From contig NZ_KE557318.1 in assembly GCF_000442315.1 (NCBI RefSeq), positions 113,641 through 177,640 of the forward strand: a DNA stretch of 64,000 nt, given 5' to 3'. Each line of letters begins with the position of its first letter. Positions within the stretch are counted from its first letter, which is position 1. The position numbers were made by a program, and so were the translations under genes. The stretch is from Rubellimicrobium thermophilum DSM 16684 (GTDB lineage: Bacteria; Pseudomonadota; Alphaproteobacteria; Rhodobacterales; Rhodobacteraceae). Positions 1 through 64,000 of this stretch are shown piece by piece. The notes under the pieces were generated by a model. The model did not search any database and was not told the DNA's origin. It saw only the letters and a list, made by a program, of their open reading frames with translations.

Positions 1-1188
1 GGTCGTGCGCCGGCGGGTCACGGTCCAGCCGCGCTCCAGATCCGGCAGCAGTTTCAGCCCCAGACCCGGTCCCGGAGGAACCGTGATCATGCCCTTCTCG
101 ACCGGGGGCAGGGCCGTGACCACGTCACGATACCAGCCGCGATAGAAGGCGCGGACCGATTCCTGCACCAGCGCATTGGGTGCGGCGAGCGACAGATGCG
201 TGCTCGCCGTCAGGACGACCGGCCCGGTGCAGTCATGGGGTGCAACGGGAAGATGCCAGGCCTCGGCCATGGCGGCGACCTTGCGTGCCACGGTCAGACC
301 GCCGCACCAGGCCACATCCAGCATGACGACCCCCGCCGCCCCGGTCTCCAGCAGATCGCGGAAACCTGACAGACCCGCGAGCGTCTCCGAGGCGCAGACG
401 GGCGCGGGGCTGGCCTCGGCATAGCGCGCCAGGCTGGAGAGGCTGTCCATGCGGATCGGATCCTCATGCCAGAAGGTGCCATAGGGGGCGAGCGCACGGG
501 CAATCCGGATCGCGGGCAGCAGCTGCCAGAGACCATGGAATTCGACCATCACATCCATCCGGTCGCCCACGGCGCGGCGGATCTTCTCGAAGGGCTCGAG
601 ACAGCGCTTCAGCTCGGGAACGGAAATGTGATGACCCCGCGTCGCCTCGGCGGCCATGTCGAAGGGCCAGATCTTCATCGCCGTGATCCCTTCGTCCAGA
701 AGGGACAGGGCCAGGTCGTCGGCACGGGTGAGAAAGCCCGTCAGATCGTCCAGATCGCCGTCGCCCAGACCGAAATTGGCGCTGGTCTGGCCCTTGGCCG
801 TCCTGATGTAGTCCGGCCCGGCACAGGTGTTGTAGGTGCGGATCGCGGTCCGGGTGAACCCGCCCAGAAGCTGGGCCACCGACTGGCCCGTGGCCTGCCC
901 CAGGATATCCCACAGGGCCAGATCCACAGCCGAATTGCCGCGCATCTCGGCCCCCGTGGAGCGATAGCCGAGATAGCCTGTCAGGTCGGCGGCAAGGGCC
1001 TCGATGCGCCGCGGGTCCTGACCGATCAGCTTGGGCGCCACGGTGTCATGCAGATGCGCCTCGACCGCTCCTGCGCCGAAGAAGGTCTCGCCCAGCCCCG
1101 TGATGCCTTCGTCGGTCTCGACCTGCAGCCAGATCAGGTTGGGTCGCTCGGCCAGGCGGACCGTCTCGATCGCCGTGATCCTCATCAT
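1..1188 (-). CDS. Enolase-superfamily sugar-acid dehydratase (mandelate racemase/muconate lactonizing type), C-terminus cut by window edge
   Basis: About 396 residues are present with no stop before the window edge, so only a few C-terminal residues can be missing (family members run about 380-400). The barrel shows a KIW motif in 'AMKIWPFD', an acidic ligand in 'VEFHGLW', the metal-binding Glu of 'HEDP', a Glu in 'ASETLAG' and a His in 'APHDCTGP'. This is the arrangement used by sugar-acid dehydratases to remove water by enolisation alpha to a carboxylate. It is the last visible gene of a leftward operon, its ATG overlapping the SDR stop (ATGA). Linkage to a DenD-like dehydrogenase and a TRAP transporter suggests a sugar acid as substrate. 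Which acid cannot be read from the sequence; racemase activity is the alternative. Confidence 0.85.
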
Positions 1189-1921
1189 CCCCTCCCGACG
1201 AACGGCATGGCGGTGGCCATCACCGTCATGAACAGCACATTGGCATCCAGCGGCAGCGAGGCCATGTGCCGGACCGAAGCCGCCACATGCGCCACATCCA
1301 TCACCGGTTCGGGCCGGCGGGAGCCGTCGGCCTGCAGGACGCCCTTGGCCATGCCGTGCGTCATCGCGCTGGCGGCATTGCCGATGTCGATCTGCCCCAC
1401 GGCGATGTTGTGCGCCCGTCCGTCCAGGGCGGCGGATTTCGTCAGCCCGGTGATGGCATGCTTGGTCGCCGTATAGGGCGCGGACAGCGGCCTGGGCGTC
1501 GTGGCCGAGATCGACCCGTTGTTGATGATCCGCCCGCCCTTCGGATCCTGCGCCTTCATGACCCGGAACGCCGCCTGCAGGCAGAAGAAGGCGGCATTGA
1601 GATTGATGTTCACGACCGCCATCCAGTCCTGCACGCTCAGTTCCTCGAGCGGCACTGAGGGCGGAAAGATCCCCGCATTGTTGAACAGCAGGTCCACCGG
1701 CCCCAGCGCGCCACCGTGGCGGCGAAGAGCGCGTCCACCTGCGCCGAATCGGTCAGGTCGGCGGGGTGGATGAGGGTCTCGGAGCGGCCCTCGGCCGTCT
1801 CCTCGAGCGCGGCGGCACGTCGCCCGGTCAGCGCCACGCGCCAGCCATGCGCGGCCAGATCGCGCGCGACCGCCCGGCCGATCCCGCTGCCGGCTCCCGT
1901 GATGATGGCAATCCCGCTCAT
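1185..1921 (-). pseudogene. SDR-family oxidoreductase, single-base frameshift
   Basis: A short-chain dehydrogenase of about 245 residues once one base is restored. The N-terminal part has the NAD(P)-binding TGAGSGIG motif at residues 8-15. The C-terminal part has 'NNAG', 'NNGSIS' (catalytic Ser) and the YTATK Tyr-Lys pair. The halves lie in different frames. The break is at the C4 run 1701-1704 (G4 on the coding strand), where a fifth G gives '..[14 protein letters not shown]'. The start overlaps the denD stop and the stop overlaps the dehydratase start, so it is an operon member, probably oxidising a hydroxy-acid intermediate. A sequencing error is more likely than real loss. The substrate is unknown. 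Confidence 0.8.
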
Positions 1922-2895
1922 GCGATCCGCCCCCCCAGTTCGTCCTCGACATGGGCCGCCACGATCTGATCCATCGCGGTCTCGGCCGTGAAGCCGAGCG
2001 AACGCGCACGGGATGCCTCGTAGTCCGCGCCCCAGCCGGCCACGATCCGCGCCACGAGGGGATCCTCGCTGCGCCGGATGCGGGCCACCGCCGCATCCCC
2101 CGCCGCGGCGCGCAGGGCCTCGATCTGCTCTTCCACGGTGGCCGACAGGCCGGGCATGACCAGCGCCCGGCGGTGATCCAGCCCTGCCGTGTCCAGCGCC
2201 GCGGCATGCAGGAAGAAGCCGACAGCCGATCGCGGGCTGGCGAAATAGTGTCGCGTGCTCTCGGGAACCGGCAGGTCGGCGGGAAGGCCGGCCAGGGGCT
2301 CGCGCAGGATGGCAGAGAAGAAGCCCGAAGCCGCGCGGTTCGGTGCCCCGGGGCGGATGCAGATCGTGGGCAGGCGCAGCGAAAGCCCGTCGATGAGGCC
2401 CCGGCGGGTATAGTCGTTGATCAGCAGTTCGCAGATCAGCTTCTGGGTGCCATAGCTCGTGGCCGGCTGCGGCGCGAAATCGTCGGGGATGCGGGCGGGG
2501 AAGGGGGGGCCGAACACCGCCAGCGACGAGGCGAAGACAAGGCGCGGACGCCAGTCCCCTGCGACACTCACGGCCTCGAGCAGCGCGCGCGTGCCGTCCA
2601 GATTGACCGCGTAGCCCTTGTCGAAATCCGTCTCGGCTTCGCCCGAGACCACGGCGGCCAGATGCAGGATCAGATCCGGACGGCCCGCGAGGAGCCGGGC
2701 AGCCGCATCGGCAGAGGCCAGATCCACCGCTTCGGCCGTCACGCGGCCCGGCAGCCCCGCGGGGACCGGCGGCGTTGTCACATCGGCCAGATGCAGAGCC
2801 GAGACTGGACGCCCCGCGACCGTTCCATCCGCGGCGATGCGCGCTGCCAGCTTGCGGCCGATCATGCCGGCCGCTCCGAGAATCAAGACTTTCAT
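1918..2895 (-). CDS. denD: NAD-dependent epimerase/dehydratase-family protein, D-erythronate dehydrogenase (DenD)-like
   Basis: 325 residues of extended-SDR type: nucleotide-binding GAAGMIG near residues 7-13, 'FASS' carrying the catalytic Ser, and the Tyr/Lys pair in 'TSYGTQK'. Overall layout resembles DenD, which oxidises D-erythronate (and probably related aldonates) at C2 before kinase and decarboxylase steps. The ATG at 2895 follows GGGAGGAGC and overlaps the stop of the upstream LacI gene; the stop overlaps the SDR start. DenD's usual partners (DtnK/OtnK kinase, OtnC) are absent from the window, so the true substrate may be another C4-C6 sugar acid. The name is by family resemblance only. 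Confidence 0.7.
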
Positions 2896-3938
2896 GCTCC
2901 TCCCATCCGTCGGGTGCTGCCACGCACCATGAGCGAAAACCCCAGATCGATGACGGCGGGTTCGGGCCGTCTTCCTTCGGCGGCCTCCAGGATCGCCGCC
3001 ACGGCCTGCCGGCCCATCGCGTAGCGATGCGTGCGGACCGAGGTGATGCCCGGCTCGGCCCCCTGAGCCATGTCCAGATCGTTGAACCCGGCGATTCCCA
3101 TCTGCCGCGGCACGCGCAGGCCGCGGCTGGCGCATTCGAACAGCGCCCCGAGTGCGACATCGTCATTGACGCAGAAGACGGCATCGGCCTCGGGATACTG
3201 GGCGAGGAAATCGGCCATCAGACGGCGTCCGACGGTCACGGCCGAGGGTTCGGGCGTCGTCAGCACCCGCAGGGGCTCGGCCAGCCCGGCCGATTCCAGC
3301 TCCTGCCGATAGCCGGCCAGCCTGCGCTGCGCACGCGGATCCATGCGTGCGCCCAGAAACCCGATCCGTCTGTAGCCCTGTTCGATCAGATGCCGCACGG
3401 CCGCACGCGCCGCCTCGGTCTGGTTGCAGCCGATCATGATGTCGATGGGCTCCGGCCCGATCTCCATCACCTGGACGACCGGGCAGCCCATGCCGGTCAG
3501 GATGGCGCGGGAGGCCGGACTCTGATCGATGCTCGCCACGATCAGGCCGGCAGGGTTCTGGGCCGCGAACAGCCGCACCAGTTCCTCCTCGCGACGGGTC
3601 TGATAGCGGGTATTGGCGAATTGCAAATGAAAGGGGGTGCCCTCGGTCGCGTCCATCACGCCGCGCAACAGCTCGGCAAAGACGGAATTCGTGACGGACG
3701 GAATGACCACCCCGATCACGCGGCTGCGCGCCATGGCCAGAGCCTGTGCAGCCGGATTGGGCACATAGCCCAAGGCCTCGACAGCCTGCCGGACCCGCTC
3801 CCGCGTCTCGGGCGCGACCAGTTCCGGCTGGCGCAGGGCCCGGGAGGCAGTGATAACGCTTACACCCGCCCGCCTGGCGACGTCGATCAGCCTTGATCTT
3901 TGTTTATGCTTGAAAATTTCAGACATATCTTCGGCCAT
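2892..3938 (-). CDS. LacI-family transcriptional regulator, GntR (gluconate) subgroup
   Basis: About 348 residues. The N-terminal helix-turn-helix is 'LIDVARRAGVSVITASRAL', followed by a hinge ('YVPNPAAQALAMARS') and a periplasmic-binding-protein-like effector domain. The sequence after the hinge ('GVVIPSVTNSVFAELLRG') is close to E. coli GntR, so a sugar acid is the likely inducer. Reading further upstream would translate the operator at 3970-3986, so that longer start is rejected; ATG 3938 (MAEDM) or ATG 3926 (MSEIF) are the plausible starts, neither with a strong ribosome-binding site. It heads the leftward sugar-acid operon and faces the TRAP transporter, and probably represses both. Confidence 0.85.
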   Translation of the reverse strand: MAEDMSEIFKHKQRSRLIDVARRAGVSVITASRALRQPELVAPETRERVRQAVEALGYVPNPAAQALAMARSRVIGVVIPSVTNSVFAELLRGVMDATEGTPFHLQFANTRYQTRREEELVRLFAAQNPAGLIVASIDQSPASRAILTGMGCPVVQVMEIGPEPIDIMIGCNQTEAARAAVRHLIEQGYRRIGFLGARMDPRAQRRLAGYRQELESAGLAEPLRVLTTPEPSAVTVGRRLMADFLAQYPEADAVFCVNDDVALGALFECASRGLRVPRQMGIAGFNDLDMAQGAEPGITSVRTHRYAMGRQAVAAILEAAEGRRPEPAVIDLGFSLMVRGSTRRMGGA

Positions 3939-3969
3939 CCGGGAGTGTGGTCCGAATGGCGCATTGACA

Positions 3970-3986
3970 ATGATATACGTTATCAT
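3970..3986. promoter_or_regulatory. Operator-like palindrome between LacI gene and TRAP operon
   Basis: ATGATATACGTTATCAT: six-base arms ATGATA/TATCAT around a five-base centre containing CG, similar in plan to GntR/LacI-family operators. It begins directly after a TTGACA (3964-3969) that could be the -35 of the rightward TRAP promoter, so a bound repressor would block it. No good -10 hexamer is seen at the expected distance. Confidence 0.55.
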
Positions 3987-4058
3987 CTAGCAAGGAGCAA
4001 GCGGAACCCGATCATGGAGGGGCGGTTTCCGCGTGACGCGACGCCAGGGAGGGGCAGC

Positions 4059-4598
4059 GTGGTCGTCTTGCAGCGTATCGGGGGTCTGCTTGTCCGGCTT
4101 GTCGAGGTCGTGCTGGTGCTGCTGCTGGCCGGCATGGTGGCGATGGTCTTCGTCAATGTCGTGCTTCGCTACGGATTCAATAGCGGCCTGACCATCTCGG
4201 AGGAGATGTCGCGCTATTTCTTTGTCTGGCTCACTTTCCTCGGGGCGGCCCTGGCCTTCCGGGATCATGCTCATGTCGGGGTGGAGACCTTCGTGCGCTG
4301 GCTGGGGCCGCGAGGGCGGCTGATCTGCGTGGCGCTGTCCAATGCGATCATCCTGCTCTGTGCGGTCGTGCTGATCTGGGGCACATGGCGGCAGCATGCC
4401 ATCAACGCCTCGATGACGGCGCCGGTCGTCGGGATCTCGATGATCTGGGTCTATGGCGTGACTTATGTCACGGGTCTGGCGATCGGGGTCATGGCGCTGG
4501 GCCGCTTTCTGCTGGCGCTGGCCGGTCGCGTTTCCGAGGCCGAGATGGCGCGCATCACCGGCGATTACGGGCCGGATGGCGCCGGCCGGGCGGAATGA
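4059..4598 (+). CDS. dctQ: TRAP transporter small permease (DctQ family)
   Basis: 179 residues from GTG 4059, with four hydrophobic segments and the DctQ-type 'SEEMSRYFFVWLTFLGAALAF' region. It is the small membrane subunit of a TRAP importer driven by an ion gradient and pairs with the DctM protein that follows. GTG 4059 is preferred because AGGGAGGGG sits about five bases upstream; an in-frame ATG at 4014 would add 15 polar residues and has AAGGAG too far away. First gene of the rightward dctQMP operon divergent from the LacI repressor. Substrate probably a sugar acid. Confidence 0.87.
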   Translation: MVVLQRIGGLLVRLVEVVLVLLLAGMVAMVFVNVVLRYGFNSGLTISEEMSRYFFVWLTFLGAALAFRDHAHVGVETFVRWLGPRGRLICVALSNAIILLCAVVLIWGTWRQHAINASMTAPVVGISMIWVYGVTYVTGLAIGVMALGRFLLALAGRVSEAEMARITGDYGPDGAGRAE

Positions 4599-4636
4599 CC
4601 GGATAGGCGTATCGGAAACGCAGTGGAGGCAGCCTG

Positions 4637-5914
4637 ATGATCCTGGGGGTTTTCCTGGCCACATTGTTCGCGGGGCTAGCCATCGGTCTGCCGGTCGCCT
4701 TCGCGCTGATCTTCTGCGGCATCGTCCTGATGAGCTGGATGGGGATCTTCAATCCCCAGATCGTCAGCCAGCAGATGGTGTCGGGGGCCAATACCTTCAC
4801 CCTGCTGGCAATTCCCTTCTTCCTTCTGGCCGGCGAACTGATGAATGCCGGTGGGCTGTCCCGGCGGATCGTGGACTTTGCCGTCGCCTGCGTGGGGCAT
4901 CTGCGCGGAGGGCTGGGCTATGTCGCCGTCATCGCGGCGGTTGTCATGGCTTCGCTGTCGGGATCGGCGGCGGCGGATTCGGCGGCTCTGGCGGCGATCC
5001 TGATCCCGATGATGAAGTCGGCGGGCTATCATGTGCCGCGTTCGGCCGGGCTGATGGCGGCAGGGGGCGTGATCGCGCCTGTCATTCCCCCCTCCATTGC
5101 CTTCATCATCTTCGGTGTGGCCGCCAATGTGTCGATCACCGCGCTGTTTCTGGGGGGAATCGTGCCGGGGCTGCTGATGGCGCTGGCGCTGATCGCCGCC
5201 TGGGCTGTCGTGTCCGGACGCGATGCAGTGGCCCCGCTGCCGCGGCAGTCGGCCCGCGAGAGAGGGAAAGCCGCACTGCGCGCGGCCTGGGCTCTGGTGA
5301 TGCCCGTCATCATCCTGGGCGGGATTCGCTTCGGCGTCTTCACGCCCACCGAGGCAGCCGTGGTCGCTGCGGTCTATGCGCTGTTCGTGGGGATGTTCGT
5401 CTATCGCGAATTGCGGCTGCGCGACCTTTACGGGGTCTTCCTGAATGCGGCCAAGATGACGGCCGTGGTGCTGTTCCTGGTCTCGGCCGCCCTTGTGACA
5501 TCCTGGCTCATCACGCGGGCCAACATCCCCGCCGAGCTGACGCGCTTCCTGTCCCCCGTGATCGACAGGCCCCGGCTGCTGATGCTCGTGATCGTCCTGC
5601 TCCTGCTGCTGGTCGGGATGGTGCTGGATCTGGCCCCCACGATCCTGATCCTGTCGCCGGTCCTGATGCCGGTGATCGGGGCTGCAGGAATCGACCCCGT
5701 CTATTTCGGCATCATCTTCGTGATGACCTGCTGCATCGGTCTGCTGACCCCGCCTGTCGGTGTGGTGCTCAATGTGGTCAGCGGGGTTGCCCGTGTGCCC
5801 CTCGGTCAGGTGGTCTTCGGTGTCTTCCCGTTCCTGATCGCACAGGTCTGCGTCTTGTTGCTGCTGATCGCCATACCCGAACTCGTTACCGTGCCGCTTG
5901 ATGCACTGCGTTGA
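4637..5914 (+). CDS. dctM: TRAP transporter large permease (DctM family)
   Basis: 425 residues, the usual DctM length, with about a dozen membrane segments. Typical family stretches are 'LSGSAAADSAALAAILIPMM' and 'GLLTPPVGVVLNVVSG'. It forms the ion-coupled translocation channel with DctQ. It lies 38 bases after dctQ and 41 bases before the binding-protein start, so the three genes are one transcription unit. No frame disruption is seen. Confidence 0.93.
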   Translation: MILGVFLATLFAGLAIGLPVAFALIFCGIVLMSWMGIFNPQIVSQQMVSGANTFTLLAIPFFLLAGELMNAGGLSRRIVDFAVACVGHLRGGLGYVAVIAAVVMASLSGSAAADSAALAAILIPMMKSAGYHVPRSAGLMAAGGVIAPVIPPSIAFIIFGVAANVSITALFLGGIVPGLLMALALIAAWAVVSGRDAVAPLPRQSARERGKAALRAAWALVMPVIILGGIRFGVFTPTEAAVVAAVYALFVGMFVYRELRLRDLYGVFLNAAKMTAVVLFLVSAALVTSWLITRANIPAELTRFLSPVIDRPRLLMLVIVLLLLLVGMVLDLAPTILILSPVLMPVIGAAGIDPVYFGIIFVMTCCIGLLTPPVGVVLNVVSGVARVPLGQVVFGVFPFLIAQVCVLLLLIAIPELVTVPLDALR

Positions 5915-5955
5915 CGGCCGAAACCAGCCATCCATCGGAGGGAGGAACAAGACTC

Positions 5956-6960
5956 ATGAGACTGCGTGCGCTGACGCTGACCACGGCCCTGACCCTGTCC
6001 CTGGGTCTGCCGGCCGCTGCCGAGATCCAGACCCGCACCATTACCGTCTCCAACGGCGTGGCCGAGACCCATCCGGTCGGGAATGGCGTGGAGGCCATGC
6101 GCGAATGCATGGCCGAACGCACCGATGGCAAGTGGACGCTCAATGCCTTCTGGTCGGGGGCCCTGGGCGGCGACCTCGACGCAACGCAGGCCCTTCGGTC
6201 CGGCACGCAGGAAATGGTCATCACCTCGACATCGCCGCTGGTGGGCATCGAACCTGCCCTGGGCGTGTTCGACCTGCCCTTCCTGTTCAGCAGTGCGGAA
6301 GAGGCCGATGCCGTTCTCGACGGCGAATTCGGCGCGATGATGTCGGAGAAACTGGAGGCCTCGGGTCTCGTCAACCTCGCCTGGTGGGAGAACGGGTTCC
6401 GCAACCTCACCAACTCTGTCCGGCCCATCACGCGGCTGGAGGATTTCGCGGGCCTGCGGGTGCGGGTGATGCAGAACAACATCTTCCTCGACACCTTCCA
6501 GACCTTGGGCGCCAACCCGACTCCCATGGCCTTCGGCGAGGTGTTCACGGCTCTCGAGACCAAGGCGATCGACGCGCAGGAAAACCCCTTCGTGACGATC
6601 GACACGTCCAAGTTCTACGAGGTGCAGGACTACGTCTCCAACACCCAGCATGCCTATACGCCGTTCATGGTGCTGTTCTCCAAGCCGATCTTCGACACCT
6701 ACTCGCCTGAGGAACAGCAGATCCTGCGCGATTGCGCGATCATCGGTCGCGATGTCCAGCGCCGTGTCAGCCGTGAGCTGTCGCAGCAGTCGCTCGAGAA
6801 CATCCAGGCGGCGGGAATGGAGTACAACGAACTCGATCTGGCCGAGATGGAGCGCATCCGCGAAGCCGTCGCCGGTGTCTATGAACGGCATGCCGCCACC
6901 ATCGGGCAGGATGTGATCGACCAGATGATGGCCGAGCTTGCCCGCATCCGCGGTCAGTAA
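5956..6960 (+). CDS. dctP: TRAP transporter solute-binding protein (DctP family)
   Basis: 334 residues. The start at 5956 gives a clean Sec signal peptide (MRLRALTLTTALTLSLGLPAAAE, written here as a region: basic start, hydrophobic core, cleavage near AAA-E). GGAGGGAGGAAC lies just upstream. The mature part has the DctP fold signatures, including 'GLRVRVMQNNIFLDTFQTLG' with the Arg that normally grips the ligand carboxylate, and 'ENPF' in the second lobe. It captures a carboxylated ligand in the periplasm for DctQM. The neighbouring dehydratase and DenD-like genes point to an aldonate or uronate ligand. Confidence 0.92.
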   Translation: MRLRALTLTTALTLSLGLPAAAEIQTRTITVSNGVAETHPVGNGVEAMRECMAERTDGKWTLNAFWSGALGGDLDATQALRSGTQEMVITSTSPLVGIEPALGVFDLPFLFSSAEEADAVLDGEFGAMMSEKLEASGLVNLAWWENGFRNLTNSVRPITRLEDFAGLRVRVMQNNIFLDTFQTLGANPTPMAFGEVFTALETKAIDAQENPFVTIDTSKFYEVQDYVSNTQHAYTPFMVLFSKPIFDTYSPEEQQILRDCAIIGRDVQRRVSRELSQQSLENIQAAGMEYNELDLAEMERIREAVAGVYERHAATIGQDVIDQMMAELARIRGQ

Positions 6961-6982
6961 GCCGCCGAAAGCCGCAACCGGA

Positions 6983-7006
6983 AGGCCGGGTCCGACGGCC
7001 CGGCCT
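6983..7006 (+). terminator. GC-rich hairpin after dctP
   Basis: Perfect 8-bp stem AGGCCGGG/CCCGGCCT with an 8-base loop, starting 22 bases after the dctP stop and ending 11 bases before the next ATG. There is no U tract, so it may be a weak terminator or an mRNA 3'-end stabiliser that separates dctQMP from the DMT permease gene. Confidence 0.55.
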
Positions 7007-7017
7007 CCTTCATCGGG

Positions 7018-7884
7018 ATGCCCGAGATGACCCACGCGTCTGCGATGCGCATGGGCGTGGCGCTGATGGCGGGGGGGATGTTCCTCTTTGCCCTGAACGA
7101 CACGCTGGGCAAATGGCTGGTGGCCAGCCATTCGGTCGGCCAGGTGCTGCTGATCCGCAGCCTGACGGCCCTGATCGTGCTGATGCCCTTCCTGTGGCTT
7201 CTGGGACCGCGCAGGCTGCTGGCAGTGGAACGGCCGGGCCTCCAGGCCTTGCGCGTGGCCTTCGCCGCCGCCGAGGTCTGGTGCTTCTATTTCGCTGTCC
7301 GTGGCTTGCCGCTGGCGGATGTCATGACCTACTGGCTGGCGGCCCCGATCTATGTGGCCGCACTGGCCCCGCTCCTGCTGGGAGAAAGGGTGGGGTGGAT
7401 GACCTGGACGGCCATCCTGCTGGGCTTTGCCGGGGTGCTGCTGGCGCTCGCCCCCTCGGGCACCGTCTCGCTGTCCGGCACGACGGCAGCCGTGATCGGT
7501 TCGGCCTGCTTCGCCGGCATGATGCTGACCGGCCGCAGCCTTCGCGGCACACCCGACACCGCGCTGGTGTTCTGGCAGCTGATCGGCGCCGGGGGTCTGG
7601 GGGCGCTCACCGCCCCCTGGGGCTGGACGTGGTCCACAGGCTTCGACTGGGCCCTGCTGGGCCTTCTGGGTGTGGTGGCGATGGGCGCCCATCTGTGCGT
7701 GACCCGTGCGCTGAAGCTCGGGGATGCGGCCCGCATGGCCCCCCTTCAGTACACGCTCCTGCCCTGGGCGATGCTGTTGGGCTGGATCGCCTTCGGCGAT
7801 GTGCCGCGCCTGCCGATGCTGCTGGCAGCCTTGATCATCGTGGCCGCCGGCCTGATGCTGGCGTTGCAGCGGTCGCGGGAATGA
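7018..7884 (+). CDS. DMT-superfamily transporter, EamA domains
   Basis: 288 residues with about ten membrane helices arranged as two EamA repeats ('FLFALNDTLGKWLV' in the first, 'IGSACFAGMMLTGRSLRG' opening the second). Members export amino acids, nucleosides or other metabolites, or import small solutes, at the inner membrane. It follows the TRAP operon after a hairpin and precedes a convergent LacI gene, so it may be read through from dctP. Nothing in the sequence identifies the substrate. ATG 7027 (MTHAS) is an alternative start. Confidence 0.85.
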   Translation: MPEMTHASAMRMGVALMAGGMFLFALNDTLGKWLVASHSVGQVLLIRSLTALIVLMPFLWLLGPRRLLAVERPGLQALRVAFAAAEVWCFYFAVRGLPLADVMTYWLAAPIYVAALAPLLLGERVGWMTWTAILLGFAGVLLALAPSGTVSLSGTTAAVIGSACFAGMMLTGRSLRGTPDTALVFWQLIGAGGLGALTAPWGWTWSTGFDWALLGLLGVVAMGAHLCVTRALKLGDAARMAPLQYTLLPWAMLLGWIAFGDVPRLPMLLAALIIVAAGLMLALQRSRE

Positions 7885-7915
7885 CCCGCCGCGGCCCTGG
7901 CCGGGATGCCTGTCC

Positions 7916-8974
7916 TCAGGATGATGAACTGGACCCGCGCTTCCGGCCCGGAGGGGCGAGCGAGGGGGAATCGCAGAAGGTCATTGGCCAGATCCGCGTG
8001 CGGGGCCTCTCCGAGAGGTGTCCCTGACGTGCGGCAAGCAGATCCGCCACCGCATCGGCCAGTTCATGGCCCAGATCCCGCAGCGACAGGTCGTAGCCCG
8101 CCGCCGGAGGAGAGAGAAAGCGCAAGGGAGGGCTCTGCCGGAAGGCGATGACGGCCAGGTCCCGCCCCGCAGTCAGCCCGCGCGAGGCGAGATGATTGTA
8201 GAGCCCCGGGACCGTGACCTCGGAACAGACCATGACGGCCGTCGGCGCTGCGGGGTGATCCAGGATCAGGCCTCCCAGGGCGACCCCTCCTTCCTCGGAG
8301 GAGTCGACCCGCAGCACGAGATCCGAAGAGAAGGGCAGGTCCGCCGCCGCCAGTCCGGCGCGGTAGCCGTCCAGATAGTGATGGGCCAGGGCGACATCGC
8401 GGTTCGGCAGGGCCAGGGCGATGCGGCGATGCCCGAGCGCGACAAGCCGCGCTACCGAATCCTGCGCAACCCCGAAGAAATCCAGATCGATCCAGGGATA
8501 ATCCCCCGGCGTGGCAGAGCGGCCGAGGGTCAGGAACGGCATCCGCGAGCGGGTCAGGAAGGCGATCCGCTTGTCCTGCTGGCGGGTGGCGGTCAGGACC
8601 AGGGCATCCACCACGCCACGCGCCACCGTGCGGGCCAGGAAGCTGATGGGATCATCGGCCGAATGGCAGGGCAGGATCGCCAGATCGAGCCCATGCTCGG
8701 CCAGGCGCAGATTCATCGCGTCGATCGTGGCGAACTGGAAATTGTCCCCGCCCAGATTGCTGGGATGGCCCGATTCGACCACGAAACCGACCGTGTTGGT
8801 CTGCCCCCGGCGCAGCGAACGCCCTGACTGGTTGGCGACATAGCCCAGCTCCCGTGCGGCCTGCAGGACACGTTCGCGCGTGGCGGGATGGACACCGGGG
8901 CGCCCGTTCAGGGCCCTCGAGACGGTGCCGATGGACAGCTCGAGATGGTCGGCCAGTTGGCGGATGCCGGTCAT
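7916..8974 (-). CDS. LacI-family transcriptional regulator of the adjacent sugar ABC/oxidoreductase operon
   Basis: 352 residues: helix-turn-helix 'IRQLADHLELSIGTVSRALNGRPGV', the hinge 'YVANQSGRSLRRGQT', then a ligand domain with 'VDALVLTATRQQDKRI' and 'HRRIALALPNRD'. The end is a Ser-rich tail (KRGSSSSS). Divergent from the operon starting at 9116, with two matching palindromes (8981-8996 and 9034-9049) between them. It most likely represses that operon and itself until a sugar ligand binds. Confidence 0.9.
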   Translation of the reverse strand: MTGIRQLADHLELSIGTVSRALNGRPGVHPATRERVLQAARELGYVANQSGRSLRRGQTNTVGFVVESGHPSNLGGDNFQFATIDAMNLRLAEHGLDLAILPCHSADDPISFLARTVARGVVDALVLTATRQQDKRIAFLTRSRMPFLTLGRSATPGDYPWIDLDFFGVAQDSVARLVALGHRRIALALPNRDVALAHHYLDGYRAGLAAADLPFSSDLVLRVDSSEEGGVALGGLILDHPAAPTAVMVCSEVTVPGLYNHLASRGLTAGRDLAVIAFRQSPPLRFLSPPAAGYDLSLRDLGHELADAVADLLAARQGHLSERPRTRIWPMTFCDSPSLAPPGRKRGSSSSS

Positions 8975-8980
8975 GGGTCC

Positions 8981-8996
8981 TCAAAAACGTTTACGA
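8981..8996. promoter_or_regulatory. LacI-type operator O1
   Basis: TCAAAAACGTTTACGA, 14 of 16 positions identical to the perfect palindrome at 9034-9049, with the CG centre at 8988-8989. It lies just upstream of the LacI gene start, where it would serve autorepression and looping with the second site. Confidence 0.65.
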
Positions 8997-9033
8997 AAAT
9001 CCGATTGACATGAAATGCCCGATCATGGAAGGC

Positions 9034-9049
9034 TCGTAAACGTTTACGA
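9034..9049. promoter_or_regulatory. LacI-type operator O2, perfect palindrome
   Basis: TCGTAAACGTTTACGA is a perfect 16-bp palindrome with central CG, the standard layout of LacI/GalR operators. A TTGACA at 9005-9010 lies 24 bases upstream, so the site overlaps the expected -10/+1 region of the rightward promoter. Centre-to-centre distance to O1 is 53 bp, about five helical turns. Confidence 0.75.
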
Positions 9050-9115
9050 ATCGCGTCAGGCCCTCATCGGGGGGCTGAAATCGACAAGGCAGCGCAACCG
9101 CTGCAGGGGAGGAGC

Positions 9116-10144
9116 ATGTTCGACGCCGTCCTGGTGGGGTGCGGAGCCATGGCCGACGGCTGGTTGCGGGCCTTGCGCGACACGCCCGAACTGGCAGCAG
9201 CGGTCCGCTTGCGGGGGTTTGTCGATCTCGATCCCCGCCGGGCCTCGGCCCTGGCCGCGCGATACGGCTGGACCGATGCCCTGACAGGATCCGATCTGCC
9301 CTCGGCGCTGGAGACGCTTCGCCCGGATCTGGTCTTCGATCTTGTCGTGCCATCCGCCCGCCGCCAGGTGGTCGAGACCGCCCTGGTCGCCGGTGCTCAT
9401 GTCCTTTCCGAAAAACCCATGGCGGCCTCACTCGAGGAGGCGCGGGCTCTTGTCGCGGCTGCGCAGCAGACAGGGCGGCTGCATGCGGTGGTCCAGAACC
9501 GTCGCTACCTGCGGGGCATTCGCCGGGTCCGGGCGCTGATCGAATCCGGTGCACTGGGCAGGCTGACGCAGGTCCATGCGGACTTCTTCATCGGCGCCCA
9601 TTTCGGCGGTTTCCGCGAGCAGATGGCGCATGTGCTGCTGCTCGACATGGCAATCCATACCTTCGATGCGGCGCGCTATCTCATCGGGGCGCGGCCGGTT
9701 GCCGTCTATTGTCGCGAAACCAATCCCCCCGGCTCCTGGTATGCCCACGGGGCGTCTGCCGAGGCCCTGTTCGATTTCGAAGAAGGGGTGACCTTCAACT
9801 ATCGCGGCTCCTGGTGCGCCGAAGGCGCCGATACCTCCTGGGAGGCCCATTGGCGCCTGGTAGGCACGCGCGGCACGCTTCTGTGGGACGGCAACGAGGG
9901 GTTCTCTGCCCATGTCGTTGCCGGGGATGAGGGCTTCCGCCGGCCTCTCCGGCCGATTGCCGTGCCTGACCTGTCTGCGCCCCTGATCGAGGGACATGCC
10001 GGCGTGATCGCGGATTTTTTGCGGGCGGTCCGCAGCGGTCACGCCCCGATGACCGAGGGGCGGGACAACATCCACAGCCTGGCCATGGTCATGGCGGCCA
10101 TCGCCAGCGCCGAAACCGGGCGCCGCCAGCCCGTGACACCCTGA
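9116..10144 (+). CDS. Gfo/Idh/MocA-family oxidoreductase
   Basis: 342 residues. The N-terminal Rossmann motif is 'VGCGAMADGW', then the family 'EKPMAASLEEA' motif with the catalytic-site Lys near residue 100 and the dimerisation/substrate domain including 'LLLDMAIHTFDAARYL'. Such enzymes oxidise or reduce sugars, inositols and derivatives with NAD(P). First gene of the operon behind the LacI operators, with GGGGAGGAGC before the ATG. Its stop overlaps the isomerase start, so the two probably act in sequence on the sugar imported by the ABC system downstream. Confidence 0.88.
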   Translation: MFDAVLVGCGAMADGWLRALRDTPELAAAVRLRGFVDLDPRRASALAARYGWTDALTGSDLPSALETLRPDLVFDLVVPSARRQVVETALVAGAHVLSEKPMAASLEEARALVAAAQQTGRLHAVVQNRRYLRGIRRVRALIESGALGRLTQVHADFFIGAHFGGFREQMAHVLLLDMAIHTFDAARYLIGARPVAVYCRETNPPGSWYAHGASAEALFDFEEGVTFNYRGSWCAEGADTSWEAHWRLVGTRGTLLWDGNEGFSAHVVAGDEGFRRPLRPIAVPDLSAPLIEGHAGVIADFLRAVRSGHAPMTEGRDNIHSLAMVMAAIASAETGRRQPVTP

Positions 10145-11088
10145 TGGAGATCATGACCAATCCTGCCAAGACCATCCGCATCGGCACGATGATTCAGGCC
10201 ACTGCCGGCCGGGCCGCCGAGCGCATCGCCCAGCTTGCCCCCCTGGGTTTTGAAAGCTTCGAGCCGTTCTTCTGGCAGACGACGAACGGGCAGGACCTTG
10301 CCGAGCTCGGCAAGCGCTGCCGCGATGCCATCGGCGACCGCGACATCGTCATCCAGGCCATCGGCATGTTCGGCAATCCGCTCGAGGACACCCCCCTCGA
10401 CCGCGAGACCCTGCAGGGCTGGAAGGATTGCATCGACAATGCCCATCACTTCGGCGCAACGGTCGTCGCCGGGTTTACCGGCCGGCTGCGCAACCGTCCC
10501 ATTCCCGAAAGCCTGCCCCGCTACCGCGAGGTCTGGTCCGAGCTGGCCCGGCGCGCCGCCGACCGCGGGGTCCGCATCGCCTTCGAGAACTGCGCCATGG
10601 ACGGCAACTGGCAGAGCGGGGACTGGAACATCGCCCACACTCCCGACGCCTGGGAGATGATGTTCAACGAAACTCCCGACGAACATCTCGGGCTGGAGTG
10701 GGAGCCCTGCCATCAGCTCGTCTATCTGATCGACCCGCTGCCGCAGATCCGGCAATGGGCGTCGCGGATCTTCCATGTCCATGGCAAGGACGCGACGGTG
10801 CGCTGGGACGTGATCCGCCGCCATGGCATCTTCGGGCGCGAGCCCTTTGTCCACATGCGCACGCCCGGCTTCGGCGACAGCAACTGGACGGCCATCATCA
10901 GCGAGCTGCGCCTGCACGGCTATGTCGGCTGCATCGACATCGAAGGCTGGCACGATCCCGTCTATCGCGGCGACCTCGAGATGACCGGGCAGATGCATGC
11001 GCTTCGCTACCTGAAGACCTGCAGGGGGGGCGAATTCGTCCCCGAGGACGGCGCCTATGAGGGCGGCGATCCCTCCCTGCCGCGATAG
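10144..11088 (+). CDS. Sugar phosphate isomerase/epimerase (AP-endonuclease-2 TIM-barrel family)
   Basis: 314 residues. Candidate metal ligands of the xylose-isomerase-like barrel are visible: Glu in 'AFENCAMDG', the acid/His of 'LEWEPCHQ', His in 'HVHGKD' and Glu in 'DIEGWHDP'. The family includes inosose dehydratases, ketose epimerases and sugar isomerases. The ATG overlaps the oxidoreductase stop (ATGA). An oxidoreductase-isomerase pair with an ABC importer is common for inositols and unusual sugars; the actual substrate cannot be fixed here. Confidence 0.85.
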   Translation: MEIMTNPAKTIRIGTMIQATAGRAAERIAQLAPLGFESFEPFFWQTTNGQDLAELGKRCRDAIGDRDIVIQAIGMFGNPLEDTPLDRETLQGWKDCIDNAHHFGATVVAGFTGRLRNRPIPESLPRYREVWSELARRAADRGVRIAFENCAMDGNWQSGDWNIAHTPDAWEMMFNETPDEHLGLEWEPCHQLVYLIDPLPQIRQWASRIFHVHGKDATVRWDVIRRHGIFGREPFVHMRTPGFGDSNWTAIISELRLHGYVGCIDIEGWHDPVYRGDLEMTGQMHALRYLKTCRGGEFVPEDGAYEGGDPSLPR

Positions 11089-11139
11089 AGCCGGGACCCA
11101 GCCCGGCCCCCGACATTGGCCAACGGAGGAGATCAGCCG

Positions 11140-12356
11140 ATGCGTTCCATCACACTGACCGGTCTGGCGGCTCTGGCCGCCGTTCTGGCCGCGCCCCCAT
11201 GGGCCCGTGCGCAGGAGGTGGTCCTCGATCTGTGGACGATCGACGACCCGGGCGAATACCATTACGTCCTCGCCGAGGAATACATGGCCCTGCATCCGGA
11301 GGTGCAGATCAACCTGCGCACCGTGCAGTTCCGCGACATGGTCAACGACCTGGCCCGCGCCATCGCCGCCGGCAATGCGCCCGACATCACCTATATCGAC
11401 AACCCCGAGGTGGCCCTGTTCGCCTCGCGCGGGCTTCTGCTCGATCTCAGGCCGATGATCGAGCAGTCCGAAGTGATCCGGCTCGACGACATCTATCCCG
11501 GTCCGCTCGCCTCGGTCAGCTACAGGGGGGCATCTATGGCATCCCCCGGGGCGCCAACACGATCGCGCTCTACTACAATGCCGACATGTTCCGGGCCGCC
11601 GGTCTCGATCCGGACAATCCGCCCCGGACATGGGACGAACTCTATGAGGCGGCGAAGGTCCTGACGGATCCGGAAGCGGGGGTCTATGGTCTGGCCTTCT
11701 CGGCCGTGGCGACCGAGGAAGGCACCTTCCAGTTCCTGCCCTGGATCCAGATGACCGGGGGCGATTACGACCATGTGAATACCGAAGGCGCCGTGCAGGC
11801 CCTGACACTGTGGAAGCGCTTCATCGACGAGGGCCTGGCCAGTCCGGACACCCTGATCCGCGGACAGTGGGATTCGACCGGAACCTTCAACGCGGGTTCG
11901 GCGGCGATGGCGATCTCCGGCCCCTGGGAGCTGCCCCGGATGAGCCGGGAAGCCGCATTCGACTATCGTGTCGCCCTTCTGCCGGCCCCGAGCCTCGATG
12001 CGCCGCGGGCCAGTGCCCTGGGCGAGGGGGACAATGTCATCCTCGCCAATACCGACCAGCCGGAGGCAGCTTTCGCCTTCCTCGAATATCTCTATGCCCA
12101 GATGCCTCGGGTCTGGAACGAGTTCGGCTATCTGCCCGCCTCGCGCGTGGAGGTCGATCAGCCCGTCAATCCCGAGGCCTATGCCGCCTTCGAGGAGTCG
12201 ATGCAGTATGCCCGCAATCGCGGGCCCCATCCGGAATGGCCGCGCATCTCCAAGGCCATCCAGACGGCGATCCAGGCGGCCCTGACCGGTCAGGCCAGCC
12301 CCGAAGAGGCTCTGGCCACGGCGCAGGCCGAAATCGACGGCATCCTGGGACGCTAG
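11140..12356 (+). pseudogene. ABC sugar transporter solute-binding protein (MalE/UgpB type), single-base frameshift
   Basis: About 405 residues after repair. ATG 11140 follows GGAGGAG and starts a Sec signal peptide ending near ARA-QE. The mature protein has the family-1 binding fold ('EYMALHPEVQINLRTVQF', 'IYGIPRGANTIALYYNADMF', 'AMAISGPWELPRM'). The reading frame breaks in the six-G run 11525-11530; a seventh G restores '..SYRGGIYGIPRGANT'. A frame break in a homopolymer inside an otherwise intact operon suggests a sequencing error. It would deliver a sugar to the permeases at 12421 and 13313. Confidence 0.85.
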
Positions 12357-12366
12357 GGCACCGTCG

Positions 12367-12403
12367 GTTGCCGCGGCCCGTTCCTCCCGCGGGTCGCGGC
12401 AAC
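12367..12403 (+). terminator. Hairpin between binding-protein and permease genes
   Basis: Stem GTTGCCGCGGCCC/GGGTCGCGGCAAC (13 bp with one G-U pair) and an 11-base loop, starting 11 bases after the binding-protein stop. Such hairpins typically cause partial termination or stabilise the upstream mRNA so that more binding protein than permease is made. No U tract. Confidence 0.6.
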
Positions 12404-12420
12404 GCAACAGGAGATCCGCC

Positions 12421-13323
12421 ATGCCACGACTCCGACACAGCTTCCGCGACGGACCGGCCTTCGATGCCTTCCTCGTTCTGCTGGCGCTGGGCTATCTGCT
12501 GGTCCTTTCGGCCTTTCCGCTGGTCTACAACCTCATTCTGTCCTTTCAGGATGTGGATCTGTTCACCCTGGCGTCCTTCGACCGGCCTTTCGTGGGCTGG
12601 CGCAACTATGCAGAGGTTCTGGGAGCGCTGGTCGCCCCCGGCATCTTTGCCAACACCGCCCTGTTCGTTGCGCTTTCGCTTCTCTTCCAGGTCACGATCG
12701 GTTTCGGGCTGGCGCTGCTGTTCGACCTGCGCTTTCCCGGCGCGCGCTGGCTAAGAGGCCTGTTCCTTGCAGGCTGGATCATGCCGGGGCTGGTCGTGGG
12801 GGCGGTCTGGAGCTGGATCCTGGCGGGCGATTTCGGGGTGCTCAATCATCTGCTGCGGACGCTGGGGATGATCGACGGGCGCATCTTCTGGCTCTCGGAT
12901 CCCGACATGGCCCTCTATTCCGTGATCATCGCGAATGTCTGGCTGGGGATTCCGTTCAACATGATCCTGCTGTCGGTCGGTCTGGCGGCCATCCCCGACG
13001 ACCTCTACGAAGCGGCAGCACTGGACGGGGCGACGCGGCTGCAGCGCTTCCGCACCATCACCCTGCCCTTGATGCGCGCCCAGCTCGGCGCGGTGATCGC
13101 GCTGGGGGTGATCTTCACGCTCCAGCAGTTCGACCTGTTCGCGGCGCTCACCCAGGGGGGGCCGTCGAATGCCTCGAACGTGCTTCAGTACTGGTCCTGG
13201 CAGATGTCCTTCCAGGAATACCGGATAGGCCATGGGGCGGTGGTGTCGGTGCTGATGATCCTGTTCGTGGTGCTGGTCGCCGCCGTCTATGTCCGCTCCA
13301 CGAGGCAGGATCATGCTGTCTGA
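12421..13323 (+). CDS. Carbohydrate ABC transporter permease (MalF/UgpA type)
   Basis: 300 residues with six membrane segments and the inner-membrane permease EAA loop 'DDLYEAAALDGATRLQRFRTITLPLM' (described over residues about 195-220), where the ATPase docks. AACAGGAGATCCGCC places a good ribosome-binding site before ATG 12421. It pairs with the next permease, whose start lies inside its last codons (11-base overlap). Confidence 0.92.
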   Translation: MPRLRHSFRDGPAFDAFLVLLALGYLLVLSAFPLVYNLILSFQDVDLFTLASFDRPFVGWRNYAEVLGALVAPGIFANTALFVALSLLFQVTIGFGLALLFDLRFPGARWLRGLFLAGWIMPGLVVGAVWSWILAGDFGVLNHLLRTLGMIDGRIFWLSDPDMALYSVIIANVWLGIPFNMILLSVGLAAIPDDLYEAAALDGATRLQRFRTITLPLMRAQLGAVIALGVIFTLQQFDLFAALTQGGPSNASNVLQYWSWQMSFQEYRIGHGAVVSVLMILFVVLVAAVYVRSTRQDHAV

Positions 13324-14146
13324 AGGATCCTCCTGGAAGAGAGGGCTGCTGCTGGCCTTGGGGCTGGCGCTGGTCGCGATCTATCTCTTTCCGCTCTACT
13401 GGATGTATGCGACGGCGCTGAAGTCGCAGTCCGAGATCTTTGCCCAGCCCCCGACCCTGTGGCCACGCGAGCCGCAGCTGCGGCTGGCCGAGGTCTGGAC
13501 CCGGATGAAGATGGATGTCGCCATCGGCAATTCGCTGCTGATCGCGGCAGGCAGCACGGCCCTTGTCGTGCTTCTGGGGACAGGATGCGCCTATGCCCTG
13601 GCACGGGTGCGCAACCGCTGGATGGATGCGGCCCTCTTCCTCGTCCTGATGATGCAGGTTCTGCCCTCGTCGCTGATGATCACGCCGATCTTCGTGGCCT
13701 ATGCGCAGATCGGTCTGACCGACATGCCGCGCCTGGGGGTCATCCTGGCACAGGCCGCCAAGGCCCTGCCCCTCTACATCGTGCTGTGCCGGGCCACCTT
13801 CCTGCAGGTGCCGCGCGAACTCGAGGAGGCCGCGCGCGTGGACGGCCATTCGCGGCTGGGAGCCTTCCTGTGGATCATGGTTCCGCTGGCCCGCAACGGC
13901 CTTCTGGTCTGCGCGATCCTGATCTTCATGCAGGGGCTGGGGGAATATGTGTATGCACGGTCGCTCATCGCGGACCGGGCCTATCAGCCGGCGACCGTCG
14001 GACTCCAGAGCTTCATGGGACCCAATAGTTCGGACTGGGCCGGGGTCATGACCTATGCGGCGATCTATGTCACGCCCATCCTGATCCTGTTCGTCCTGCT
14101 TCAGCGCCAGATCGTCAGTGGCCTGACTTCCGGAGCACTCAAGTGA
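13313..14146 (+). CDS. Carbohydrate ABC transporter permease (MalG/UgpE type)
   Basis: 277 residues from ATG 13313 (MLSEGSSW), six membrane helices, EAA loop 'VPRELEEAARVDGHSRLG' and the MalG-type ending. The start overlaps the previous permease gene by 11 bases and the stop overlaps the GTG of the ATPase gene, so translation is coupled. A start 24 bases upstream is possible but would lengthen the overlap. Confidence 0.91.
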   Translation: MLSEGSSWKRGLLLALGLALVAIYLFPLYWMYATALKSQSEIFAQPPTLWPREPQLRLAEVWTRMKMDVAIGNSLLIAAGSTALVVLLGTGCAYALARVRNRWMDAALFLVLMMQVLPSSLMITPIFVAYAQIGLTDMPRLGVILAQAAKALPLYIVLCRATFLQVPRELEEAARVDGHSRLGAFLWIMVPLARNGLLVCAILIFMQGLGEYVYARSLIADRAYQPATVGLQSFMGPNSSDWAGVMTYAAIYVTPILILFVLLQRQIVSGLTSGALK

Positions 14147-15234
14147 CCGAACCCCAGATCGAACTTCATGGCATCCAGAAGCATTACGGGGCCTTTCACG
14201 CCCTCAGGGATGTCAGCCTGACCGTGCCGGCCGGCCGCTTCGTGGCGCTGGTGGGCCCTTCGGGCTGCGGCAAGTCCACCTTGCTGCGGGTGCTTGCGGG
14301 GCTCGAGACCATCGCCGCAGGGCGCATCCGCATCGCCGGCCGCGATGTCACCCATCTGCCCCCGCGCCTGCGGGATCTGGCGATGGTGTTCCAGTCCTAT
14401 GCGCTCTATCCCCATCTGACCGTCGAACAGAACCTCACCTATGCCCTGCGTCTGCGGGGTGTTCCTCGCGCCGAATGCCGGCGGCGGGCCGAGGAGATCG
14501 CCGCCATCACGGGGCTTCAGTCGCTTCTGGGGCGCTATCCGCGGGAACTGTCCGGGGGACAGCGGCAGCGTGTGGCCATGGGCCGCGCCATCATCCGCGA
14601 ACCCCGGGCCTTCCTGTTCGACGAACCCCTGTCCAATCTCGATGCCGCGCTGCGGGTCCAGATGCGGTCGGAGATCCGCAAGCTGCATGACCGTCTGGGG
14701 GCGACATCGGTCTATGTCACCCATGACCAGATCGAGGCCATGACGATGGCCGATACCGTGGTCGTCATGCGCGCCGGCCGGATCGAACAGGAGGGTCCTC
14801 CGCTCGCACTCTATGACCGGCCGGCCAACCGCTTCGTGGCCGGATTCATCGGCAGTCCGGCAATGAACTTCCTTCCGGGCGAGATCGCGCCCGATGGCCG
14901 TCATGTCCGGCTGGCCCTTCCCGGGGATCCGGTCCTCGCCCTTGGCAGCCGCAGGCTGGACGCGGGCAGGCAGGTCACGGTCGGCCTGCGGCCGGAACAT
15001 CTTGTCCCGGCAGAGGATGGCAGCGGTCAGATGACGCTTTCGGTGGCCCTGGTCGAACAGACCGGATCGGCCTCGATGCTCGTCACGGCAACGGATCCGG
15101 CGCTGACGGTGGCGGTTGCCCGGCGTCTGGATCTGCGGCCGGGCGATCCGATCCGGCTGTCTGTCGATCCGTCCTGCATCCATCTCTTCGATTCCGTCAC
15201 GGAACAGGCCCTCTCACCAGAGGTCATGTGCTGA
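14143..15234 (+). CDS. Sugar ABC transporter ATP-binding protein (MalK/UgpC type)
   Basis: 363 residues from a GTG overlapping the permease stop. Walker [10 protein letters not shown] near residue 38, Q-loop in '[12 protein letters not shown]', signature [14 protein letters not shown], Walker B '[11 protein letters not shown]', H-loop 'VTHDQ', and a C-terminal TOBE domain from about residue 240. It energises import by the two permeases. The 3' end overlaps the convergent cysG 3' end by 21 bases, an unusual junction (see findings). Confidence 0.93.
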
Positions 15235-16320
15235 CTGACCGGGCATCCCGGTCCGAGGCAGGACCGGTTCCGCCACGCCGGGGGCGCTTCGGGCCGGGGG
15301 GCGCCGCCTCTGGGATCGGGAGCAGGCGGCGGTCACTCCGGGCACGATCTCGACCGGGATTCCGGCCGCATGGGCGGCTTCCATCCCTTGGGGAAGACGG
15401 CCCGAAAGACCGGGATTGCCCGGACGCAGCCACACCACCCGGCGCCCCTGTCGCGCGGCGGCGACCATCATGGCGACGACATCCGCCTGCGGCCCGGCGT
15501 CGGCCCCGGCCCCGCAGTCCAGGACGATCCGTTCGGCATCGCGGCGGGCCAGGTCCAGCAGCCCCGGATCGACCTGCCTGTGGTGACAGATCGCATCCGC
15601 TTCCTGCATCAGACGCAGCGCCCGCAGCGTCAGCAGATCCGAAGCGCCCGGACCTGTATCCACAAGGGCGATGGAGCCCTGAACCGGGCTGGCCCCGCCG
15701 GCGGCGAGCGCATCCTTGACCAGCCGCGCCGCCTCGCGCGGGGCCCCGCAGGCCATCGCCTGCCGGGGCGGCCCGTTGAACACCCAGTCCCAGAAGAAGC
15801 GCCGCTCGTGCCGGGGGATGCGCTGGCCGGCCTCGGCCCGCAGGCGGCCGGCCAGTGCGGCCAGGGCGCCGATCGAGGGTTCCAGCATCGTCTCGATCCG
15901 GCTGCGGATCTGGCGGGCGAGCACCGGCGCGGTCCCCTCGCTCGAGACAGCGACCACCACCGGATCGCGATCGACGATCGAGGGGGTGAAGGCATCGCAG
16001 AGCTCGGGCCGGTCCACGACGTTCACGAGCGCCCCCGCGGCGCGCGCCATGTCGCAGGCGATGCGATCCAGCGCCGGGCAGCCGGTGGCGACAAAGACCA
16101 GGGCCGCGCCGCGGAACAGATCGGGCGACAGATCGTCCGTCAGGTCTGCCCGGTCTGCGGCCGCCAGCGCAGCGAGTTCCGGTTCGGGATCCCGGGCGGC
16201 GAGGACGAGCCGTGCCTCGGTCCGCAGGATCAGGCGCACCTTCTGGGCCGCCGCCGCCCCCCCGCCGACGATGACGACGCGCCGAGCGGCCATCTGCAGG
16301 AACATCGGAAAAGTCTTCAT
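15214..16320 (-). CDS. cysG: Siroheme synthase CysG with degenerate, truncated methyltransferase domain
   Basis: 368 residues against about 460 for bifunctional CysG. Residues 1-200 are the precorrin-2 dehydrogenase/ferrochelatase part: NAD-binding 'RVVIVGGGAAAAQKVRLI', 'ATGCPALDR', 'NVVDRPELCDAF' and 'VAVSSEGTAPVLARQIR'. From about 215 a SUMT-like domain starts ('LVDTGPGASDLLTLRAL') but lacks the usual GGDP-containing loop, reaches 'IVPGVTAA' and then ends in about 37 unrelated residues. It is the last gene of the nitrate operon and would supply siroheme to NirB. The C-terminal activity is probably lost or supplied elsewhere. Its 3' end overlaps the convergent sugar ATPase gene. Confidence 0.8.
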   Translation of the reverse strand: MKTFPMFLQMAARRVVIVGGGAAAAQKVRLILRTEARLVLAARDPEPELAALAAADRADLTDDLSPDLFRGAALVFVATGCPALDRIACDMARAAGALVNVVDRPELCDAFTPSIVDRDPVVVAVSSEGTAPVLARQIRSRIETMLEPSIGALAALAGRLRAEAGQRIPRHERRFFWDWVFNGPPRQAMACGAPREAARLVKDALAAGGASPVQGSIALVDTGPGASDLLTLRALRLMQEADAICHHRQVDPGLLDLARRDAERIVLDCGAGADAGPQADVVAMMVAAARQGRRVVWLRPGNPGLSGRLPQGMEAAHAAGIPVEIVPGVTAACSRSQRRRPPARSAPGVAEPVLPRTGMPGQSAHDLW

Positions 16321-16335
16321 CCACGCCCTCCGTTG

Positions 16336-17274
16336 TCAGGCGGCAAGGGAACGGCCTCGCTCTTCCCAGAGGGCCTCGGCCCGCGCCGGGCTGCCCAGAG
16401 TCAGAAGTGCAGCTTCGGCCGTGGCGATGACGATGGCGCGGGCGAAGGCATCATCGATCCTTCCATCCCAGAGCGCGGCCAGGGCCTGCGGCGATCGCAG
16501 CCCGTCCGCAAGACGCTGCGGTTCGGGCAGGAGCGGGGCGAGCTCGGTCCGTTCGGGCTGCCCGCCGATGAGACGCCAGAGGGTGACCGCCTTGGACGGG
16601 TTGCGCTCGAACTCGCCGCCTCCGCCCTTGAGGATGCCCAGCCGCCGCTGGCCGAGCAGGGCGCCCGCGGCCTGCTGAAGCGCCATATAGGGCGGATGGA
16701 ACACCCCCTGCACTGCCGCTGCCGCGCCCGCGGGGTTGAGCATCCGGCAGACGGTGTTGATGCAGGAGCGCAGGCCCAGCACCTCGCGCAGACGCAGGAG
16801 GCCCAGCGCCTGCGGCGCGAAGCCGTCAAGCGGCAGGAAGGCGATGCCGTCGCGGTCGAGCAGGCGCCCCGCCTCATCGGGGTCGGCAGCAAGGCCGATT
16901 CCGGCAAGGGCCAGGGCCTCGCGCAGCTCCGGCCCCTCCGGCTGCGGCGGGGCCCAGCCGTGGATCAGGACCCGCGCTCCGGACCGGGCGACAAGGCGTG
17001 CCGCCAGAAGAAACCAGGGCAGGCCGCGGCTGCGGCCCGCGGCATAGCTCGGCCAGTCGAGATCGGCCGGCGGCATCGGGGGCAGGCTGGCACGCAGGGC
17101 GCGGGTGAAGCCGGCGATCTCCTCGGGGCTTTCGCCGCGATAACGCATCAGCATCAGGAGAGCGCCGATGGCATGCGGATCGGCCCGGCCGTCGAGGATC
17201 AGGCCCATCGCCGCCTCGGCCTCCTCGGCGGTCAGGTTCCGGGAGCGGCCCGGCCCACGCCCGAGGATCTGCAC
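16336..17274 (-). CDS. TrpD2/YbiB-like glycosyl transferase-family protein in the nitrate operon
   Basis: 312 residues from a GTG start. The N-terminal helical bundle ('LTAEEAEAAMGLILDGRADPHAIGALLMLMRYRGE', residues about 14-48) and the later 'SCINTVCRMLNPAGA' are those of the anthranilate phosphoribosyltransferase fold. The motif 'ILKGGGGEFERNPSKAVTL' is of the YbiB/TrpD2 type rather than true TrpD. E. coli YbiB binds nucleic acid and lacks phosphoribosyltransferase activity. It lies between nasA and cysG, 13 and 15 bases from each, so it is co-transcribed with nitrate assimilation, where its role is unknown. Confidence 0.8.
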   Translation of the reverse strand: MQILGRGPGRSRNLTAEEAEAAMGLILDGRADPHAIGALLMLMRYRGESPEEIAGFTRALRASLPPMPPADLDWPSYAAGRSRGLPWFLLAARLVARSGARVLIHGWAPPQPEGPELREALALAGIGLAADPDEAGRLLDRDGIAFLPLDGFAPQALGLLRLREVLGLRSCINTVCRMLNPAGAAAAVQGVFHPPYMALQQAAGALLGQRRLGILKGGGGEFERNPSKAVTLWRLIGGQPERTELAPLLPEPQRLADGLRSPQALAALWDGRIDDAFARAIVIATAEAALLTLGSPARAEALWEERGRSLAA

Positions 17275-17287
17275 GAAGGGGGCAGGC

Positions 17288-19893
17288 TCATTCCGCGGCC
17301 TCCAGACGCCGGGCCAGCAGCGCCGCCAGTTCCGGGCGGCAGCCGCCGCAGGCGGTGCCGGCCTGAAGCGCGGCGCCGATCGCCTCGACGCTGTCGAGCC
17401 CCTGCTCGGCGATAGCCCGCAGGATGGTGTTGCGCCCCACCTTCAGGCAGGCGCAGAGCGTCGGGCCGGGGTCGGCCATGCCCTGTGCCGGTCTGCCGGC
17501 CAGGATCTCGGCCCCTGCCCCGCCCAGCAGAGCCACGACATGGTCGCGTGAGAGTTCCACCGGTTCGGGGGAGACGAACAGCGCGGCCACGCAGCGGCCG
17601 GCTTCGGTGAAGGCCAGGCGCAGGCCGCCGCGGCTGCGGTCCTCGACCCTGAGGCAGGGGGCATCGGCCAGGCCGAAGAGAGCCCGCGCCCAGGCCTCCC
17701 AGTCGGCGGGGGGCTCCATGCCCGCCAGTTCGCAGCGCCAGCCGGTCTCGGTGCGCGCCCGCGCCCAGTAGGTGGCCTCGGGCCGTATCGCTGCGTGCGC
17801 GACGGCAAAGCCATACCAGGCCGGCGCGAGCGGCGCGATGGCGACGGCGGCGGCCTTGCTTTCGGGCTGGCCCGAGATCGGATCGGTCGCTGCGGCGACC
17901 AGGGCGTCGATCCGCCCCGTCGGGGCGGTGTCGGCCGTCCAGTGGATCGGGGCGAAGACCTGCCCGCGCGGCATCCGCTCGGTCACCGCCACGCGCAGGA
18001 TCGCCTGCCCCTGCGGGCTCGTCACGCGGGCGAGCGTGGCGGGTTCGAGGCCCAGATCGGCGGCATCGGCTGGGTGGATCTCGATGAAGGGTTCGGCGAT
18101 GTGGCGGTTCAGCGCCGGCGCGCGGGCGCTGCGCGTCATCGTGTGCCACTGGTCGCGGATGCGGCCCGTGTTCAGGCGGAACGGATGGCACGGCCCTGTC
18201 GCGGCGACCGGCGGGCGCGGGGTCACGGGCACCATGCGCGCGCGGCCGTCCGGGGTGAAGAAGCGGCCGTCGCCGAAGAAGCGCTCGCGCTGCCCGCCGG
18301 GGCCACCGGGGCCGACGGGCCAGCGGGTGGGGGCAGACGGTCGTAGTCGCACCCTGCGAGGCCCGAGATGTCGAAATCGAGCCCCATCCGCCCGGCGATG
18401 CCCGACAGCGCAGCATGTTCGGCAAAGACTTCGGCCGGGCTCGCCCAGCCGAAGGCCGCGCCCCAGCCCATCCGCGCTGCCACGTCGGCCAGGATGCGCC
18501 AGTCGTCGCGCACTCCCGCCGGCGCGGGCAGGAAGGCGCGCTGGCGGCTGATGGTGCGGTCGGAATTGGTGACGGTACCGGATTTCTCGCCCCAGGCGGT
18601 GGCGGGCAGCACGACATCAGCCAGCCGCGTCGTGTCTGTCTCGGTCACGTCGTTGACGACGACGAAATCGCAGGCGCGGATCGCGGCGGCCACGGCATCG
18701 GCCTCGGGCATCGAGACGGCGGGGTTGGTATGGATGATCCACAGCGCCCGGATCCGCCCCTCGGCCGCGGCGCGGAACATCTCGACCGCCTTCAGCCCCG
18801 GCGCCTGCGGCATCCGCGGGCTGCCCCAGAAGGCCTGCACTGCGGCGCGATGGACAGGGTTCTCGATCTCCAGATGGCAGGCCAGGGTGTTGGCCATGCC
18901 CCCCACCTCGCGCCCGCCCATGGCATTGGGCTGGCCGGTGACCGAGAAGGGCCCCATGCCCGGCCGTCCGATACGGCCGCTGGCCAGGTGGCAGTTCAGG
19001 ATCGCGTTCACCTTGTCGGTGCCCGAGGCGGACTGGTTGATCCCCTGCGAGAACACCGTCACCACCCGCCCGGTCGTGCAGAACCAGTCGAGGAAGGTGG
19101 CCAGAGCGGCCGCGGGCAGGCCGGTCGCGCCGGGGTCAGAGGCGCGGGCGGCGGCCAGCGCGGCATCGAACCCCGTGACATGAGCGGCCACGAAGGCGCG
19201 GTCCACCGCGCCGCGATCGGCCAGCGCCACGAGCAGGGCATTGAACAGCGCCGCGTCCGAACCGGGGGCCAGCGGCAGATGCAGGTCGGCGATCTCGCAG
19301 GTGGCGGTGCGGCGGGGGTCGATCACCACCACCTTGGTGCCGCGCGCGGCCCGGGCGGCGGCCAGGCGCTGGTAAAGGACCGGATGGCACCAGGCGAGGT
19401 TCGATCCCGCCAGCACCACCAGATCGGCAAGCTCCAGATCCTCGTAGGTGCCGGGCACCGTGTCGGTGCCGAAGGCCCGGCGATGCCCCGCCACGGTCGA
19501 GGCCATGCACAGGCGCGAATTGGTATCGACATTCGCGCTGCCCATATAGCCCTTGATGAGCTTGTTGGCGACATAATAGTCCTCGGTCAGCATCTGGCCC
19601 GACAGGTAGAAGGCCACGCTGTCCGGCCCGTGCCGGTCGAGCGCCGCGGCGAAGCGCTCGGCCACGAGATCGAGCGCCGCATCCCAGCCGGCCGGCCGGC
19701 CGCCGATCAGCGGCGACAGCAGCCGCCCCTCGAGCCCCAGCGTCTGCCCCAGCGCCGTGCCCTTGGAGCAGAGCCGCCCCCGGTTGGCGGGATGATCCGG
19801 GTCGCCCGCGATGCGCGCGCCGCCCGCGCCGTCGGGCATGGCCAGGAGGCCGCAGCCCACGCCGCAATAGGGGCAGGTGGTGCGGATGCTCAT
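17288..19893 (-). pseudogene. nasA: Assimilatory nitrate reductase catalytic subunit, single-base frameshift
   Basis: About 868 residues after repair. A [4Fe-4S] cluster is bound by C7, C10, C14 and C42 ('CPYCGVGCG', 'LCSKG'). The bis-MGD molybdopterin oxidoreductase domain follows ('DTNSRLCMAS', 'NLAWCHPVL', 'QGINQSASGTDKVNAI', 'GWTNPAVSMP'-like region), and the C-terminus is a BFD-like [2Fe-2S] domain with 'CACLKVGRNTILRAI' and 'CGGCRPELAAL'. It reduces nitrate to nitrite in the cytoplasm for NirBD. The frame breaks at the G5 run 18329-18333; one more base joins '..DYDRLPPTRWPVGPGG'. The start overlaps the nirD stop. A homopolymer error is the likely cause. Confidence 0.88.
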
Positions 19894-20225
19894 GCCGCCC
19901 GTCCCTCTGGCAAGAGTCGCGCCGCGTCGATCAGGATGCGCCCGCCCTCGATGCGCGCGGGATAGGTCTCGACCTTTCCGCCCTCTGCATCGCGCGCCCG
20001 CCCGTCGGCCAGCCCGATCACCAGCCCGTGCAGCGGGCAGGTCACGGCATCCCCATGCACGATCCCCTCGGAGAGAGGGCCGCCGCGGTGCGGACAGCGG
20101 TCGTCGAGCGCGAAAACGCGGTCATCGGCGGTGCGGAACACCGCCACACAGCCCTGTGCCGTGCGCAGAACGCGCGCCCCGCGGCGGGGGATGTCCTCGA
20201 GCGCTCCGATGTCAATCCAGGTCAT
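19890..20225 (-). CDS. nirD: Nitrite reductase small subunit NirD (Rieske-type)
   Basis: 111 residues. Rieske-like ligands are complete: C44-x-H46 in 'RCPHRGG' and C63-x2-H66 in 'CPLHG'. NirD is the small subunit of NADH-dependent siroheme nitrite reductase, and many members lack the cluster ligands, so their presence here is notable. The ATG overlaps the nirB stop and its TGA overlaps the nasA ATG. Confidence 0.93.
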   Translation of the reverse strand: MTWIDIGALEDIPRRGARVLRTAQGCVAVFRTADDRVFALDDRCPHRGGPLSEGIVHGDAVTCPLHGLVIGLADGRARDAEGGKVETYPARIEGGRILIDAARLLPEGRAA

Positions 20226-22664
20226 TCTGCCGCCTCAGCCGCAAGATGTGCGAGGGGGGTGAAGGCGGCCCTTGCCTCGGGCGCGGTGCGTTCGGCCCAG
20301 GGGTCCTTCTGGAAGATCGCCTGCGCCCGATCGAACCGGGCGACCAGGGCGGCGCGGCTGTCGCGGTCCTCGACGACCTGCGCGCGCACCCAGTCGAGCC
20401 CCACCTTCGCCAGCCATTTGTAGGGCCGGTCGAGATAGTTGGCGCTTTCGCGGTAGAGCTGGACGAAGGCCACGACGATCTCGACCGCCTCGTCCTCGGT
20501 CGCGACCTTGGCCAGCCGCTCGGTGGCCTTCACATCCATGCCCGCGGCCCCACCGACGCCGATCTCGTAGCCCGACTCGACGCAGACGATGCCCACGTCC
20601 TTGCAGGTCGCCTCGGCGCAGTTGCGCGGACAGCCCGAGACGGCAAGCTTGACCTTGTGCGGGGTCCAGGCGCCCCAGAGCCGCCGTTCCAGCCGGATGC
20701 CGAGGCCGGTGCTGTCCTGCGTGCCGAAGCGGCAGAAGTCGCTGCCGACGCAGGTCTTCACCGTGCGCAGGGCCTTGCCGTAGGCATGACCGCTGACCAG
20801 CCCCGCGGCGTTCAGATCGGCCCAGATCCGTGGCAGATCCTCCTTGCGCACGCCCAGAAGGTCGATCCGCTGCCCGCCCGTCACCTTGACCGCCGGCACT
20901 TGGTATTTCTCGGCTGCATCGGCGATGGCGCGCAGCTCCTGCGGGGTGGTCATCCCGCCCCACATCCGCGGGACAACCGAATAGGTGCCGTCCTTCTGGA
21001 TGTTGGCATGGTTGCGTTCGTTGACGAAGCGGCTCTGCGGATCGTCGCGGTAGGTCTCGGGCCATTCGGCCAGCAGGTAGAAGTTCAGCGCCGGGCGGCA
21101 GGTGGCGCAGCCGCAGGAGGTCTTCCAGCCCAGTTCCTGCATCACCGCCGGCATCGACTTCAGCCCGCGCGCCCGGATCAGGCGCCGGACATCCTCGTGC
21201 GCCAGCTCGGTGCAGCCGCAGACCGGGCGGCTGGCGGGTTTCCGGAATGCATCCCCCAGGCTGTGCGCCAGAAGCTGCTCGACCAGCCCCGTGCAGCTCC
21301 CGCAGGAGGTGCTGGCCTTTGTCCGCGCCCGCACCGTGCCAAGGTCCGTGGCGCCGCCCGCGATGGCGGCGAGGATCGTGCCCTTGCAGACGCCGTTGCA
21401 GCCGCAGATCTCCGACTCAGGCGGCAAGGCTGCAACGGCTGCCAGAGGGTCCGCCGCGGTCCCCCCCTCGATAGGCGGGGCCAAAGATCAGCGTCCCGCG
21501 CATCGGCGCGATGTCGGTGCCGTCCTTGATCAGGCCGAAGAACCAGGCCCCGTCGGCGGTATCGCCATACATCACTGCGCCGATCAGCCGGTTGCCCTCG
21601 ATCACCAGGCGCTTGTAGACCCCGCGCCCCGGATCGCGGAACACGATGTCCTCGCGTCCCGGACCGTCGGCGAAATCGCCCGCGCTGAACAGATCGACGC
21701 CCGTCACCTTCAGCTTGGTCGCCGTCTGCACAGGGCGGAAGGCGGCCTCCTGTCCCATCAGCGTCGCGGCCAGCACTCTGGCCTGATCGTAGAGCGGGGC
21801 CACCAGCCCGAAGAGCTGACCGTCATGTTCTACGCATTCCCCCAGCGCAAAGATCGCGGGGTCGGAGGTACGCATCCGGTCGTCCACAGTGATGCCGCGC
21901 CCGACCTCCAGATGCGCGTCCACGGCCAGACGCACTTCGGGCCGGATGCCGACGGCCATGCAGACGATGTCGGCGGGATAGACCGTGCCGTCCTCGAGCA
22001 GCACGGCGTCCACCCGATCCTTGCCCAGGATCGCCTTGGTCGCGCCCTTGCAATGGATGCGGAGACCGCGGCGTTCCAGATCCTTCTGCAACAGGTAGCC
22101 CGCCGCCGGATCAAGCTGGCGTTCCATCAGATGGCCCATCAGATGGATCACCGTGACCTCTGCCCCGCGCGCGGCCATGCCCGCCGCGGCTTCGAGCCCC
22201 AGCAGACCGCCGCCGATCACCACGGCCTTCGCACCCGGGCGGCTGGCCGCGATCATCGCGTTGGTATCCTCGAGGTCGCGGTAGGTGACGACGCCGGGCA
22301 GATCCTTTCCCGGCACCGGGATGACGAAGGGCGCCGAGCCGGTGGCGATCACCAGCGTGTCATAGGGCGTCTCGCCCCGCTTCGACACCACGACCTTCCG
22401 GTCGCGGTCGATCCGCGTCACCGCCTCGCCGAAGCGGCAGGCCACGCCATGCGCGGCATACCAGGCATCGTCATGAGTGACGATCTGGTCATAGGTCTTT
22501 TCGCCCGACAGCACCGGCGACAGCATCAGCCGGTTGTAGTTGCCGCGCGGTTCGGCGTTGAACAGGGTGACATGCCCGTCGAACCCGGCCTCGAACAGAT
22601 GTTCGAGCATCCGGCCCGAGGCCATGCCTGCACCGATGACGACAAGTCTGCGTGTCATGGGCAT
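20222..22664 (-). pseudogene. nirB: NADH-dependent nitrite reductase large subunit NirB, single-base frameshift
   Basis: About 813 residues after repair. The N-terminal FAD/NAD module has 'RRLVVIGAGMASGRM', 'VVIGGGLLGLEAA' and 'IFALGECVEH'. BFD-type [2Fe-2S] motifs follow ('ICGCNGVCKGTI', 'STSCGSCTGLV'), then the siroheme/[4Fe-4S] domain with 'TCVGSDFCRFG' and 'SGCPRNCAEATCKDVG'. It reduces nitrite to ammonium. The C7 run 21461-21467 carries one base too many; with six, the frame runs '..GPAYRGGTAADPLAA'. ATG 22664 abuts the ABC ATPase stop; ATG 22658 (MTRRL) is equally possible. Confidence 0.88.
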
Positions 22665-23458
22665 CACTCCGCCGCAGCCACCAGACGGTGGCGTTCGTGA
22701 AGAAAACGCAGCACCGCCTGCCGGGCGCGCAGACAGGCCGGGTCGCCCGCCGCCACGATGCGGTCGCGCGGGCGGGGCAGCGGCACCGTGAGCACCTCGC
22801 CGATGGTCGCGGCGGGTCCGTTCGTCATCATCACGATGCGGTCGGCCAGAAGCACCGCCTCGTCCACGTCATGGGTGATCATGATCATCGTGTTCCTCAG
22901 CCGCGCATGGATCTCCATCACCGCGTCCTGAAGATGCGCGCGCGTCAGCGCGTCGAGCGCCCCGAAGGGTTCGTCGAGCAGCAGCACCTTGGGTTCCATG
23001 GCGAGCGCCCGGGCGATGCCCACCCGCTGGCGCATACCGCCCGAGATCTCGCCCGGCCGCTTGTCGGCGGCATGGCGCATCTGCACCAGATCGAGGTTGT
23101 GGAGTGTCCATTCGTGCCGCTCGGCGCGGCTCTTGCGACCGCGGAAGACCTTGTCCACCGCCAGCCGGACATTGCCGTAGACGGTGAGCCAGGGCAGCAG
23201 GCTGTGGTTCTGGAACACCACCGCCCGGTCGGGGCCGGGGGCGTTCACCTCGCGGCCCTCCAGCACGATGCCGCCCTTCGTCGCCTCGGTCAGCCCGGCG
23301 ATCAGGTTCAAGAGCGTGGACTTGCCGCAGCCCGAATGGCCGATGATCGAGACGAACTCGCCCCTGTCGATGGTCAGATCGACATCGCGCAGCACCTCGG
23401 TCCGGCGGCTGCCCGATTCGAAGGTCTTTCCGACCCGGGAAATCCTCAGATATCCCAT
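22664..23458 (-). CDS. nrtD: Nitrate/nitrite ABC transporter ATP-binding protein (NrtD/NasD type)
   Basis: 264 residues: Walker A GHSGCGKST near residue 40, Q-loop 'VVFQNHSLLPWLTVYGNV' typical of nitrate/taurine/sulfonate importers, signature ISGGMRQRVGIARAL, Walker B 'VLLLDEPFGALD' and H-loop 'ITHDVDEAV'. It powers import through NrtB. Starts three bases after nrtB and ends overlapping the nirB start. Single-domain form without the NrtC binding-protein fusion. Confidence 0.92.
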   Translation of the reverse strand: MGYLRISRVGKTFESGSRRTEVLRDVDLTIDRGEFVSIIGHSGCGKSTLLNLIAGLTEATKGGIVLEGREVNAPGPDRAVVFQNHSLLPWLTVYGNVRLAVDKVFRGRKSRAERHEWTLHNLDLVQMRHAADKRPGEISGGMRQRVGIARALAMEPKVLLLDEPFGALDALTRAHLQDAVMEIHARLRNTMIMITHDVDEAVLLADRIVMMTNGPAATIGEVLTVPLPRPRDRIVAAGDPACLRARQAVLRFLHERHRLVAAAE

Positions 23459-23461
23459 GGC

Positions 23462-24361
23462 TCAGGCCCCTCCGGTGCCGCGTGTGACAAGACGCCCGGC
23501 AAGGCCCACCAGCCGGTCGAGCATGAGGCCGACCAGCCCGATATAGACGAGCGCCACGATGATGTCGGTCAGCCGGCTGCTGTTCCAGGCATCCCAGATG
23601 AAGAAGCCGATGCCCACACCGCCGGTCAGCATCTCGGCCGCGACGATCGCAAGCCATGACAGGCCGATGCCGATGCGCAGGCCCGAGAAGATGTAGGGCG
23701 CGGCGGCAGGCACCATGATGCGGAAGAAGAATTCGACCTGACCGAGCCGCAGCACCCGGGCGACGTTGCGGTAGTCGGCGGGGATGTTGCGCACCCCGGC
23801 GGCGGTGTTGATCAGGATCGGCCAGATCGCGGTGATGAAGATCACGAAGATTGCGGCGGGGCGGTTGTCCATGAAGGCGGCCAGGCTGATCGGCAGCCAG
23901 GCGAGCGGCGGGACCGTGCGCAGCACCTGGAAGAACGGATCCAGCCCGCGCATCATCCAGACCGATTGCCCGATCACCGCGCCGATGAGCACCCCGGCCA
24001 TCGCGGCGAGGCCGAAGCCATAGGCCACCCGTTCGAGCGAGGTCAGCACCCGCCAGCCGAGGCCGACATCCTGCGTGCCGTAGACATAGAAGGGATGCAG
24101 GATCAGCTCGGCGGAGTCTCTCCAGACGGCCGAGGGCGGAGGCAGGGTGGCGCCGGGGCCGCTGGTCGCCAGTTCCCAGGCGGCGAGGGCCAGCAGGCCG
24201 ACCACGACGGGCGGAAGCAGGCGGGCCGCAAGTCCTGCCCCCCGCCGCCCGGGCGACAGCCGCGCCGGAGGGCGGACGCGCAGCCGCGTCACGGATGCGG
24301 GCCGGGCCGGGGTCGCCTGCTCTGCCGCCTGCGGGATCGGTCGTGCGAGGGTGCTCTGCAT
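23462..24361 (-). CDS. nrtB: Nitrate ABC transporter permease (NrtB)
   Basis: 299 residues from ATG 24361, which has GAGGAGG seven bases upstream; an in-frame ATG at 24394 lies inside nrtA and is rejected. An Ala/Pro/Arg-rich cytoplasmic N-terminus of about 55 residues precedes six membrane helices and the permease loop 'IPADYRNVARVLRLGQVEFF'. Ending 'GIGFFIWDAWNSSRLTDIIVALVYIGLVGLMLD' (residues about 250-282) is characteristic of NrtB. Co-transcribed with nrtA. Confidence 0.92.
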   Translation of the reverse strand: MQSTLARPIPQAAEQATPARPASVTRLRVRPPARLSPGRRGAGLAARLLPPVVVGLLALAAWELATSGPGATLPPPSAVWRDSAELILHPFYVYGTQDVGLGWRVLTSLERVAYGFGLAAMAGVLIGAVIGQSVWMMRGLDPFFQVLRTVPPLAWLPISLAAFMDNRPAAIFVIFITAIWPILINTAAGVRNIPADYRNVARVLRLGQVEFFFRIMVPAAAPYIFSGLRIGIGLSWLAIVAAEMLTGGVGIGFFIWDAWNSSRLTDIIVALVYIGLVGLMLDRLVGLAGRLVTRGTGGA

Positions 24362-24371
24362 CGGGGCCTCC

Positions 24372-25661
24372 TCAGGACAGGGCGGTGATGGCAAGGCTGG
24401 CCAGATAGGCCCCCGGATCGGCGGGATCGAAGACCTTGCCGTCGAAGAAGGTCTCCACCCCCCGGCTGGGGCCGAAGTCCCGGGTGTCGATCCCCAGCTC
24501 GCTGGCAGCCTCGAGCCACAGATCGGCCCGGTTCGTGCGGTTCACCACCGCGCGCATGTCGAGATCGGCGGGCAGATAGCCCCAGCGGATGTTCTCGGTC
24601 ACGAACCACAGGTCGAGGCTGGGCCAGGGATAGGAGATGCGCCCGTTCTCGCCCCAGAACTTCATCTCGAGGCCGGTCGCCGTCTCGACCCGGCCGTTGC
24701 CGTAGTTCACATCGCCCCGCAGCCGGCCGATGATGTCGGCGGGGGGCACGTTGAACCACTGCCGTCGCCCGACGATCCCGGCCAGCTCCTCCTTGTTGGC
24801 CATGTCCTCGCACCACATCTGCGCCTCCATCACCGCCATCAGGATGGCGCGGGTGGCGTTGGGATGGGCATCGACCCAGTCGGCGCGCATCCCCAGAACC
24901 TTCTCGGGGTGGTGGCGCCAGATCTCCCCCGTCGTCGCGGCGGTGAAGCCGATGCCCTGATTGACGAGCTGTTCGTTCCATGGCTCGCCCACGCAGAAGC
25001 AGTCCATGGTGCCGACGCGCATGTTGGCCACCATCTGTGGCGACGGCACGACGATCAGGTTGACATCGGTCATCGGGTTGATGCCGCCCGCAGCCAGCCA
25101 GTAGCGCAACCACAGATCGTGGGTGCCGCCGGGGAAGGTCATCGCCGCGGTCACCTCGCCCCCTGCGGCGCGCCGGGCGGCGAAGACCTCGCGCAGGGGG
25201 CTGCTGTCCAGCCCCACGCCCGTGTCCGCATAGGCCTGCGCGACCGAAATGCCTTGGCAATCCGCGTTCAGGCTCAGGAGGTTGTACATCGGCGTCGGCT
25301 GGTTGTTCTGCATCACCGTGCCGAGCGTGTAGAGGGCGATCTTGGGCCGCAGGATATGGGCACCGTCGATCCCGCCGCCGGCCGATCCCAGGGCCATGTT
25401 GTCGCGCGTGGCTCCCCAGCTCGCCTGCTTGACGATCTGCATCTCGGTCATGCCGTGGCGGGCGAAGAACCCCTTCTCCTGCGCGATGATCAGGGGGGCA
25501 GCATCGGTCAGGGCGATGTAGCCCAAGGTGGCGCCGGTCACTTCGGGGCCGGGCGCGGCGGCGAAGGCCCCTCCGGGCAGCAGCGCGCGGGCGGCCGCGA
25601 CCGTGGCGGCCGCGCCGGAGCTGGCCCTGAGGAAGGAACGGCGGGAGATGGCTTCGGTCAT
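24372..25661 (-). CDS. nrtA: Nitrate ABC transporter substrate-binding protein (NrtA), Tat signal
   Basis: 429 residues from ATG 25661. The N-terminus carries a twin-arginine signal (SRRSFLRASSG) and an Ala-rich hydrophobic segment ending near AFA-AAP. The binding domain shows 'GYIALTDAAPLIIAQEKGFFARHG', 'QASWGATRDNMALG' and 'DCFCVGEPWNEQLVNQGIGF', as in NrtA/NasF. It captures nitrate/nitrite outside the membrane for NrtBD. First gene downstream of the regulatory leader at 25662-25915. NasS, upstream, is a shorter cytoplasmic paralogue. Confidence 0.93.
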   Translation of the reverse strand: MTEAISRRSFLRASSGAAATVAAARALLPGGAFAAAPGPEVTGATLGYIALTDAAPLIIAQEKGFFARHGMTEMQIVKQASWGATRDNMALGSAGGGIDGAHILRPKIALYTLGTVMQNNQPTPMYNLLSLNADCQGISVAQAYADTGVGLDSSPLREVFAARRAAGGEVTAAMTFPGGTHDLWLRYWLAAGGINPMTDVNLIVVPSPQMVANMRVGTMDCFCVGEPWNEQLVNQGIGFTAATTGEIWRHHPEKVLGMRADWVDAHPNATRAILMAVMEAQMWCEDMANKEELAGIVGRRQWFNVPPADIIGRLRGDVNYGNGRVETATGLEMKFWGENGRISYPWPSLDLWFVTENIRWGYLPADLDMRAVVNRTNRADLWLEAASELGIDTRDFGPSRGVETFFDGKVFDPADPGAYLASLAITALS

Positions 25662-25915
25662 GTCGCACTCCAGATGGCATCCGGCCGCACGGGCGGCACG
25701 GATCGGGTCGGTGCAGCGGCGACTGCACACAGGCTATCGGTTCGGGGGATCGCGACGGTGCGAACATCGCTGCGAGGGGCGGTCATGGCCCATCGCCGCA
25801 GGGGCCGACATCGTTGCCGGCCCCTTTACCCTGCGGCTTTCTGTGACACGGGGCAACGGATTGCTGCATGCGCAAAGGGTATGACCCGTGCCCTTGCGGC
25901 CGGGCGCTGAAAAGT
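25662..25915 (-). promoter_or_regulatory. nas leader between nasS and nrtA
   Basis: 254 bases without a gene, transcribed leftward. It holds the hexaloop hairpin at 25801-25824. A second possible pairing, GGCCC (25787-25791) with GGGCC (25802-25806), shares bases with that hairpin's arm, so the two cannot form together. That is the logic of ANTAR antitermination, although no U tract follows and the terminator is not proven. An upstream P1 hairpin is not clearly resolved. Confidence 0.5.
25801..25824 (-). promoter_or_regulatory. Putative NasT (ANTAR) RNA hairpin with AACGAU hexaloop
   Basis: In the leftward RNA, GGGGCCGGC pairs with GUCGGCCCC over 9 bp (one G-U) and closes a six-base loop AACGAU. 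ANTAR antiterminators recognise hairpins whose hexaloop has A at position 1 and G at position 4; both are present. The gene for the ANTAR protein NasT is two genes upstream. Confidence 0.65.
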
Positions 25916-27084
25916 TCAGCAGTCCGGACGGGCCGGATCAAAGATTGCGCGGTCGAAGAACGCATCGCGCGGCAGGATCATCGTCCCGCGCTCTGACGCC
26001 ACGGCGGTCGGATGCTCGAGCGCCCCTTCGATTCGCGACGAGGCGCCGGGCAGATCGGCACCGATGCCGCGCAGATTGGCGCGGTAGAGATCGGTCCGGC
26101 AGATCGCCATTGCCGCCGCCACCGCCGCCCGGATATCGAGGCCATGGACCCGCGCCATCTGACGCGCGAACCAGGCCGCCTGCGATCGCCAGGGAAAGGG
26201 TGCGGCTCCCGCGTGGAAACGGATCATGTCCTCCACCCGGCGCTCTTCGCCGCGGGCCGAGATCACCATCTGTCCGCTCAGCGCCCGGTCCAGCAGTTCG
26301 GGCGGGGCGTTCACATGCTCGGCCCGTGCGAGCAGGTCGGCAACGACGGCGCGGTTGGCCGGCATGTCCAGCCAGCGACCGGCCTGCCAGACCGCGCGCA
26401 TCAGCCGTGCCGTCGCCTCGGGTTGCGCCTCGACCCAGTCGTGGCGTGCGGCCAGTGCCTTTTCGGGGGCCGTCGCCCAGATCGCGGCGCCGGGGAGCAG
26501 AAGTGCACCGGCCCCCGCTCGACCGCGACCGACCCCCAGGGCTCTCCCACGCAGAAGGCATCGATCTCGCCCGCAGCCAGCGCCTCGGCCATGCGCGGGG
26601 GCGGGATCGTGTGCAGGCTGAAGGCCGGGCCGCCCCCAGCCAGCCAGTGCCGGACCAGCGCGGCATGGGTCGAATGGGGAAAAGGCACACCGATGCGCAG
26701 CTCGCCTGCGACCACCTCGGCCAGAGTATCGCGGGCCGCCCGCGCATCGACGAAGTCGAAGCCGAAGCCCCGCGCCCGCAGCCGCGACTCGATCGCCGTC
26801 GAGACGCCCAGCACGTCGCCATTGGCCGACAGGACTTGAAGGATGTCGAGCCGCGGCACCGGTCCGACGAGTCCCAGCGCGATGGCCACCGGAACCGGGG
26901 CCAGCATCTGCGCCGCCTCGACCTGTCCCCAGAGGAGCATGTCGCGCAGGCTCGACCAGGACGGCGCCGGGCAGAGCGTGAGCGCCAGGCCCTCGGCCTC
27001 GGCAAAGCCCATCTCGCGCGCCACGATCAGCGGCGCCGCATCGAGCAGCGGCACGAAGCCGAGGCGCAGGGGCAGCGCGCTCAT
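25916..27084 (-). pseudogene. nasS: Nitrate/nitrite sensor NasS, single-base frameshift
   Basis: About 389 residues after repair. An NrtA-like binding protein without a signal peptide: 'LRLGFVPLLDAAPLIVAREMGFAEAEG', 'DAFCVGEPWGSVAVERGPVHF', then 'IWATAPEKALAARHDWVEAQP' and 'MIRFHAGAAPFPWRSQAAWF'. In this family NasS sequesters NasT until nitrate or nitrite binds. The halves are in different frames and join if one base is added at about 26499-26501 (F-L-L-P). This spot is not a long homopolymer, so genuine loss is somewhat more possible than elsewhere. The start overlaps the nasT stop. Confidence 0.82.
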
Positions 27085-27656
27085 GTCAGGAGTCCCGCGG
27101 CGGTGACCAGAGCCGCGGCGACCTCGGCCAGCTTCTTGCCCTGGTCCATGGCGCTGCGGCGCAACAGGGCATAGGCCTCGTCCTCGCCGATGCCGCGGGC
27201 CTTCATCAGGATGCCCTTGGCGCGGTCGATCAGCTTGCGTTCTTCCAACGCGCGGCGTGTCGCCTCGAGCTCGAGGCGCATCCGGCGGAACAGCTGGAAC
27301 CGGGCGATGGCGGCATCCATCACCGCCGCGACGCGCTCGGGCCGCAGCCCGTCGATCACATAGGCCGAAACCCCCGCCTCGATCGCCTGCCGTGTCAGAT
27401 CGGCATCGGTGCGATCAACGAACAGGGCCACCGGCCGGTCGAGCGGTCCGGAGGCCGTCGCCATCGCCTCGAGCGTATCGCGCGAGGGATCGGCCATGTC
27501 GATCAGCACGATGTCGGGAGCCAGCTCACGCACCCGGCGCGCCAGGCCTGCCGCCTCGGCGATGACCGTCACATGATGGCCGAGCGGGCGCAGGCTGTCG
27601 ATCAGCAGCCGTGCGCGCATTTCGTCCGGTTCGACAATGACGATTCGCAGGGTCAT
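27081..27656 (-). CDS. nasT: NasT, ANTAR-domain response-regulator-like antiterminator
   Basis: 191 residues. A receiver-like N-terminus ('LRIVIVEPDEMRARLLIDSL', 'DIVLIDMADPSRD') is followed by an ANTAR RNA-binding domain from about residue 125 ('ALEERKLIDRAKGILMKARGI', 'EDEAYALLRRSAMDQGKKLAEVA'). NasT binds paired hexaloop hairpins in nas leaders and prevents termination; NasS holds it back without nitrate. First gene of the nas unit, with the promoter presumably in 27657-27715. ATGA overlap with nasS. Confidence 0.93.
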   Translation of the reverse strand: MTLRIVIVEPDEMRARLLIDSLRPLGHHVTVIAEAAGLARRVRELAPDIVLIDMADPSRDTLEAMATASGPLDRPVALFVDRTDADLTRQAIEAGVSAYVIDGLRPERVAAVMDAAIARFQLFRRMRLELEATRRALEERKLIDRAKGILMKARGIGEDEAYALLRRSAMDQGKKLAEVAAALVTAAGLLT

Positions 27657-27715
27657 GGGGCCGGGCTAGGGGCCCTCCGTCCTGCCCGCAACCGACGCCC
27701 ACCCGAGGACGGCAA

Positions 27716-27796
27716 GCCGGGAGGCAGACGCCGGGGCGGTGATCAATGCCCGAGCAGTCTGCCGATTCTTCGGGCACGCATCGTCGGCCTCCCGGC
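27716..27796 (-). terminator. Nested inverted repeats downstream of the alcohol dehydrogenase gene
   Basis: A perfect 10-bp inverted repeat, GCCGGGAGGC (27716-27725) and GCCTCCCGGC (27787-27796), encloses a second one, TGCCCGA (27747-27753) and TCGGGCA (27770-27776). It begins 11 bases past the dehydrogenase stop and lies upstream of nasT, so it probably ends the leftward transcript and insulates nas. No U tract. Confidence 0.5.
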
Positions 27797-27807
27797 GCCC
27801 GGCAGGA

Positions 27808-28827
27808 TCAGGCGACCGTCAGCAATGTCTTGATGGCGCGGCGTTCGTCCATGGCCTTGTAGCCATCGGCGACCTGCGCAAGGGGCAGGGTCAGATCGAA
27901 GACCCGGCCCGGCTGGATGCGGCCCTGCAGCACGCGGTCCATCAGATCCGGCAGGAAGCGGCGCACCGGGGCCGGTCCCCCCAGCATCCGCTGCTGACGG
28001 AAGAAGAGATCCTGACCGTCCAGGGTGACGCCATGCGGCACGCCGACATAGCCGATCGCGCCGCCAGGCCGGCAGACCCCCATGGCCTGCTGCATGGCCT
28101 CCTTCGTGCCGACGGCCTCGACCACCGATTCCGCTCCGATCCCGTCCGTCATGTCGAGGATGCGGGCGATGCCGTCTTCGCCGCGTTCCGTCACGATGTC
28201 GGTGGCTCCGAATTCGCGGGCAAGCTGCGACCGTGTCTCGTGGCGGCTCATGGCGATGATCCGTTCCGCGCCCATCTGCCGTGCGGCCAGAACGGCCAGC
28301 AGGCCGACCGCTCCGTCGCCCACGACGACCACGGTGCTGCCTTCGCGGACATCCGCTGCCCAGGCCCCGTACCACCCGGTGCCGAGAACGTCCGAGACGG
28401 CCAGCATGTGCGGGATCATGGCATCATCAGGCATCTCCTCGGTGGCCACCAGCGTGCCGTCGGCCAGCGGGACGCGGGCATAGGGGGCCTGAGCGCCGCT
28501 CATGAACTCGCGCTGACGGCAGGACGACTGGAAGCCCGAGCGGCAATGCGGACAGGTATTGTCCGACAGGCAGAAGGAGCCCACGACGAACTGCCCGGGC
28601 CTGACGGTGCGGACCTCGCTGCCGACTTCGACGACCACGCCGCAATATTCGTGACCCATGTGCATCGGCTGTTCGATCGGGCTCGCGCCCCGATAGGGCC
28701 ACAGGTCGGAGCCGCAGATGCAGGTCGCCGAAAGCTGGATGATGGCATCGGTCGGCTTCAGGATCTTCGGATCGTCGACCTGTTCATAGCGGACGTCGCC
28801 GGGGCCATGCATGACGGTTGCATACAT
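27808..28827 (-). CDS. Zinc-dependent alcohol dehydrogenase (MDR family)
   Basis: 339 residues from ATG 28827, preceded by AAGGAG. Catalytic zinc ligands in 'CICGSD' and 'GHEYCG', structural zinc Cys residues in 'NTCPHCRSGFQSSC', and the nucleotide fold 'VVVVGDGAVGLLAVLAARQMGAE'. It oxidises an alcohol or reduces an aldehyde with NAD(P). Last gene of a leftward group with an MFS pump, aldo/keto reductase and cupin, all divergent from a LysR gene, which suggests a response to a toxic carbonyl or aromatic compound. Substrate not identifiable. Confidence 0.9.
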   Translation of the reverse strand: MYATVMHGPGDVRYEQVDDPKILKPTDAIIQLSATCICGSDLWPYRGASPIEQPMHMGHEYCGVVVEVGSEVRTVRPGQFVVGSFCLSDNTCPHCRSGFQSSCRQREFMSGAQAPYARVPLADGTLVATEEMPDDAMIPHMLAVSDVLGTGWYGAWAADVREGSTVVVVGDGAVGLLAVLAARQMGAERIIAMSRHETRSQLAREFGATDIVTERGEDGIARILDMTDGIGAESVVEAVGTKEAMQQAMGVCRPGGAIGYVGVPHGVTLDGQDLFFRQQRMLGGPAPVRRFLPDLMDRVLQGRIQPGRVFDLTLPLAQVADGYKAMDERRAIKTLLTVA

Positions 28828-28894
28828 TCGGATTTCTCCTTTCAATCGCTCAATTCCAGGCGCAGCGGAAACTCTCCGCGGATCAGCAGGGGCT

Positions 28895-32613
<3,719 letters not shown>

Positions 32614-32618
32614 CATCG

Positions 32619-32647
32619 GCGCCCGATGAAGGGGATCCACCGGGCGC
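32619..32647. terminator. Bidirectional hairpin between convergent LysR and hmuV genes
   Basis: GCGCCCG (32619-32625) and CGGGCGC (32641-32647) form a 7-bp stem with a 15-base loop, flanked by further imperfect pairing, in the 51-base gap between two converging stop codons. Confidence 0.5.
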
Positions 32648-32664
32648 TGACATCAGAGCCGCAA

Positions 32665-33468
32665 TCAGGGAGGCATCGGGTGTTCGGGCCTGACCCACAG
32701 GGTGTGTGGCAGCACGAAGGTGGCCTCCGGGGGGGGCAGAAAGTTCGCCCGGATCGGACAATCATAGACCTGCGCCAAGGCCGGCCCGCCGATCACCGTG
32801 GCCGGATCGCCGGCTGCGACCAGCTTTCCTTCGTGCATCAGCCAGATCTCGTCCGCGACCATCGCGGCCAGGTTGAGATCATGCAGCACCATCACGACCC
32901 CGCCTCCGGCATCGGCGAAATCCCTCAGCAGCCGGATGACGGCGATCTGCTGGCCGATGTCGAGGGCCGCCACCGGTTCGTCCAGCAGCATCCAGCTTGG
33001 CCGGCCGTCCAGGACGGGTTCCCAGACCTGGACACGCACCCGGGCCAGCTGCACCCGGGCCTGCTGGCCGCCGGACAGTTCCTGATAGAGCCGCCCGGCA
33101 TGGCCCGGCAGGCCGACGGCCGCCAAGGCCCGGGGGATCAGATCGGCCCGATTGGCATGAGGCCCGGCCGTCAGGCCCAGGCGCACGACCTCGGCCACGG
33201 TGAAGGGAAAGGCCAGGGTCAGGCTCTGGGGCAGGACGGCCCGCCGGGCAGCCAGCTCCCAGGGCTTCAGGCGCGCCATGTCTGCGCCATCCAGGGCGAT
33301 CTGCCCCTGCCAGGGAATGTCGCCGGCAAGGGCCCTCAGAAGCGTGCTCTTGCCCGATCCGTTGGGACCGATGACGACGGTGATCCGCCCCGGCAGGGCC
33401 GTGGCCTCGATGCCGTGCAGGATGGGTTGCCTGCCGAACTGGACGCGGAGAGAGCGGATGGTCAGCAT
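32665..33468 (-). CDS. hmuV: Heme ABC transporter ATP-binding protein HmuV
   Basis: 267 residues: Walker A GPNGSGKST at about 34, Q-loop 'AVLPQSLTLAFPFTVAEVVRLG', signature 'LSGGQQARVQLARV', Walker B 'WMLLDEPVAALD', H-loop 'VLHDLNLAA'. A short insert after the signature ('RVQVWEPVLDGRPS') is typical of HmuV. It drives heme import through HmuU. Its ATG shares one base with the hmuU stop. Last gene of hmuSTUV. Confidence 0.92.
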   Translation of the reverse strand: MLTIRSLRVQFGRQPILHGIEATALPGRITVVIGPNGSGKSTLLRALAGDIPWQGQIALDGADMARLKPWELAARRAVLPQSLTLAFPFTVAEVVRLGLTAGPHANRADLIPRALAAVGLPGHAGRLYQELSGGQQARVQLARVRVQVWEPVLDGRPSWMLLDEPVAALDIGQQIAVIRLLRDFADAGGGVVMVLHDLNLAAMVADEIWLMHEGKLVAAGDPATVIGGPALAQVYDCPIRANFLPPPEATFVLPHTLWVRPEHPMPP

Positions 33469-34534
33469 CAGAGATCCGTCAGTCCGCGCCGGCGCAGAAG
33501 GATCCACAGGAACACCGGCGCCCCGATGATGGCCATGACGATCCCGATGGGCAGTTCGGCAGGGGCCACGATGCTGCGCGCCACGATGTCCGCCAGCAGC
33601 AGCAGGGCTGCGCCGGCCAGCGCCGCATTGATCAGGAGGAACCGGTGGTCGGGCCCGGTCGCCAGCCGCAGCAGATGCGGCACCACGATGCCGACAAAGC
33701 CGATCCCGCCCGAGATCGCCACGGCCGCACCTGTCGCGGCCGAGACGATGAGAATCGCGGCCGTCTTGAGGCTCTGCACCGGGATGCCGACATGGTGGGC
33801 CGCGGCCTCGCCCAGGGCCAGACCGTTCAAGCCGCGGGCCAGGAAGGGGGCCGCGATGAGGGCCAGCGCCATGACCGGTCCTGCAGCCATGATCTTGGGC
33901 CATGATGCCCCGCCCAGCGATCCCAGACCCCAGAAGGTCAGATCGCGAAGCTGCTGATCATTGGCCATGTAGACGAGGATGCCCGTCGCCGCACCTGCCA
34001 GCGCACCCAGGGCGATCCCGCCAGCAGCATCGTGGCGACCGAGGTTCGCCCTGACCGTGTGGAGACACGGTAGAGCAGCAGCGTCGAGACCCAGCCCCCG
34101 GTGAAGGCCGCAACAGGGACGAGATGCCATCCCAGCGCCGCTGCCAGCCACGAAGGGGCCAGGCCGCCCAGGACGATAGCCAGCACCGCGCCAAGCCCAG
34201 CGCCCGCGCCCACGCCGACAAGACCCGGATCGGCCAGCGGATTGCGGAACAGACCCTGCATGACCGCCCCGCCTACGGCCAGGGCGGCACCGACCAGAAG
34301 CCCGGTCAGGAGGCGCGGCAGACGGATCTCCCACAGGATCAGGCGATCGCGCTCTGCCACCGGATCGCCGGCCAGCCAGGCGGCAATCATCTGACCGGGA
34401 TGAACGCCCGTCGCCCCATGCGAGAGGCTCAGACCGCAGACCACGATCAGCAGGCCTGCGAGGAGGAGCATCATCCGCCGGGCCGTGCCTTCGCGGTCTC
34501 CCGCAAGCGGGAAAGTCATGTCCTGCGCGACCAT
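33468..34534 (-). pseudogene. hmuU: Heme ABC transporter permease HmuU (FecCD family), single-base frameshift
   Basis: About 355 residues after repair, with ten or so membrane helices of the BtuC/FecCD type: 'IRLPRLLTGLLVGAALAVGGAVMQGLFRNPLADPGLVGVGAGAGLGAV' covers residues about 70-117, and 'GGIGFVGIVVPHLLRL' lies near 275. The frame breaks at the short run 34017-34019 and one added base restores '..TMLLAGIALGALAGAATG'. The start shares one base with the hmuT stop. It would move heme across the inner membrane with HmuV. Confidence 0.86.
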
Positions 34535-35451
34535 CAGCCGCCATCCCCCGCCTGATCCGCCGCCTCATCCCCCGTCTGCCCGGCGAGGATGTCCCCGAAA
34601 CGGCCCGCCAGTTCCTGCGCGGCTTTGCCCGCACGCGGGCCGAAACCAAGGAGATAGAGACCGTCCATCGCGACCACATGGCCATTCCGGGCGGCCGGCG
34701 TCAGACTCAGCGCAGGATGGGCGCGGATGTCCTCCAGTGTCACGGCCAGATCCCCCGAGCGGTCCATGACCAGGATGATCTCGGGGGCGGCGGCGATTGC
34801 GGCCTCGTCGGTCAGGGCCTTGTATCCCTCGTATCCGTCCACGGCATTCTGTCCGCCGGCCAGCCGGATCATCGCATCCGCCGAGGTGCCCCGACCCGAC
34901 ACCATCAGGCGCCCGCCCTGCATCGACAGGATGAACATGACCTTCGGCGCATGGGGCAGGGCGGCGGCGGCCCCTGCAGCCTGCGCAAAGCTCGCCCGCA
35001 CCTGTCCGGACAGGGCGGCCCCCCGTTCCGGCAGGCCGAGCGCTTCGGCCACGATCGCGATCTTGGTGGCCACCCCTTCGGCATCGAAGGCCTCGGGCAG
35101 GACGATCAGGGGAATGCCGCTGCGCTGCAGGATCTCGACCGCTTCGGGGGGGCCGGCGTCATGTTCGGCCAGGATCAGGTCCGGCGACAGGGCAAGCAGA
35201 TTCTCGGCCGACAAGGTGCGCAGATAGCCGATATCGGGCAGATCGAGCACCTCCGGCGGGAAGGAGGAGGTGCTGTCGCGCGCGATCAGCCGGTCCCCGG
35301 CCCCGAGGGCGAAGACGATCTCCGCGACCGAGCCGCCGGCGGCGATGACGCGCGTGGCGCCTTCGGCCCGCAGGGCCGGCGCCATCGGGACGGACGCCAG
35401 AAGCCCCAGCAGCAGCAGGGCCCCACGACGGGTGAACATCGGGCCGATCAT
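34534..35451 (-). CDS. hmuT: Periplasmic heme-binding protein HmuT
   Basis: 305 residues from ATG 35451 (overlapping the hmuS stop). The signal peptide contains RRGALLLLGLL and ends near LRA-EG. The class III binding fold shows 'VIAAGGSVAEIVFALGAGDRLIARDSTSSFP', 'GYLRTLSAENLLALSPDLIL' and 'DGLYLLGFGPRAGKAAQEL'. In HmuT/ShuT a Tyr binds heme iron; candidates here are in 'GYLRT' or 'DGLYLLG'. It passes heme from the TonB-dependent receptor to HmuUV. Confidence 0.9.
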   Translation of the reverse strand: MIGPMFTRRGALLLLGLLASVPMAPALRAEGATRVIAAGGSVAEIVFALGAGDRLIARDSTSSFPPEVLDLPDIGYLRTLSAENLLALSPDLILAEHDAGPPEAVEILQRSGIPLIVLPEAFDAEGVATKIAIVAEALGLPERGAALSGQVRASFAQAAGAAAALPHAPKVMFILSMQGGRLMVSGRGTSADAMIRLAGGQNAVDGYEGYKALTDEAAIAAAPEIILVMDRSGDLAVTLEDIRAHPALSLTPAARNGHVVAMDGLYLLGFGPRAGKAAQELAGRFGDILAGQTGDEAADQAGDGG

Positions 35452-36488
35452 GCAGCGACCCTCCCTGCCAGGTCCTCGGCCAGGCTGTCCCATGCTGCCG
35501 TGTCCGTGGCATTCTCGGCCCGCTTGCCGAAGATCTGGAGAATCAGCCGGCCCTCGGCATCGAAGCCTTCGACGGAGACGGCATCGCCCCGCCTTGTCGG
35601 CTTCCGCACCAGCCACACCTCGGCCACCTTGTCGGCGCGCAGATGAAGGTTGAAACGCGGATCGAGCACGTTGAACCAGGGGCCCATCGGCTCGATCCGT
35701 TCGACCGGCCCTGAATGGATCTGGATGCAGCCGCGATTGCCCACGAAGATCATCAGCCGCAGCCCGGCTGCCGCCGCGCGCCGCAGCGCCTCGACGATCG
35801 CATCGGCGGGCAGGGGGCGCGCCCAGGGTTCCCCGACACTGCGATAGGCCCCGAGACGATCGAAGCGGAGCCGTGAAGTCATGGTCAGGAACTGATGGGT
35901 ATCGGTCATCCGGGACCAGCTTTCCCGCAGCTCTGCCACGCGGTCCGGGCGGATCCGGATGGCATCCGGCGTCTCGCGCGGGACAAGATCGAAGGGCGCG
36001 GCCTCATCCAGGGACAGCTCATCGACAAGCCTTTCGAAGGCGGCGACATCCGAATCCAGCCCCAGATGGACCTTGTGGACGGCATCGCCGGCGGCATCGA
36101 AGACCTGCAGGCTGCGCCGGGGGCCATCCTTGCCGGGACGCTCGACCGCAAAGGCGTGAACCCAGTGGCGCGGAAAGATCCGCAGATCGATCTCCGGCCC
36201 TGCGACAAGGGCTGCATGTTCGCCGGGCCGGAAGCCGAGATAGCGCCCGCGGCGTTCATGCACGCACCAGTCGTTGCGCGTCAGGGCCATCACATCCCCG
36301 ATCGGTTCCACCGCCGGAATCAGCCGCGCCGGATCCGCGATGACACGACGCACGCCGCGCCCCAGATCGGCGGCCAGAAGCTGGGCCTCGGCCAGGCCCA
36401 GGCGATCGGCCAGATCGCGCTCCCGCATGCCGGGGTATTCGGCACGGGCAGCGGCGATGCGCTCGGAGAGTTCCGGTGACAGGATCAT
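35448..36488 (-). CDS. hmuS: Hemin-degrading factor HmuS
   Basis: 346 residues in two repeats of the HmuS/ChuS fold: 'MALTRNDWCVHERRGRYLGF' in the first and 'GNRGCIQIHSGPVERIEPMGPWFNVLDPRFNLHL' (residues about 245-278) in the second. Such cytoplasmic proteins store or break down heme to free iron. First gene of the leftward hmuSTUV operon; the 223-base gap to hmuR holds both promoters. Confidence 0.92.
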   Translation of the reverse strand: MILSPELSERIAAARAEYPGMRERDLADRLGLAEAQLLAADLGRGVRRVIADPARLIPAVEPIGDVMALTRNDWCVHERRGRYLGFRPGEHAALVAGPEIDLRIFPRHWVHAFAVERPGKDGPRRSLQVFDAAGDAVHKVHLGLDSDVAAFERLVDELSLDEAAPFDLVPRETPDAIRIRPDRVAELRESWSRMTDTHQFLTMTSRLRFDRLGAYRSVGEPWARPLPADAIVEALRRAAAAGLRLMIFVGNRGCIQIHSGPVERIEPMGPWFNVLDPRFNLHLRADKVAEVWLVRKPTRRGDAVSVEGFDAEGRLILQIFGKRAENATDTAAWDSLAEDLAGRVAA

Positions 36489-36711
36489 GCGGCCTCCTTG
36501 ATGACCATCCGGTTCGGGTCGGGGGACGACGCAAGGCCTTGGGTCTGGCTTCGGCGGCAGAAACGACCCGCCGCCCGGCTGGAAGACCGGCGCGATACTT
36601 GACAGTTTCAGTAAATCATCTCACAAGCCGGCGCAATCGGGTTCGATGACCAGCCCGGGAGCGCCAGCCTCTTTCGCCAGCCAGCCGCCCATCTGCAAGA
36701 GAGAAGCGAGA

Positions 36712-38810
36712 GTGACACAAGGCGCGCGTCCGCGCAGGCCCGTCATGGCCTGCCTCATGATCACCGCCATGGCCGCCGTCCATGGCCCCGCCCTGGCACA
36801 GGAAACGGCCTCTTCGGGCACCTTTCTGGGTCGCCTGATCCTCGGGGCCGGGCAACAGAAGGTGGCCATCGACACACCGCAATCGGTCACGGCTGTGGAA
36901 CAGGAGGATCTCGACCGCGAGCAGCCCCAGACCGTGGGGCAGGTCTTCCGCAACGTGCCGGGGGTCCAGATCGCAGGATCCGACAGGCCTCTGGGATTTG
37001 CCTTCAACATCCGCGGGATCGGCGCAACCGAGCAGACCGCCAGCGAGGCGCGGATCATCGTCAATGTCGATGGCGTTCCGAAATTCTACGAACAGTACCG
37101 GATGGGCTCCTTCTTCTCGGATCCCGAGCTCTATCGCCGGGTCGAGGTGCTGCGCGGCCCCGGTTCGGCCACGCTCTACGGTTCAGGTGCCATCGGCGGT
37201 GCCGTCAATTTCGAGACCAAGGATGCCGGCGACTTCATTCCCGAAGGAGGGGAAGGCGCTCTCCGGCTGCGCTTCGGGATCGAATCGAACGGCAACGGCC
37301 GGCTCTTCTCGGGGATCTATGCCTCCCAGCCTGTCGAAGGGGCCGAATTCCTTGCCGCCCTGAACTACCGCACCGCCGATTCCTATCAGGACGGGGATGG
37401 GAATACCGTTCAGGGAACGGACTTCGCGGCCCCATCGGGCCTTCTGAAGGGAACCTTCGCCCTGGCGGAGAACCAGACCCTGCGTCTGTCCTGGCAGCGC
37501 TTCACCTCCGATGCGGACGGAGCAGCCTATGCCCAGACCGGCGGGGCCGGTGCCGCCGATGTCTTCGGTCTGGTCGATCGCAATGTGCAGGATGACACCC
37601 TCAGTCTCGACTGGCGGATGGAGGGCGGGGCCTGGCTGAACCCGCATGTGCAGCTGGCCTATTCCGATACCACGGTGATCCAGGAGAACGCGCGGAGCAC
37701 GACCGGCACGGCGCGGCCCTGCTTCCCCTATGCGGCCAGCAGCAATGTCTTCTGCGATACCGAATATGCCTACCGCACGGCGATGCTGAAGTTCGAGAAC
37801 ACCGGTGAGACCTCGGGGGCAGGGTGGGACGCCTTCCTGACCTATGGTGTCCAGTTCACGAACCAGCAGCGTGTGGCCGACAGCGCAGGGCCGATCGGCT
37901 TCCACCCCGAGGGACAGGACCGCAAGGTCGGTCTGTATGCCCAGGGGGAATTCGTGATCGCGGATCGCCTGACCCTGATCCCCGGGGCACGCATCGACCT
38001 TGCCCGCCGCACGGCCGGTGCCGATGTGCCGGGCGGCAGCGAGGTCGAAGATCAGGCAAGCGCCCTGACCTTCGCGCGCTCTACGATCTGACGGAGGATC
38101 TGTCGGTCTTCGGTTCGGTGGCCCGGACCGAGCGACTGCCCACACTTGACGAGCTCTATTCCTGGTCCGCGACGAAGGCCCCGGCGCTCGATCTCGAGAC
38201 GGAAACCGCCCTCAGCTTCGAAACGGGTCTGGCCTTCAGCCGGCAGGACGTGCTGTCGGCCGGCGACAGCCTGGAGCTGAAGGTCACCGTCTTCCGCAAC
38301 AGCATCGAGAATCTCATCACCACCACCCCCGCGACCGACACGGTCTATTTCCGTAACCTTGCCGAAGCGGAATTCACCGGGGGCGAGATCGAGGCCGGTT
38401 ACGAAGCCGATCATGTCTTTGCCCGTCTCGCCTATGCGCGGGCCAGGGGAGAGGACAGCACCTATGGCTATACGCTGGCCACCTCTCCGGCCGACAATCT
38501 CGCGCTGACGCTGGGCGGGCGGCTGCCGGATCGCGGACTGGAATTCGGCTGGCGCGGGACCTTCGTGCAAGAGATCACCACCGCGACCCGCAGCACGACA
38601 ACCGGGGTGATCACCCCGACCACCTATCCGGGCTACACGCTGCACGATCTCTTTGTCAGCTGGAAACCCCAATCCGGACCCTTCGAGGGTTTCGAGGTGC
38701 AACTCGCCATGGAGAACGCCTTGGACGAAAGCTATCGCAACAATCTCTCGCTCGATGAGGGCCGGGGGCGGACCGTCAAGCTCACCCTGGGGCGGGTCCT
38801 GACATGGTAA
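36712..38810 (+). pseudogene. hmuR: TonB-dependent heme/hemoglobin receptor HmuR, single-base frameshift
   Basis: About 699 residues after repair. GTG 36712 begins a signal peptide ending near ALA-QE; ATG 36646 in frame is an alternative. A plug domain ('DTPQSVTAVEQEDLDRE', 'VGQVFRNVPGVQIAGSDRP', 'VEVLRGPGSATLYGSGAIGGAVNF') is followed by a 22-strand barrel ending in an aromatic residue ('TLGRVLTW'). The frame breaks at about 38073-38077, where one base restores '..TFAALYDLTEDLS'. TTGACA at 36599-36604 may be a -35; no clear Fur, Irr or RirA box could be assigned. It imports heme across the outer membrane. Confidence 0.87.
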
Positions 38811-39229
38811 GGCGGGCGGCCTGCTTCGCTGCCCTTGCCATGATGGCAGGCCTTCCTGCAGCGGGCGAGGAGCCTGCGGCAGGAAGGCTTCGCCTGGAGC
38901 TGAATCGCCTGGATCAGCAGGATGGCGCCTGCCGTCTGACCTTCGTGGCGGAGAACGGGATCTCCGCCATTGCCGGGCTGACTCTCGAAACGGTGATCTT
39001 CGATCGGGCCGGTCAGGTGGCCGCGCTCAATCTCTTCGATCTGGGGGAACTGCCGGCAGGACGGATGCGCGTGCGGCAGTTCGATGTCCCGGAGGTGGAA
39101 TGCGGGACCATCGGGCAGGTTCTGGTGAATGGCGTGGCCGCCTGTGCGGGCGAGGGACTGACGGTGCCCGATTGCACCGCCGCCCTTGAGGTGACGACCA
39201 CGGTCGAGGGCGTGGAGGTGATGCAATGA
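38804..39229 (+). CDS. Small exported protein of unknown function in heme-uptake operon
   Basis: 141 residues. A Sec-type signal peptide (MVRRAACFAALAMMAGLPAAG) precedes a mature domain of about 118 residues, predicted mostly beta, with Cys at about 43, 99, 112 and 122 that could form disulfides. It overlaps hmuR by seven bases and exbB by four, so it is translationally coupled to both. Comparable small proteins sit at the same place in other alphaproteobacterial heme loci; no function is known to me. A periplasmic partner of the TonB/ExbBD complex or receptor is the contextual guess. Confidence 0.75.
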   Translation: MVRRAACFAALAMMAGLPAAGEEPAAGRLRLELNRLDQQDGACRLTFVAENGISAIAGLTLETVIFDRAGQVAALNLFDLGELPAGRMRVRQFDVPEVECGTIGQVLVNGVAACAGEGLTVPDCTAALEVTTTVEGVEVMQ

Positions 39230-39906
39230 CCGTCCTGCTGCAGATCCATGCCGGCCTTCTGGCCCTGCTTGATCTTGGCGGATGGGTCGTCGGCGTGATC
39301 CTGATGCTGTCGGTTCTTGCAGGGGCCGTGGTGCTGTTCAAGCTCGTGCAGTTCCATCTGGCCGGCGTGGGGCGTCACGCGGCGCTGGAGGACGCGCTGG
39401 CCGTCGCGGATGCCGGCCATCGGGCGCGTGCCCGGTCGCTGGCGGAATCGGCCCCCAGTCATCTGGGCCCGCTTCTCGCTCTGGCGCTGGGCAGCGATGC
39501 TTCGGCACGGGACAGGCTGTATACCCTGGCCGAAGCACGGCTGGCCCGGCTCGAAGGCGGGTTCCGCCTGCTCGATGCCGTGGCGCAGATTGCGCCGCTC
39601 CTCGGTCTGTTCGGCACGGTGCTGGGCATGATCGATGCCTTCCGCGCCATGCAGGAGGCAGGACAGAATGTAGACCCTTCCGTCCTGGCGGGCGGGATCT
39701 GGGTGGCGCTGATGACCACGGCGGCCGGCCTGGCCGTGGCCATGCCCGTCTCGGCCATCCTGTCCTGGCTGGAGGCCCGCATGGCAGCCGAGCGACGCAT
39801 GGCCGAAACGGTGATCGAAGGCGCACTCGTCCCCCTTGCCGCCGCCCCGGCCCGCGCGGTGGATCCGCGGGAGGGGACCGATTCTGCAGCCGCCGTTCAT
39901 GTCTAG
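39226..39906 (+). CDS. exbB: ExbB, MotA/TolQ/ExbB proton channel subunit
   Basis: 226 residues with three membrane helices (about 18-42, 118-140, 165-190). The family core is 'LLDAVAQIAPLLGLFGTVLGMIDAF' and 'GGIWVALMTTAAGLAVAMPVSAIL'. With ExbD it uses the proton gradient to energise TonB. Its ATG overlaps the preceding stop and its end overlaps exbD. Confidence 0.92.
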   Translation: MTVLLQIHAGLLALLDLGGWVVGVILMLSVLAGAVVLFKLVQFHLAGVGRHAALEDALAVADAGHRARARSLAESAPSHLGPLLALALGSDASARDRLYTLAEARLARLEGGFRLLDAVAQIAPLLGLFGTVLGMIDAFRAMQEAGQNVDPSVLAGGIWVALMTTAAGLAVAMPVSAILSWLEARMAAERRMAETVIEGALVPLAAAPARAVDPREGTDSAAAVHV

Positions 39907-40279
39907 ACTGCAGTCCGTCCGGCGACGCCGTCCCCTGGGCCTGACATCGCTTATCGATGTCATCTTCCTGCTTCTGCTGTTTTTCATGCTGTCGTCCACC
40001 TTTACCCGCTTTGGCGACATGCCCTTTCTGGCTGCCGGGGGAGGGACAGGGGCCCCGGTCGCGGGATCGCCCCCTGCCTTCCTGCGGGTGCTGCCGGACC
40101 GCGTGATCCTCAACACGGCCGAGGTGACGCTCGCCGATCTGTCTGCCGCGCTCGGCCGGGTCGATGCCGAAACCGTACTGGTGAGCCCCGCCGAAGGTGT
40201 CACCGCCCAGCGGCTGGTGGATGTCCTCTTCGCAGCCCGGAAGGCCGAGGGCATCAACCTGCGACTGATCGGAGGCTGA
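39899..40279 (+). CDS. exbD: ExbD biopolymer transport protein, copy 1
   Basis: 126 residues from ATG 39899. One N-terminal membrane helix follows a basic stretch ('RRRRPLGLTSLIDVIFLLLLFFML'); the Asp of 'SLIDVIF' is the conserved proton-carrying residue. The periplasmic domain has 'LRVLPDRVILNTAEVTL'. Overlaps exbB by eight bases; three bases before the second exbD-like gene. Confidence 0.9.
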   Translation: MSRLQSVRRRRPLGLTSLIDVIFLLLLFFMLSSTFTRFGDMPFLAAGGGTGAPVAGSPPAFLRVLPDRVILNTAEVTLADLSAALGRVDAETVLVSPAEGVTAQRLVDVLFAARKAEGINLRLIGG

Positions 40280-40282
40280 GCG

Positions 40283-40669
40283 ATGCGCCTGTCCCGATCG
40301 CCCCGCCGCCGTGCCGAGCCGACGATCGCGCTGATCAATGTCGTCTTCCTGATGCTGGTATTCTTTCTGGTGGCTGGCCGGATCGCCCGGCCCATCGAGG
40401 ACGACCTTCGCCTGGTCCAGGCGGATCTAGCCGCCGCGCGGGTGCCGGATGATGCGCTGGTCCTGCGTGCGGATGGAAGCCTGCTGTGGCAGGGTCGCCC
40501 GGCGGATCCGGAAAGCGCCATCGCCGTGATGCCCGGCGAGGGGCCTCTGCGGCTCTTGCCTGACCGTGACCTGCCTGCACGGGATCTGATCGCGGTAGCC
40601 GCCCGCCTGCGGGAGCTGGCCGGTGATCGGGAGGTGCGGCTTGTGACCGAACGGGGGCTGACCCCATGA
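40283..40669 (+). CDS. ExbD-like biopolymer transport protein, copy 2
   Basis: 128 residues: a basic start, then 'EPTIALINVVFLMLVFFLVAGRIA'. In place of the conserved membrane Asp (SLIDVIF in copy 1) this copy has Asn ('ALINVVF'). The periplasmic part keeps the ExbD layout ('DDALVLRADGSLLWQGRPAD'). Loss of the protonatable residue suggests that it is a structural partner in a mixed ExbD dimer rather than a second proton carrier. Its stop overlaps the tonB start. Confidence 0.85.
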   Translation: MRLSRSPRRRAEPTIALINVVFLMLVFFLVAGRIARPIEDDLRLVQADLAAARVPDDALVLRADGSLLWQGRPADPESAIAVMPGEGPLRLLPDRDLPARDLIAVAARLRELAGDREVRLVTERGLTP

Positions 40670-41703
40670 GCCGGGCCCGGATGCTGGCAGGCGGCGGGCT
40701 TGCCCTGACCCTTTCGGCGGCCCTGCATGCGGCCGGTTTGTCATGGGCCTATCGCCTGCCGGATCGGCCGATGATGGGTGGCGGCGGAGACGCGGCCCCG
40801 GCCGCGCTCGGCCATGCCTTTGCGGATTTCGCGGCGGGGGTGAGCGCGGTCCGCCCGGATGCCGCGGCCGCAGTCGATCCGCTCGACCGCTCCGCCCCAC
40901 GGCCCGTTCCCGTGCAGCCGTCCCCCGTGCAGCCGGACTCTTCGCCGCCGGTTGCGCCAGCGGACATGCCGGCTGTCGAACCGGCCGGGGCTGCCCCGGC
41001 CGGGATCGCAGAGCCGATCGTCCCTCAACCGCCCGCCCTGCCGCAGATTGCTGCTGCCGATCTGGCGTCTCATGCGCGCCCGGATGATCCAGCAGCTCCG
41101 ACAGAGCCCCCCCTGGCCACCTCTGCCCCGCCTGCAGCCAGGCCTGTCACACCGGACGAGACGATCTCTCCCGTGCCGGATGAGCTTCTGACCGGGGATG
41201 CAGCGATGGCAGAAGCGCCCGTCTCGAGCCTGCGTCCCGTGGCCCGGCCTTCGCCCGAGAGACGGGCCGCAGTGACCCGCAGCGATCCGCCAGCCCCGAG
41301 GACGCAGCAGCCTGCGACGCCGCCCGCCAGCCCCGGCAATGCCGAAGCCGATGCCCGCCGCGGAAGCCCCGACGGCAGCGAAACGGGGCAGGCTGCTGCA
41401 ACGGGGAGCCCCTCTGCCACAGCGGCCGAGGCCGGCAATGCGGCCGCCACGAACTATCCGGGAGAGGTCCTGCGCCAGATCACCCGGTTGCGCCGCCCCC
41501 CGGCGCCAGCACGGGGGCGGGTGCTTGTGGTGTTCACCATCGCGCCTTCCGGAGCCCTGGCCTCTGTCAGCGTGGCCAGCTCCTCCGGCGCGCCTGAACT
41601 CGACCGCATCGCCCTGGAGCATGTCCAGAGGGCGGCTCCCTTCCCGCCCCCCCCGGCCGGGGCGCTGACGACCTTTTCCTTCGAATTCGTCGGCCGTCCC
41701 TGA
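40666..41703 (+). CDS. tonB: TonB-family energy transducer
   Basis: 345 residues. An N-terminal membrane helix (about 8-30, 'GGLALTLSAALHAAGLSWAY') is followed by a long Pro/Ala-rich spacer (about 55-250) that can span the periplasm. The C-terminal TonB domain is at about 260-345 ('NYPGEVLRQITRLRRPPAPARGRVLVVFTI', 'GAPELDRIALEHVQRAAPFPPPP'). It couples ExbBD to HmuR. Last gene of the heme receptor operon. Confidence 0.9.
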   Translation: MSRARMLAGGGLALTLSAALHAAGLSWAYRLPDRPMMGGGGDAAPAALGHAFADFAAGVSAVRPDAAAAVDPLDRSAPRPVPVQPSPVQPDSSPPVAPADMPAVEPAGAAPAGIAEPIVPQPPALPQIAAADLASHARPDDPAAPTEPPLATSAPPAARPVTPDETISPVPDELLTGDAAMAEAPVSSLRPVARPSPERRAAVTRSDPPAPRTQQPATPPASPGNAEADARRGSPDGSETGQAAATGSPSATAAEAGNAAATNYPGEVLRQITRLRRPPAPARGRVLVVFTIAPSGALASVSVASSSGAPELDRIALEHVQRAAPFPPPPAGALTTFSFEFVGRP

Positions 41704-41776
41704 GAGAGGGCGGGAGAGAAGATGCAGACAGCCGTGCCGCGTCCTCATGGCAGAGGCGGCTTGTGGGTCTTTCCTG

Positions 41777-42811
41777 TCAGCCGATGGCGAGACCCTTGTC
41801 GTCAAAGGCATGAATCCGCGCCGGGTCGAAGGCGAGGCCGACCGTATCGCCGGGGACGATCCGGTATCCGGCATCGGCCTCCACGATCATCTGGCCTGCG
41901 GCGCTGTCGAGATAGACGAAGCTTGTATTGCCCAGATGCTCGACCACGGTTGCCCGTGCATCGAGATGTCCCTCGCCCGGTCCCGTCAGCCGGAGATGCT
42001 CGGGCCGGATCCCCAGCTCCGTCGCACCCGGCGGGACAGCGGGAAGCCGCCCGCCCCCGGGTATCCTGCCTTCGGAATCCACCGGCACGAAGTTCATCCC
42101 CGGACTGCCGATGAAGCCGGCCACGAAGCGATTGGCCGGATGGTTGTAGAGCTCGAGCGGACTGCCGACCTGCTGGATGCGCCCCCGGTCAAGCACCACG
42201 ATCCTGTCGGCCAGTGTCATCGCCTCGACCTGATCATGGGTCACATAGATCATGGTCGTGCCGATCTCGTTGTGCAGCTTGGCCAGCTCGATCCGCATCT
42301 GCACCCGCAGCAGCGCATCGAGATTGGACAGCGGTTCGTCGAAGAGGAAGACCTGCGGTTCGCGCACCAGCGCCCTGCCGATGGCAACACGCTGACGCTG
42401 TCCGCCCGACAGCTCGGCCGGGCGCCGGTCGAGCAGGTGATCCAGCTGGAGAAGCCGGGCCACACGTTCGGCCGCGGCACGCTGCTCTGCCCGCGGGCGC
42501 CCGGCCAGGGACAGCGAGAAGGCGATGTTCTGCGCCACCGTCAGATGCGGATAGAGGGCATAGGACTGAAAGACCATGGCCACGCCGCGGCTCTTGGGCT
42601 CGGCATGGGTCACGTCGCGGCTGCCGATGCGGACGCTTCCCCCGCTCACCCTCTCAAGTCCGGCAATCATCCGCAGCAGGGTGGACTTGCCGCAGCCCGA
42701 AGGCCCCAGCAGCGCGCAGAAGGATCCGTCCTCGACCGAAAGGCTCAGGTCGCGGATCACGTCCACCGCGCCAAAGCTCTTGGAGATGGAGGCCAGTTCG
42801 ACGCTCGCCAT
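41777..42811 (-). CDS. Sugar ABC transporter ATP-binding protein (UgpC/MsmX type)
   Basis: 344 residues: Walker [10 protein letters not shown] near 38, Q-loop '[12 protein letters not shown]', signature '[15 protein letters not shown]', Walker B '[11 protein letters not shown]', H-loop 'VTHDQVEAM' and a C-terminal TOBE region ending in 'FDPARIHAFDDKGLAIG'. Last gene of the leftward importer operon next to the arabinofuranosidases. It powers the two permeases upstream. Confidence 0.92.
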   Translation of the reverse strand: MASVELASISKSFGAVDVIRDLSLSVEDGSFCALLGPSGCGKSTLLRMIAGLERVSGGSVRIGSRDVTHAEPKSRGVAMVFQSYALYPHLTVAQNIAFSLSLAGRPRAEQRAAAERVARLLQLDHLLDRRPAELSGGQRQRVAIGRALVREPQVFLFDEPLSNLDALLRVQMRIELAKLHNEIGTTMIYVTHDQVEAMTLADRIVVLDRGRIQQVGSPLELYNHPANRFVAGFIGSPGMNFVPVDSEGRIPGGGRLPAVPPGATELGIRPEHLRLTGPGEGHLDARATVVEHLGNTSFVYLDSAAGQMIVEADAGYRIVPGDTVGLAFDPARIHAFDDKGLAIG

Positions 42812-42814
42812 GGC

Positions 42815-43666
42815 TTACCCCTTGATCCCGGTAGACAGCGCGATGGCCTGGGTGACCCTGCGCTGGAAGAGAAGATAGGCAAGAGCCACGGGCAGGCTGG
42901 CCAGGACTGCGCCGGCCAGGATGCGCCCGTAGGCAACGCCAAAGGCGTCCTGGACCGTGGCGATCCCCACGGTCACGGTCATCATCCGTTCATTGTTTGC
43001 GGCAAGGAAAGGCCACAGGAAACTGTTCCATGCCCCGATGAAGGTGATGATCGCCATCGCCGTCGTGACCCCCCAGTTCATCGGCAGGAAGAGCCGGAAC
43101 AGCAGCTGGAACTCGCTGGCGCCGTCCATGACGGCCGCCTCGCGGTATTCGCGTGGCAGGCTGTCGAAGAATTGCTTGTAGACGATCACCGTGACCGGGG
43201 TGATGAGCATCGGCAGGATGATCCCCAGATGCGTGTTCAGAAGTCCCACGCCGGCGATGATGATGAAATGGTTCACGATCAGCGCCGGGACCGGGATCAT
43301 GAAGGAAGCGAGGATGATCCACCACAGCAGCCGCCGCCCCGGAAAGCGCAGCTGCGAGATCGCATAACCCGCACAGGCCGAGACGAGAACCGCGATGACG
43401 GTGATCGCCACCGAGGTGATCGTGGAGTTCAGATACCAGACCGGCAGGTTCGAATTGGTGATGCCGAAGATGTAGCCCTGCAGGGTGGGGTTCGACGGCC
43501 AGGGGGAGAATTCCCGAACCGTGTCCGCATCGAAGCGCAGGCTTGTCACCAGCGCCCAGTAGATCGGCAGGAACCAGATTGCTGCGGCGATCAGCGTCAA
43601 CAGCGTGAGAAGCACGCCAGCCAGGTCGATGCGACGGGTGGGATGTCCGGCGGACAGGGCGGTCAT
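42815..43666 (-). CDS. Carbohydrate ABC transporter permease (MalG type) of arabinofuranoside cluster
   Basis: 283 residues from ATG 43666 (overlapping the previous stop). Six membrane helices and the EAA loop 'LPREYREAAVMDGASEFQLLFRLFLPM' (residues about 180-206). Ends 'QRRVTQAIALSTGIKG', typical of sugar MalG-type permeases. Three bases before the ATPase gene. Confidence 0.92.
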   Translation of the reverse strand: MTALSAGHPTRRIDLAGVLLTLLTLIAAAIWFLPIYWALVTSLRFDADTVREFSPWPSNPTLQGYIFGITNSNLPVWYLNSTITSVAITVIAVLVSACAGYAISQLRFPGRRLLWWIILASFMIPVPALIVNHFIIIAGVGLLNTHLGIILPMLITPVTVIVYKQFFDSLPREYREAAVMDGASEFQLLFRLFLPMNWGVTTAMAIITFIGAWNSFLWPFLAANNERMMTVTVGIATVQDAFGVAYGRILAGAVLASLPVALAYLLFQRRVTQAIALSTGIKG

Positions 43667-44541
43667 CGCGCACCCCTCATGCGCAGGAGCTGGAACTGCA
43701 GCACCGAGAAGATGGCCACGATGATGAAGAGCATCACGGCAACTGTCGCGGCATAGCCGCCCTGATTCCGCTGAAAGGCGGTTTCGTAGATGTATTGCAC
43801 CATGACCATGGTGGAACGTGTCCGGCCGCCCTGAGCGAACAGGTAGACCTGATCGAAGATCTTGAGTTGAAGGATGAGCTGGATCGTCAGGCACAGCACG
43901 GTGACCGGCCAGATCAGTGGCCAGGTGATCCGTGTGAAAAGCTGCCAGCGCGTTGCGCCGTCAAGACTTGCCGCCTCGTAGAGATCGCGCGGGATGTTCC
44001 TCAGCCCGGCCAGAAACAGCAGGATGGAAAAACCGTTGGTCCACCAGATGGTGATCAGGGCGACCCCCGGCATGAACCAGGGCAGGGTCCGCCAGACATT
44101 GACGTTGCGGCCCGCCAGGGGTTCGATCACGCCCTGCAGCAGGCCGAAGCGCACATTCGTGAGCCAGTCCCAGATGACGTAGACGACGGTGACCGGCAGG
44201 ATAAAGGGCAGAAAGAACAGCGCGAGCACCAGGCTCTGGAGCCAGCCTCTCAGCCGCGAGACCATGAGGGCGATCAGCAGCGCGACCGCCGTGCCGGGAA
44301 CCACGGTCAGGATCACGAAATAGCTCGTGTTCCACAGGGCCGTGTGAAACACCGGATCGGCGAGAAGCGCCCTGTAGTTGTCGAGCCCGATCCAGTCCCC
44401 TTTCCCGATCAGGGGAGCATTGGTGAAGCTGATCGTCACCATCTGGATCGTGGGCCAGACGAACATCCAGCCATAGATCACGAGAAAAGGTGTGATCAGC
44501 ACCAGGGCGGCGATCAGTTCCTTGCGTCGGTCGGTCAGCAT
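43663..44541 (-). CDS. Carbohydrate ABC transporter permease (MalF type) of arabinofuranoside cluster
   Basis: 292 residues with six membrane helices; the conserved cytoplasmic loop is 'IPRDLYEAASLDGATRWQLFTRITWPL' (residues about 193-219). It partners with the MalG-type permease. A strong hairpin (44571-44600) lies between it and the binding-protein gene upstream. Confidence 0.92.
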   Translation of the reverse strand: MLTDRRKELIAALVLITPFLVIYGWMFVWPTIQMVTISFTNAPLIGKGDWIGLDNYRALLADPVFHTALWNTSYFVILTVVPGTAVALLIALMVSRLRGWLQSLVLALFFLPFILPVTVVYVIWDWLTNVRFGLLQGVIEPLAGRNVNVWRTLPWFMPGVALITIWWTNGFSILLFLAGLRNIPRDLYEAASLDGATRWQLFTRITWPLIWPVTVLCLTIQLILQLKIFDQVYLFAQGGRTRSTMVMVQYIYETAFQRNQGGYAATVAVMLFIIVAIFSVLQFQLLRMRGAR

Positions 44542-44570
44542 GGGCTCCCCGGTCGGGTCTGGTCGGGTCG

Positions 44571-44600
44571 GGCCGGCCCCGGCACAGGGTGGGGCCGGCC
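44571..44600 (-). terminator. Perfect 10-bp hairpin between binding-protein and permease genes
   Basis: GGCCGGCCCC (44571-44580) and GGGGCCGGCC (44591-44600), loop of ten. It sits 14 bases after the binding-protein stop and before the permease start, the place where sugar ABC operons commonly carry an mRNA-stabilising or partial-termination structure. No U tract. Confidence 0.65.
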
Positions 44601-44613
44601 ATTGCGCAAGGGG

Positions 44614-45879
44614 TCAGAGCCTGTCCATCGCCGCCTTCATCTCGGCCACGGCGGTGGCGGCATCCACCTCGCCGTTCATGGCCGCGGTGAAGGCATTGCC
44701 GGCTTCCTCGAACAGGGCAGAGGCCACGCCTGCATGGATCGACTTCGGGTCGAAGACCATGTTGGCGATGAGCGAGGCATAGGTCGCCTGCGGCTCCATC
44801 GTCTGGTATTCCTCGGACTGAATGACGGCCAGGTTGGCAGGAATATGCCCCGCCGTGGCCCAGAACAGCGAATGTTCGGACATCCAGCGGATCACTTCGA
44901 GCACCGCCGCATGCTTTTCAGCGGTTGGCGGTTTGCCGACATTGTTGGGGATGGCGAAGGCATGGCTGTCGGCATAGGTGCAGGGCCGGTCGAAGAGCAC
45001 AGGCAGCTCGATCGCGCCCCATTCGAAAAGCTCGCCCCGCGCAGCAAGATCGGTCATCGTGGGAACTTCCCAGACGCCGTTGATCATGAACGGCGCCGCC
45101 CCCGAGGTGAAGAGGGCCACCGTGGTCGGGTAATCGGTGTAGGAGGGATTGTAGCCGTTGGCGACCCAGTCGGCGATCACCTGCACCGCGTTTTCAAGCT
45201 TCTGCTGACTGTCGCCAGGGAACCAGTCGCCGTCGCCGCCGATGGTGCCGCCCTGCTGGCAGAGAAGGGAATAGATGGTGCGGAAGGCAAAGCCGCCATC
45301 GGCCGTCACCTGCGCGATGGCCCACTCTGCACCATTGTCCTTGAGCGTCTGCAGTGCGGCGTTGAAATTCTCGAGCCCGTCGAGCCCGGTTGGCAGCCCG
45401 TCCTCGCCGATGAGGCCCGCTGCCTCGAGCATGTCCTTGTTGTAGTAGAGGACGATGGGATGGGTGTCGAAGGGGATGGCATAGGTCGTGCCGTCCACGT
45501 TCACCGCTTCCCAGGTCGAGGGGGCGAAGCTGTCGGGTGACAGGCCCATCGCGGCAAGATCCTCCGGCGTGATCGGGGCCAGCGTGCCCTGACTGACCGC
45601 GAGGGGGATGCGGCTTGCGTGATAGGTCATGATGTCAGGGCCTTCCCCGACCGCCGCCGCTGTCTGGACCTTGGTATAGAACGGAATGCCCCAGTCGAGC
45701 GTGGTGGCATTGATCTGGATTTCGCCCGCATGTTCGGCGTTGAAGTCGCTGATGAGCTGCTTCATCCGCACCCCGTCGCCGCCACCCAGGAAATCCCACC
45801 ATTCGACGATCTCCTGAGCCTGCACGCCGGGCGCCAGCAGCGCCGAAGACAGCAAGGCCGCCCGAAATGTTCTGGTCAT
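44614..45879 (-). CDS. ABC sugar-binding protein of the arabinofuranoside cluster
   Basis: 421 residues. Signal peptide MTRTFRAALLSSALLAPGVQA, then a family-1 binding protein ('EIVEWWDFLGGGDGVRMKQLI', 'YAIPFDTHPIVLYYNKDMLEAAG', 'PFMINGVWEVPTM'). Aromatic residues near the mature start (EWWDF) could stack with a sugar ring. First gene of the leftward importer, behind a promoter at 45992-46019 and facing the ArsR-type gene. Ligand probably an L-arabinofuranose-containing oligosaccharide, judged from the GH51/GH127 genes. Confidence 0.92.
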   Translation of the reverse strand: MTRTFRAALLSSALLAPGVQAQEIVEWWDFLGGGDGVRMKQLISDFNAEHAGEIQINATTLDWGIPFYTKVQTAAAVGEGPDIMTYHASRIPLAVSQGTLAPITPEDLAAMGLSPDSFAPSTWEAVNVDGTTYAIPFDTHPIVLYYNKDMLEAAGLIGEDGLPTGLDGLENFNAALQTLKDNGAEWAIAQVTADGGFAFRTIYSLLCQQGGTIGGDGDWFPGDSQQKLENAVQVIADWVANGYNPSYTDYPTTVALFTSGAAPFMINGVWEVPTMTDLAARGELFEWGAIELPVLFDRPCTYADSHAFAIPNNVGKPPTAEKHAAVLEVIRWMSEHSLFWATAGHIPANLAVIQSEEYQTMEPQATYASLIANMVFDPKSIHAGVASALFEEAGNAFTAAMNGEVDAATAVAEMKAAMDRL

Positions 45880-46187
45880 CCGATCCTCCCTTTGCCCGGG
45901 GGCCTTGTGCGCCCCTCGACCCGTTCTTTCCGGATCCGGCCCGGCATTCCCGGAGCGCCCCCGTCGCGAGGACGCGGATCCGACAGGGGAAATCCTATGG
46001 AAGACACGACTTGTGTCAACAAGAATGTAGATACATATCGGTGTCCATGATTATTGAAGATCATAGAGCCATGCTGGAAGGCGAATGCCCATGCTCCTGC
46101 GCGCTGGAACAATTTCCAATTTGGGCAGGAGGGGTCGCTTGATGGCATCCGTGATGCCGGACTAGACTGGATGTGTTCCATGGAGGC
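45880..46187. promoter_or_regulatory. Divergent control region between sugar-binding protein and ArsR-type genes
   Basis: About 310 bases without a gene. The leftward promoter is at 45992-46019. A GATACATATC site (46030-46039, arms GATA/TATC) lies just upstream of its -35. The rest (46040-46187) shows no convincing small gene. Confidence 0.5.
45992..46019 (-). promoter_or_regulatory. Sigma-70-type promoter for the arabinofuranoside importer
   Basis: On the minus strand TTGACA (46019-46014), a 16-bp spacer and TAGGAT (45997-45992), about 113 bases before the binding-protein start. A GATA/TATC site lies immediately upstream. Confidence 0.5.
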
Positions 46188-46200
46188 TGATACGGTATCA
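46188..46200. promoter_or_regulatory. Palindromic operator overlapping the ArsR-type start codon
   Basis: TGATACGGTATCA is a perfect inverted repeat (TGATAC-G-GTATCA) whose last A is the first base of the regulator's ATG. The ten-base string GCTGATACGG recurs at 47191-47200 ahead of the GH51 gene, which argues for a shared regulator site. Confidence 0.6.
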
Positions 46201-47132
46201 TGGGTCGCAACTTTCTCATCGTCGATCCCGAAGAAGGTCTCGGCGTTCTCAAGGCTCTTGCCTCTCCGGCGCGGATTCAGGCCCTGAAGCTTCTGCGCCG
46301 GGAGGGGCCGCTGAACGTCAACGAGATCGCCCAGCGCCTGTCCCTGCCGCAATCCACGGTCTCGGCCAACATTCAGCTTCTGGAGGAGGCCGGCCTCATC
46401 CGGACCGAGACGCAGCGCGCCCGCAAGGGCAACCAGAAGCTCTGCCACAGTCAGTTCGACGAGATTCTGGTCCTGCTCAAGGATCAGGATGCGGCGGCTG
46501 CCGATGCCAATACCATCGAGGTGGCCATGCCGCTCGGCCTCTACACCTCCTGCGAGGTAACGGCGCCCTGCGGCCTCTGCTCCACGCAGGGCATCGTGGG
46601 GCTTCTCGATGTGCCGGACAGCTTTCTGGATCCCGGCCGCATGGATGCGGCTCTCATCTGGTTCACCCGGGGCTATGTTGAGTATCAGTTTCCGAACAAT
46701 ATCAAGTTGATGAAGGGGAGCCTGCGCTCGCTCGAGTTCTCCATGGAGCTCTGTTCGGAAGTGCCGGGGACGAGCCCCAACTGGCCCTCGGACATCACTG
46801 TCTCGGTCAACCGGGTCGATATCGGCACATGGACAAGCCCGGGCGATTTCGGCGACCAGCGCGGCGTCTATACGCCCGACTGGTGGAAGCTGAAGGGCAG
46901 CCAGTATGGCAAGCTCAAGACCTGGCGGGTGACACCCGAAGGCACCTTCGTGGATGGCGTGAAGATCTCGCCCGTCTCCCTCAAGGATCTCGACCTCGAC
47001 AGGCATCGCTCGATCCGCCTGCGCATCGCGGTGCGCGAGGATGCGCGCCATCCCGGTGGCGTCAACATCTTCGGACGCGGCTTTGGCAACTATGACCAGG
47101 ACATCGTGATGCGGATCACGACCTCCGGCTAG
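46200..47132 (+). CDS. ArsR-type winged-helix regulator with large C-terminal sensor domain
   Basis: 310 residues, far longer than plain ArsR proteins (about 100). The N-terminal HTH runs over about 15-85 ('LASPARIQALKLLRREG', 'NEIAQRLSLPQSTVSANIQLLEEAGLI'). The remaining 220 residues open with a Cys group at 118, 124 and 127 ('SCEVTAPCGLCST') and continue as a beta-rich, possibly sugar-binding, domain ('TVSVNRVDIGTWTSPGDFG', 'GVNIFGRGFGNYDQD'). It sits between the importer and glycosidase operons and probably represses both and itself. Whether the Cys residues bind metal is unknown. Confidence 0.85.
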   Translation: MGRNFLIVDPEEGLGVLKALASPARIQALKLLRREGPLNVNEIAQRLSLPQSTVSANIQLLEEAGLIRTETQRARKGNQKLCHSQFDEILVLLKDQDAAAADANTIEVAMPLGLYTSCEVTAPCGLCSTQGIVGLLDVPDSFLDPGRMDAALIWFTRGYVEYQFPNNIKLMKGSLRSLEFSMELCSEVPGTSPNWPSDITVSVNRVDIGTWTSPGDFGDQRGVYTPDWWKLKGSQYGKLKTWRVTPEGTFVDGVKISPVSLKDLDLDRHRSIRLRIAVREDARHPGGVNIFGRGFGNYDQDIVMRITTSG

Positions 47133-47151
47133 GCCGGGGCGGGGATTCTTC

Positions 47152-47180
47152 TTGACGACCTTTCCCTGTAGTCAGATATA
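47152..47180 (+). promoter_or_regulatory. Promoter of the GH51-GH127 operon
   Basis: TTGACG (47152-47157), a 17-bp spacer and GATATA (47175-47180). The -10 is part of GATATACATC and is followed by GCTGATACGG (47191-47200), related to the operator at 46188-46200, so repressor binding would cover the -10 and start site. Confidence 0.6.
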
Positions 47181-47239
47181 CATCGTATTTGCTGATACGG
47201 ATTCCGGGCCGCCGGGTCCTGCGCAGAAGGGAGGGCAAC

Positions 47240-48754
47240 ATGAAGGCGACCGTCACGGCGCACCGGGATTTCACCATCGCCGCCATCGACGAGCGGATCT
47301 ATTCCGCGTTCCTCGAGCATCTGGGCCGGGCGGTCTATACCGGTATCCATGAACCAGATCATCCGACGGCTGATGCCAACGGCATGCGCGGCGACGTGGC
47401 CGAGCTGGTGCGCGAGCTCGACATCCCCTTCGTGCGCTATCCCGGCGGCAATTTCGTCTCCGCCTACAATTGGGAGGACGGGATCGGTCCGGTGGAGCAG
47501 CGCCCGGTGCGGCTCGACCTCGCCTGGCACACCTCCGAATCGAACCGCGTCGGCATCCACGAATTCATGGCCTGGTGCGACACGGTGAACACCCGGCCGA
47601 TGCTCGCCATCAATCTCGGTTCCCGCGGGCTCGATCAGGCGCGGAACTTCGTCGAATATGTCAACGGACCCCTGGGCAGCTACTGGGGCGACCTGCGCAA
47701 GAAGAATGGCCGGGCCGAGCCCTGGAATTGCCGCCTGTGGTGCCTCGGCAACGAGATGGACGGGCCCTGGCAGATCGGCCACAAGACGGCCGAGGAATAC
47801 GGACGGCTCGCCAACGAGACGGCCAAGGCCCTGCGGGCCTTCGACAAGGGGCTGGAACTGGTCGTCTGCGGCTCCTCCAATTCGGACATGAAGACCTATC
47901 CGGAATGGGAGCGCATCGTCCTCGAACATACCTACGAGGCGGTCGATCACATCAGCCTGCACATGTATTTCGCCAACCGCGACGGCGACACGCAGACCTA
48001 TCTTTCGCTCAATCACAAGCTCGACCGCTACATCGCGACCGTCGCCGCAGCGATCCGTCTGGTGAAGGCGAACAAGAGGTCGAAGCGCGATGTCCATATC
48101 AGCTTTGATGAATGGAATGTCTGGTATCATTCCAATGCCGAGGATCGGGCCGTGCTCGAGGGGAATGCCGGATGGCCCCATGCGCCGCGGCTGCTCGAGG
48201 ACATCTACATCTTCGAGGATGTGCTTCAGGTCGGGTGTATCCTCAACACCTTCATCCGGCGGTCGGATGTGGTGAAGATCGCCTGCATCGCGCAGCTGGT
48301 GAATGTCATTGCCCCGATCATGACCGAGCCGGGCGGGCCGGCCTGGCGGCAAACGATCTACTATCCCTACTACTTCGCTTCCCGCCATGGGCGGGGAACG
48401 GCGCTCAATCTGTCGGTCAGCTGTCCCGGCTACGACAGCATTCATGACGACAATGTGCCCTGGCTTGATATCGCCGGGGTCCATGACGAGGCGGCCCGCA
48501 CCCTCACCTTCTTTGCCATCAATCGGCACGCGGCCGAATCCTTGCAGACCGAGATCGCCCTGCAAGGCTTCGGCGCGGCCCGTGTGACCGAACACAAGGT
48601 GATGACGCATGAGAATCTGCGCGCGCGGAATACGCTGGCCGATCCTGATGCCGTCGTTCCGCGCGACGGGGCCGGCGCAAGAGTCGCCGATGGACTGCTG
48701 ACGGTGACGCTTCCGCCGCATTCCTGGCAGATGATCCGCGTCACGCTGGCCTGA
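47240..48754 (+). CDS. Alpha-L-arabinofuranosidase, GH51
   Basis: 504 residues from ATG 47240 (GGGAGGG upstream), the usual length of bacterial GH51 enzymes. TIM barrel plus C-terminal beta domain. The acid/base is E172 in 'WCLGNEMDGPW' and the nucleophile E291 in 'SFDEWNVWY'. 'RYPGGNFVSAYNWEDGIGP' is the family motif near residue 75. No signal peptide, so it works in the cytoplasm on imported arabino-oligosaccharides, releasing alpha-linked L-arabinofuranose. Two bases before the GH127 gene. Confidence 0.94.
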   Translation: MKATVTAHRDFTIAAIDERIYSAFLEHLGRAVYTGIHEPDHPTADANGMRGDVAELVRELDIPFVRYPGGNFVSAYNWEDGIGPVEQRPVRLDLAWHTSESNRVGIHEFMAWCDTVNTRPMLAINLGSRGLDQARNFVEYVNGPLGSYWGDLRKKNGRAEPWNCRLWCLGNEMDGPWQIGHKTAEEYGRLANETAKALRAFDKGLELVVCGSSNSDMKTYPEWERIVLEHTYEAVDHISLHMYFANRDGDTQTYLSLNHKLDRYIATVAAAIRLVKANKRSKRDVHISFDEWNVWYHSNAEDRAVLEGNAGWPHAPRLLEDIYIFEDVLQVGCILNTFIRRSDVVKIACIAQLVNVIAPIMTEPGGPAWRQTIYYPYYFASRHGRGTALNLSVSCPGYDSIHDDNVPWLDIAGVHDEAARTLTFFAINRHAAESLQTEIALQGFGAARVTEHKVMTHENLRARNTLADPDAVVPRDGAGARVADGLLTVTLPPHSWQMIRVTLA

Positions 48755-48755
48755 C

Positions 48756-50654
48756 ATGACCAGATGGCAGCCAGTTCCCTTCAGGGATGTGCGCTTCACC
48801 GGGCGCTTCTGGTCCGAGCGGCTCGAGACCGTGCTCACCCGCACGATCCCAAGCCAGTACGAGAAGCTCGGCGAAAGTGGCATTCTCGAGTCCCTCGAGC
48901 TGAAGGATCCGCCGCCGCCCCTGCGCATTCCCCGCTGGCCGAACGGACACACGCATCAGGTCTTCTGGGACAGCGACATCGGCAAATGGATCGAGGCCGC
49001 CTCCTATGCGCTGCACCATCGCCGCGATCCGCTGATCGAAGCCCGGATCGAGGCGATCGTGGACCGCTTCGAGGCGGCACAACTGCCGGACGGCTATGTC
49101 AACTTCTGGTATCTGGGGCGAGAGCCGCATCTGCGCTGGACCAACCTGCGCGACCGGCATGAACTCTACAATGCCGGCCACCTTCTCGAAGGTGCCATCG
49201 CCTATTTCCAGGCGACGGGCCGGCGGCGCTTCCTTGCGGTGATGGAGCGCTTCGTCGACCATATCCGCAGCACCTTCGGCCGTGGCGAGGGGCAGAAGCG
49301 TGGATATCCCGGGCATCAGGAAATCGAGATCGCCCTGATGCGCCTCTACCGGCTGACCGGGGATCGTCGGCATCTCGAGCTTGCGCTCTACTTCATCGAC
49401 GAGCGCGGGCGACAGCCGCATTACTATGACGAGGAGGCGCGTGCCCGGGGCGAGGACCCGGCCGCCTATCACCAGAAGACCTATGAGTATCAGCAGGCCC
49501 ATCTCCCGGTTCGCGAGCAGACCAAGGTTGTGGGTCATGCGGTGCGCGCGATGTACATGTATGCCGCCATGGCGGATCTCGCGGCCGAAACGGGAGATGA
49601 GGATCTGCGCCGCACCTGCGAGCGGCTCTGGCAGGATGCCACCCTGCGGCGGATGTATGTGACAGGGGGGTTCGGGTCCTCGGCCGGAAACGAGGGATTT
49701 ACCGCCGATTACGACCTGCCCAACGACACCGCCTATGCCGAGACCTGCGCCTCGGTCGCCTTCGTGTTCTGGGCGCACCGGATGCTGCATCTCGATCTCG
49801 AGGGTCGATATGCCGACCTCATGGAGCGCGCGCTCTACAACGGTGCGCTGTCGGGCCTGTCATGGGATGGCACCCATTACTTCTACGAGAACAAGCTCGA
49901 ATCGGACGGCAGCCATCGGCGCTGGCCCTGGCACCCCTGCCCTTGCTGCACGATGAATGTGGCGCGTCTTGTCGCTTCGGTCGGCGGCTATTTCTGCTCG
50001 GTCGCCCCTGATGGCCTGGCCTTCCACCTCTACGGCGGCGCGACGGTGGAGACGACCATCGGCGGGCAGGGTCTGCGGGTGGAGGAGCGCTCGGACTATC
50101 CCTGGGACGGGCGGATCGTCCTGACCGTCACGCCGGCAGTCCCGCTACGGATGGCCCTGCGGCTGCGCATCCCCGGTTGGTGCAGGGGCGCCGCAGCGGC
50201 GGTGAACGGGGAGGTGATCGATGTCGATGCGCGGACCGAGCGCGGCTATCTGGTGCTCGATCGGCTCTGGTCCCCGGGCGACCGGGTGATGCTGGACCTG
50301 CCGATGCCGCCCGGGCGGATCTGGGCTCATCCGCTGGTCCGGGCGGATCGCGGCCGTGTGGCGCTGCAACGCGGACCGCTCATCTATTGCCTCGAGGCCG
50401 CCGATCATCCGGTGCCGGTCGCCGATCTGCGGTTGCCCCGCAGCGCTGCCCTTGCGGCAGTGCCGCGCGCCGATCTCTTTGGCGGGATCGTGACCCTGGC
50501 GACGACGGCGCGGGCCATCCGGACGGATGACAGGGAGGATCTGTATCGCTCCGACCCGCCGTCCGAGATCGAGGCGCCTCTGGTCGCGATCCCGTATTTC
50601 CTTTGGGGGAATCGCGATGCGGGGGCCATGGCGGTCTGGCTGCCCGAGACATGA
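48756..50654 (+). CDS. Beta-L-arabinofuranosidase, GH127
   Basis: 632 residues, an (alpha/alpha)6 barrel with C-terminal beta domains. The unusual cysteine-zinc active site of GH127 is complete: E329 and C331 ('YAETCASVAF') and C397/C398 ('PCPCCTMNVARL'), matching Glu338, Cys340, Cys417 and Cys418 of Bifidobacterium HypBA1, where Cys417 is the nucleophile. No signal peptide. It removes beta-linked L-arabinofuranose, as in hydroxyproline-rich plant glycoproteins, and complements the GH51 enzyme made from the same transcript. Confidence 0.93.
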   Translation: MTRWQPVPFRDVRFTGRFWSERLETVLTRTIPSQYEKLGESGILESLELKDPPPPLRIPRWPNGHTHQVFWDSDIGKWIEAASYALHHRRDPLIEARIEAIVDRFEAAQLPDGYVNFWYLGREPHLRWTNLRDRHELYNAGHLLEGAIAYFQATGRRRFLAVMERFVDHIRSTFGRGEGQKRGYPGHQEIEIALMRLYRLTGDRRHLELALYFIDERGRQPHYYDEEARARGEDPAAYHQKTYEYQQAHLPVREQTKVVGHAVRAMYMYAAMADLAAETGDEDLRRTCERLWQDATLRRMYVTGGFGSSAGNEGFTADYDLPNDTAYAETCASVAFVFWAHRMLHLDLEGRYADLMERALYNGALSGLSWDGTHYFYENKLESDGSHRRWPWHPCPCCTMNVARLVASVGGYFCSVAPDGLAFHLYGGATVETTIGGQGLRVEERSDYPWDGRIVLTVTPAVPLRMALRLRIPGWCRGAAAAVNGEVIDVDARTERGYLVLDRLWSPGDRVMLDLPMPPGRIWAHPLVRADRGRVALQRGPLIYCLEAADHPVPVADLRLPRSAALAAVPRADLFGGIVTLATTARAIRTDDREDLYRSDPPSEIEAPLVAIPYFLWGNRDAGAMAVWLPET

Positions 50655-50690
50655 GGCGGCGCGTCCGGACGCCTCGGTTGCGGCGGTTCC

Positions 50691-50731
50691 GGGGGACGGG
50701 GGGCAGGGGCGGGGGGCAGGGGCGGGGGGCA
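50691..50731 (+). repeat. G-rich tandem repeat
   Basis: G runs separated by AC, CA or C, including two copies of the unit GGCGGGGGGCAGG, within the 291-base gap between the GH127 stop and tRNA-Ser. At least four G3+ tracts close together could form a G-quadruplex. The rest of the gap (50732-50945) shows no supported gene. Confidence 0.5.
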
Positions 50732-50945
50732 GTCATCGGCAGCCCGTTCGGGCGCGCGGATGACCCCATGCGGCGAAGGGGCTTATTCCCCTGATGAAGC
50801 AGGCGCACCGAAAGAGGAAGATCCTGCGCCTCTCTTCGGGCCGATGCCGCGAGCGGGACGGGAAAGCCTCTTCCCCTGCGGACTTTGCAGCAAGGGCACT
50901 GCTTTCGCCTTGTCATCCCCCCTCATCCTCCCTAGACACGGCGGC

Positions 50946-51035
50946 GGAGACGTGGCCGAGTGGTCGAAGGCGCACCCCTGCTAAGGGTGTAGACGGGAAA
51001 CCGTCTCGTGGGTTCGAATCCCATCGTCTCCGCCA
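50946..51035 (+). tRNA. tRNA-Ser (GCU)
   Basis: 90 bases including an encoded CCA. The acceptor stem GGAGACG pairs with CGTCTCC, followed by G and CCA. The anticodon stem is CACCC/GGGTG with loop CTGCTAA, anticodon GCT at 50980-50982. A long variable arm (GACGGGAAACCGTC) marks a type II tRNA, and the T-loop is GGTTCGAATCC. CTTTTTG directly after the gene may end transcription. It borders the mobile-element region on its right. Confidence 0.96.
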
Positions 51036-51374
51036 CTTTTTGAACAAAAATCTGATTATAATGGCTTTTTCTCAAGCCAGTCCCCGGAACATCCCCCATT
51101 GCGACCGGGATTCATCCGGACGTTCAGGGACTCCGAACACGGACTCCGAAGCGGCGGCGGATGCCGAACAGGCTGGGCACCGCCGCGGAGCGCCTCGACA
51201 GGCGGCCGCGACCCGCGGAGAGGAGCATGCAGCCACAGCCGCTGCGTACCCCGATCTTCCCTCTGCCACTAGGCATCACCTGAGCTGAATGCATCGCTGG
51301 GGATTCTCCGATTGTTCGGTTCTGATTCGAGCTGCCTGGCCGGGGGGGGGAGGCCGGCAGGCAGGTCGAGAGCT
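51036..51374. other. Gap between tRNA-Ser and IS630 transposase
   Basis: About 340 bases with no gene I can support. The right part (from about 51269, a CTAG) includes the left end of the IS630 element and a nine-G run at about 51342-51350. No copy of the tRNA 3' end that could mark an attachment site was seen nearby. Confidence 0.4.
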
Positions 51375-52323
51375 TTGTCGGTCGATCTTCGGGAGCGGGT
51401 TCTGGTGGCGGTGGCGGCGGGCGCAACGCACCGCCAGGCGGCGGCACGGTTCGGGGTCAGCGCAGCCAGCGTCAGCCGGTGGCGGAGGCGCAAGCGGGAG
51501 CAAGGGGATGTCCGGCCGAAGGCGCTTGGCGGCGACCGGCGATCGAAGCGGATCGAGGCCGTGAAGGGGCTGATCCTGTCGCTGCGCGAGGAGACGCCCG
51601 ACATGACGCGTGACGAGATGCGCCAGGCCCTTGCCGAGCGCGGCCATGCGTTCGGCTTCGGCACCGTCCAGCGCTTCTTCAAGCGGCACCGCATGACGCG
51701 CAAAAAAAGACTGCCCACGCGGCCGGGCAGCAGCGCCCCGACATCCTGAAGCAGCGTCCGGCCTGGTGCGACGATCAGCCCGACCTCGATCCCGGGCATC
51801 TCGTCTTCATCGACAAGACTGGGCCTCCACCAACATGGCACGGCGCCACGGATGGGCCCCGCGCGGCGAGCGCCTGCGCGTTGGCATCCCCCACGGGCAC
51901 TGGAAGACCACCCCCTTCGTGGCGGGCCTCACGCTGCGCGGCATGATCGCGCCCCTCGTGCTCGACGGCCCGATCAACCGCATCGCCTTCGAGACCGATG
52001 TCGAGAAGGTGCTCAGTCCCGAACTGCGTCCCGGCGACATCGTCGTGCCGGACAACCTGTCAAGCCACAAGGGGCCGAAGATGCGCGCGATGATCGGGGC
52101 GGCAGGCGCCAGCCTGCTTGACCTGCCGCCCTGCTCACCGGACGTCAACCCTATCGAGAACGCCTCCGCCAAGCTCAGGGCCCTCCTCAGAAAGGCCGCC
52201 AAGCGCACCGTCGATGGCCTCCGGACCGCCATCGGCCGCCTCCTCGACACCTTCACCCCGCAGGAATGCGCCAACTGCTCCGCCGCCGCCGGATACGATG
52301 CAACGTGATCGCTTGCGCAGCTA
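51269..52323 (+). mobile_element. IS630-family insertion sequence, degenerate
   Basis: About 1.05 kb holding the transposase remnant at 51375-52308. Limits are approximate: TA dinucleotides, the usual IS630 target, occur at both proposed ends (CTAG at 51269-51272 and CTAA at 52321-52324). Terminal inverted repeats are only weakly matched (AGCTG..GC on the left against GCTGCGCAAGC on the right, read inward). Confidence 0.6.
51375..52308 (+). pseudogene. IS630-family transposase, disrupted
   Basis: The N-terminal helix-turn-helix part starts 'LSVDLRERVLVAVAAGATHRQAAARFGVS'. It changes frame at an A7 run (about 51702-51708, after 'MTRKK'), continues 'TAHAAGQQRPDILKQRPAWCDDQ..', and changes again near 51820, where 'FIDKTG' should read FIDETW. 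The DDE residues are otherwise visible: Asp in 'LVFID', Asp in 'VPDNLSSHKG' and Glu in 'NPIENA'. The A7 could be a programmed slippage site; the second break is a real defect or an error. Confidence 0.85.
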
Positions 52324-52330
52324 AGGGCCT

Positions 52331-53131
52331 GTTAGAGAACTCTTGCATGCTGGACTGAGTTAGGTTGGCATGGAGATACTGGATGACGTGGAGTGGGGGC
52401 GGCTGAAGGGGGCGCTGGATGCGGCCCGGTCTGGGACAGGGCGTCCGATGGGCGATGAGCGCCGTGTGATCGAGTCCGTGATCTGGCGGCAGAGGAACGG
52501 CGCCAAGTGGCGCTCGCTGCCGTCCGAGTTCGGACCTTGGTGGAAGGCGGCGCAGATGCACATCCGCTGGTCGCGGTCGCGCGTGTGGGAACGGGCCTTC
52601 GAGCATCTGCGCGAGGCGGGGCGGCCCGATCTGGGCGAGGTGTTCCTGGACGGCATCTCGGTGCGGGCTCACCACAAGGCGGCGGGCGCAAAAGGGGGGG
52701 GGCTGAGGCACGCCCTAGGCCGATCCCGCGGCGGCTTCGGGACCAAGGCCTTGGGCGTGGCTGACGCGAAAAGACGGGCCGTGCTGTTCCTGCTGCTGCC
52801 CGGCCAGGCGAGCGAGGTGCGGGCCGGGCCGGCCGTCTTGGAGCTACTGTGCCCCTTGGGGCCCATCGGTCGCGTCGTCTGCGACCGTGGATATTCTTCC
52901 GACCCTGGCGCGACGCCATCCGCGCCGTCGGAGCCATCCCTTGCGTGCCCGGCCAGCCCACCTATCCCCGGCCCCACCGCACGACCGCGCCGCCTACTGC
53001 AGACGCCACCGCGTCGAGAACCTCTGGGCACGCCTCAAGGAAACCCGCGCCATCGCCACCCGATATGACAAAACCGCAGCCAGCTTCCTTGGTAGGCTGC
53101 ATCTCGCCGCCGCCTGGACTGGTTGTCTAAC
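52331..53131 (+). mobile_element. IS5-family (IS427-like) insertion sequence
   Basis: Inverted ends GTTAGAGAAC (52331-52340) and GTTGTCTAAC (53122-53131) match in nine of ten positions and flank an IS5-type transposase gene. True ends may extend a few bases outward. It sits immediately against the right end of the IS630 element. Confidence 0.75.
52370..53131 (+). pseudogene. IS5-family transposase, disrupted
   Basis: The first part is intact: 'DDVEWGRLKGALDAARSGTGRPMGDERRVIESVIWRQRNGAKWRSLP' (residues about 5-50), then 'LDGISVRAHHKAAGAKGG' with the first catalytic Asp and 'VVCDRGYSS' with the second. After about 52890 it shifts frame ('WRDAIRAVGAIPCVPGQ') and again before 'HRVENLWARLKETRAIATRYDKTAASFLG', which holds the catalytic Glu. 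Some IS427-group elements use one frameshift; two suggest decay or errors. Confidence 0.83.
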
Positions 53132-53262
53132 TGAGCCTAGAGGAATACCGCACCCCCGCCGCCCGAATCCCATGACTGCCGGGAAGGACCCGAGGCAGGC
53201 AGCAGACACACGAACGCGCCCGGCGGGCACCGGGCGCCGTCGCCGATGGAAAGTGGCCGCGA

Positions 53263-54370
53263 TCAGGACGCCGCGCCGGGGTTCCGGACCCAGGACCGCC
53301 AGTCCACCCAGCCCGCGCCGAAGTCGAGCCGGGCGCGCACCTCGATCCCGTCCACCTCGAAGCCCGCCCGCGTCTCGACCTGAAGGCGCGCTGGCCTTCG
53401 AGAAATAGGCAAACTCCAGCCCGTCATGCATCGCGGGATCTGCCACCAGATACCAAGCGTTCGCGTCGCTAAAGCGCGGTTCCACCACCACCTGCAGGCG
53501 CCCCGCGAAGGGGTTGGCGTTCGCGGGCGCGGCCGCGGTGATCTGGGCCACAAGCTGTTCGGCCTGCGTCTCCCGCGCCGGGCCGACGACCAGGAAGGTC
53601 GGGGCCGCACCGATCACGGCGCCTTGCGGCCCGCGCTGGGCCCGCATCAGCGCCCGGGCGTCGCCCACCGCATCAACCGTGATCGGCGTGCCCGTTGCAA
53701 CAAGGTTGCCGTGATCGGCGTGGAAGACGGGCCGCCCGTCGCTCAGGGTCGGGTTGGCCTCGATCAGGCCAGCCGCAGCGAGGCTTCGAGGTCCACGGCG
53801 GCATGGGCGAACATCCGCGGCAGCCGGTCGAAGGCCCCGAGGCCATCGTTGACCAGCGCCTGACGGGTGATCGCGACGATCTTGCCATAGGTCTGCACGC
53901 GGTAGGCCTCGGCGGCCTCGACAACGGCGCGTAGCGGAATTCCGCGCCCTCGGCGACCCGCTCGAGCCGCGGCCCCTCGCCCAGGGCGATCACCTGCTTG
54001 TCGCGGAAGTCCCGCGCCGAGGCCTCGCGCGCACCGCGCGCAGGGCGGGCGGGGCAGCCTCGTAAAGCCGACGCAGGTTTCGTGTCAGGGCGTTACCGAG
54101 GGTCAGGGGGAAGTCGCCCGTCGAATGCGCCCCGCCCAGCGCGCGGGCGATCAGGTGATCGGGCGAGAGCCCCGCGTCTGCACACATCGAAACTCGAGCA
54201 CCGACCGCGCCATTTCGGGCAGGGACAGATGCGCGAAGGCCCGCGCGGGCGGAGAGAGCTCATGCGTCGGGTCGAGCCGAGCATAGATGGCTTCGCCCGC
54301 CGCCTCGGCCAGAAAGGCGGGATCATCGAAGCTGCGATGCCCGCCGCCCGCCAGCACAACTTGGTTGAGC
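53263..54370 (-). pseudogene. Prophage major capsid (protease-capsid fusion type) remnant
   Basis: Pieces of one protein lie in order along the minus strand in changing frames: 'EAIYARLDPTHELSPPARAFAHLSLPEMARSVLE', 'DHLIARALGGAHSTGDFPLTLGNALTRNLRRLYEAAPP', 'VIALGEGPRLERVAEGAEFRY', 'RMFAHAAVDLEASLRLAGLIEANPTLSDG' (frame read by eye), 'ARALMRAQRGPQGAVIGAAPTFLVVGP', 'DAMHDGLEFAYFSKA'-like and the C-terminal 'RAGFEVDGIEVRARLDFGAGWVDW'. This matches the capsid half of Mu-like or lambdoid protease/capsid fusions. At least four frame changes and a missing N-terminus, cut by an IS5 tail, show that it is dead. Confidence 0.75.
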
Positions 54371-54377
54371 GGTCCCT

Positions 54378-54495
54378 AACAAGCTCAAGCACTTCAGAAA
54401 GATCGCCACACGCTACCAAAAGACCGCCCACAATGACCTTGTCGCTGCCCGCATCGCCTCCGTACGACTCTGGATGCGGCATCCGAGTCCGCAGC
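54378..54495 (+). mobile_element. 3' fragment of a second IS5-type transposase
   Basis: Translates as 'NKLKHFRKIATRYQKTAHND' followed by 'LVAARIASVRLWMRH', the C-terminal end of an IS5-family transposase including the region after the catalytic Glu. It differs in sequence from the IS5 element at 52331, so it came from another insertion. It abuts the capsid remnant on the left and ends at the dhaL stop on the right. Confidence 0.7.
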
Positions 54496-55110
54496 CTAGT
54501 CGGCGGGTGGCGGGACGATCCGTGCCAGGATTTCCTCGATCAGCATCAGGGCCGAGACCGCGCCGGGGTCGGGATGACCCACCGCCCTGGCGCCGAGTCG
54601 TTCGGCCCGGCCCAGTGTCGCGGTCATCGCGCGGGTCGCCTCGGCGCCTTCGGTCGCGGTGCGCAGCACCTCGGCCGCGGTCGCACCGCCAATGACAGCC
54701 TCGGCGGCCGGGTGCCAGGTGTCGAGCATGGTCTTCTGTCCCGGCACCGCCTTGCCGCGATGGGCGATCCCGTCGCGGATCGCCGGTATGATGGACAGAA
54801 CCTGCGCTTGCGGCACGCTGGTCACGGGGCCAAGCGCCTTGCCCGCGCGCAGAAACCCCGTGGCGTAAAGCGGCCCTGACGAAGCGCCGACGGCGTTCAG
54901 AAACCCCTTTGCCGCGGCGTTGCAGATGTCCTGCAGCGTGCCCTCGGTCTCGGCGGCGGCCTTGGCGGCGGCGGCCATGCCCTGCTCCATGGCGATGCCG
55001 TGATCGCCGTCGCCGATCGCGCCGTCCAGCGCACAAAGGTGGTCGCGCTCGGTCGCCATCCGGGCTGCGAAGGCGGCGAAAAGGGTTTTCAGATCGTCGG
55101 TGGTGAACAT
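54496..55110 (-). CDS. dhaL: Dihydroxyacetone kinase subunit DhaL (or C4-ketose kinase ATP-binding subunit)
   Basis: 204 residues. The Mg-ADP/ATP site Asp residues D29, D34 and D36 are in 'LDGAIGDGDHGIAMEQG'; 'ASSGPLYATGFLRAG' and 'GQKTMLDTWHPA' are family motifs. DhaL holds the nucleotide and phosphorylates the ketose bound to DhaK. No DhaM phosphotransfer protein is in the window, so it may use ATP directly. Within an erythritol-type cluster the substrate may be dihydroxyacetone or erythrulose. Last gene of the leftward operon, ending at the mobile DNA. Confidence 0.88.
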   Translation of the reverse strand: MFTTDDLKTLFAAFAARMATERDHLCALDGAIGDGDHGIAMEQGMAAAAKAAAETEGTLQDICNAAAKGFLNAVGASSGPLYATGFLRAGKALGPVTSVPQAQVLSIIPAIRDGIAHRGKAVPGQKTMLDTWHPAAEAVIGGATAAEVLRTATEGAEATRAMTATLGRAERLGARAVGHPDPGAVSALMLIEEILARIVPPPAD

Positions 55111-55113
55111 GGA

Positions 55114-56115
55114 TCAGCCCTGGCGGAACATGGCGCAGTCGCAAGGGTGGTCGATCAGGCGGGTCAGCTCGTCATCGAGATGCATCAGCGTGATCGAGGC
55201 CCCCGCCATGTCCAGCGACGTGCAGTAGGGGCCGACCAGCACCTTGTGGACGGAAAGCCCCGCCTGCGCCAGACGCGCGGCGACGCGAGCGTGAAGGATG
55301 TAAAGCTCCATCAGCGGTGTCGCCCCCAGCGAGTTGACAAGCACCGCGACTCGGTCCCCACGCGACGCGCCCATCTCGGCCAGAAGCGCGTCCATGATCT
55401 CGTCCGTCACCTCGTCCGCCGGGCGCAGGGGGCCGCGGCGGACGCCGGGTTCGCCATGGATGCCCATGCCGATCTCCATTTCGCCCGGCGGCAGGTCGAA
55501 GCTGGGCCGCCGGGTCTGCGGCAGCGAGCAAGAGGACAGCGCGACGCCCATCGTGAAGGTGCGCGCATTGGCGTGGCGGGCGATGCGTTCGACTTCGTCC
55601 AGAGGCAGCATCAGATCGGCGGCGGCGCCTGCGGCTTTGAAGATGAACACGTTCCCGGCCACACCCCGGCGCTTCTCACGGACGGGGGACGAGGCGATGT
55701 CGTCGGTGGTCAGGACGGTGCGGGCCTCGATGCCCTCCATCTCCAGCAGTTCCGCGGCCATGTCGAAATTCATCACGTCGCCGGCATAGTTGCCATACAT
55801 GAACAGCACCCCGGCCCCGCCATTCGCGGCCAGCGCCGCATCGACGGCGGGTTGCGGCGGGGGCGAGGCAAAGACATTGCCGATGGCGGCGGCATCGGCC
55901 AGCCCCTTGCCGACAAAGCCCAGAAAGGTCGGCTCATGTCCTGAGCCGCCGCCGATGACAAGGGCAACCTTGCCGGGGCGGGGGCCATGGCGGGCGATGA
56001 CCGCCCGCGGCGCATGTTCGGGCCGCCAGAGATGTTGCGGATGGGCGGCAAGGATGCCCGCAAGCATCTCGTCAACCGCCAGGTTGCCGTCATTGATCAG
56101 TTTTTGGGTCTGCAT
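55114..56115 (-). CDS. dhaK: Dihydroxyacetone kinase subunit DhaK (or C4-ketose kinase)
   Basis: 333 residues. 'VIGGGSGHEPTFLGFVGKGLADAA' (about 54-77) forms the phosphate-contact loop. H220 in 'GMGIHGEPGVRRG' is the His that binds the substrate carbonyl as a hemiaminal, and Asp in 'NYAGDVMNFDMA' is the catalytic acid region. Starts 45 bases after the aldolase gene stop and ends three bases before dhaL. Related DhaK-type kinases act on L- or D-erythrulose in tetritol pathways, so the substrate remains open. Confidence 0.88.
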   Translation of the reverse strand: MQTQKLINDGNLAVDEMLAGILAAHPQHLWRPEHAPRAVIARHGPRPGKVALVIGGGSGHEPTFLGFVGKGLADAAAIGNVFASPPPQPAVDAALAANGGAGVLFMYGNYAGDVMNFDMAAELLEMEGIEARTVLTTDDIASSPVREKRRGVAGNVFIFKAAGAAADLMLPLDEVERIARHANARTFTMGVALSSCSLPQTRRPSFDLPPGEMEIGMGIHGEPGVRRGPLRPADEVTDEIMDALLAEMGASRGDRVAVLVNSLGATPLMELYILHARVAARLAQAGLSVHKVLVGPYCTSLDMAGASITLMHLDDELTRLIDHPCDCAMFRQG

Positions 56116-56160
56116 TCCGGCCTCCCTTGTGCACCAGTCTAGCGACAGGGCGGACGGACG

Positions 56161-57195
56161 TCAGTAGTGTTTTGCCATCGCCTCGACCGGAAGCGGGCGG
56201 ATGCGGCTGGCGTGTCCGGCAGTCCCGAAGGCCTCGAACCGGGCCTCGCAGACCTTCTGCATCAGGGCCATCGCGGCCTTGAGATACTTGCGGGGATCGA
56301 ACTCGCCCGGCTCTTCGGCCAGCGTTCGGCGAATCCCTGCGGTCATCGCCAGACGGTTGTCGGTGTCGATGTTGATCTTGCGCACGCCGGAGCGAATGCC
56401 GCGCTGGATCTCCTCGACCGGGACGCCCCATGTGGGACGGATGTCGCCGCCGTAGCTGTTGATGATCGCCTGAAGATCCTCGGGCACCGAGGAGGAACCA
56501 TGCATGACCAGATGCGTGTTCGGCAGGCGGCGGTGGATTTCCTCGATCACATGCATGGCCAGGATGGCGCCGTCGGGCTTGCGGGTGAACTTGTAGGCGC
56601 CATGACTGGTGCCCATGGCAACGGCCAGCGCATCGACCCCGGTTTCGGACACGAACCGCTCGGCCTCGGCCGGGTCGGTCAGCAGCTGGTCGTGCGACAG
56701 CTTTTCGGTCGCGCCGTGGCCGTCCTCCTGGTCGCCCATGCCGGTCTCCAGACTGCCCAGCACGCCCAGTTCACCTTCGACCGACACACCGCAGGCATGG
56801 GCCATCTGCACCACCCGGGCGGTGATGTCGCGATTATAGGCATAATCAGCGGGGGTCTTGCCGTCCTCGCGCAGCGAGCCGTCCATCATCACGCTGGTAA
56901 AGCCGTTCTGGATCGCCGTGGCGCAGGTGGCCAGGTTGTTGCCGTGGTCCAGATGCATGCAGACCGGGATTTCGGGATACATCTCGCAAAGCCCGTCAAT
57001 CAGGCGCGCCAGCACCCGGTCGCCGGCATAGGCCCGCGCCCCGCGGCTGGCTTGCAGGATCACTGGCGCGTCGCAGGCCTTGGCGGCGGCCATGATCGCA
57101 AGGCCCTGTTCCATGTTCGAGATGTTGAAGGCCGGTACGCCGTAGGAATGTTCGGCAGCGTGGTCCAGAAGCTGGCGAAGCGTGATGCGGGCCAT
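56161..57195 (-). CDS. cbbA: Class II fructose/sedoheptulose-bisphosphate aldolase (Calvin-type CbbA)
   Basis: 344 residues from ATG 57195. Zinc-site His in 'CMHLDHG' and the later 'GTSHGAYKF' and '[10 protein letters not shown]'; '[23 protein letters not shown]' and '[16 protein letters not shown]' are motifs of the Calvin-type class II enzymes of Rhodobacter and Xanthobacter. Such aldolases condense DHAP with glyceraldehyde 3-phosphate or with erythrose 4-phosphate. Set between a class I bisphosphatase and dhaK in an erythritol-type operon, the E4P reaction is an attractive role. Confidence 0.9.
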
Positions 57196-57203
57196 AGGGT
57201 TCC

Positions 57204-58172
57204 CTATTGCGAAAGGTAGCGGGCGATGGTGGCGACTTCGTCCTTGCAACCGAAGGCCAGGGGCGTGTTCTCGTGATGGGTGGCGGGCAAGCGGTCGAGG
57301 ATCGTGGCCAGCCCGTCGGTCGCCGCCCCCCCGGCCTGTTCGATCAGGAAGGCGATGGGGCAGGCCTCGTAGATCGTGCGCAGGCGGCCGTTCTGATAGC
57401 CCTCGCGCCGGTCGGCGGGGTAAATGAAGCAGCCGCCCAGCAGCAGGATGCGGTGCAGCTCGCCCACCGCGGCGGCGAGCCAGCGCATGTTGAAGTCGCG
57501 CCCTCTCGGGCCTTCCTTGCCAAGCCGAAGGTCGCGCGCCCAAGCCTGCAGGCCGGGATGCCAGTGCCTTTCGTTCGATGCGTTCCAGGCGATAGTTTTG
57601 GCCTTTTCGGGCAAGCGCAGGTTTTCGTGGGTCAGCCGGAAGCGACCCGTCGAGGGTTCCAGCGTGGCGATATGGGTGCCCTGACCGATGGAAAAGCCAA
57701 AATCGCAGGAATGGCCGAAAGAGGCATAACCGGCGGCCACGATACTGCGGCCGGTGCGCAGAAAGCCTTCGGGTGCGGCGGGCAGGACGGTGAACAGAAG
57801 GCCCAGCGGCGAGCCGATGCCGATGGAACCCGAGCCGTCGATCGGGTCGATCGCCACATCGAAGGCACCACCGGGGTTGAGGGTGATGACCGCCTCGGCC
57901 TCCTCGGACAGCACGCGGCCGACGCCCGCCGCGCGCAAGGCGGCAAGCATGTGCTCATGCGCGCCCACATCCAGCGCCTTCTGTTTGTCGCCCGAGTCGT
58001 TCACGCCCACGATGGCCGTGGGGTCGCCGCAGATGCGCCCCTCGGCCAGCCTTGCAGCAAGTTGTGGCACCGCCCGGGCGACGGCAAGGACGATGCCGCC
58101 CGCGCCGTCGCCGGGCAAATATTCCTCTAGCAGCGTGCCGGTCGGCGCGCCGTCGTTCGGCAAGCGCAGCAT
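57204..58172 (-). CDS. cbbF: Class I fructose-1,6-/sedoheptulose-1,7-bisphosphatase (CbbF-type)
   Basis: 322 residues, the length of class I FBPases. Metal and phosphate motifs: '[11 protein letters not shown]', '[19 protein letters not shown]' and the C-terminal '[20 protein letters not shown]' with '[15 protein letters not shown]'. CbbF-type enzymes of autotrophic bacteria often hydrolyse both FBP and SBP. Eight bases after it lies the aldolase start; ten bases before it ends rpiB. No RuBisCO or phosphoribulokinase gene is visible, so CO2 fixation is not its evident purpose here. Confidence 0.9.
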
Positions 58173-58181
58173 GGGAAGCTC

Positions 58182-58643
58182 TCAGGCCTTGTTGTATTTG
58201 GCGTCCACCGCGTCGATGGCGGCCACATTGCCAGCGGATTTTCCGGCGGTGTCGAAGTTCATCGTCTGGGCCAGCCAGGCGTCGGCGATCGCCTTGGCCA
58301 GTTCCGGGCCGATGACCCGTGCGCCCATGGTGATGATCTGGGCATTGTTCGACAGCGCCGCGCGTTCGGCGGAATAGGTGTCATGGGTCAGCGCGGCGCG
58401 AATGCCCGGCACCTTATTGGCCGCGATGCAGACGCCGATGCCGGTGCCGCAAACCAGGATCGCGCGGTCATACTTGCCGGCCTTTACCTCGTTCGCCACC
58501 CGCTCCGACAGGTTGGCATAGAACGGATCCAGCGCATCGCCGATGCGGCTGACCTCGGTCACGTCGTGCTTGCCCTTCAGATGCTCGGCCAGGATTTTGG
58601 CCAGTCCTTCACCCGCAGAATCGCCCCCGATTGCCAGTTTCAT
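58182..58643 (-). CDS. eryI: RpiB/LacAB-family isomerase, EryI-like (D-erythrulose-4-phosphate isomerase)
   Basis: 153 residues from ATG 58643, which has GAGGG about eight bases upstream; ATG 58649 is possible. The family core '[26 protein letters not shown]' carries the catalytic Cys, and '[26 protein letters not shown]' completes the site. RpiB proteins isomerise ribose 5-phosphate; the EryI branch converts D-erythrulose 4-phosphate to D-erythrose 4-phosphate. Pairing with the EryH-like gene directly upstream favours EryI. Confidence 0.87.
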
Positions 58644-58653
58644 AGTCATTCCC

Positions 58654-59406
58654 TCACAGTTTGGCGGCGCAGCGGCCGAGAATGTCGAGATAGACCGCGA
58701 CATCCCAGGCCGAGCGGCCGATGAAAAGCCCGTCGATATGCGGGCAAGAGATGAGTTCCGCGCAGTTCTGCGGATTGACCGAACCGCCGTAGAGGCAGGG
58801 GATGCGGCGTCCCAGCACGTCCGTTGCCACCGCGATGATCTCGGCCTGACGCGCATCGGCATAATCGCTGGTCGCCGGGATTCCGTTCACGCCGATGGCC
58901 CAGACAGGTTCATAGGCCAGAAGGATTTGCGCCTGCTTCTGCGTCCCGGTCAGCTTCGACAGCGCGCCCCTGACCTGGGTTTCCAGCACCTCGGCCGCCC
59001 GGCCTGCCTGCCGTTCCTCCAGCGTTTCGCCGATGCAGATCAGCGGGATCAGCCCGTGGCGGACTGCGGCTTCGGTTTTCAGGCCCACGGTTTCGTCGGT
59101 CTCGCCGAAATGCTCGCGCCGTTCGGAATGGCCAAGTTCCACGATGTCCAGCCCGCAGTCTGTCAGCATCACGGGGCTGATCTCGCCCGTCCAGGCGCCC
59201 GCGTCGGCCCAATGCATGTTCTGCGCCCCAACCTTGACCCGCGTGCCAGCCAGCATCGCCTTGACCTCGCGGACGGCGGTAAAGGGGGGGATGACAAAGG
59301 GCTGGATGCGCGGGTCGAAGGTCGCGGCCAAAAGCCCGTCGGCAAAGGCGCGGGCCTCGGCCAAGGTCTTGTTCATCTTCCAGCTTGTGCCGATCCAATG
59401 CGTCAT
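58654..59406 (-). CDS. eryH: TpiA2/EryH-like triose-phosphate-isomerase-family isomerase
   Basis: 250 residues. The TIM active site is recognisable: K10 ('GTSWKMNKT'), H93 ('ELGHSERR') and E166 ('AYEPVWAIG'). The Asn that precedes the Lys by two in normal TIM (NWK) is Ser here (S8-W-K), as in the TpiA2/EryH/LerI branch acting on C4 ketose phosphates. Its ATG overlaps the DeoR stop and it precedes the EryI-like gene, the order known from rhizobial and Brucella erythritol loci. Confidence 0.88.
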
Positions 59407-60173
59407 GTGTCGTCCCTTGCGATGGTAAGCCTGATGCCCGCCCGGTCCATTGCGGCGCGGTCTTCCGGCGCGGGGGCGGCATCGGTGATGATGGCGTCGA
59501 ATTCGGTCAGGTCGGCCAGAACATGCAGGGCGGACCGGCCGAAACGCTTGTGATTGATCAGAAGGCAGGACTGGGCGGCGGCATTCATCATCGCGCGCTT
59601 GGTGCGCACCACCTCGTCATCCATATGGAAGGCACGGCAACCCGCGACCGCAGGGGTCGAGATAAAGGCAAGATCCGCACGCAGCCGCGACAGCGCGCCT
59701 TCGGTCACCACGCCGAAAAATGCGTTGTATTTCGGGCGAAAAATGCCGCCAAGCGCGATGAGCGTGATGCCGGGTTCGTTCCGCAGCACGTCCATCACGG
59801 CGCCGTTGTTGGTAATCACCGTTAGGGGCCGCTTTTCGACCAGCGTCGAGCCCAGCAGTGCCGCCATCGACCCGTCGTTGACCAGCACGGTCATGCCGGG
59901 CTCCACTAGTTCCGCCGCCGCGCGGGCCATCCGCGCCTTGGCCTCGGCGTCCTGCATGGCACGGATGCGGAAGTCGCTTTCGAACTGGGTGCCGGATTCC
60001 ACCGTCGCCCCGCCGCGAATCTTGCGCAACAGGCCTGCGGCCTCCAGGTGGTCCAGGTCGCGGTGAATCGTCATCTTTGAGACCGAGAAGCGGTCTGCCA
60101 GGTCGTCAAGGTCCACGGCGCGAGCCGTGACCAGAAGATCCATGATCGCTTGCCTGCGCTCCTCGCGCTTCAC
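59403..60173 (-). CDS. DeoR-family transcriptional regulator (EryR-like)
   Basis: 256 residues from GTG 60173, which follows GGAGGG by five bases; an upstream ATG at 60218 lacks such a site. HTH 'AVDLDDLADRFSVSKMTIHRDLDHLEAAGLL' lies near 20-50 and the sugar-phosphate-sensing domain has 'VNDGSMAALLGSTL' and 'ITNNGAVMDVL'. It heads the eryHI-cbbFA-dhaKL operon and faces transketolase. TGTGAT repeats in the gap are probable binding sites. A C4 sugar phosphate is the likely effector. Confidence 0.88.
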   Translation of the reverse strand: MKREERRQAIMDLLVTARAVDLDDLADRFSVSKMTIHRDLDHLEAAGLLRKIRGGATVESGTQFESDFRIRAMQDAEAKARMARAAAELVEPGMTVLVNDGSMAALLGSTLVEKRPLTVITNNGAVMDVLRNEPGITLIALGGIFRPKYNAFFGVVTEGALSRLRADLAFISTPAVAGCRAFHMDDEVVRTKRAMMNAAAQSCLLINHKRFGRSALHVLADLTEFDAIITDAAPAPEDRAAMDRAGIRLTIARDDT

Positions 60174-60231
60174 GATTCCCTCCGTTCTTGGCGCTGAGAT
60201 AACACAAATCGGCCTCATTGCAACATATTTT

Positions 60232-60258
60232 TGTGATTTTGTGATCTCGTAATGTGAT
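60232..60258. promoter_or_regulatory. TGTGAT direct repeats, candidate DeoR operator
   Basis: Three TGTGAT copies in the same direction, at 60232-60237, 60240-60245 and 60253-60258, in an AT-rich stretch of the divergent DeoR/transketolase gap (60174-60316). Direct repeats are a common operator form for DeoR/GlpR regulators. Confidence 0.55.
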
Positions 60259-60316
60259 TTTTATTGAGATGTAACAGAAACTGCGTTATTTGCGGCACGA
60301 ACATCGAAGGACGATC

Positions 60317-62325
60317 ATGACGGAGGCCCCGCAAATCGCCGTCAAGGCGGCGCTCGATCCGCAGAACTTCGTGTTGGCAACTGCCTCCGGGCGCTGGCCA
60401 TCGACGCGGTCGAGGCGGCGAAATCCGGCCACCCGGGCGCGCCGACGGGCATGGCGGATGCGGCGGCGGTGCTGTTTTCGCGCCATCTGAAGTTCGACGC
60501 GGCAAACCCCGACTGGCCCGACCGCGACCGTTTCGTGCTGTCGAACGGCCACGCCTCGATGCTGCTTTACGCGCTGCTGCACCTGACCGGGTACGAGGAC
60601 ATGACGCTCGAGCAGCTGCGGAATTTCCGCCAGTGGGGCGCGATCACGGCAGGTCATCCCGAATACGGCCATGCCAAGGGGGTCGAGACGACGACCGGCC
60701 CGCTGGGGCAAGGGCTGGCGACGGCGGTCGGCATGGCGCTGGCCGAACGGCGCCTGGCGGCCGAATTCGGGGCGGATATCGTGGATCACCACACCTATGT
60801 CTTTCTGGGCGATGGCTGCCTGCAGGAAGGCATCGGGCAAGAGGCGATCAGCCTGGCCGGGCATCTGGGGCTGGGCAAGCTGATCGTGCTTTACGACGAT
60901 AACGCCATTACCATCGACGGGCCGACCTCGGTCAGCTTTTCCGAGGATGTGCCGGCACGGTTCCGGGCCTGCGGCTGGCATGTGCAGTCCTGCGACGGGC
61001 ACGACGGCCGCGCGCTGGACGCGGCGATCGCGGCGGCAAAGGCGGAAACCGGGAAACCCTCGCTGATCGCGATGAAAACGGTGATCGGCTTCGGCTCTCC
61101 GAACAAGGCGGGAACATATGCGGTGCATGGCGCGCCCCTGGGCCCCGAGGAGGCGGCGGCGACCAAGGCGGCGCTGGGATGGACGTCGGCGCCGTTCGAG
61201 ATCCCGGCAGAGCTTCTGGCCGAATGGCGCCGGATCGGCGCGCGCGGGGCCGAGGTGCGCAAGGACTGGCAGGCGCGGCTTGCCGCCCATCCCGCGCGGG
61301 ACGAATTCCTGCGCCGCCTGTCGGGCGAGCTGCCGAAGGGCTACGATGCCGCCCTGGCCGAGGCGCGCGCGGCGCTTTTCGCCGCGCCGAAAAAGGCCGC
61401 GACGCGCAAGGCCAGCCAGATGGCGCTAGAGGCGCTGACCGCGGCAGTGCCCGAGATGATCGGCGGGTCGGCCGACCTGACCGGGTCGAACCTGACCAGG
61501 GTCAAGGCGGTGGACAGCCAGTTCACGCGTGAGGCTCCGGGCCGCTACATCGGCTATGGCGTGCGCGAATTCGGCATGGCAGCGGCGATGAACGGACTTT
61601 CGCTGCATGGCGGGTTCATCCCCTATGGCGGGACATTCCTCGTATTCAGCGACTATTGCCGCAACGCGATCCGCCTTTCGGCGCTGATGGGGGTGGGGAC
61701 GATCTATGTGATGACGCATGACTCGATCGGTCTGGGCGAGGACGGACCCACGCACCAGCCCATCGAACACCTGGCGTCCTTGCGCGCGATCCCCGGCCTG
61801 ACCGTGCTGCGCCCAGCCGATACGGTGGAAACGCTCGAGGCCTGGGACATCGCGATCCGTAACCGCAAGCGGCCGACATTGCTGGCCCTGTCGCGGCAGG
61901 ACGTGCCGCAGCTGCGGCTGGAGGCAAGTGACGAGAACCTGACCGCGAAGGGAGCTTACATCATCCGCCGGTTCAAGGCCGACCGCGACGTGACGCTGAT
62001 CGCCACCGGGACCGAGGTGGCACTGGCCATCGAGGCGGCCCAGGCGCTGGAGGCGGAAGGCTATGGCGTGGCGGTGGTTTCGATGCCGGCCTGGGATCTG
62101 TTCGACGCGCAACCGCAAGCCTATCGCGACGAAGTGCTGGGAACGGCGCCCCGCATCGCCATCGAGGCGGCGGGCAAGTTCGGCTGGACGCGCTATGTCG
62201 CAAGCGAAGCGGACGTGATCGGGATGCCGGGCTTTGGCGCTTCGGCCCCGGCCGAGCGGCTGTATCAGGAATTCGGCATCACAAAGGCCGCGATCATCGC
62301 CCGGGCAAAGGCGCTGGTGGACTGA
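60317..62325 (+). pseudogene. cbbT: Transketolase (CbbT/TktA type), single-base frameshift near the N-terminus
   Basis: About 669 residues after repair, full length for transketolase. The thiamine diphosphate site is complete once joined: '[20 protein letters not shown]' (N-terminal His), '[21 protein letters not shown]', '[15 protein letters not shown]'-like '[14 protein letters not shown]' and '[12 protein letters not shown]'. ATG 60317 reads '[21 protein letters not shown]' and the frame must change at about 60376-60381 (one base missing). ATG 60451 would drop essential residues. It could pass two-carbon units between S7P, E4P and pentose phosphates. Confidence 0.87.
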
Positions 62326-62335
62326 CCGACGCTCG

Positions 62336-62383
62336 CCCCCTTCGGGCACCCGCGCGAAAGCGCCGAGGCAAGCCCGAAGGGGG
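62336..62383. terminator. Bidirectional hairpin between transketolase and eryD
   Basis: CCCCCTTCGGG (62336-62346) and CCCGAAGGGGG (62373-62383) form a perfect 11-bp stem around a 26-base loop, in the 76-base gap between two converging stops. Confidence 0.65.
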
Positions 62384-62401
62384 GGACGGGGACAGTTCCG
62401 A

Positions 62402-63352
62402 TCAGGCCAGAAGGGCGCGGGCCGTCGCCTCGTCGGTGATAAGGCCGGTCAGCCACGCGCTTTCCAGGACGGCGCGAATGGCGGCGACCTTGCCCTTGCC
62501 TCCGGCGATGGCGACCGTGCGCGCACTGCGCGAACTATCCGGGCCGACCGCCAGAAGCCGCGCGCTCAGCGCCGTCACCAGCACCCGACCGCGCGCATCG
62601 AAGAAATTGCCCAGCATCTCGCCCACCCCGCCGGCACGGGTGATTTCGGCGATCTCGGCGGGCAGGATCATGCCAGAAGATACCAGCTGCGCGCTTTCGT
62701 CTGCGGTGCCGATGCCGACGACCTTCAACGCGGCGCTGCGCGACATGTCGAAGATTTCCTGCACGCCGGGCTGGGCCAGCAGCACCATGCGGTCCTCGGC
62801 GGAATTGGCAAAGAAAGGCACCGGCAGCACGAAGGCCTGTGCGCCGGTCTTGGCAGCCAGGCTGTGCATGACGTCATGCGGGTTGGCGGCATAGTGCCGG
62901 GTAAGGCCACCAAGAAGCGAGACGAAGCGCACCGACCCGGCGTTGAAGCGCGGCATGGCGTCGATGGCGGCCGCCAGCGTCCGGCCATGGCCAAGACCGA
63001 TCGTGCCATGGCCGCCATGCTCGATCTCGCGCCGCAGGAAATTCGCGCCGGCCACGCCAAGGGCGCGCAGCGGCAGGCCCTCTTCCCCGAGGTCGGGCGC
63101 CACGACGGCCTGATCCAGGCCGAAACGGCGGCAAAGCGCGTCCTCAAGTATCACGCATTCGACCATCGGCCCATCGACGGAGACCTTGACCAGTCCCGCA
63201 TCGACCGCCCGCGCGATCAGCCGGTGCGCCTTGACCGAGGGCAGGCCCAGCCGTTTCGCCACCGCCGCCTGCGTCAGTCCGCCGACGAAATGCAGCCAGG
63301 CCGCGCGGACGGCCAGGCTGATTTCGGGGTCGGTCTCGATGGGGCTGGGCAT
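62402..63352 (-). CDS. eryD: SorC/DeoR-family sugar-binding regulator, EryD-like
   Basis: 316 residues: HTH 'GGLTQAAVAKRLGLPSVKAHRLIARAVDAGLV' at about 24-54, then the SorC sugar-phosphate-binding domain ('GHGRTLAAAIDAMPRFNAGSVRFVSLLGG', 'IGTADESAQLVSSGM', 'VAIAGGKGKVAAIRAVLESAWLTGLITD' across 280-310). In Brucella EryD represses the erythritol operon and erythritol relieves it. It starts nine bases after eryC, the Brucella eryC-eryD order. Confidence 0.88.
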   Translation of the reverse strand: MPSPIETDPEISLAVRAAWLHFVGGLTQAAVAKRLGLPSVKAHRLIARAVDAGLVKVSVDGPMVECVILEDALCRRFGLDQAVVAPDLGEEGLPLRALGVAGANFLRREIEHGGHGTIGLGHGRTLAAAIDAMPRFNAGSVRFVSLLGGLTRHYAANPHDVMHSLAAKTGAQAFVLPVPFFANSAEDRMVLLAQPGVQEIFDMSRSAALKVVGIGTADESAQLVSSGMILPAEIAEITRAGGVGEMLGNFFDARGRVLVTALSARLLAVGPDSSRSARTVAIAGGKGKVAAIRAVLESAWLTGLITDEATARALLA

Positions 63353-63361
63353 TGCGGTTCT

Positions 63362-64000
63362 TCAGATGTGCAGGTCTTGAACCCCGCTGTCGATATGCGG
63401 CGCCCAGAAGGCCACGCTTTCGGCGATCTGCGCAATGACCTGGCGGTCGTTCGGCTCGCGTTCCTTGAAGGACAGTTCCAGGCAGATTTCATTGTCGACC
63501 GCGCCACCTTCGGCAAAGGCGCGCAGCAATGGTTCGGGCTGGATGCTTCCCTTGGCGTTGAAGGCGGCGGTAAAGGGCCGGTGGCCGGACTTGTCCATCA
63601 TCGATTGCTTGATGTGGATGATGGGGGAAACCCTCGGCACCGCCCGCGCCCAGGCATAGGGATCGGTGTCGTCAGGATTGGGGCTGGTCACGTCGCCATG
63701 GTCGATATCGGCCATCATCCACATCGGCACAGCCATATTGGCAGCGGTCAGCCGGTCCTGCAGGGCCATGCAGGCGGCGATGGTCTCGCCGAATTCGCGG
63801 CCCACGCTCATCGGTTCCCAAAAGACATAGGACAGGCCCGCCGCCTTGGCATGTTCGGCGACCTCGGCCCAGCAGTCGATGGCCGTCTGTATCAGCGCCT
63901 CGCGGCGCACGGGGTCGTCGAAATCCTTGTAGGTGAAGATGGCGAATTGGGTGCCGACCGACTGCCCGCCAAGTTCGGCGATGATGTCGGCGAAGGTCTT
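63362..64000 (-). CDS. eryC: EryC-like C4 sugar-phosphate racemase/isomerase, N-terminus beyond window
   Basis: The last 212 residues of an AP-endonuclease-2-type TIM-barrel protein; the reading frame is open to the window edge and the start lies outside. Visible parts are 'GGQSVGTQFAIFTYKDFDDP', 'YVFWEPMSVGREFGETIAAC', 'MMADIDHGDVT', 'IHIKQSMMDKSGHRPFTAAF' and 'EICLELSFKEREPND', with the Glu/Asp/His/Glu metal ligands of the fold. EryC in Brucella acts on a C4 ketose phosphate between EryB and EryI. Upstream genes (eryA/eryB, transporter) are expected beyond 64000. Confidence 0.83.
   Translation of the reverse strand, partial: KTFADIIAELGGQSVGTQFAIFTYKDFDDPVRREALIQTAIDCWAEVAEHAKAAGLSYVFWEPMSVGREFGETIAACMALQDRLTAANMAVPMWMMADIDHGDVTSPNPDDTDPYAWARAVPRVSPIIHIKQSMMDKSGHRPFTAAFNAKGSIQPEPLLRAFAEGGAVDNEICLELSFKEREPNDRQVIAQIAESVAFWAPHIDSGVQDLHI

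Follow-up and report, generated by a model that had tools for sequence, protein, structure and literature searches.

An ArsR-type regulator with a predicted beta-sandwich sensor domain beside arabinofuranosidase genes in Rubellimicrobium thermophilum and its relatives

ArsR proteins are best known as sensors of metals and redox state. The idea that members of this family control arabinoside genes is already in print (PMC8579813, PMC4428132). In Caldicellulosiruptor, the ArsR-family protein ArbA (also ArbR) was predicted in 2021 to regulate abfA; its sites were predicted to lie where a repressor would bind, and the authors regarded it as the first factor of the ArsR family to be linked to carbohydrate utilisation (PMC8579813). 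ArbA and the regulator described here share an ArsR-family gene adjoining an alpha-L-arabinofuranosidase gene as well as predicted sites in repressor positions, and both come from computation alone; ArbA differs in its host, in the divergent orientation of abfA and arbA, and in the location of its three sites, all in the intergenic region between these two genes. The likeness stated here is one of gene context and site position. Furthermore, an ArsR-annotated gene is found in the arabinan cluster of Geobacillus 56T3 (PMC4428132). Like our regulator gene, it adjoins a CUT1-type importer and arabinan enzymes, but it is known as an annotation alone and is likened here by annotation and gene context. 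An ArsR-family gene named 'araRS' is also mentioned for the arabinose cluster of Lactobacillus rossiae (PMC4855831); PMC8960804 and PMC11575207 had no bearing on the matter.

Among the papers listed by a literature search that covered titles and the openings of abstracts, with few subscription papers, there was neither an ArsR-CBM fusion nor an ArsR-family regulator of sugar genes that had been studied by experiment. Added here are an alphaproteobacterial branch, its operator, the dependence of this operator on the regulator, and the prediction of a CBM-like domain. The window, i.e., the whole stretch of 64,000 nucleotides of R. thermophilum DSM 16684 that was analysed, contains the features listed in Table 1.

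Table 1. Positions, strands and supporting evidence of the features discussed, in window coordinates.
Feature	Position	Strand	Evidence or remark
ABC importer, CUT1-type: solute-binding protein, two permeases, ATPase	41777..45879	-	Pfam/NCBIfam
Importer promoter TTGACA-N16-TAGGAT	45992..46019	-	consensus scan, 10 of 12
Importer-side operator, predicted, GAT-N4-ATC-N9-GAT	46030..46051	.	same element in 22/30 importer promoters, window included
Likely regulator promoter TTGATG-N18-TAGACT, degenerate operator (GAT-N3-ATC kept)	46139..46168	+	position and sequence like orthologues', by eye
Start-codon palindrome TGATACGGTATCA, not conserved	46188..46200	.	exact match; includes A of regulator ATG
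Regulator gene, 310 aa	46200..47132	+	ORF; HTH_5, HTH_20; 80 full-length relatives at 70-80% identity
Winged helix-turn-helix, about residues 14-75	46239..46424	+	Pfam, NCBIfam; model matches CzrA 4ggg_B
C-terminal beta-sandwich domain, residues 103-310, predicted sensor	46506..47129	+	AlphaFold2 model; CBM36 match
Cys118, Cys124, Cys127	46551..46580	+	only Cys124 invariant in 108 sequences
arfA promoter TTGACG-N17-GATATA	47152..47180	+	by eye; same spacing (16-17) at 21/76 sites
arfA operator, predicted, GAT-N4-ATC-N9-GAT	47175..47196	.	relaxed form in 51/77 arfA promoters, window included
arfA, GH51 arabinofuranosidase	47240..48754	+	NF051901, 856.5 bits, cut-off 625
GH127 beta-L-arabinofuranosidase-like gene	48756..50654	+	PF07944, E 3.2e-105

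The regulator and its two domains

The regulator is real and conserved across relatives. The initial annotation had described it as a 310-residue ArsR-like protein, and both the open reading frame and the ArsR-type HTH at residues 20-69 (Pfam/NCBIfam profile match) agree with this. Membership of the winged helix in the ArsR/SmtB superfamily follows from HTH_5 (38.8 bits, cut-off 22) and HTH_20 (41.4 bits, cut-off 27), and the NCBIfam profile HTH_metalloreg scored 57.3 bits against a cut-off of 55. In structural comparison, the winged helix of the full-length model matched CzrA (4ggg_B) with a Z-score of 11.9 across 82 residues. While this fold is common to the ArsR/SmtB metalloregulators, our regulator differs from CzrA-type proteins by about 210 further residues beyond the winged helix, by its sugar-gene partners, and by the loss of candidate metal-binding cysteines across its family.

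For the additional residues (103-310), no Pfam family was found at E<=1, hence no CBM profile match, and a profile search of the PDB returned one nanobody (E 0.35). An AlphaFold2 model of this part, built from 81 sequences, is a beta-sandwich (pLDDT 74.5, pTM 0.77); the full-length model is weaker (pLDDT 73.2, pTM 0.57). The top structural match is the CBM36 module 1w0n (Z 9.4, 112 residues, rmsd 2.4 A, 11% identity), and ranks 1-22 are all CBM36, CBM6 or CBM35 modules or sugar enzymes containing such modules, the matched part in some of these enzymes presumably being the carbohydrate-binding module. Residues 101-305 of the full-length model likewise matched the CBM-bearing chain of xylanase J (Z 9.7). 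The margin for this likeness is small, since unrelated folds (Latent TGF-beta, Cry toxins, Eph receptors) follow closely at Z 7.8-8.4, and the lowest Foldseek E-value for residues 103-310 was 7e-4, to BcsB. The loop 217-236 is modelled with low confidence, yet it is among the most conserved stretches (0.91 versus 0.73 for the rest of the domain). A search for the domain in other architectures gave matches in 11 of 398 genomes from the phylum, all of them in open frames of 309-388 aa.

Taken with moderate confidence, the C-terminal domain thus appears to be a beta-sandwich nearest to carbohydrate-binding modules, which is a fold lead and not an assignment to a family: the predicted fold is nearest to that of CBM36/6/35 modules, whereas the domain lacks a Pfam match, has low identity to 1w0n and is joined to a DNA-binding domain. 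The extra domain had been proposed as a possible sensor, an idea against which a non-sensing fold would speak; the folds nearest to the model are carbohydrate-binding modules, which does not count against the proposal.

Gene neighbourhood and linkage to arfA

The placement of the regulator gene between an ABC importer and GH51/GH127 genes, read from the DNA at the outset, agrees with profile matches and ORF positions. A scan of species genomes yielded 180 relatives, of which the best 80 (L001-L080; best-segment identity 70-80%) belong to Rhodobacterales, Devosia, rhizobia and others. The arrangement reported for ArbA, an ArsR-family gene beside a GH51 arabinofuranosidase gene, recurs in 76 of these best 80 loci, where arfA has the same orientation as the regulator gene and starts no more than 600 bp beyond it; in one locus (L027), arfA is present as broken pieces. 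Within the family to which R. thermophilum belongs, 17 of 394 genomes carry the regulator (E<=1e-60) and 26 carry arfA (E<=1e-100), and arfA was found in 16 of the 17 genomes with the regulator versus 10 of the 377 without it (Fisher p 7e-21), the two counts being taken as the same 394 genomes, with identical handles in both lists. This co-occurrence, together with the adjacency among the best 80 of 180 relatives, corroborates the proposed link between the ArsR-fold regulator and arabinofuranoside genes.

Matches to the regulator were also found in 270 of 72,556 plasmid records, mostly from Rhizobium and Sinorhizobium. Two more distant members likewise adjoin sugar-related genes, an importer and a 'sugar-binding domain' protein in Deinococcus aetherius, and ORFs resembling a GH43-like enzyme and a sugar transporter, judged by eye, in Enterococcus raffinosus. 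Among viral contigs, 20 stretches fit a pattern, and none of them encodes a relative of the regulator. It should be noted that the sets of 108 sequences used below for cysteine conservation and start regions are not all independent, as L088-L108 partly repeat L001-L080 (e.g., L088 equals L005 and L104 equals L046 in upstream sequence).

Several other features of the window were recorded. The GH127 protein reached 396.7 bits against the NCBIfam aceric acid hydrolase model, far under the cut-off of 950. By eye, a coding region resembling a TonB-dependent receptor (36646-38810, plus strand) is split into two overlapping frames (36646-38091 and 37824-38810), as if frameshifted, and TonB-system-like genes continue after it up to 41703. 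A tRNA-Ser (gct) lies at 50946-51035, followed by ORFs 51312-52308 and 52370-53068, which by eye resemble two insertion-sequence transposases.

Operator elements and promoter geometry

The upstream regions of orthologues, compared in sets of 81 regulator, 77 arfA and 30 importer promoters (window included; loci from the best 80 of 180 relatives), share one common architecture. ATC-N9-GAT occurs in 33 of 81 regulator, 49 of 77 arfA and 22 of 30 importer promoters, and among the spacer lengths a sharp peak stands at 9. GAT-N4-ATC was counted in 72 of 77 arfA promoters (shuffle mean 3.7) and in 22 of 30 importer promoters (shuffle mean 2.4), the shuffles ignoring the kinship of the loci. Elements of three half-sites, with relaxed half-sites, are present in 51 of 77 arfA and 22 of 30 importer promoters, and a GAT-N3 form of them in 57 of 81 regulator promoters. 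The complete set of four half-sites (ATC-N9-GAT-N4-ATC-N9-GAT) was seen in 19 of the 77 arfA promoters, whereas 30 shuffles gave no such case, kinship again being ignored. The conserved operator predicted from these counts consists of ATC-N9-GAT half-site pairs, often with GAT-N4-ATC, at the arfA, importer and regulator promoters.

These elements take in both of the motifs that the initial annotation had noted next to the promoters of the importer and of arfA. GATACATATC occurs once in the window, at 46030 near the importer promoter, as described. GCTGATACGG occurs twice, at 46186 and 47191; its recurrence at 47191-47200 stands, but its placement against the arfA -10 does not, as the site falls downstream of the -10 when the promoter is placed by eye (see below). 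A longer conserved element starts on this -10, and the GAT at 47194-47196 within the second copy of GCTGATACGG forms its final half-site.

The presence of the element follows that of the regulator. Relaxed AYC-N9-GRT was found upstream of arfA in 15 of 16 family genomes with the regulator versus 0 of 10 without it (p 2e-6), strict ATC-N9-GAT in 7 of 16 versus 0 of 10 (p 0.02), and the less specific GRT-N4-AYC alone in 14 of 16 versus 3 of 10 (p 0.009). This dependence is support and not proof, because the relaxed motif was picked after GGT/ACC half-sites had appeared in related loci and because the arfA genes of regulator-free family genomes are more distant (53-58% identity). The element was not found beside the two Deinococcus members and the one Enterococcus member examined. 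In the R. thermophilum genome (88.85% complete), ATC-N9-GAT-N4-ATC has 64 matches, among which the two window sites rank first (23.3) and third (21.1) by a matrix built from 43 distinct sites of relatives; no uniqueness is claimed for them, since another genome site outside this pair ranks second (22.2).

As side observations, many half-sites in other genera of the family (L093-L101) read GGT/ACC for GAT/ATC upstream of arfA and the regulator, with the N4 and N9 spacings unchanged, and a Labrenzia plasmid (L110) shows, by eye, four half-sites ATC-N9-GAT-N4-ATC-N9-GAT in the arfA promoter upstream of 8082.

The arfA promoter hexamers of the window (TTGACG 47152-47157 and GATATA 47175-47180) were placed by eye; the consensus scan reported the importer promoter only. 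Among 76 GAT-N4-ATC sites upstream of arfA, 21 start 16-17 bp past a TTGAC hexamer, i.e., on the -10, and 16 start 27-36 bp past it; of the 37 sites without such a hexamer, 27 start 37-39 bp ahead of the start codon, many of them in Devosia. These positions, on the -10 or downstream of it, fit repression. The element of the regulator gene itself coincides in orthologues with a pair of promoter-like hexamers, and its version in the window is degenerate. Repressor geometry, the second feature of the ArbA type, is accordingly found at arfA and at the regulator promoter of orthologues. The importer element is located upstream of the -35, which is not a typical repressor site: among the 20 promoters with the strict form, its end precedes TTGACA by 10 bp in 16 and by 11 bp in 3, the remaining one being without TTGACA. 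This fixed position is compatible with activation and may reflect it, being no proof. In a genus mate (L108), the regulator and importer genes are divergent and have one element between them.

Proposed mechanism and its alternatives

We consider it probable that the regulator is a local ArsR-fold repressor of arfA and of its own gene, which acts also at the importer and is relieved by an imported arabinofuranoside. Gene linkage, operator conservation, operator dependence on the regulator and promoter geometry are computational observations; operator binding, repression upon binding, the C-terminal fold and the ligand are what we infer. The regulator would bind ATC-N9-GAT half-site pairs, often doubled via GAT-N4-ATC, on the promoter or just past the -10, and would thereby repress arfA (GH51, then GH127) as well as its own gene. 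At the importer, where its site keeps a constant distance from the -35 on the upstream side, it would repress or perhaps activate transcription. An imported arabinofuranoside (arabino-oligosaccharide or free arabinose) would bind to the C-terminal beta-sandwich and relieve repression. This mechanism is weakened by the degenerate element at the window's own regulator promoter, by the failure to find the motif beside the Deinococcus and Enterococcus members, by the position of the importer element, by the moderate confidence of the fold model with unrelated folds close behind, by the choice of the relaxed motif after related loci had been seen, by the greater distance of the regulator-free arfA genes, and by the further genome site that outscores one of the two window sites.

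That the protein regulates arfA and the importer, but that its C-terminal domain dimerises, is structural or binds a non-arabinoside, is conceivable, though we hold it to be improbable: the moderate confidence of the model, the modest Foldseek E-values, the nearness of unrelated folds in Z and the missing CBM family match by sequence all leave room for it, whereas the uniform composition of structural ranks 1-22 and the conservation of the loop 217-236 speak against it. It appears distinctly unlikely that the regulator is an activator, not a repressor, of importer and arfA; the spacing to TTGACA in 19 of 20 importer promoters with the strict form would suit an activator, but the arfA element on the -10 or further downstream, and the overlap of the orthologues' regulator element with its own promoter, would not. 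A combined reading, in which an ArsR-fold sensor of intracellular arabino-oligosaccharides, using a lectin-like CBM36/6-type domain, places two dimers on the four-half-site operator ATC-N9-GAT-N4-ATC-N9-GAT and serves as repressor of the glycosidase operon but as activator of the importer, is offered tentatively, as one we would not expect to hold. It would amount to a sugar-sensing ArsR branch with a sensor similar to modules of enzymes that degrade cell walls.

Two further explanations concern the start-codon palindrome and the cysteines. The perfect palindrome TGATACGGTATCA overlaps the start codon exactly as first reported. As a conserved operator it was rejected: none of 108 orthologous start regions has a counterpart within 3 mismatches (the closest has 4), and perfect inverted repeats with 6-bp arms and spacers of 0-5 number 231 in the window versus 196-236 in five order-1 Markov shuffles, i.e., chance level. 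With up to 2 mismatches, the motif has 2 matches in the window versus 0.46 expected. The palindrome could still matter in R. thermophilum alone, since the 10-mer GCTGATACGG is common to it and to the region of the arfA operator. That it serves as an operator for the regulator's own gene in this species would also agree with its exactness and with the degeneration of the usual element, but is unlikely given its non-conservation, the chance-level frequency of such repeats, and half-sites 5 bp apart where the conserved element has 3 or 4. As for the cysteines, Cys118, Cys124 and Cys127 are present as initially noted, together with Cys82 and Cys185. A metal/redox sensor would use Cys82, 118, 124 and 127 for Zn(II) binding or for disulfide formation, and would thereby tie arabinofuranosidase expression to zinc or thiol state; the ArsR fold, the HTH_metalloreg score just above its cut-off and the invariance of Cys82, Cys124 and Cys127 in 101 closer sequences are in line with this. 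Conserved metal ligands were, however, not found family-wide: Cys127 is missing in both Deinococcus members and the Enterococcus member, Cys82 in Labrenzia, D. aetherius and Enterococcus, and Cys118 in many sequences, leaving Cys124 alone in all 108. Since the partner genes are sugar genes as well, we rate such a sensor as highly unlikely. Metal sensing as the common function of the regulator family is thus unlikely from the alignment, and the suggested role of Cys118/124/127 is weakened family-wide; a clade-specific cysteine role is possible because of the three residues invariant among the closer sequences.

With an ArsR-fold protein whose sensor binds carbohydrates, the ArsR family would reach into sugar catabolism; the predicted sensor resembles modules of plant-cell-wall-degrading enzymes. 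Such a protein comes with a predicted operator that is directly testable, and it would give a function to those regulators next to arabinofuranosidase genes, for instance in plasmid records, whose annotation says no more than 'ArsR family' or 'metalloregulator'.
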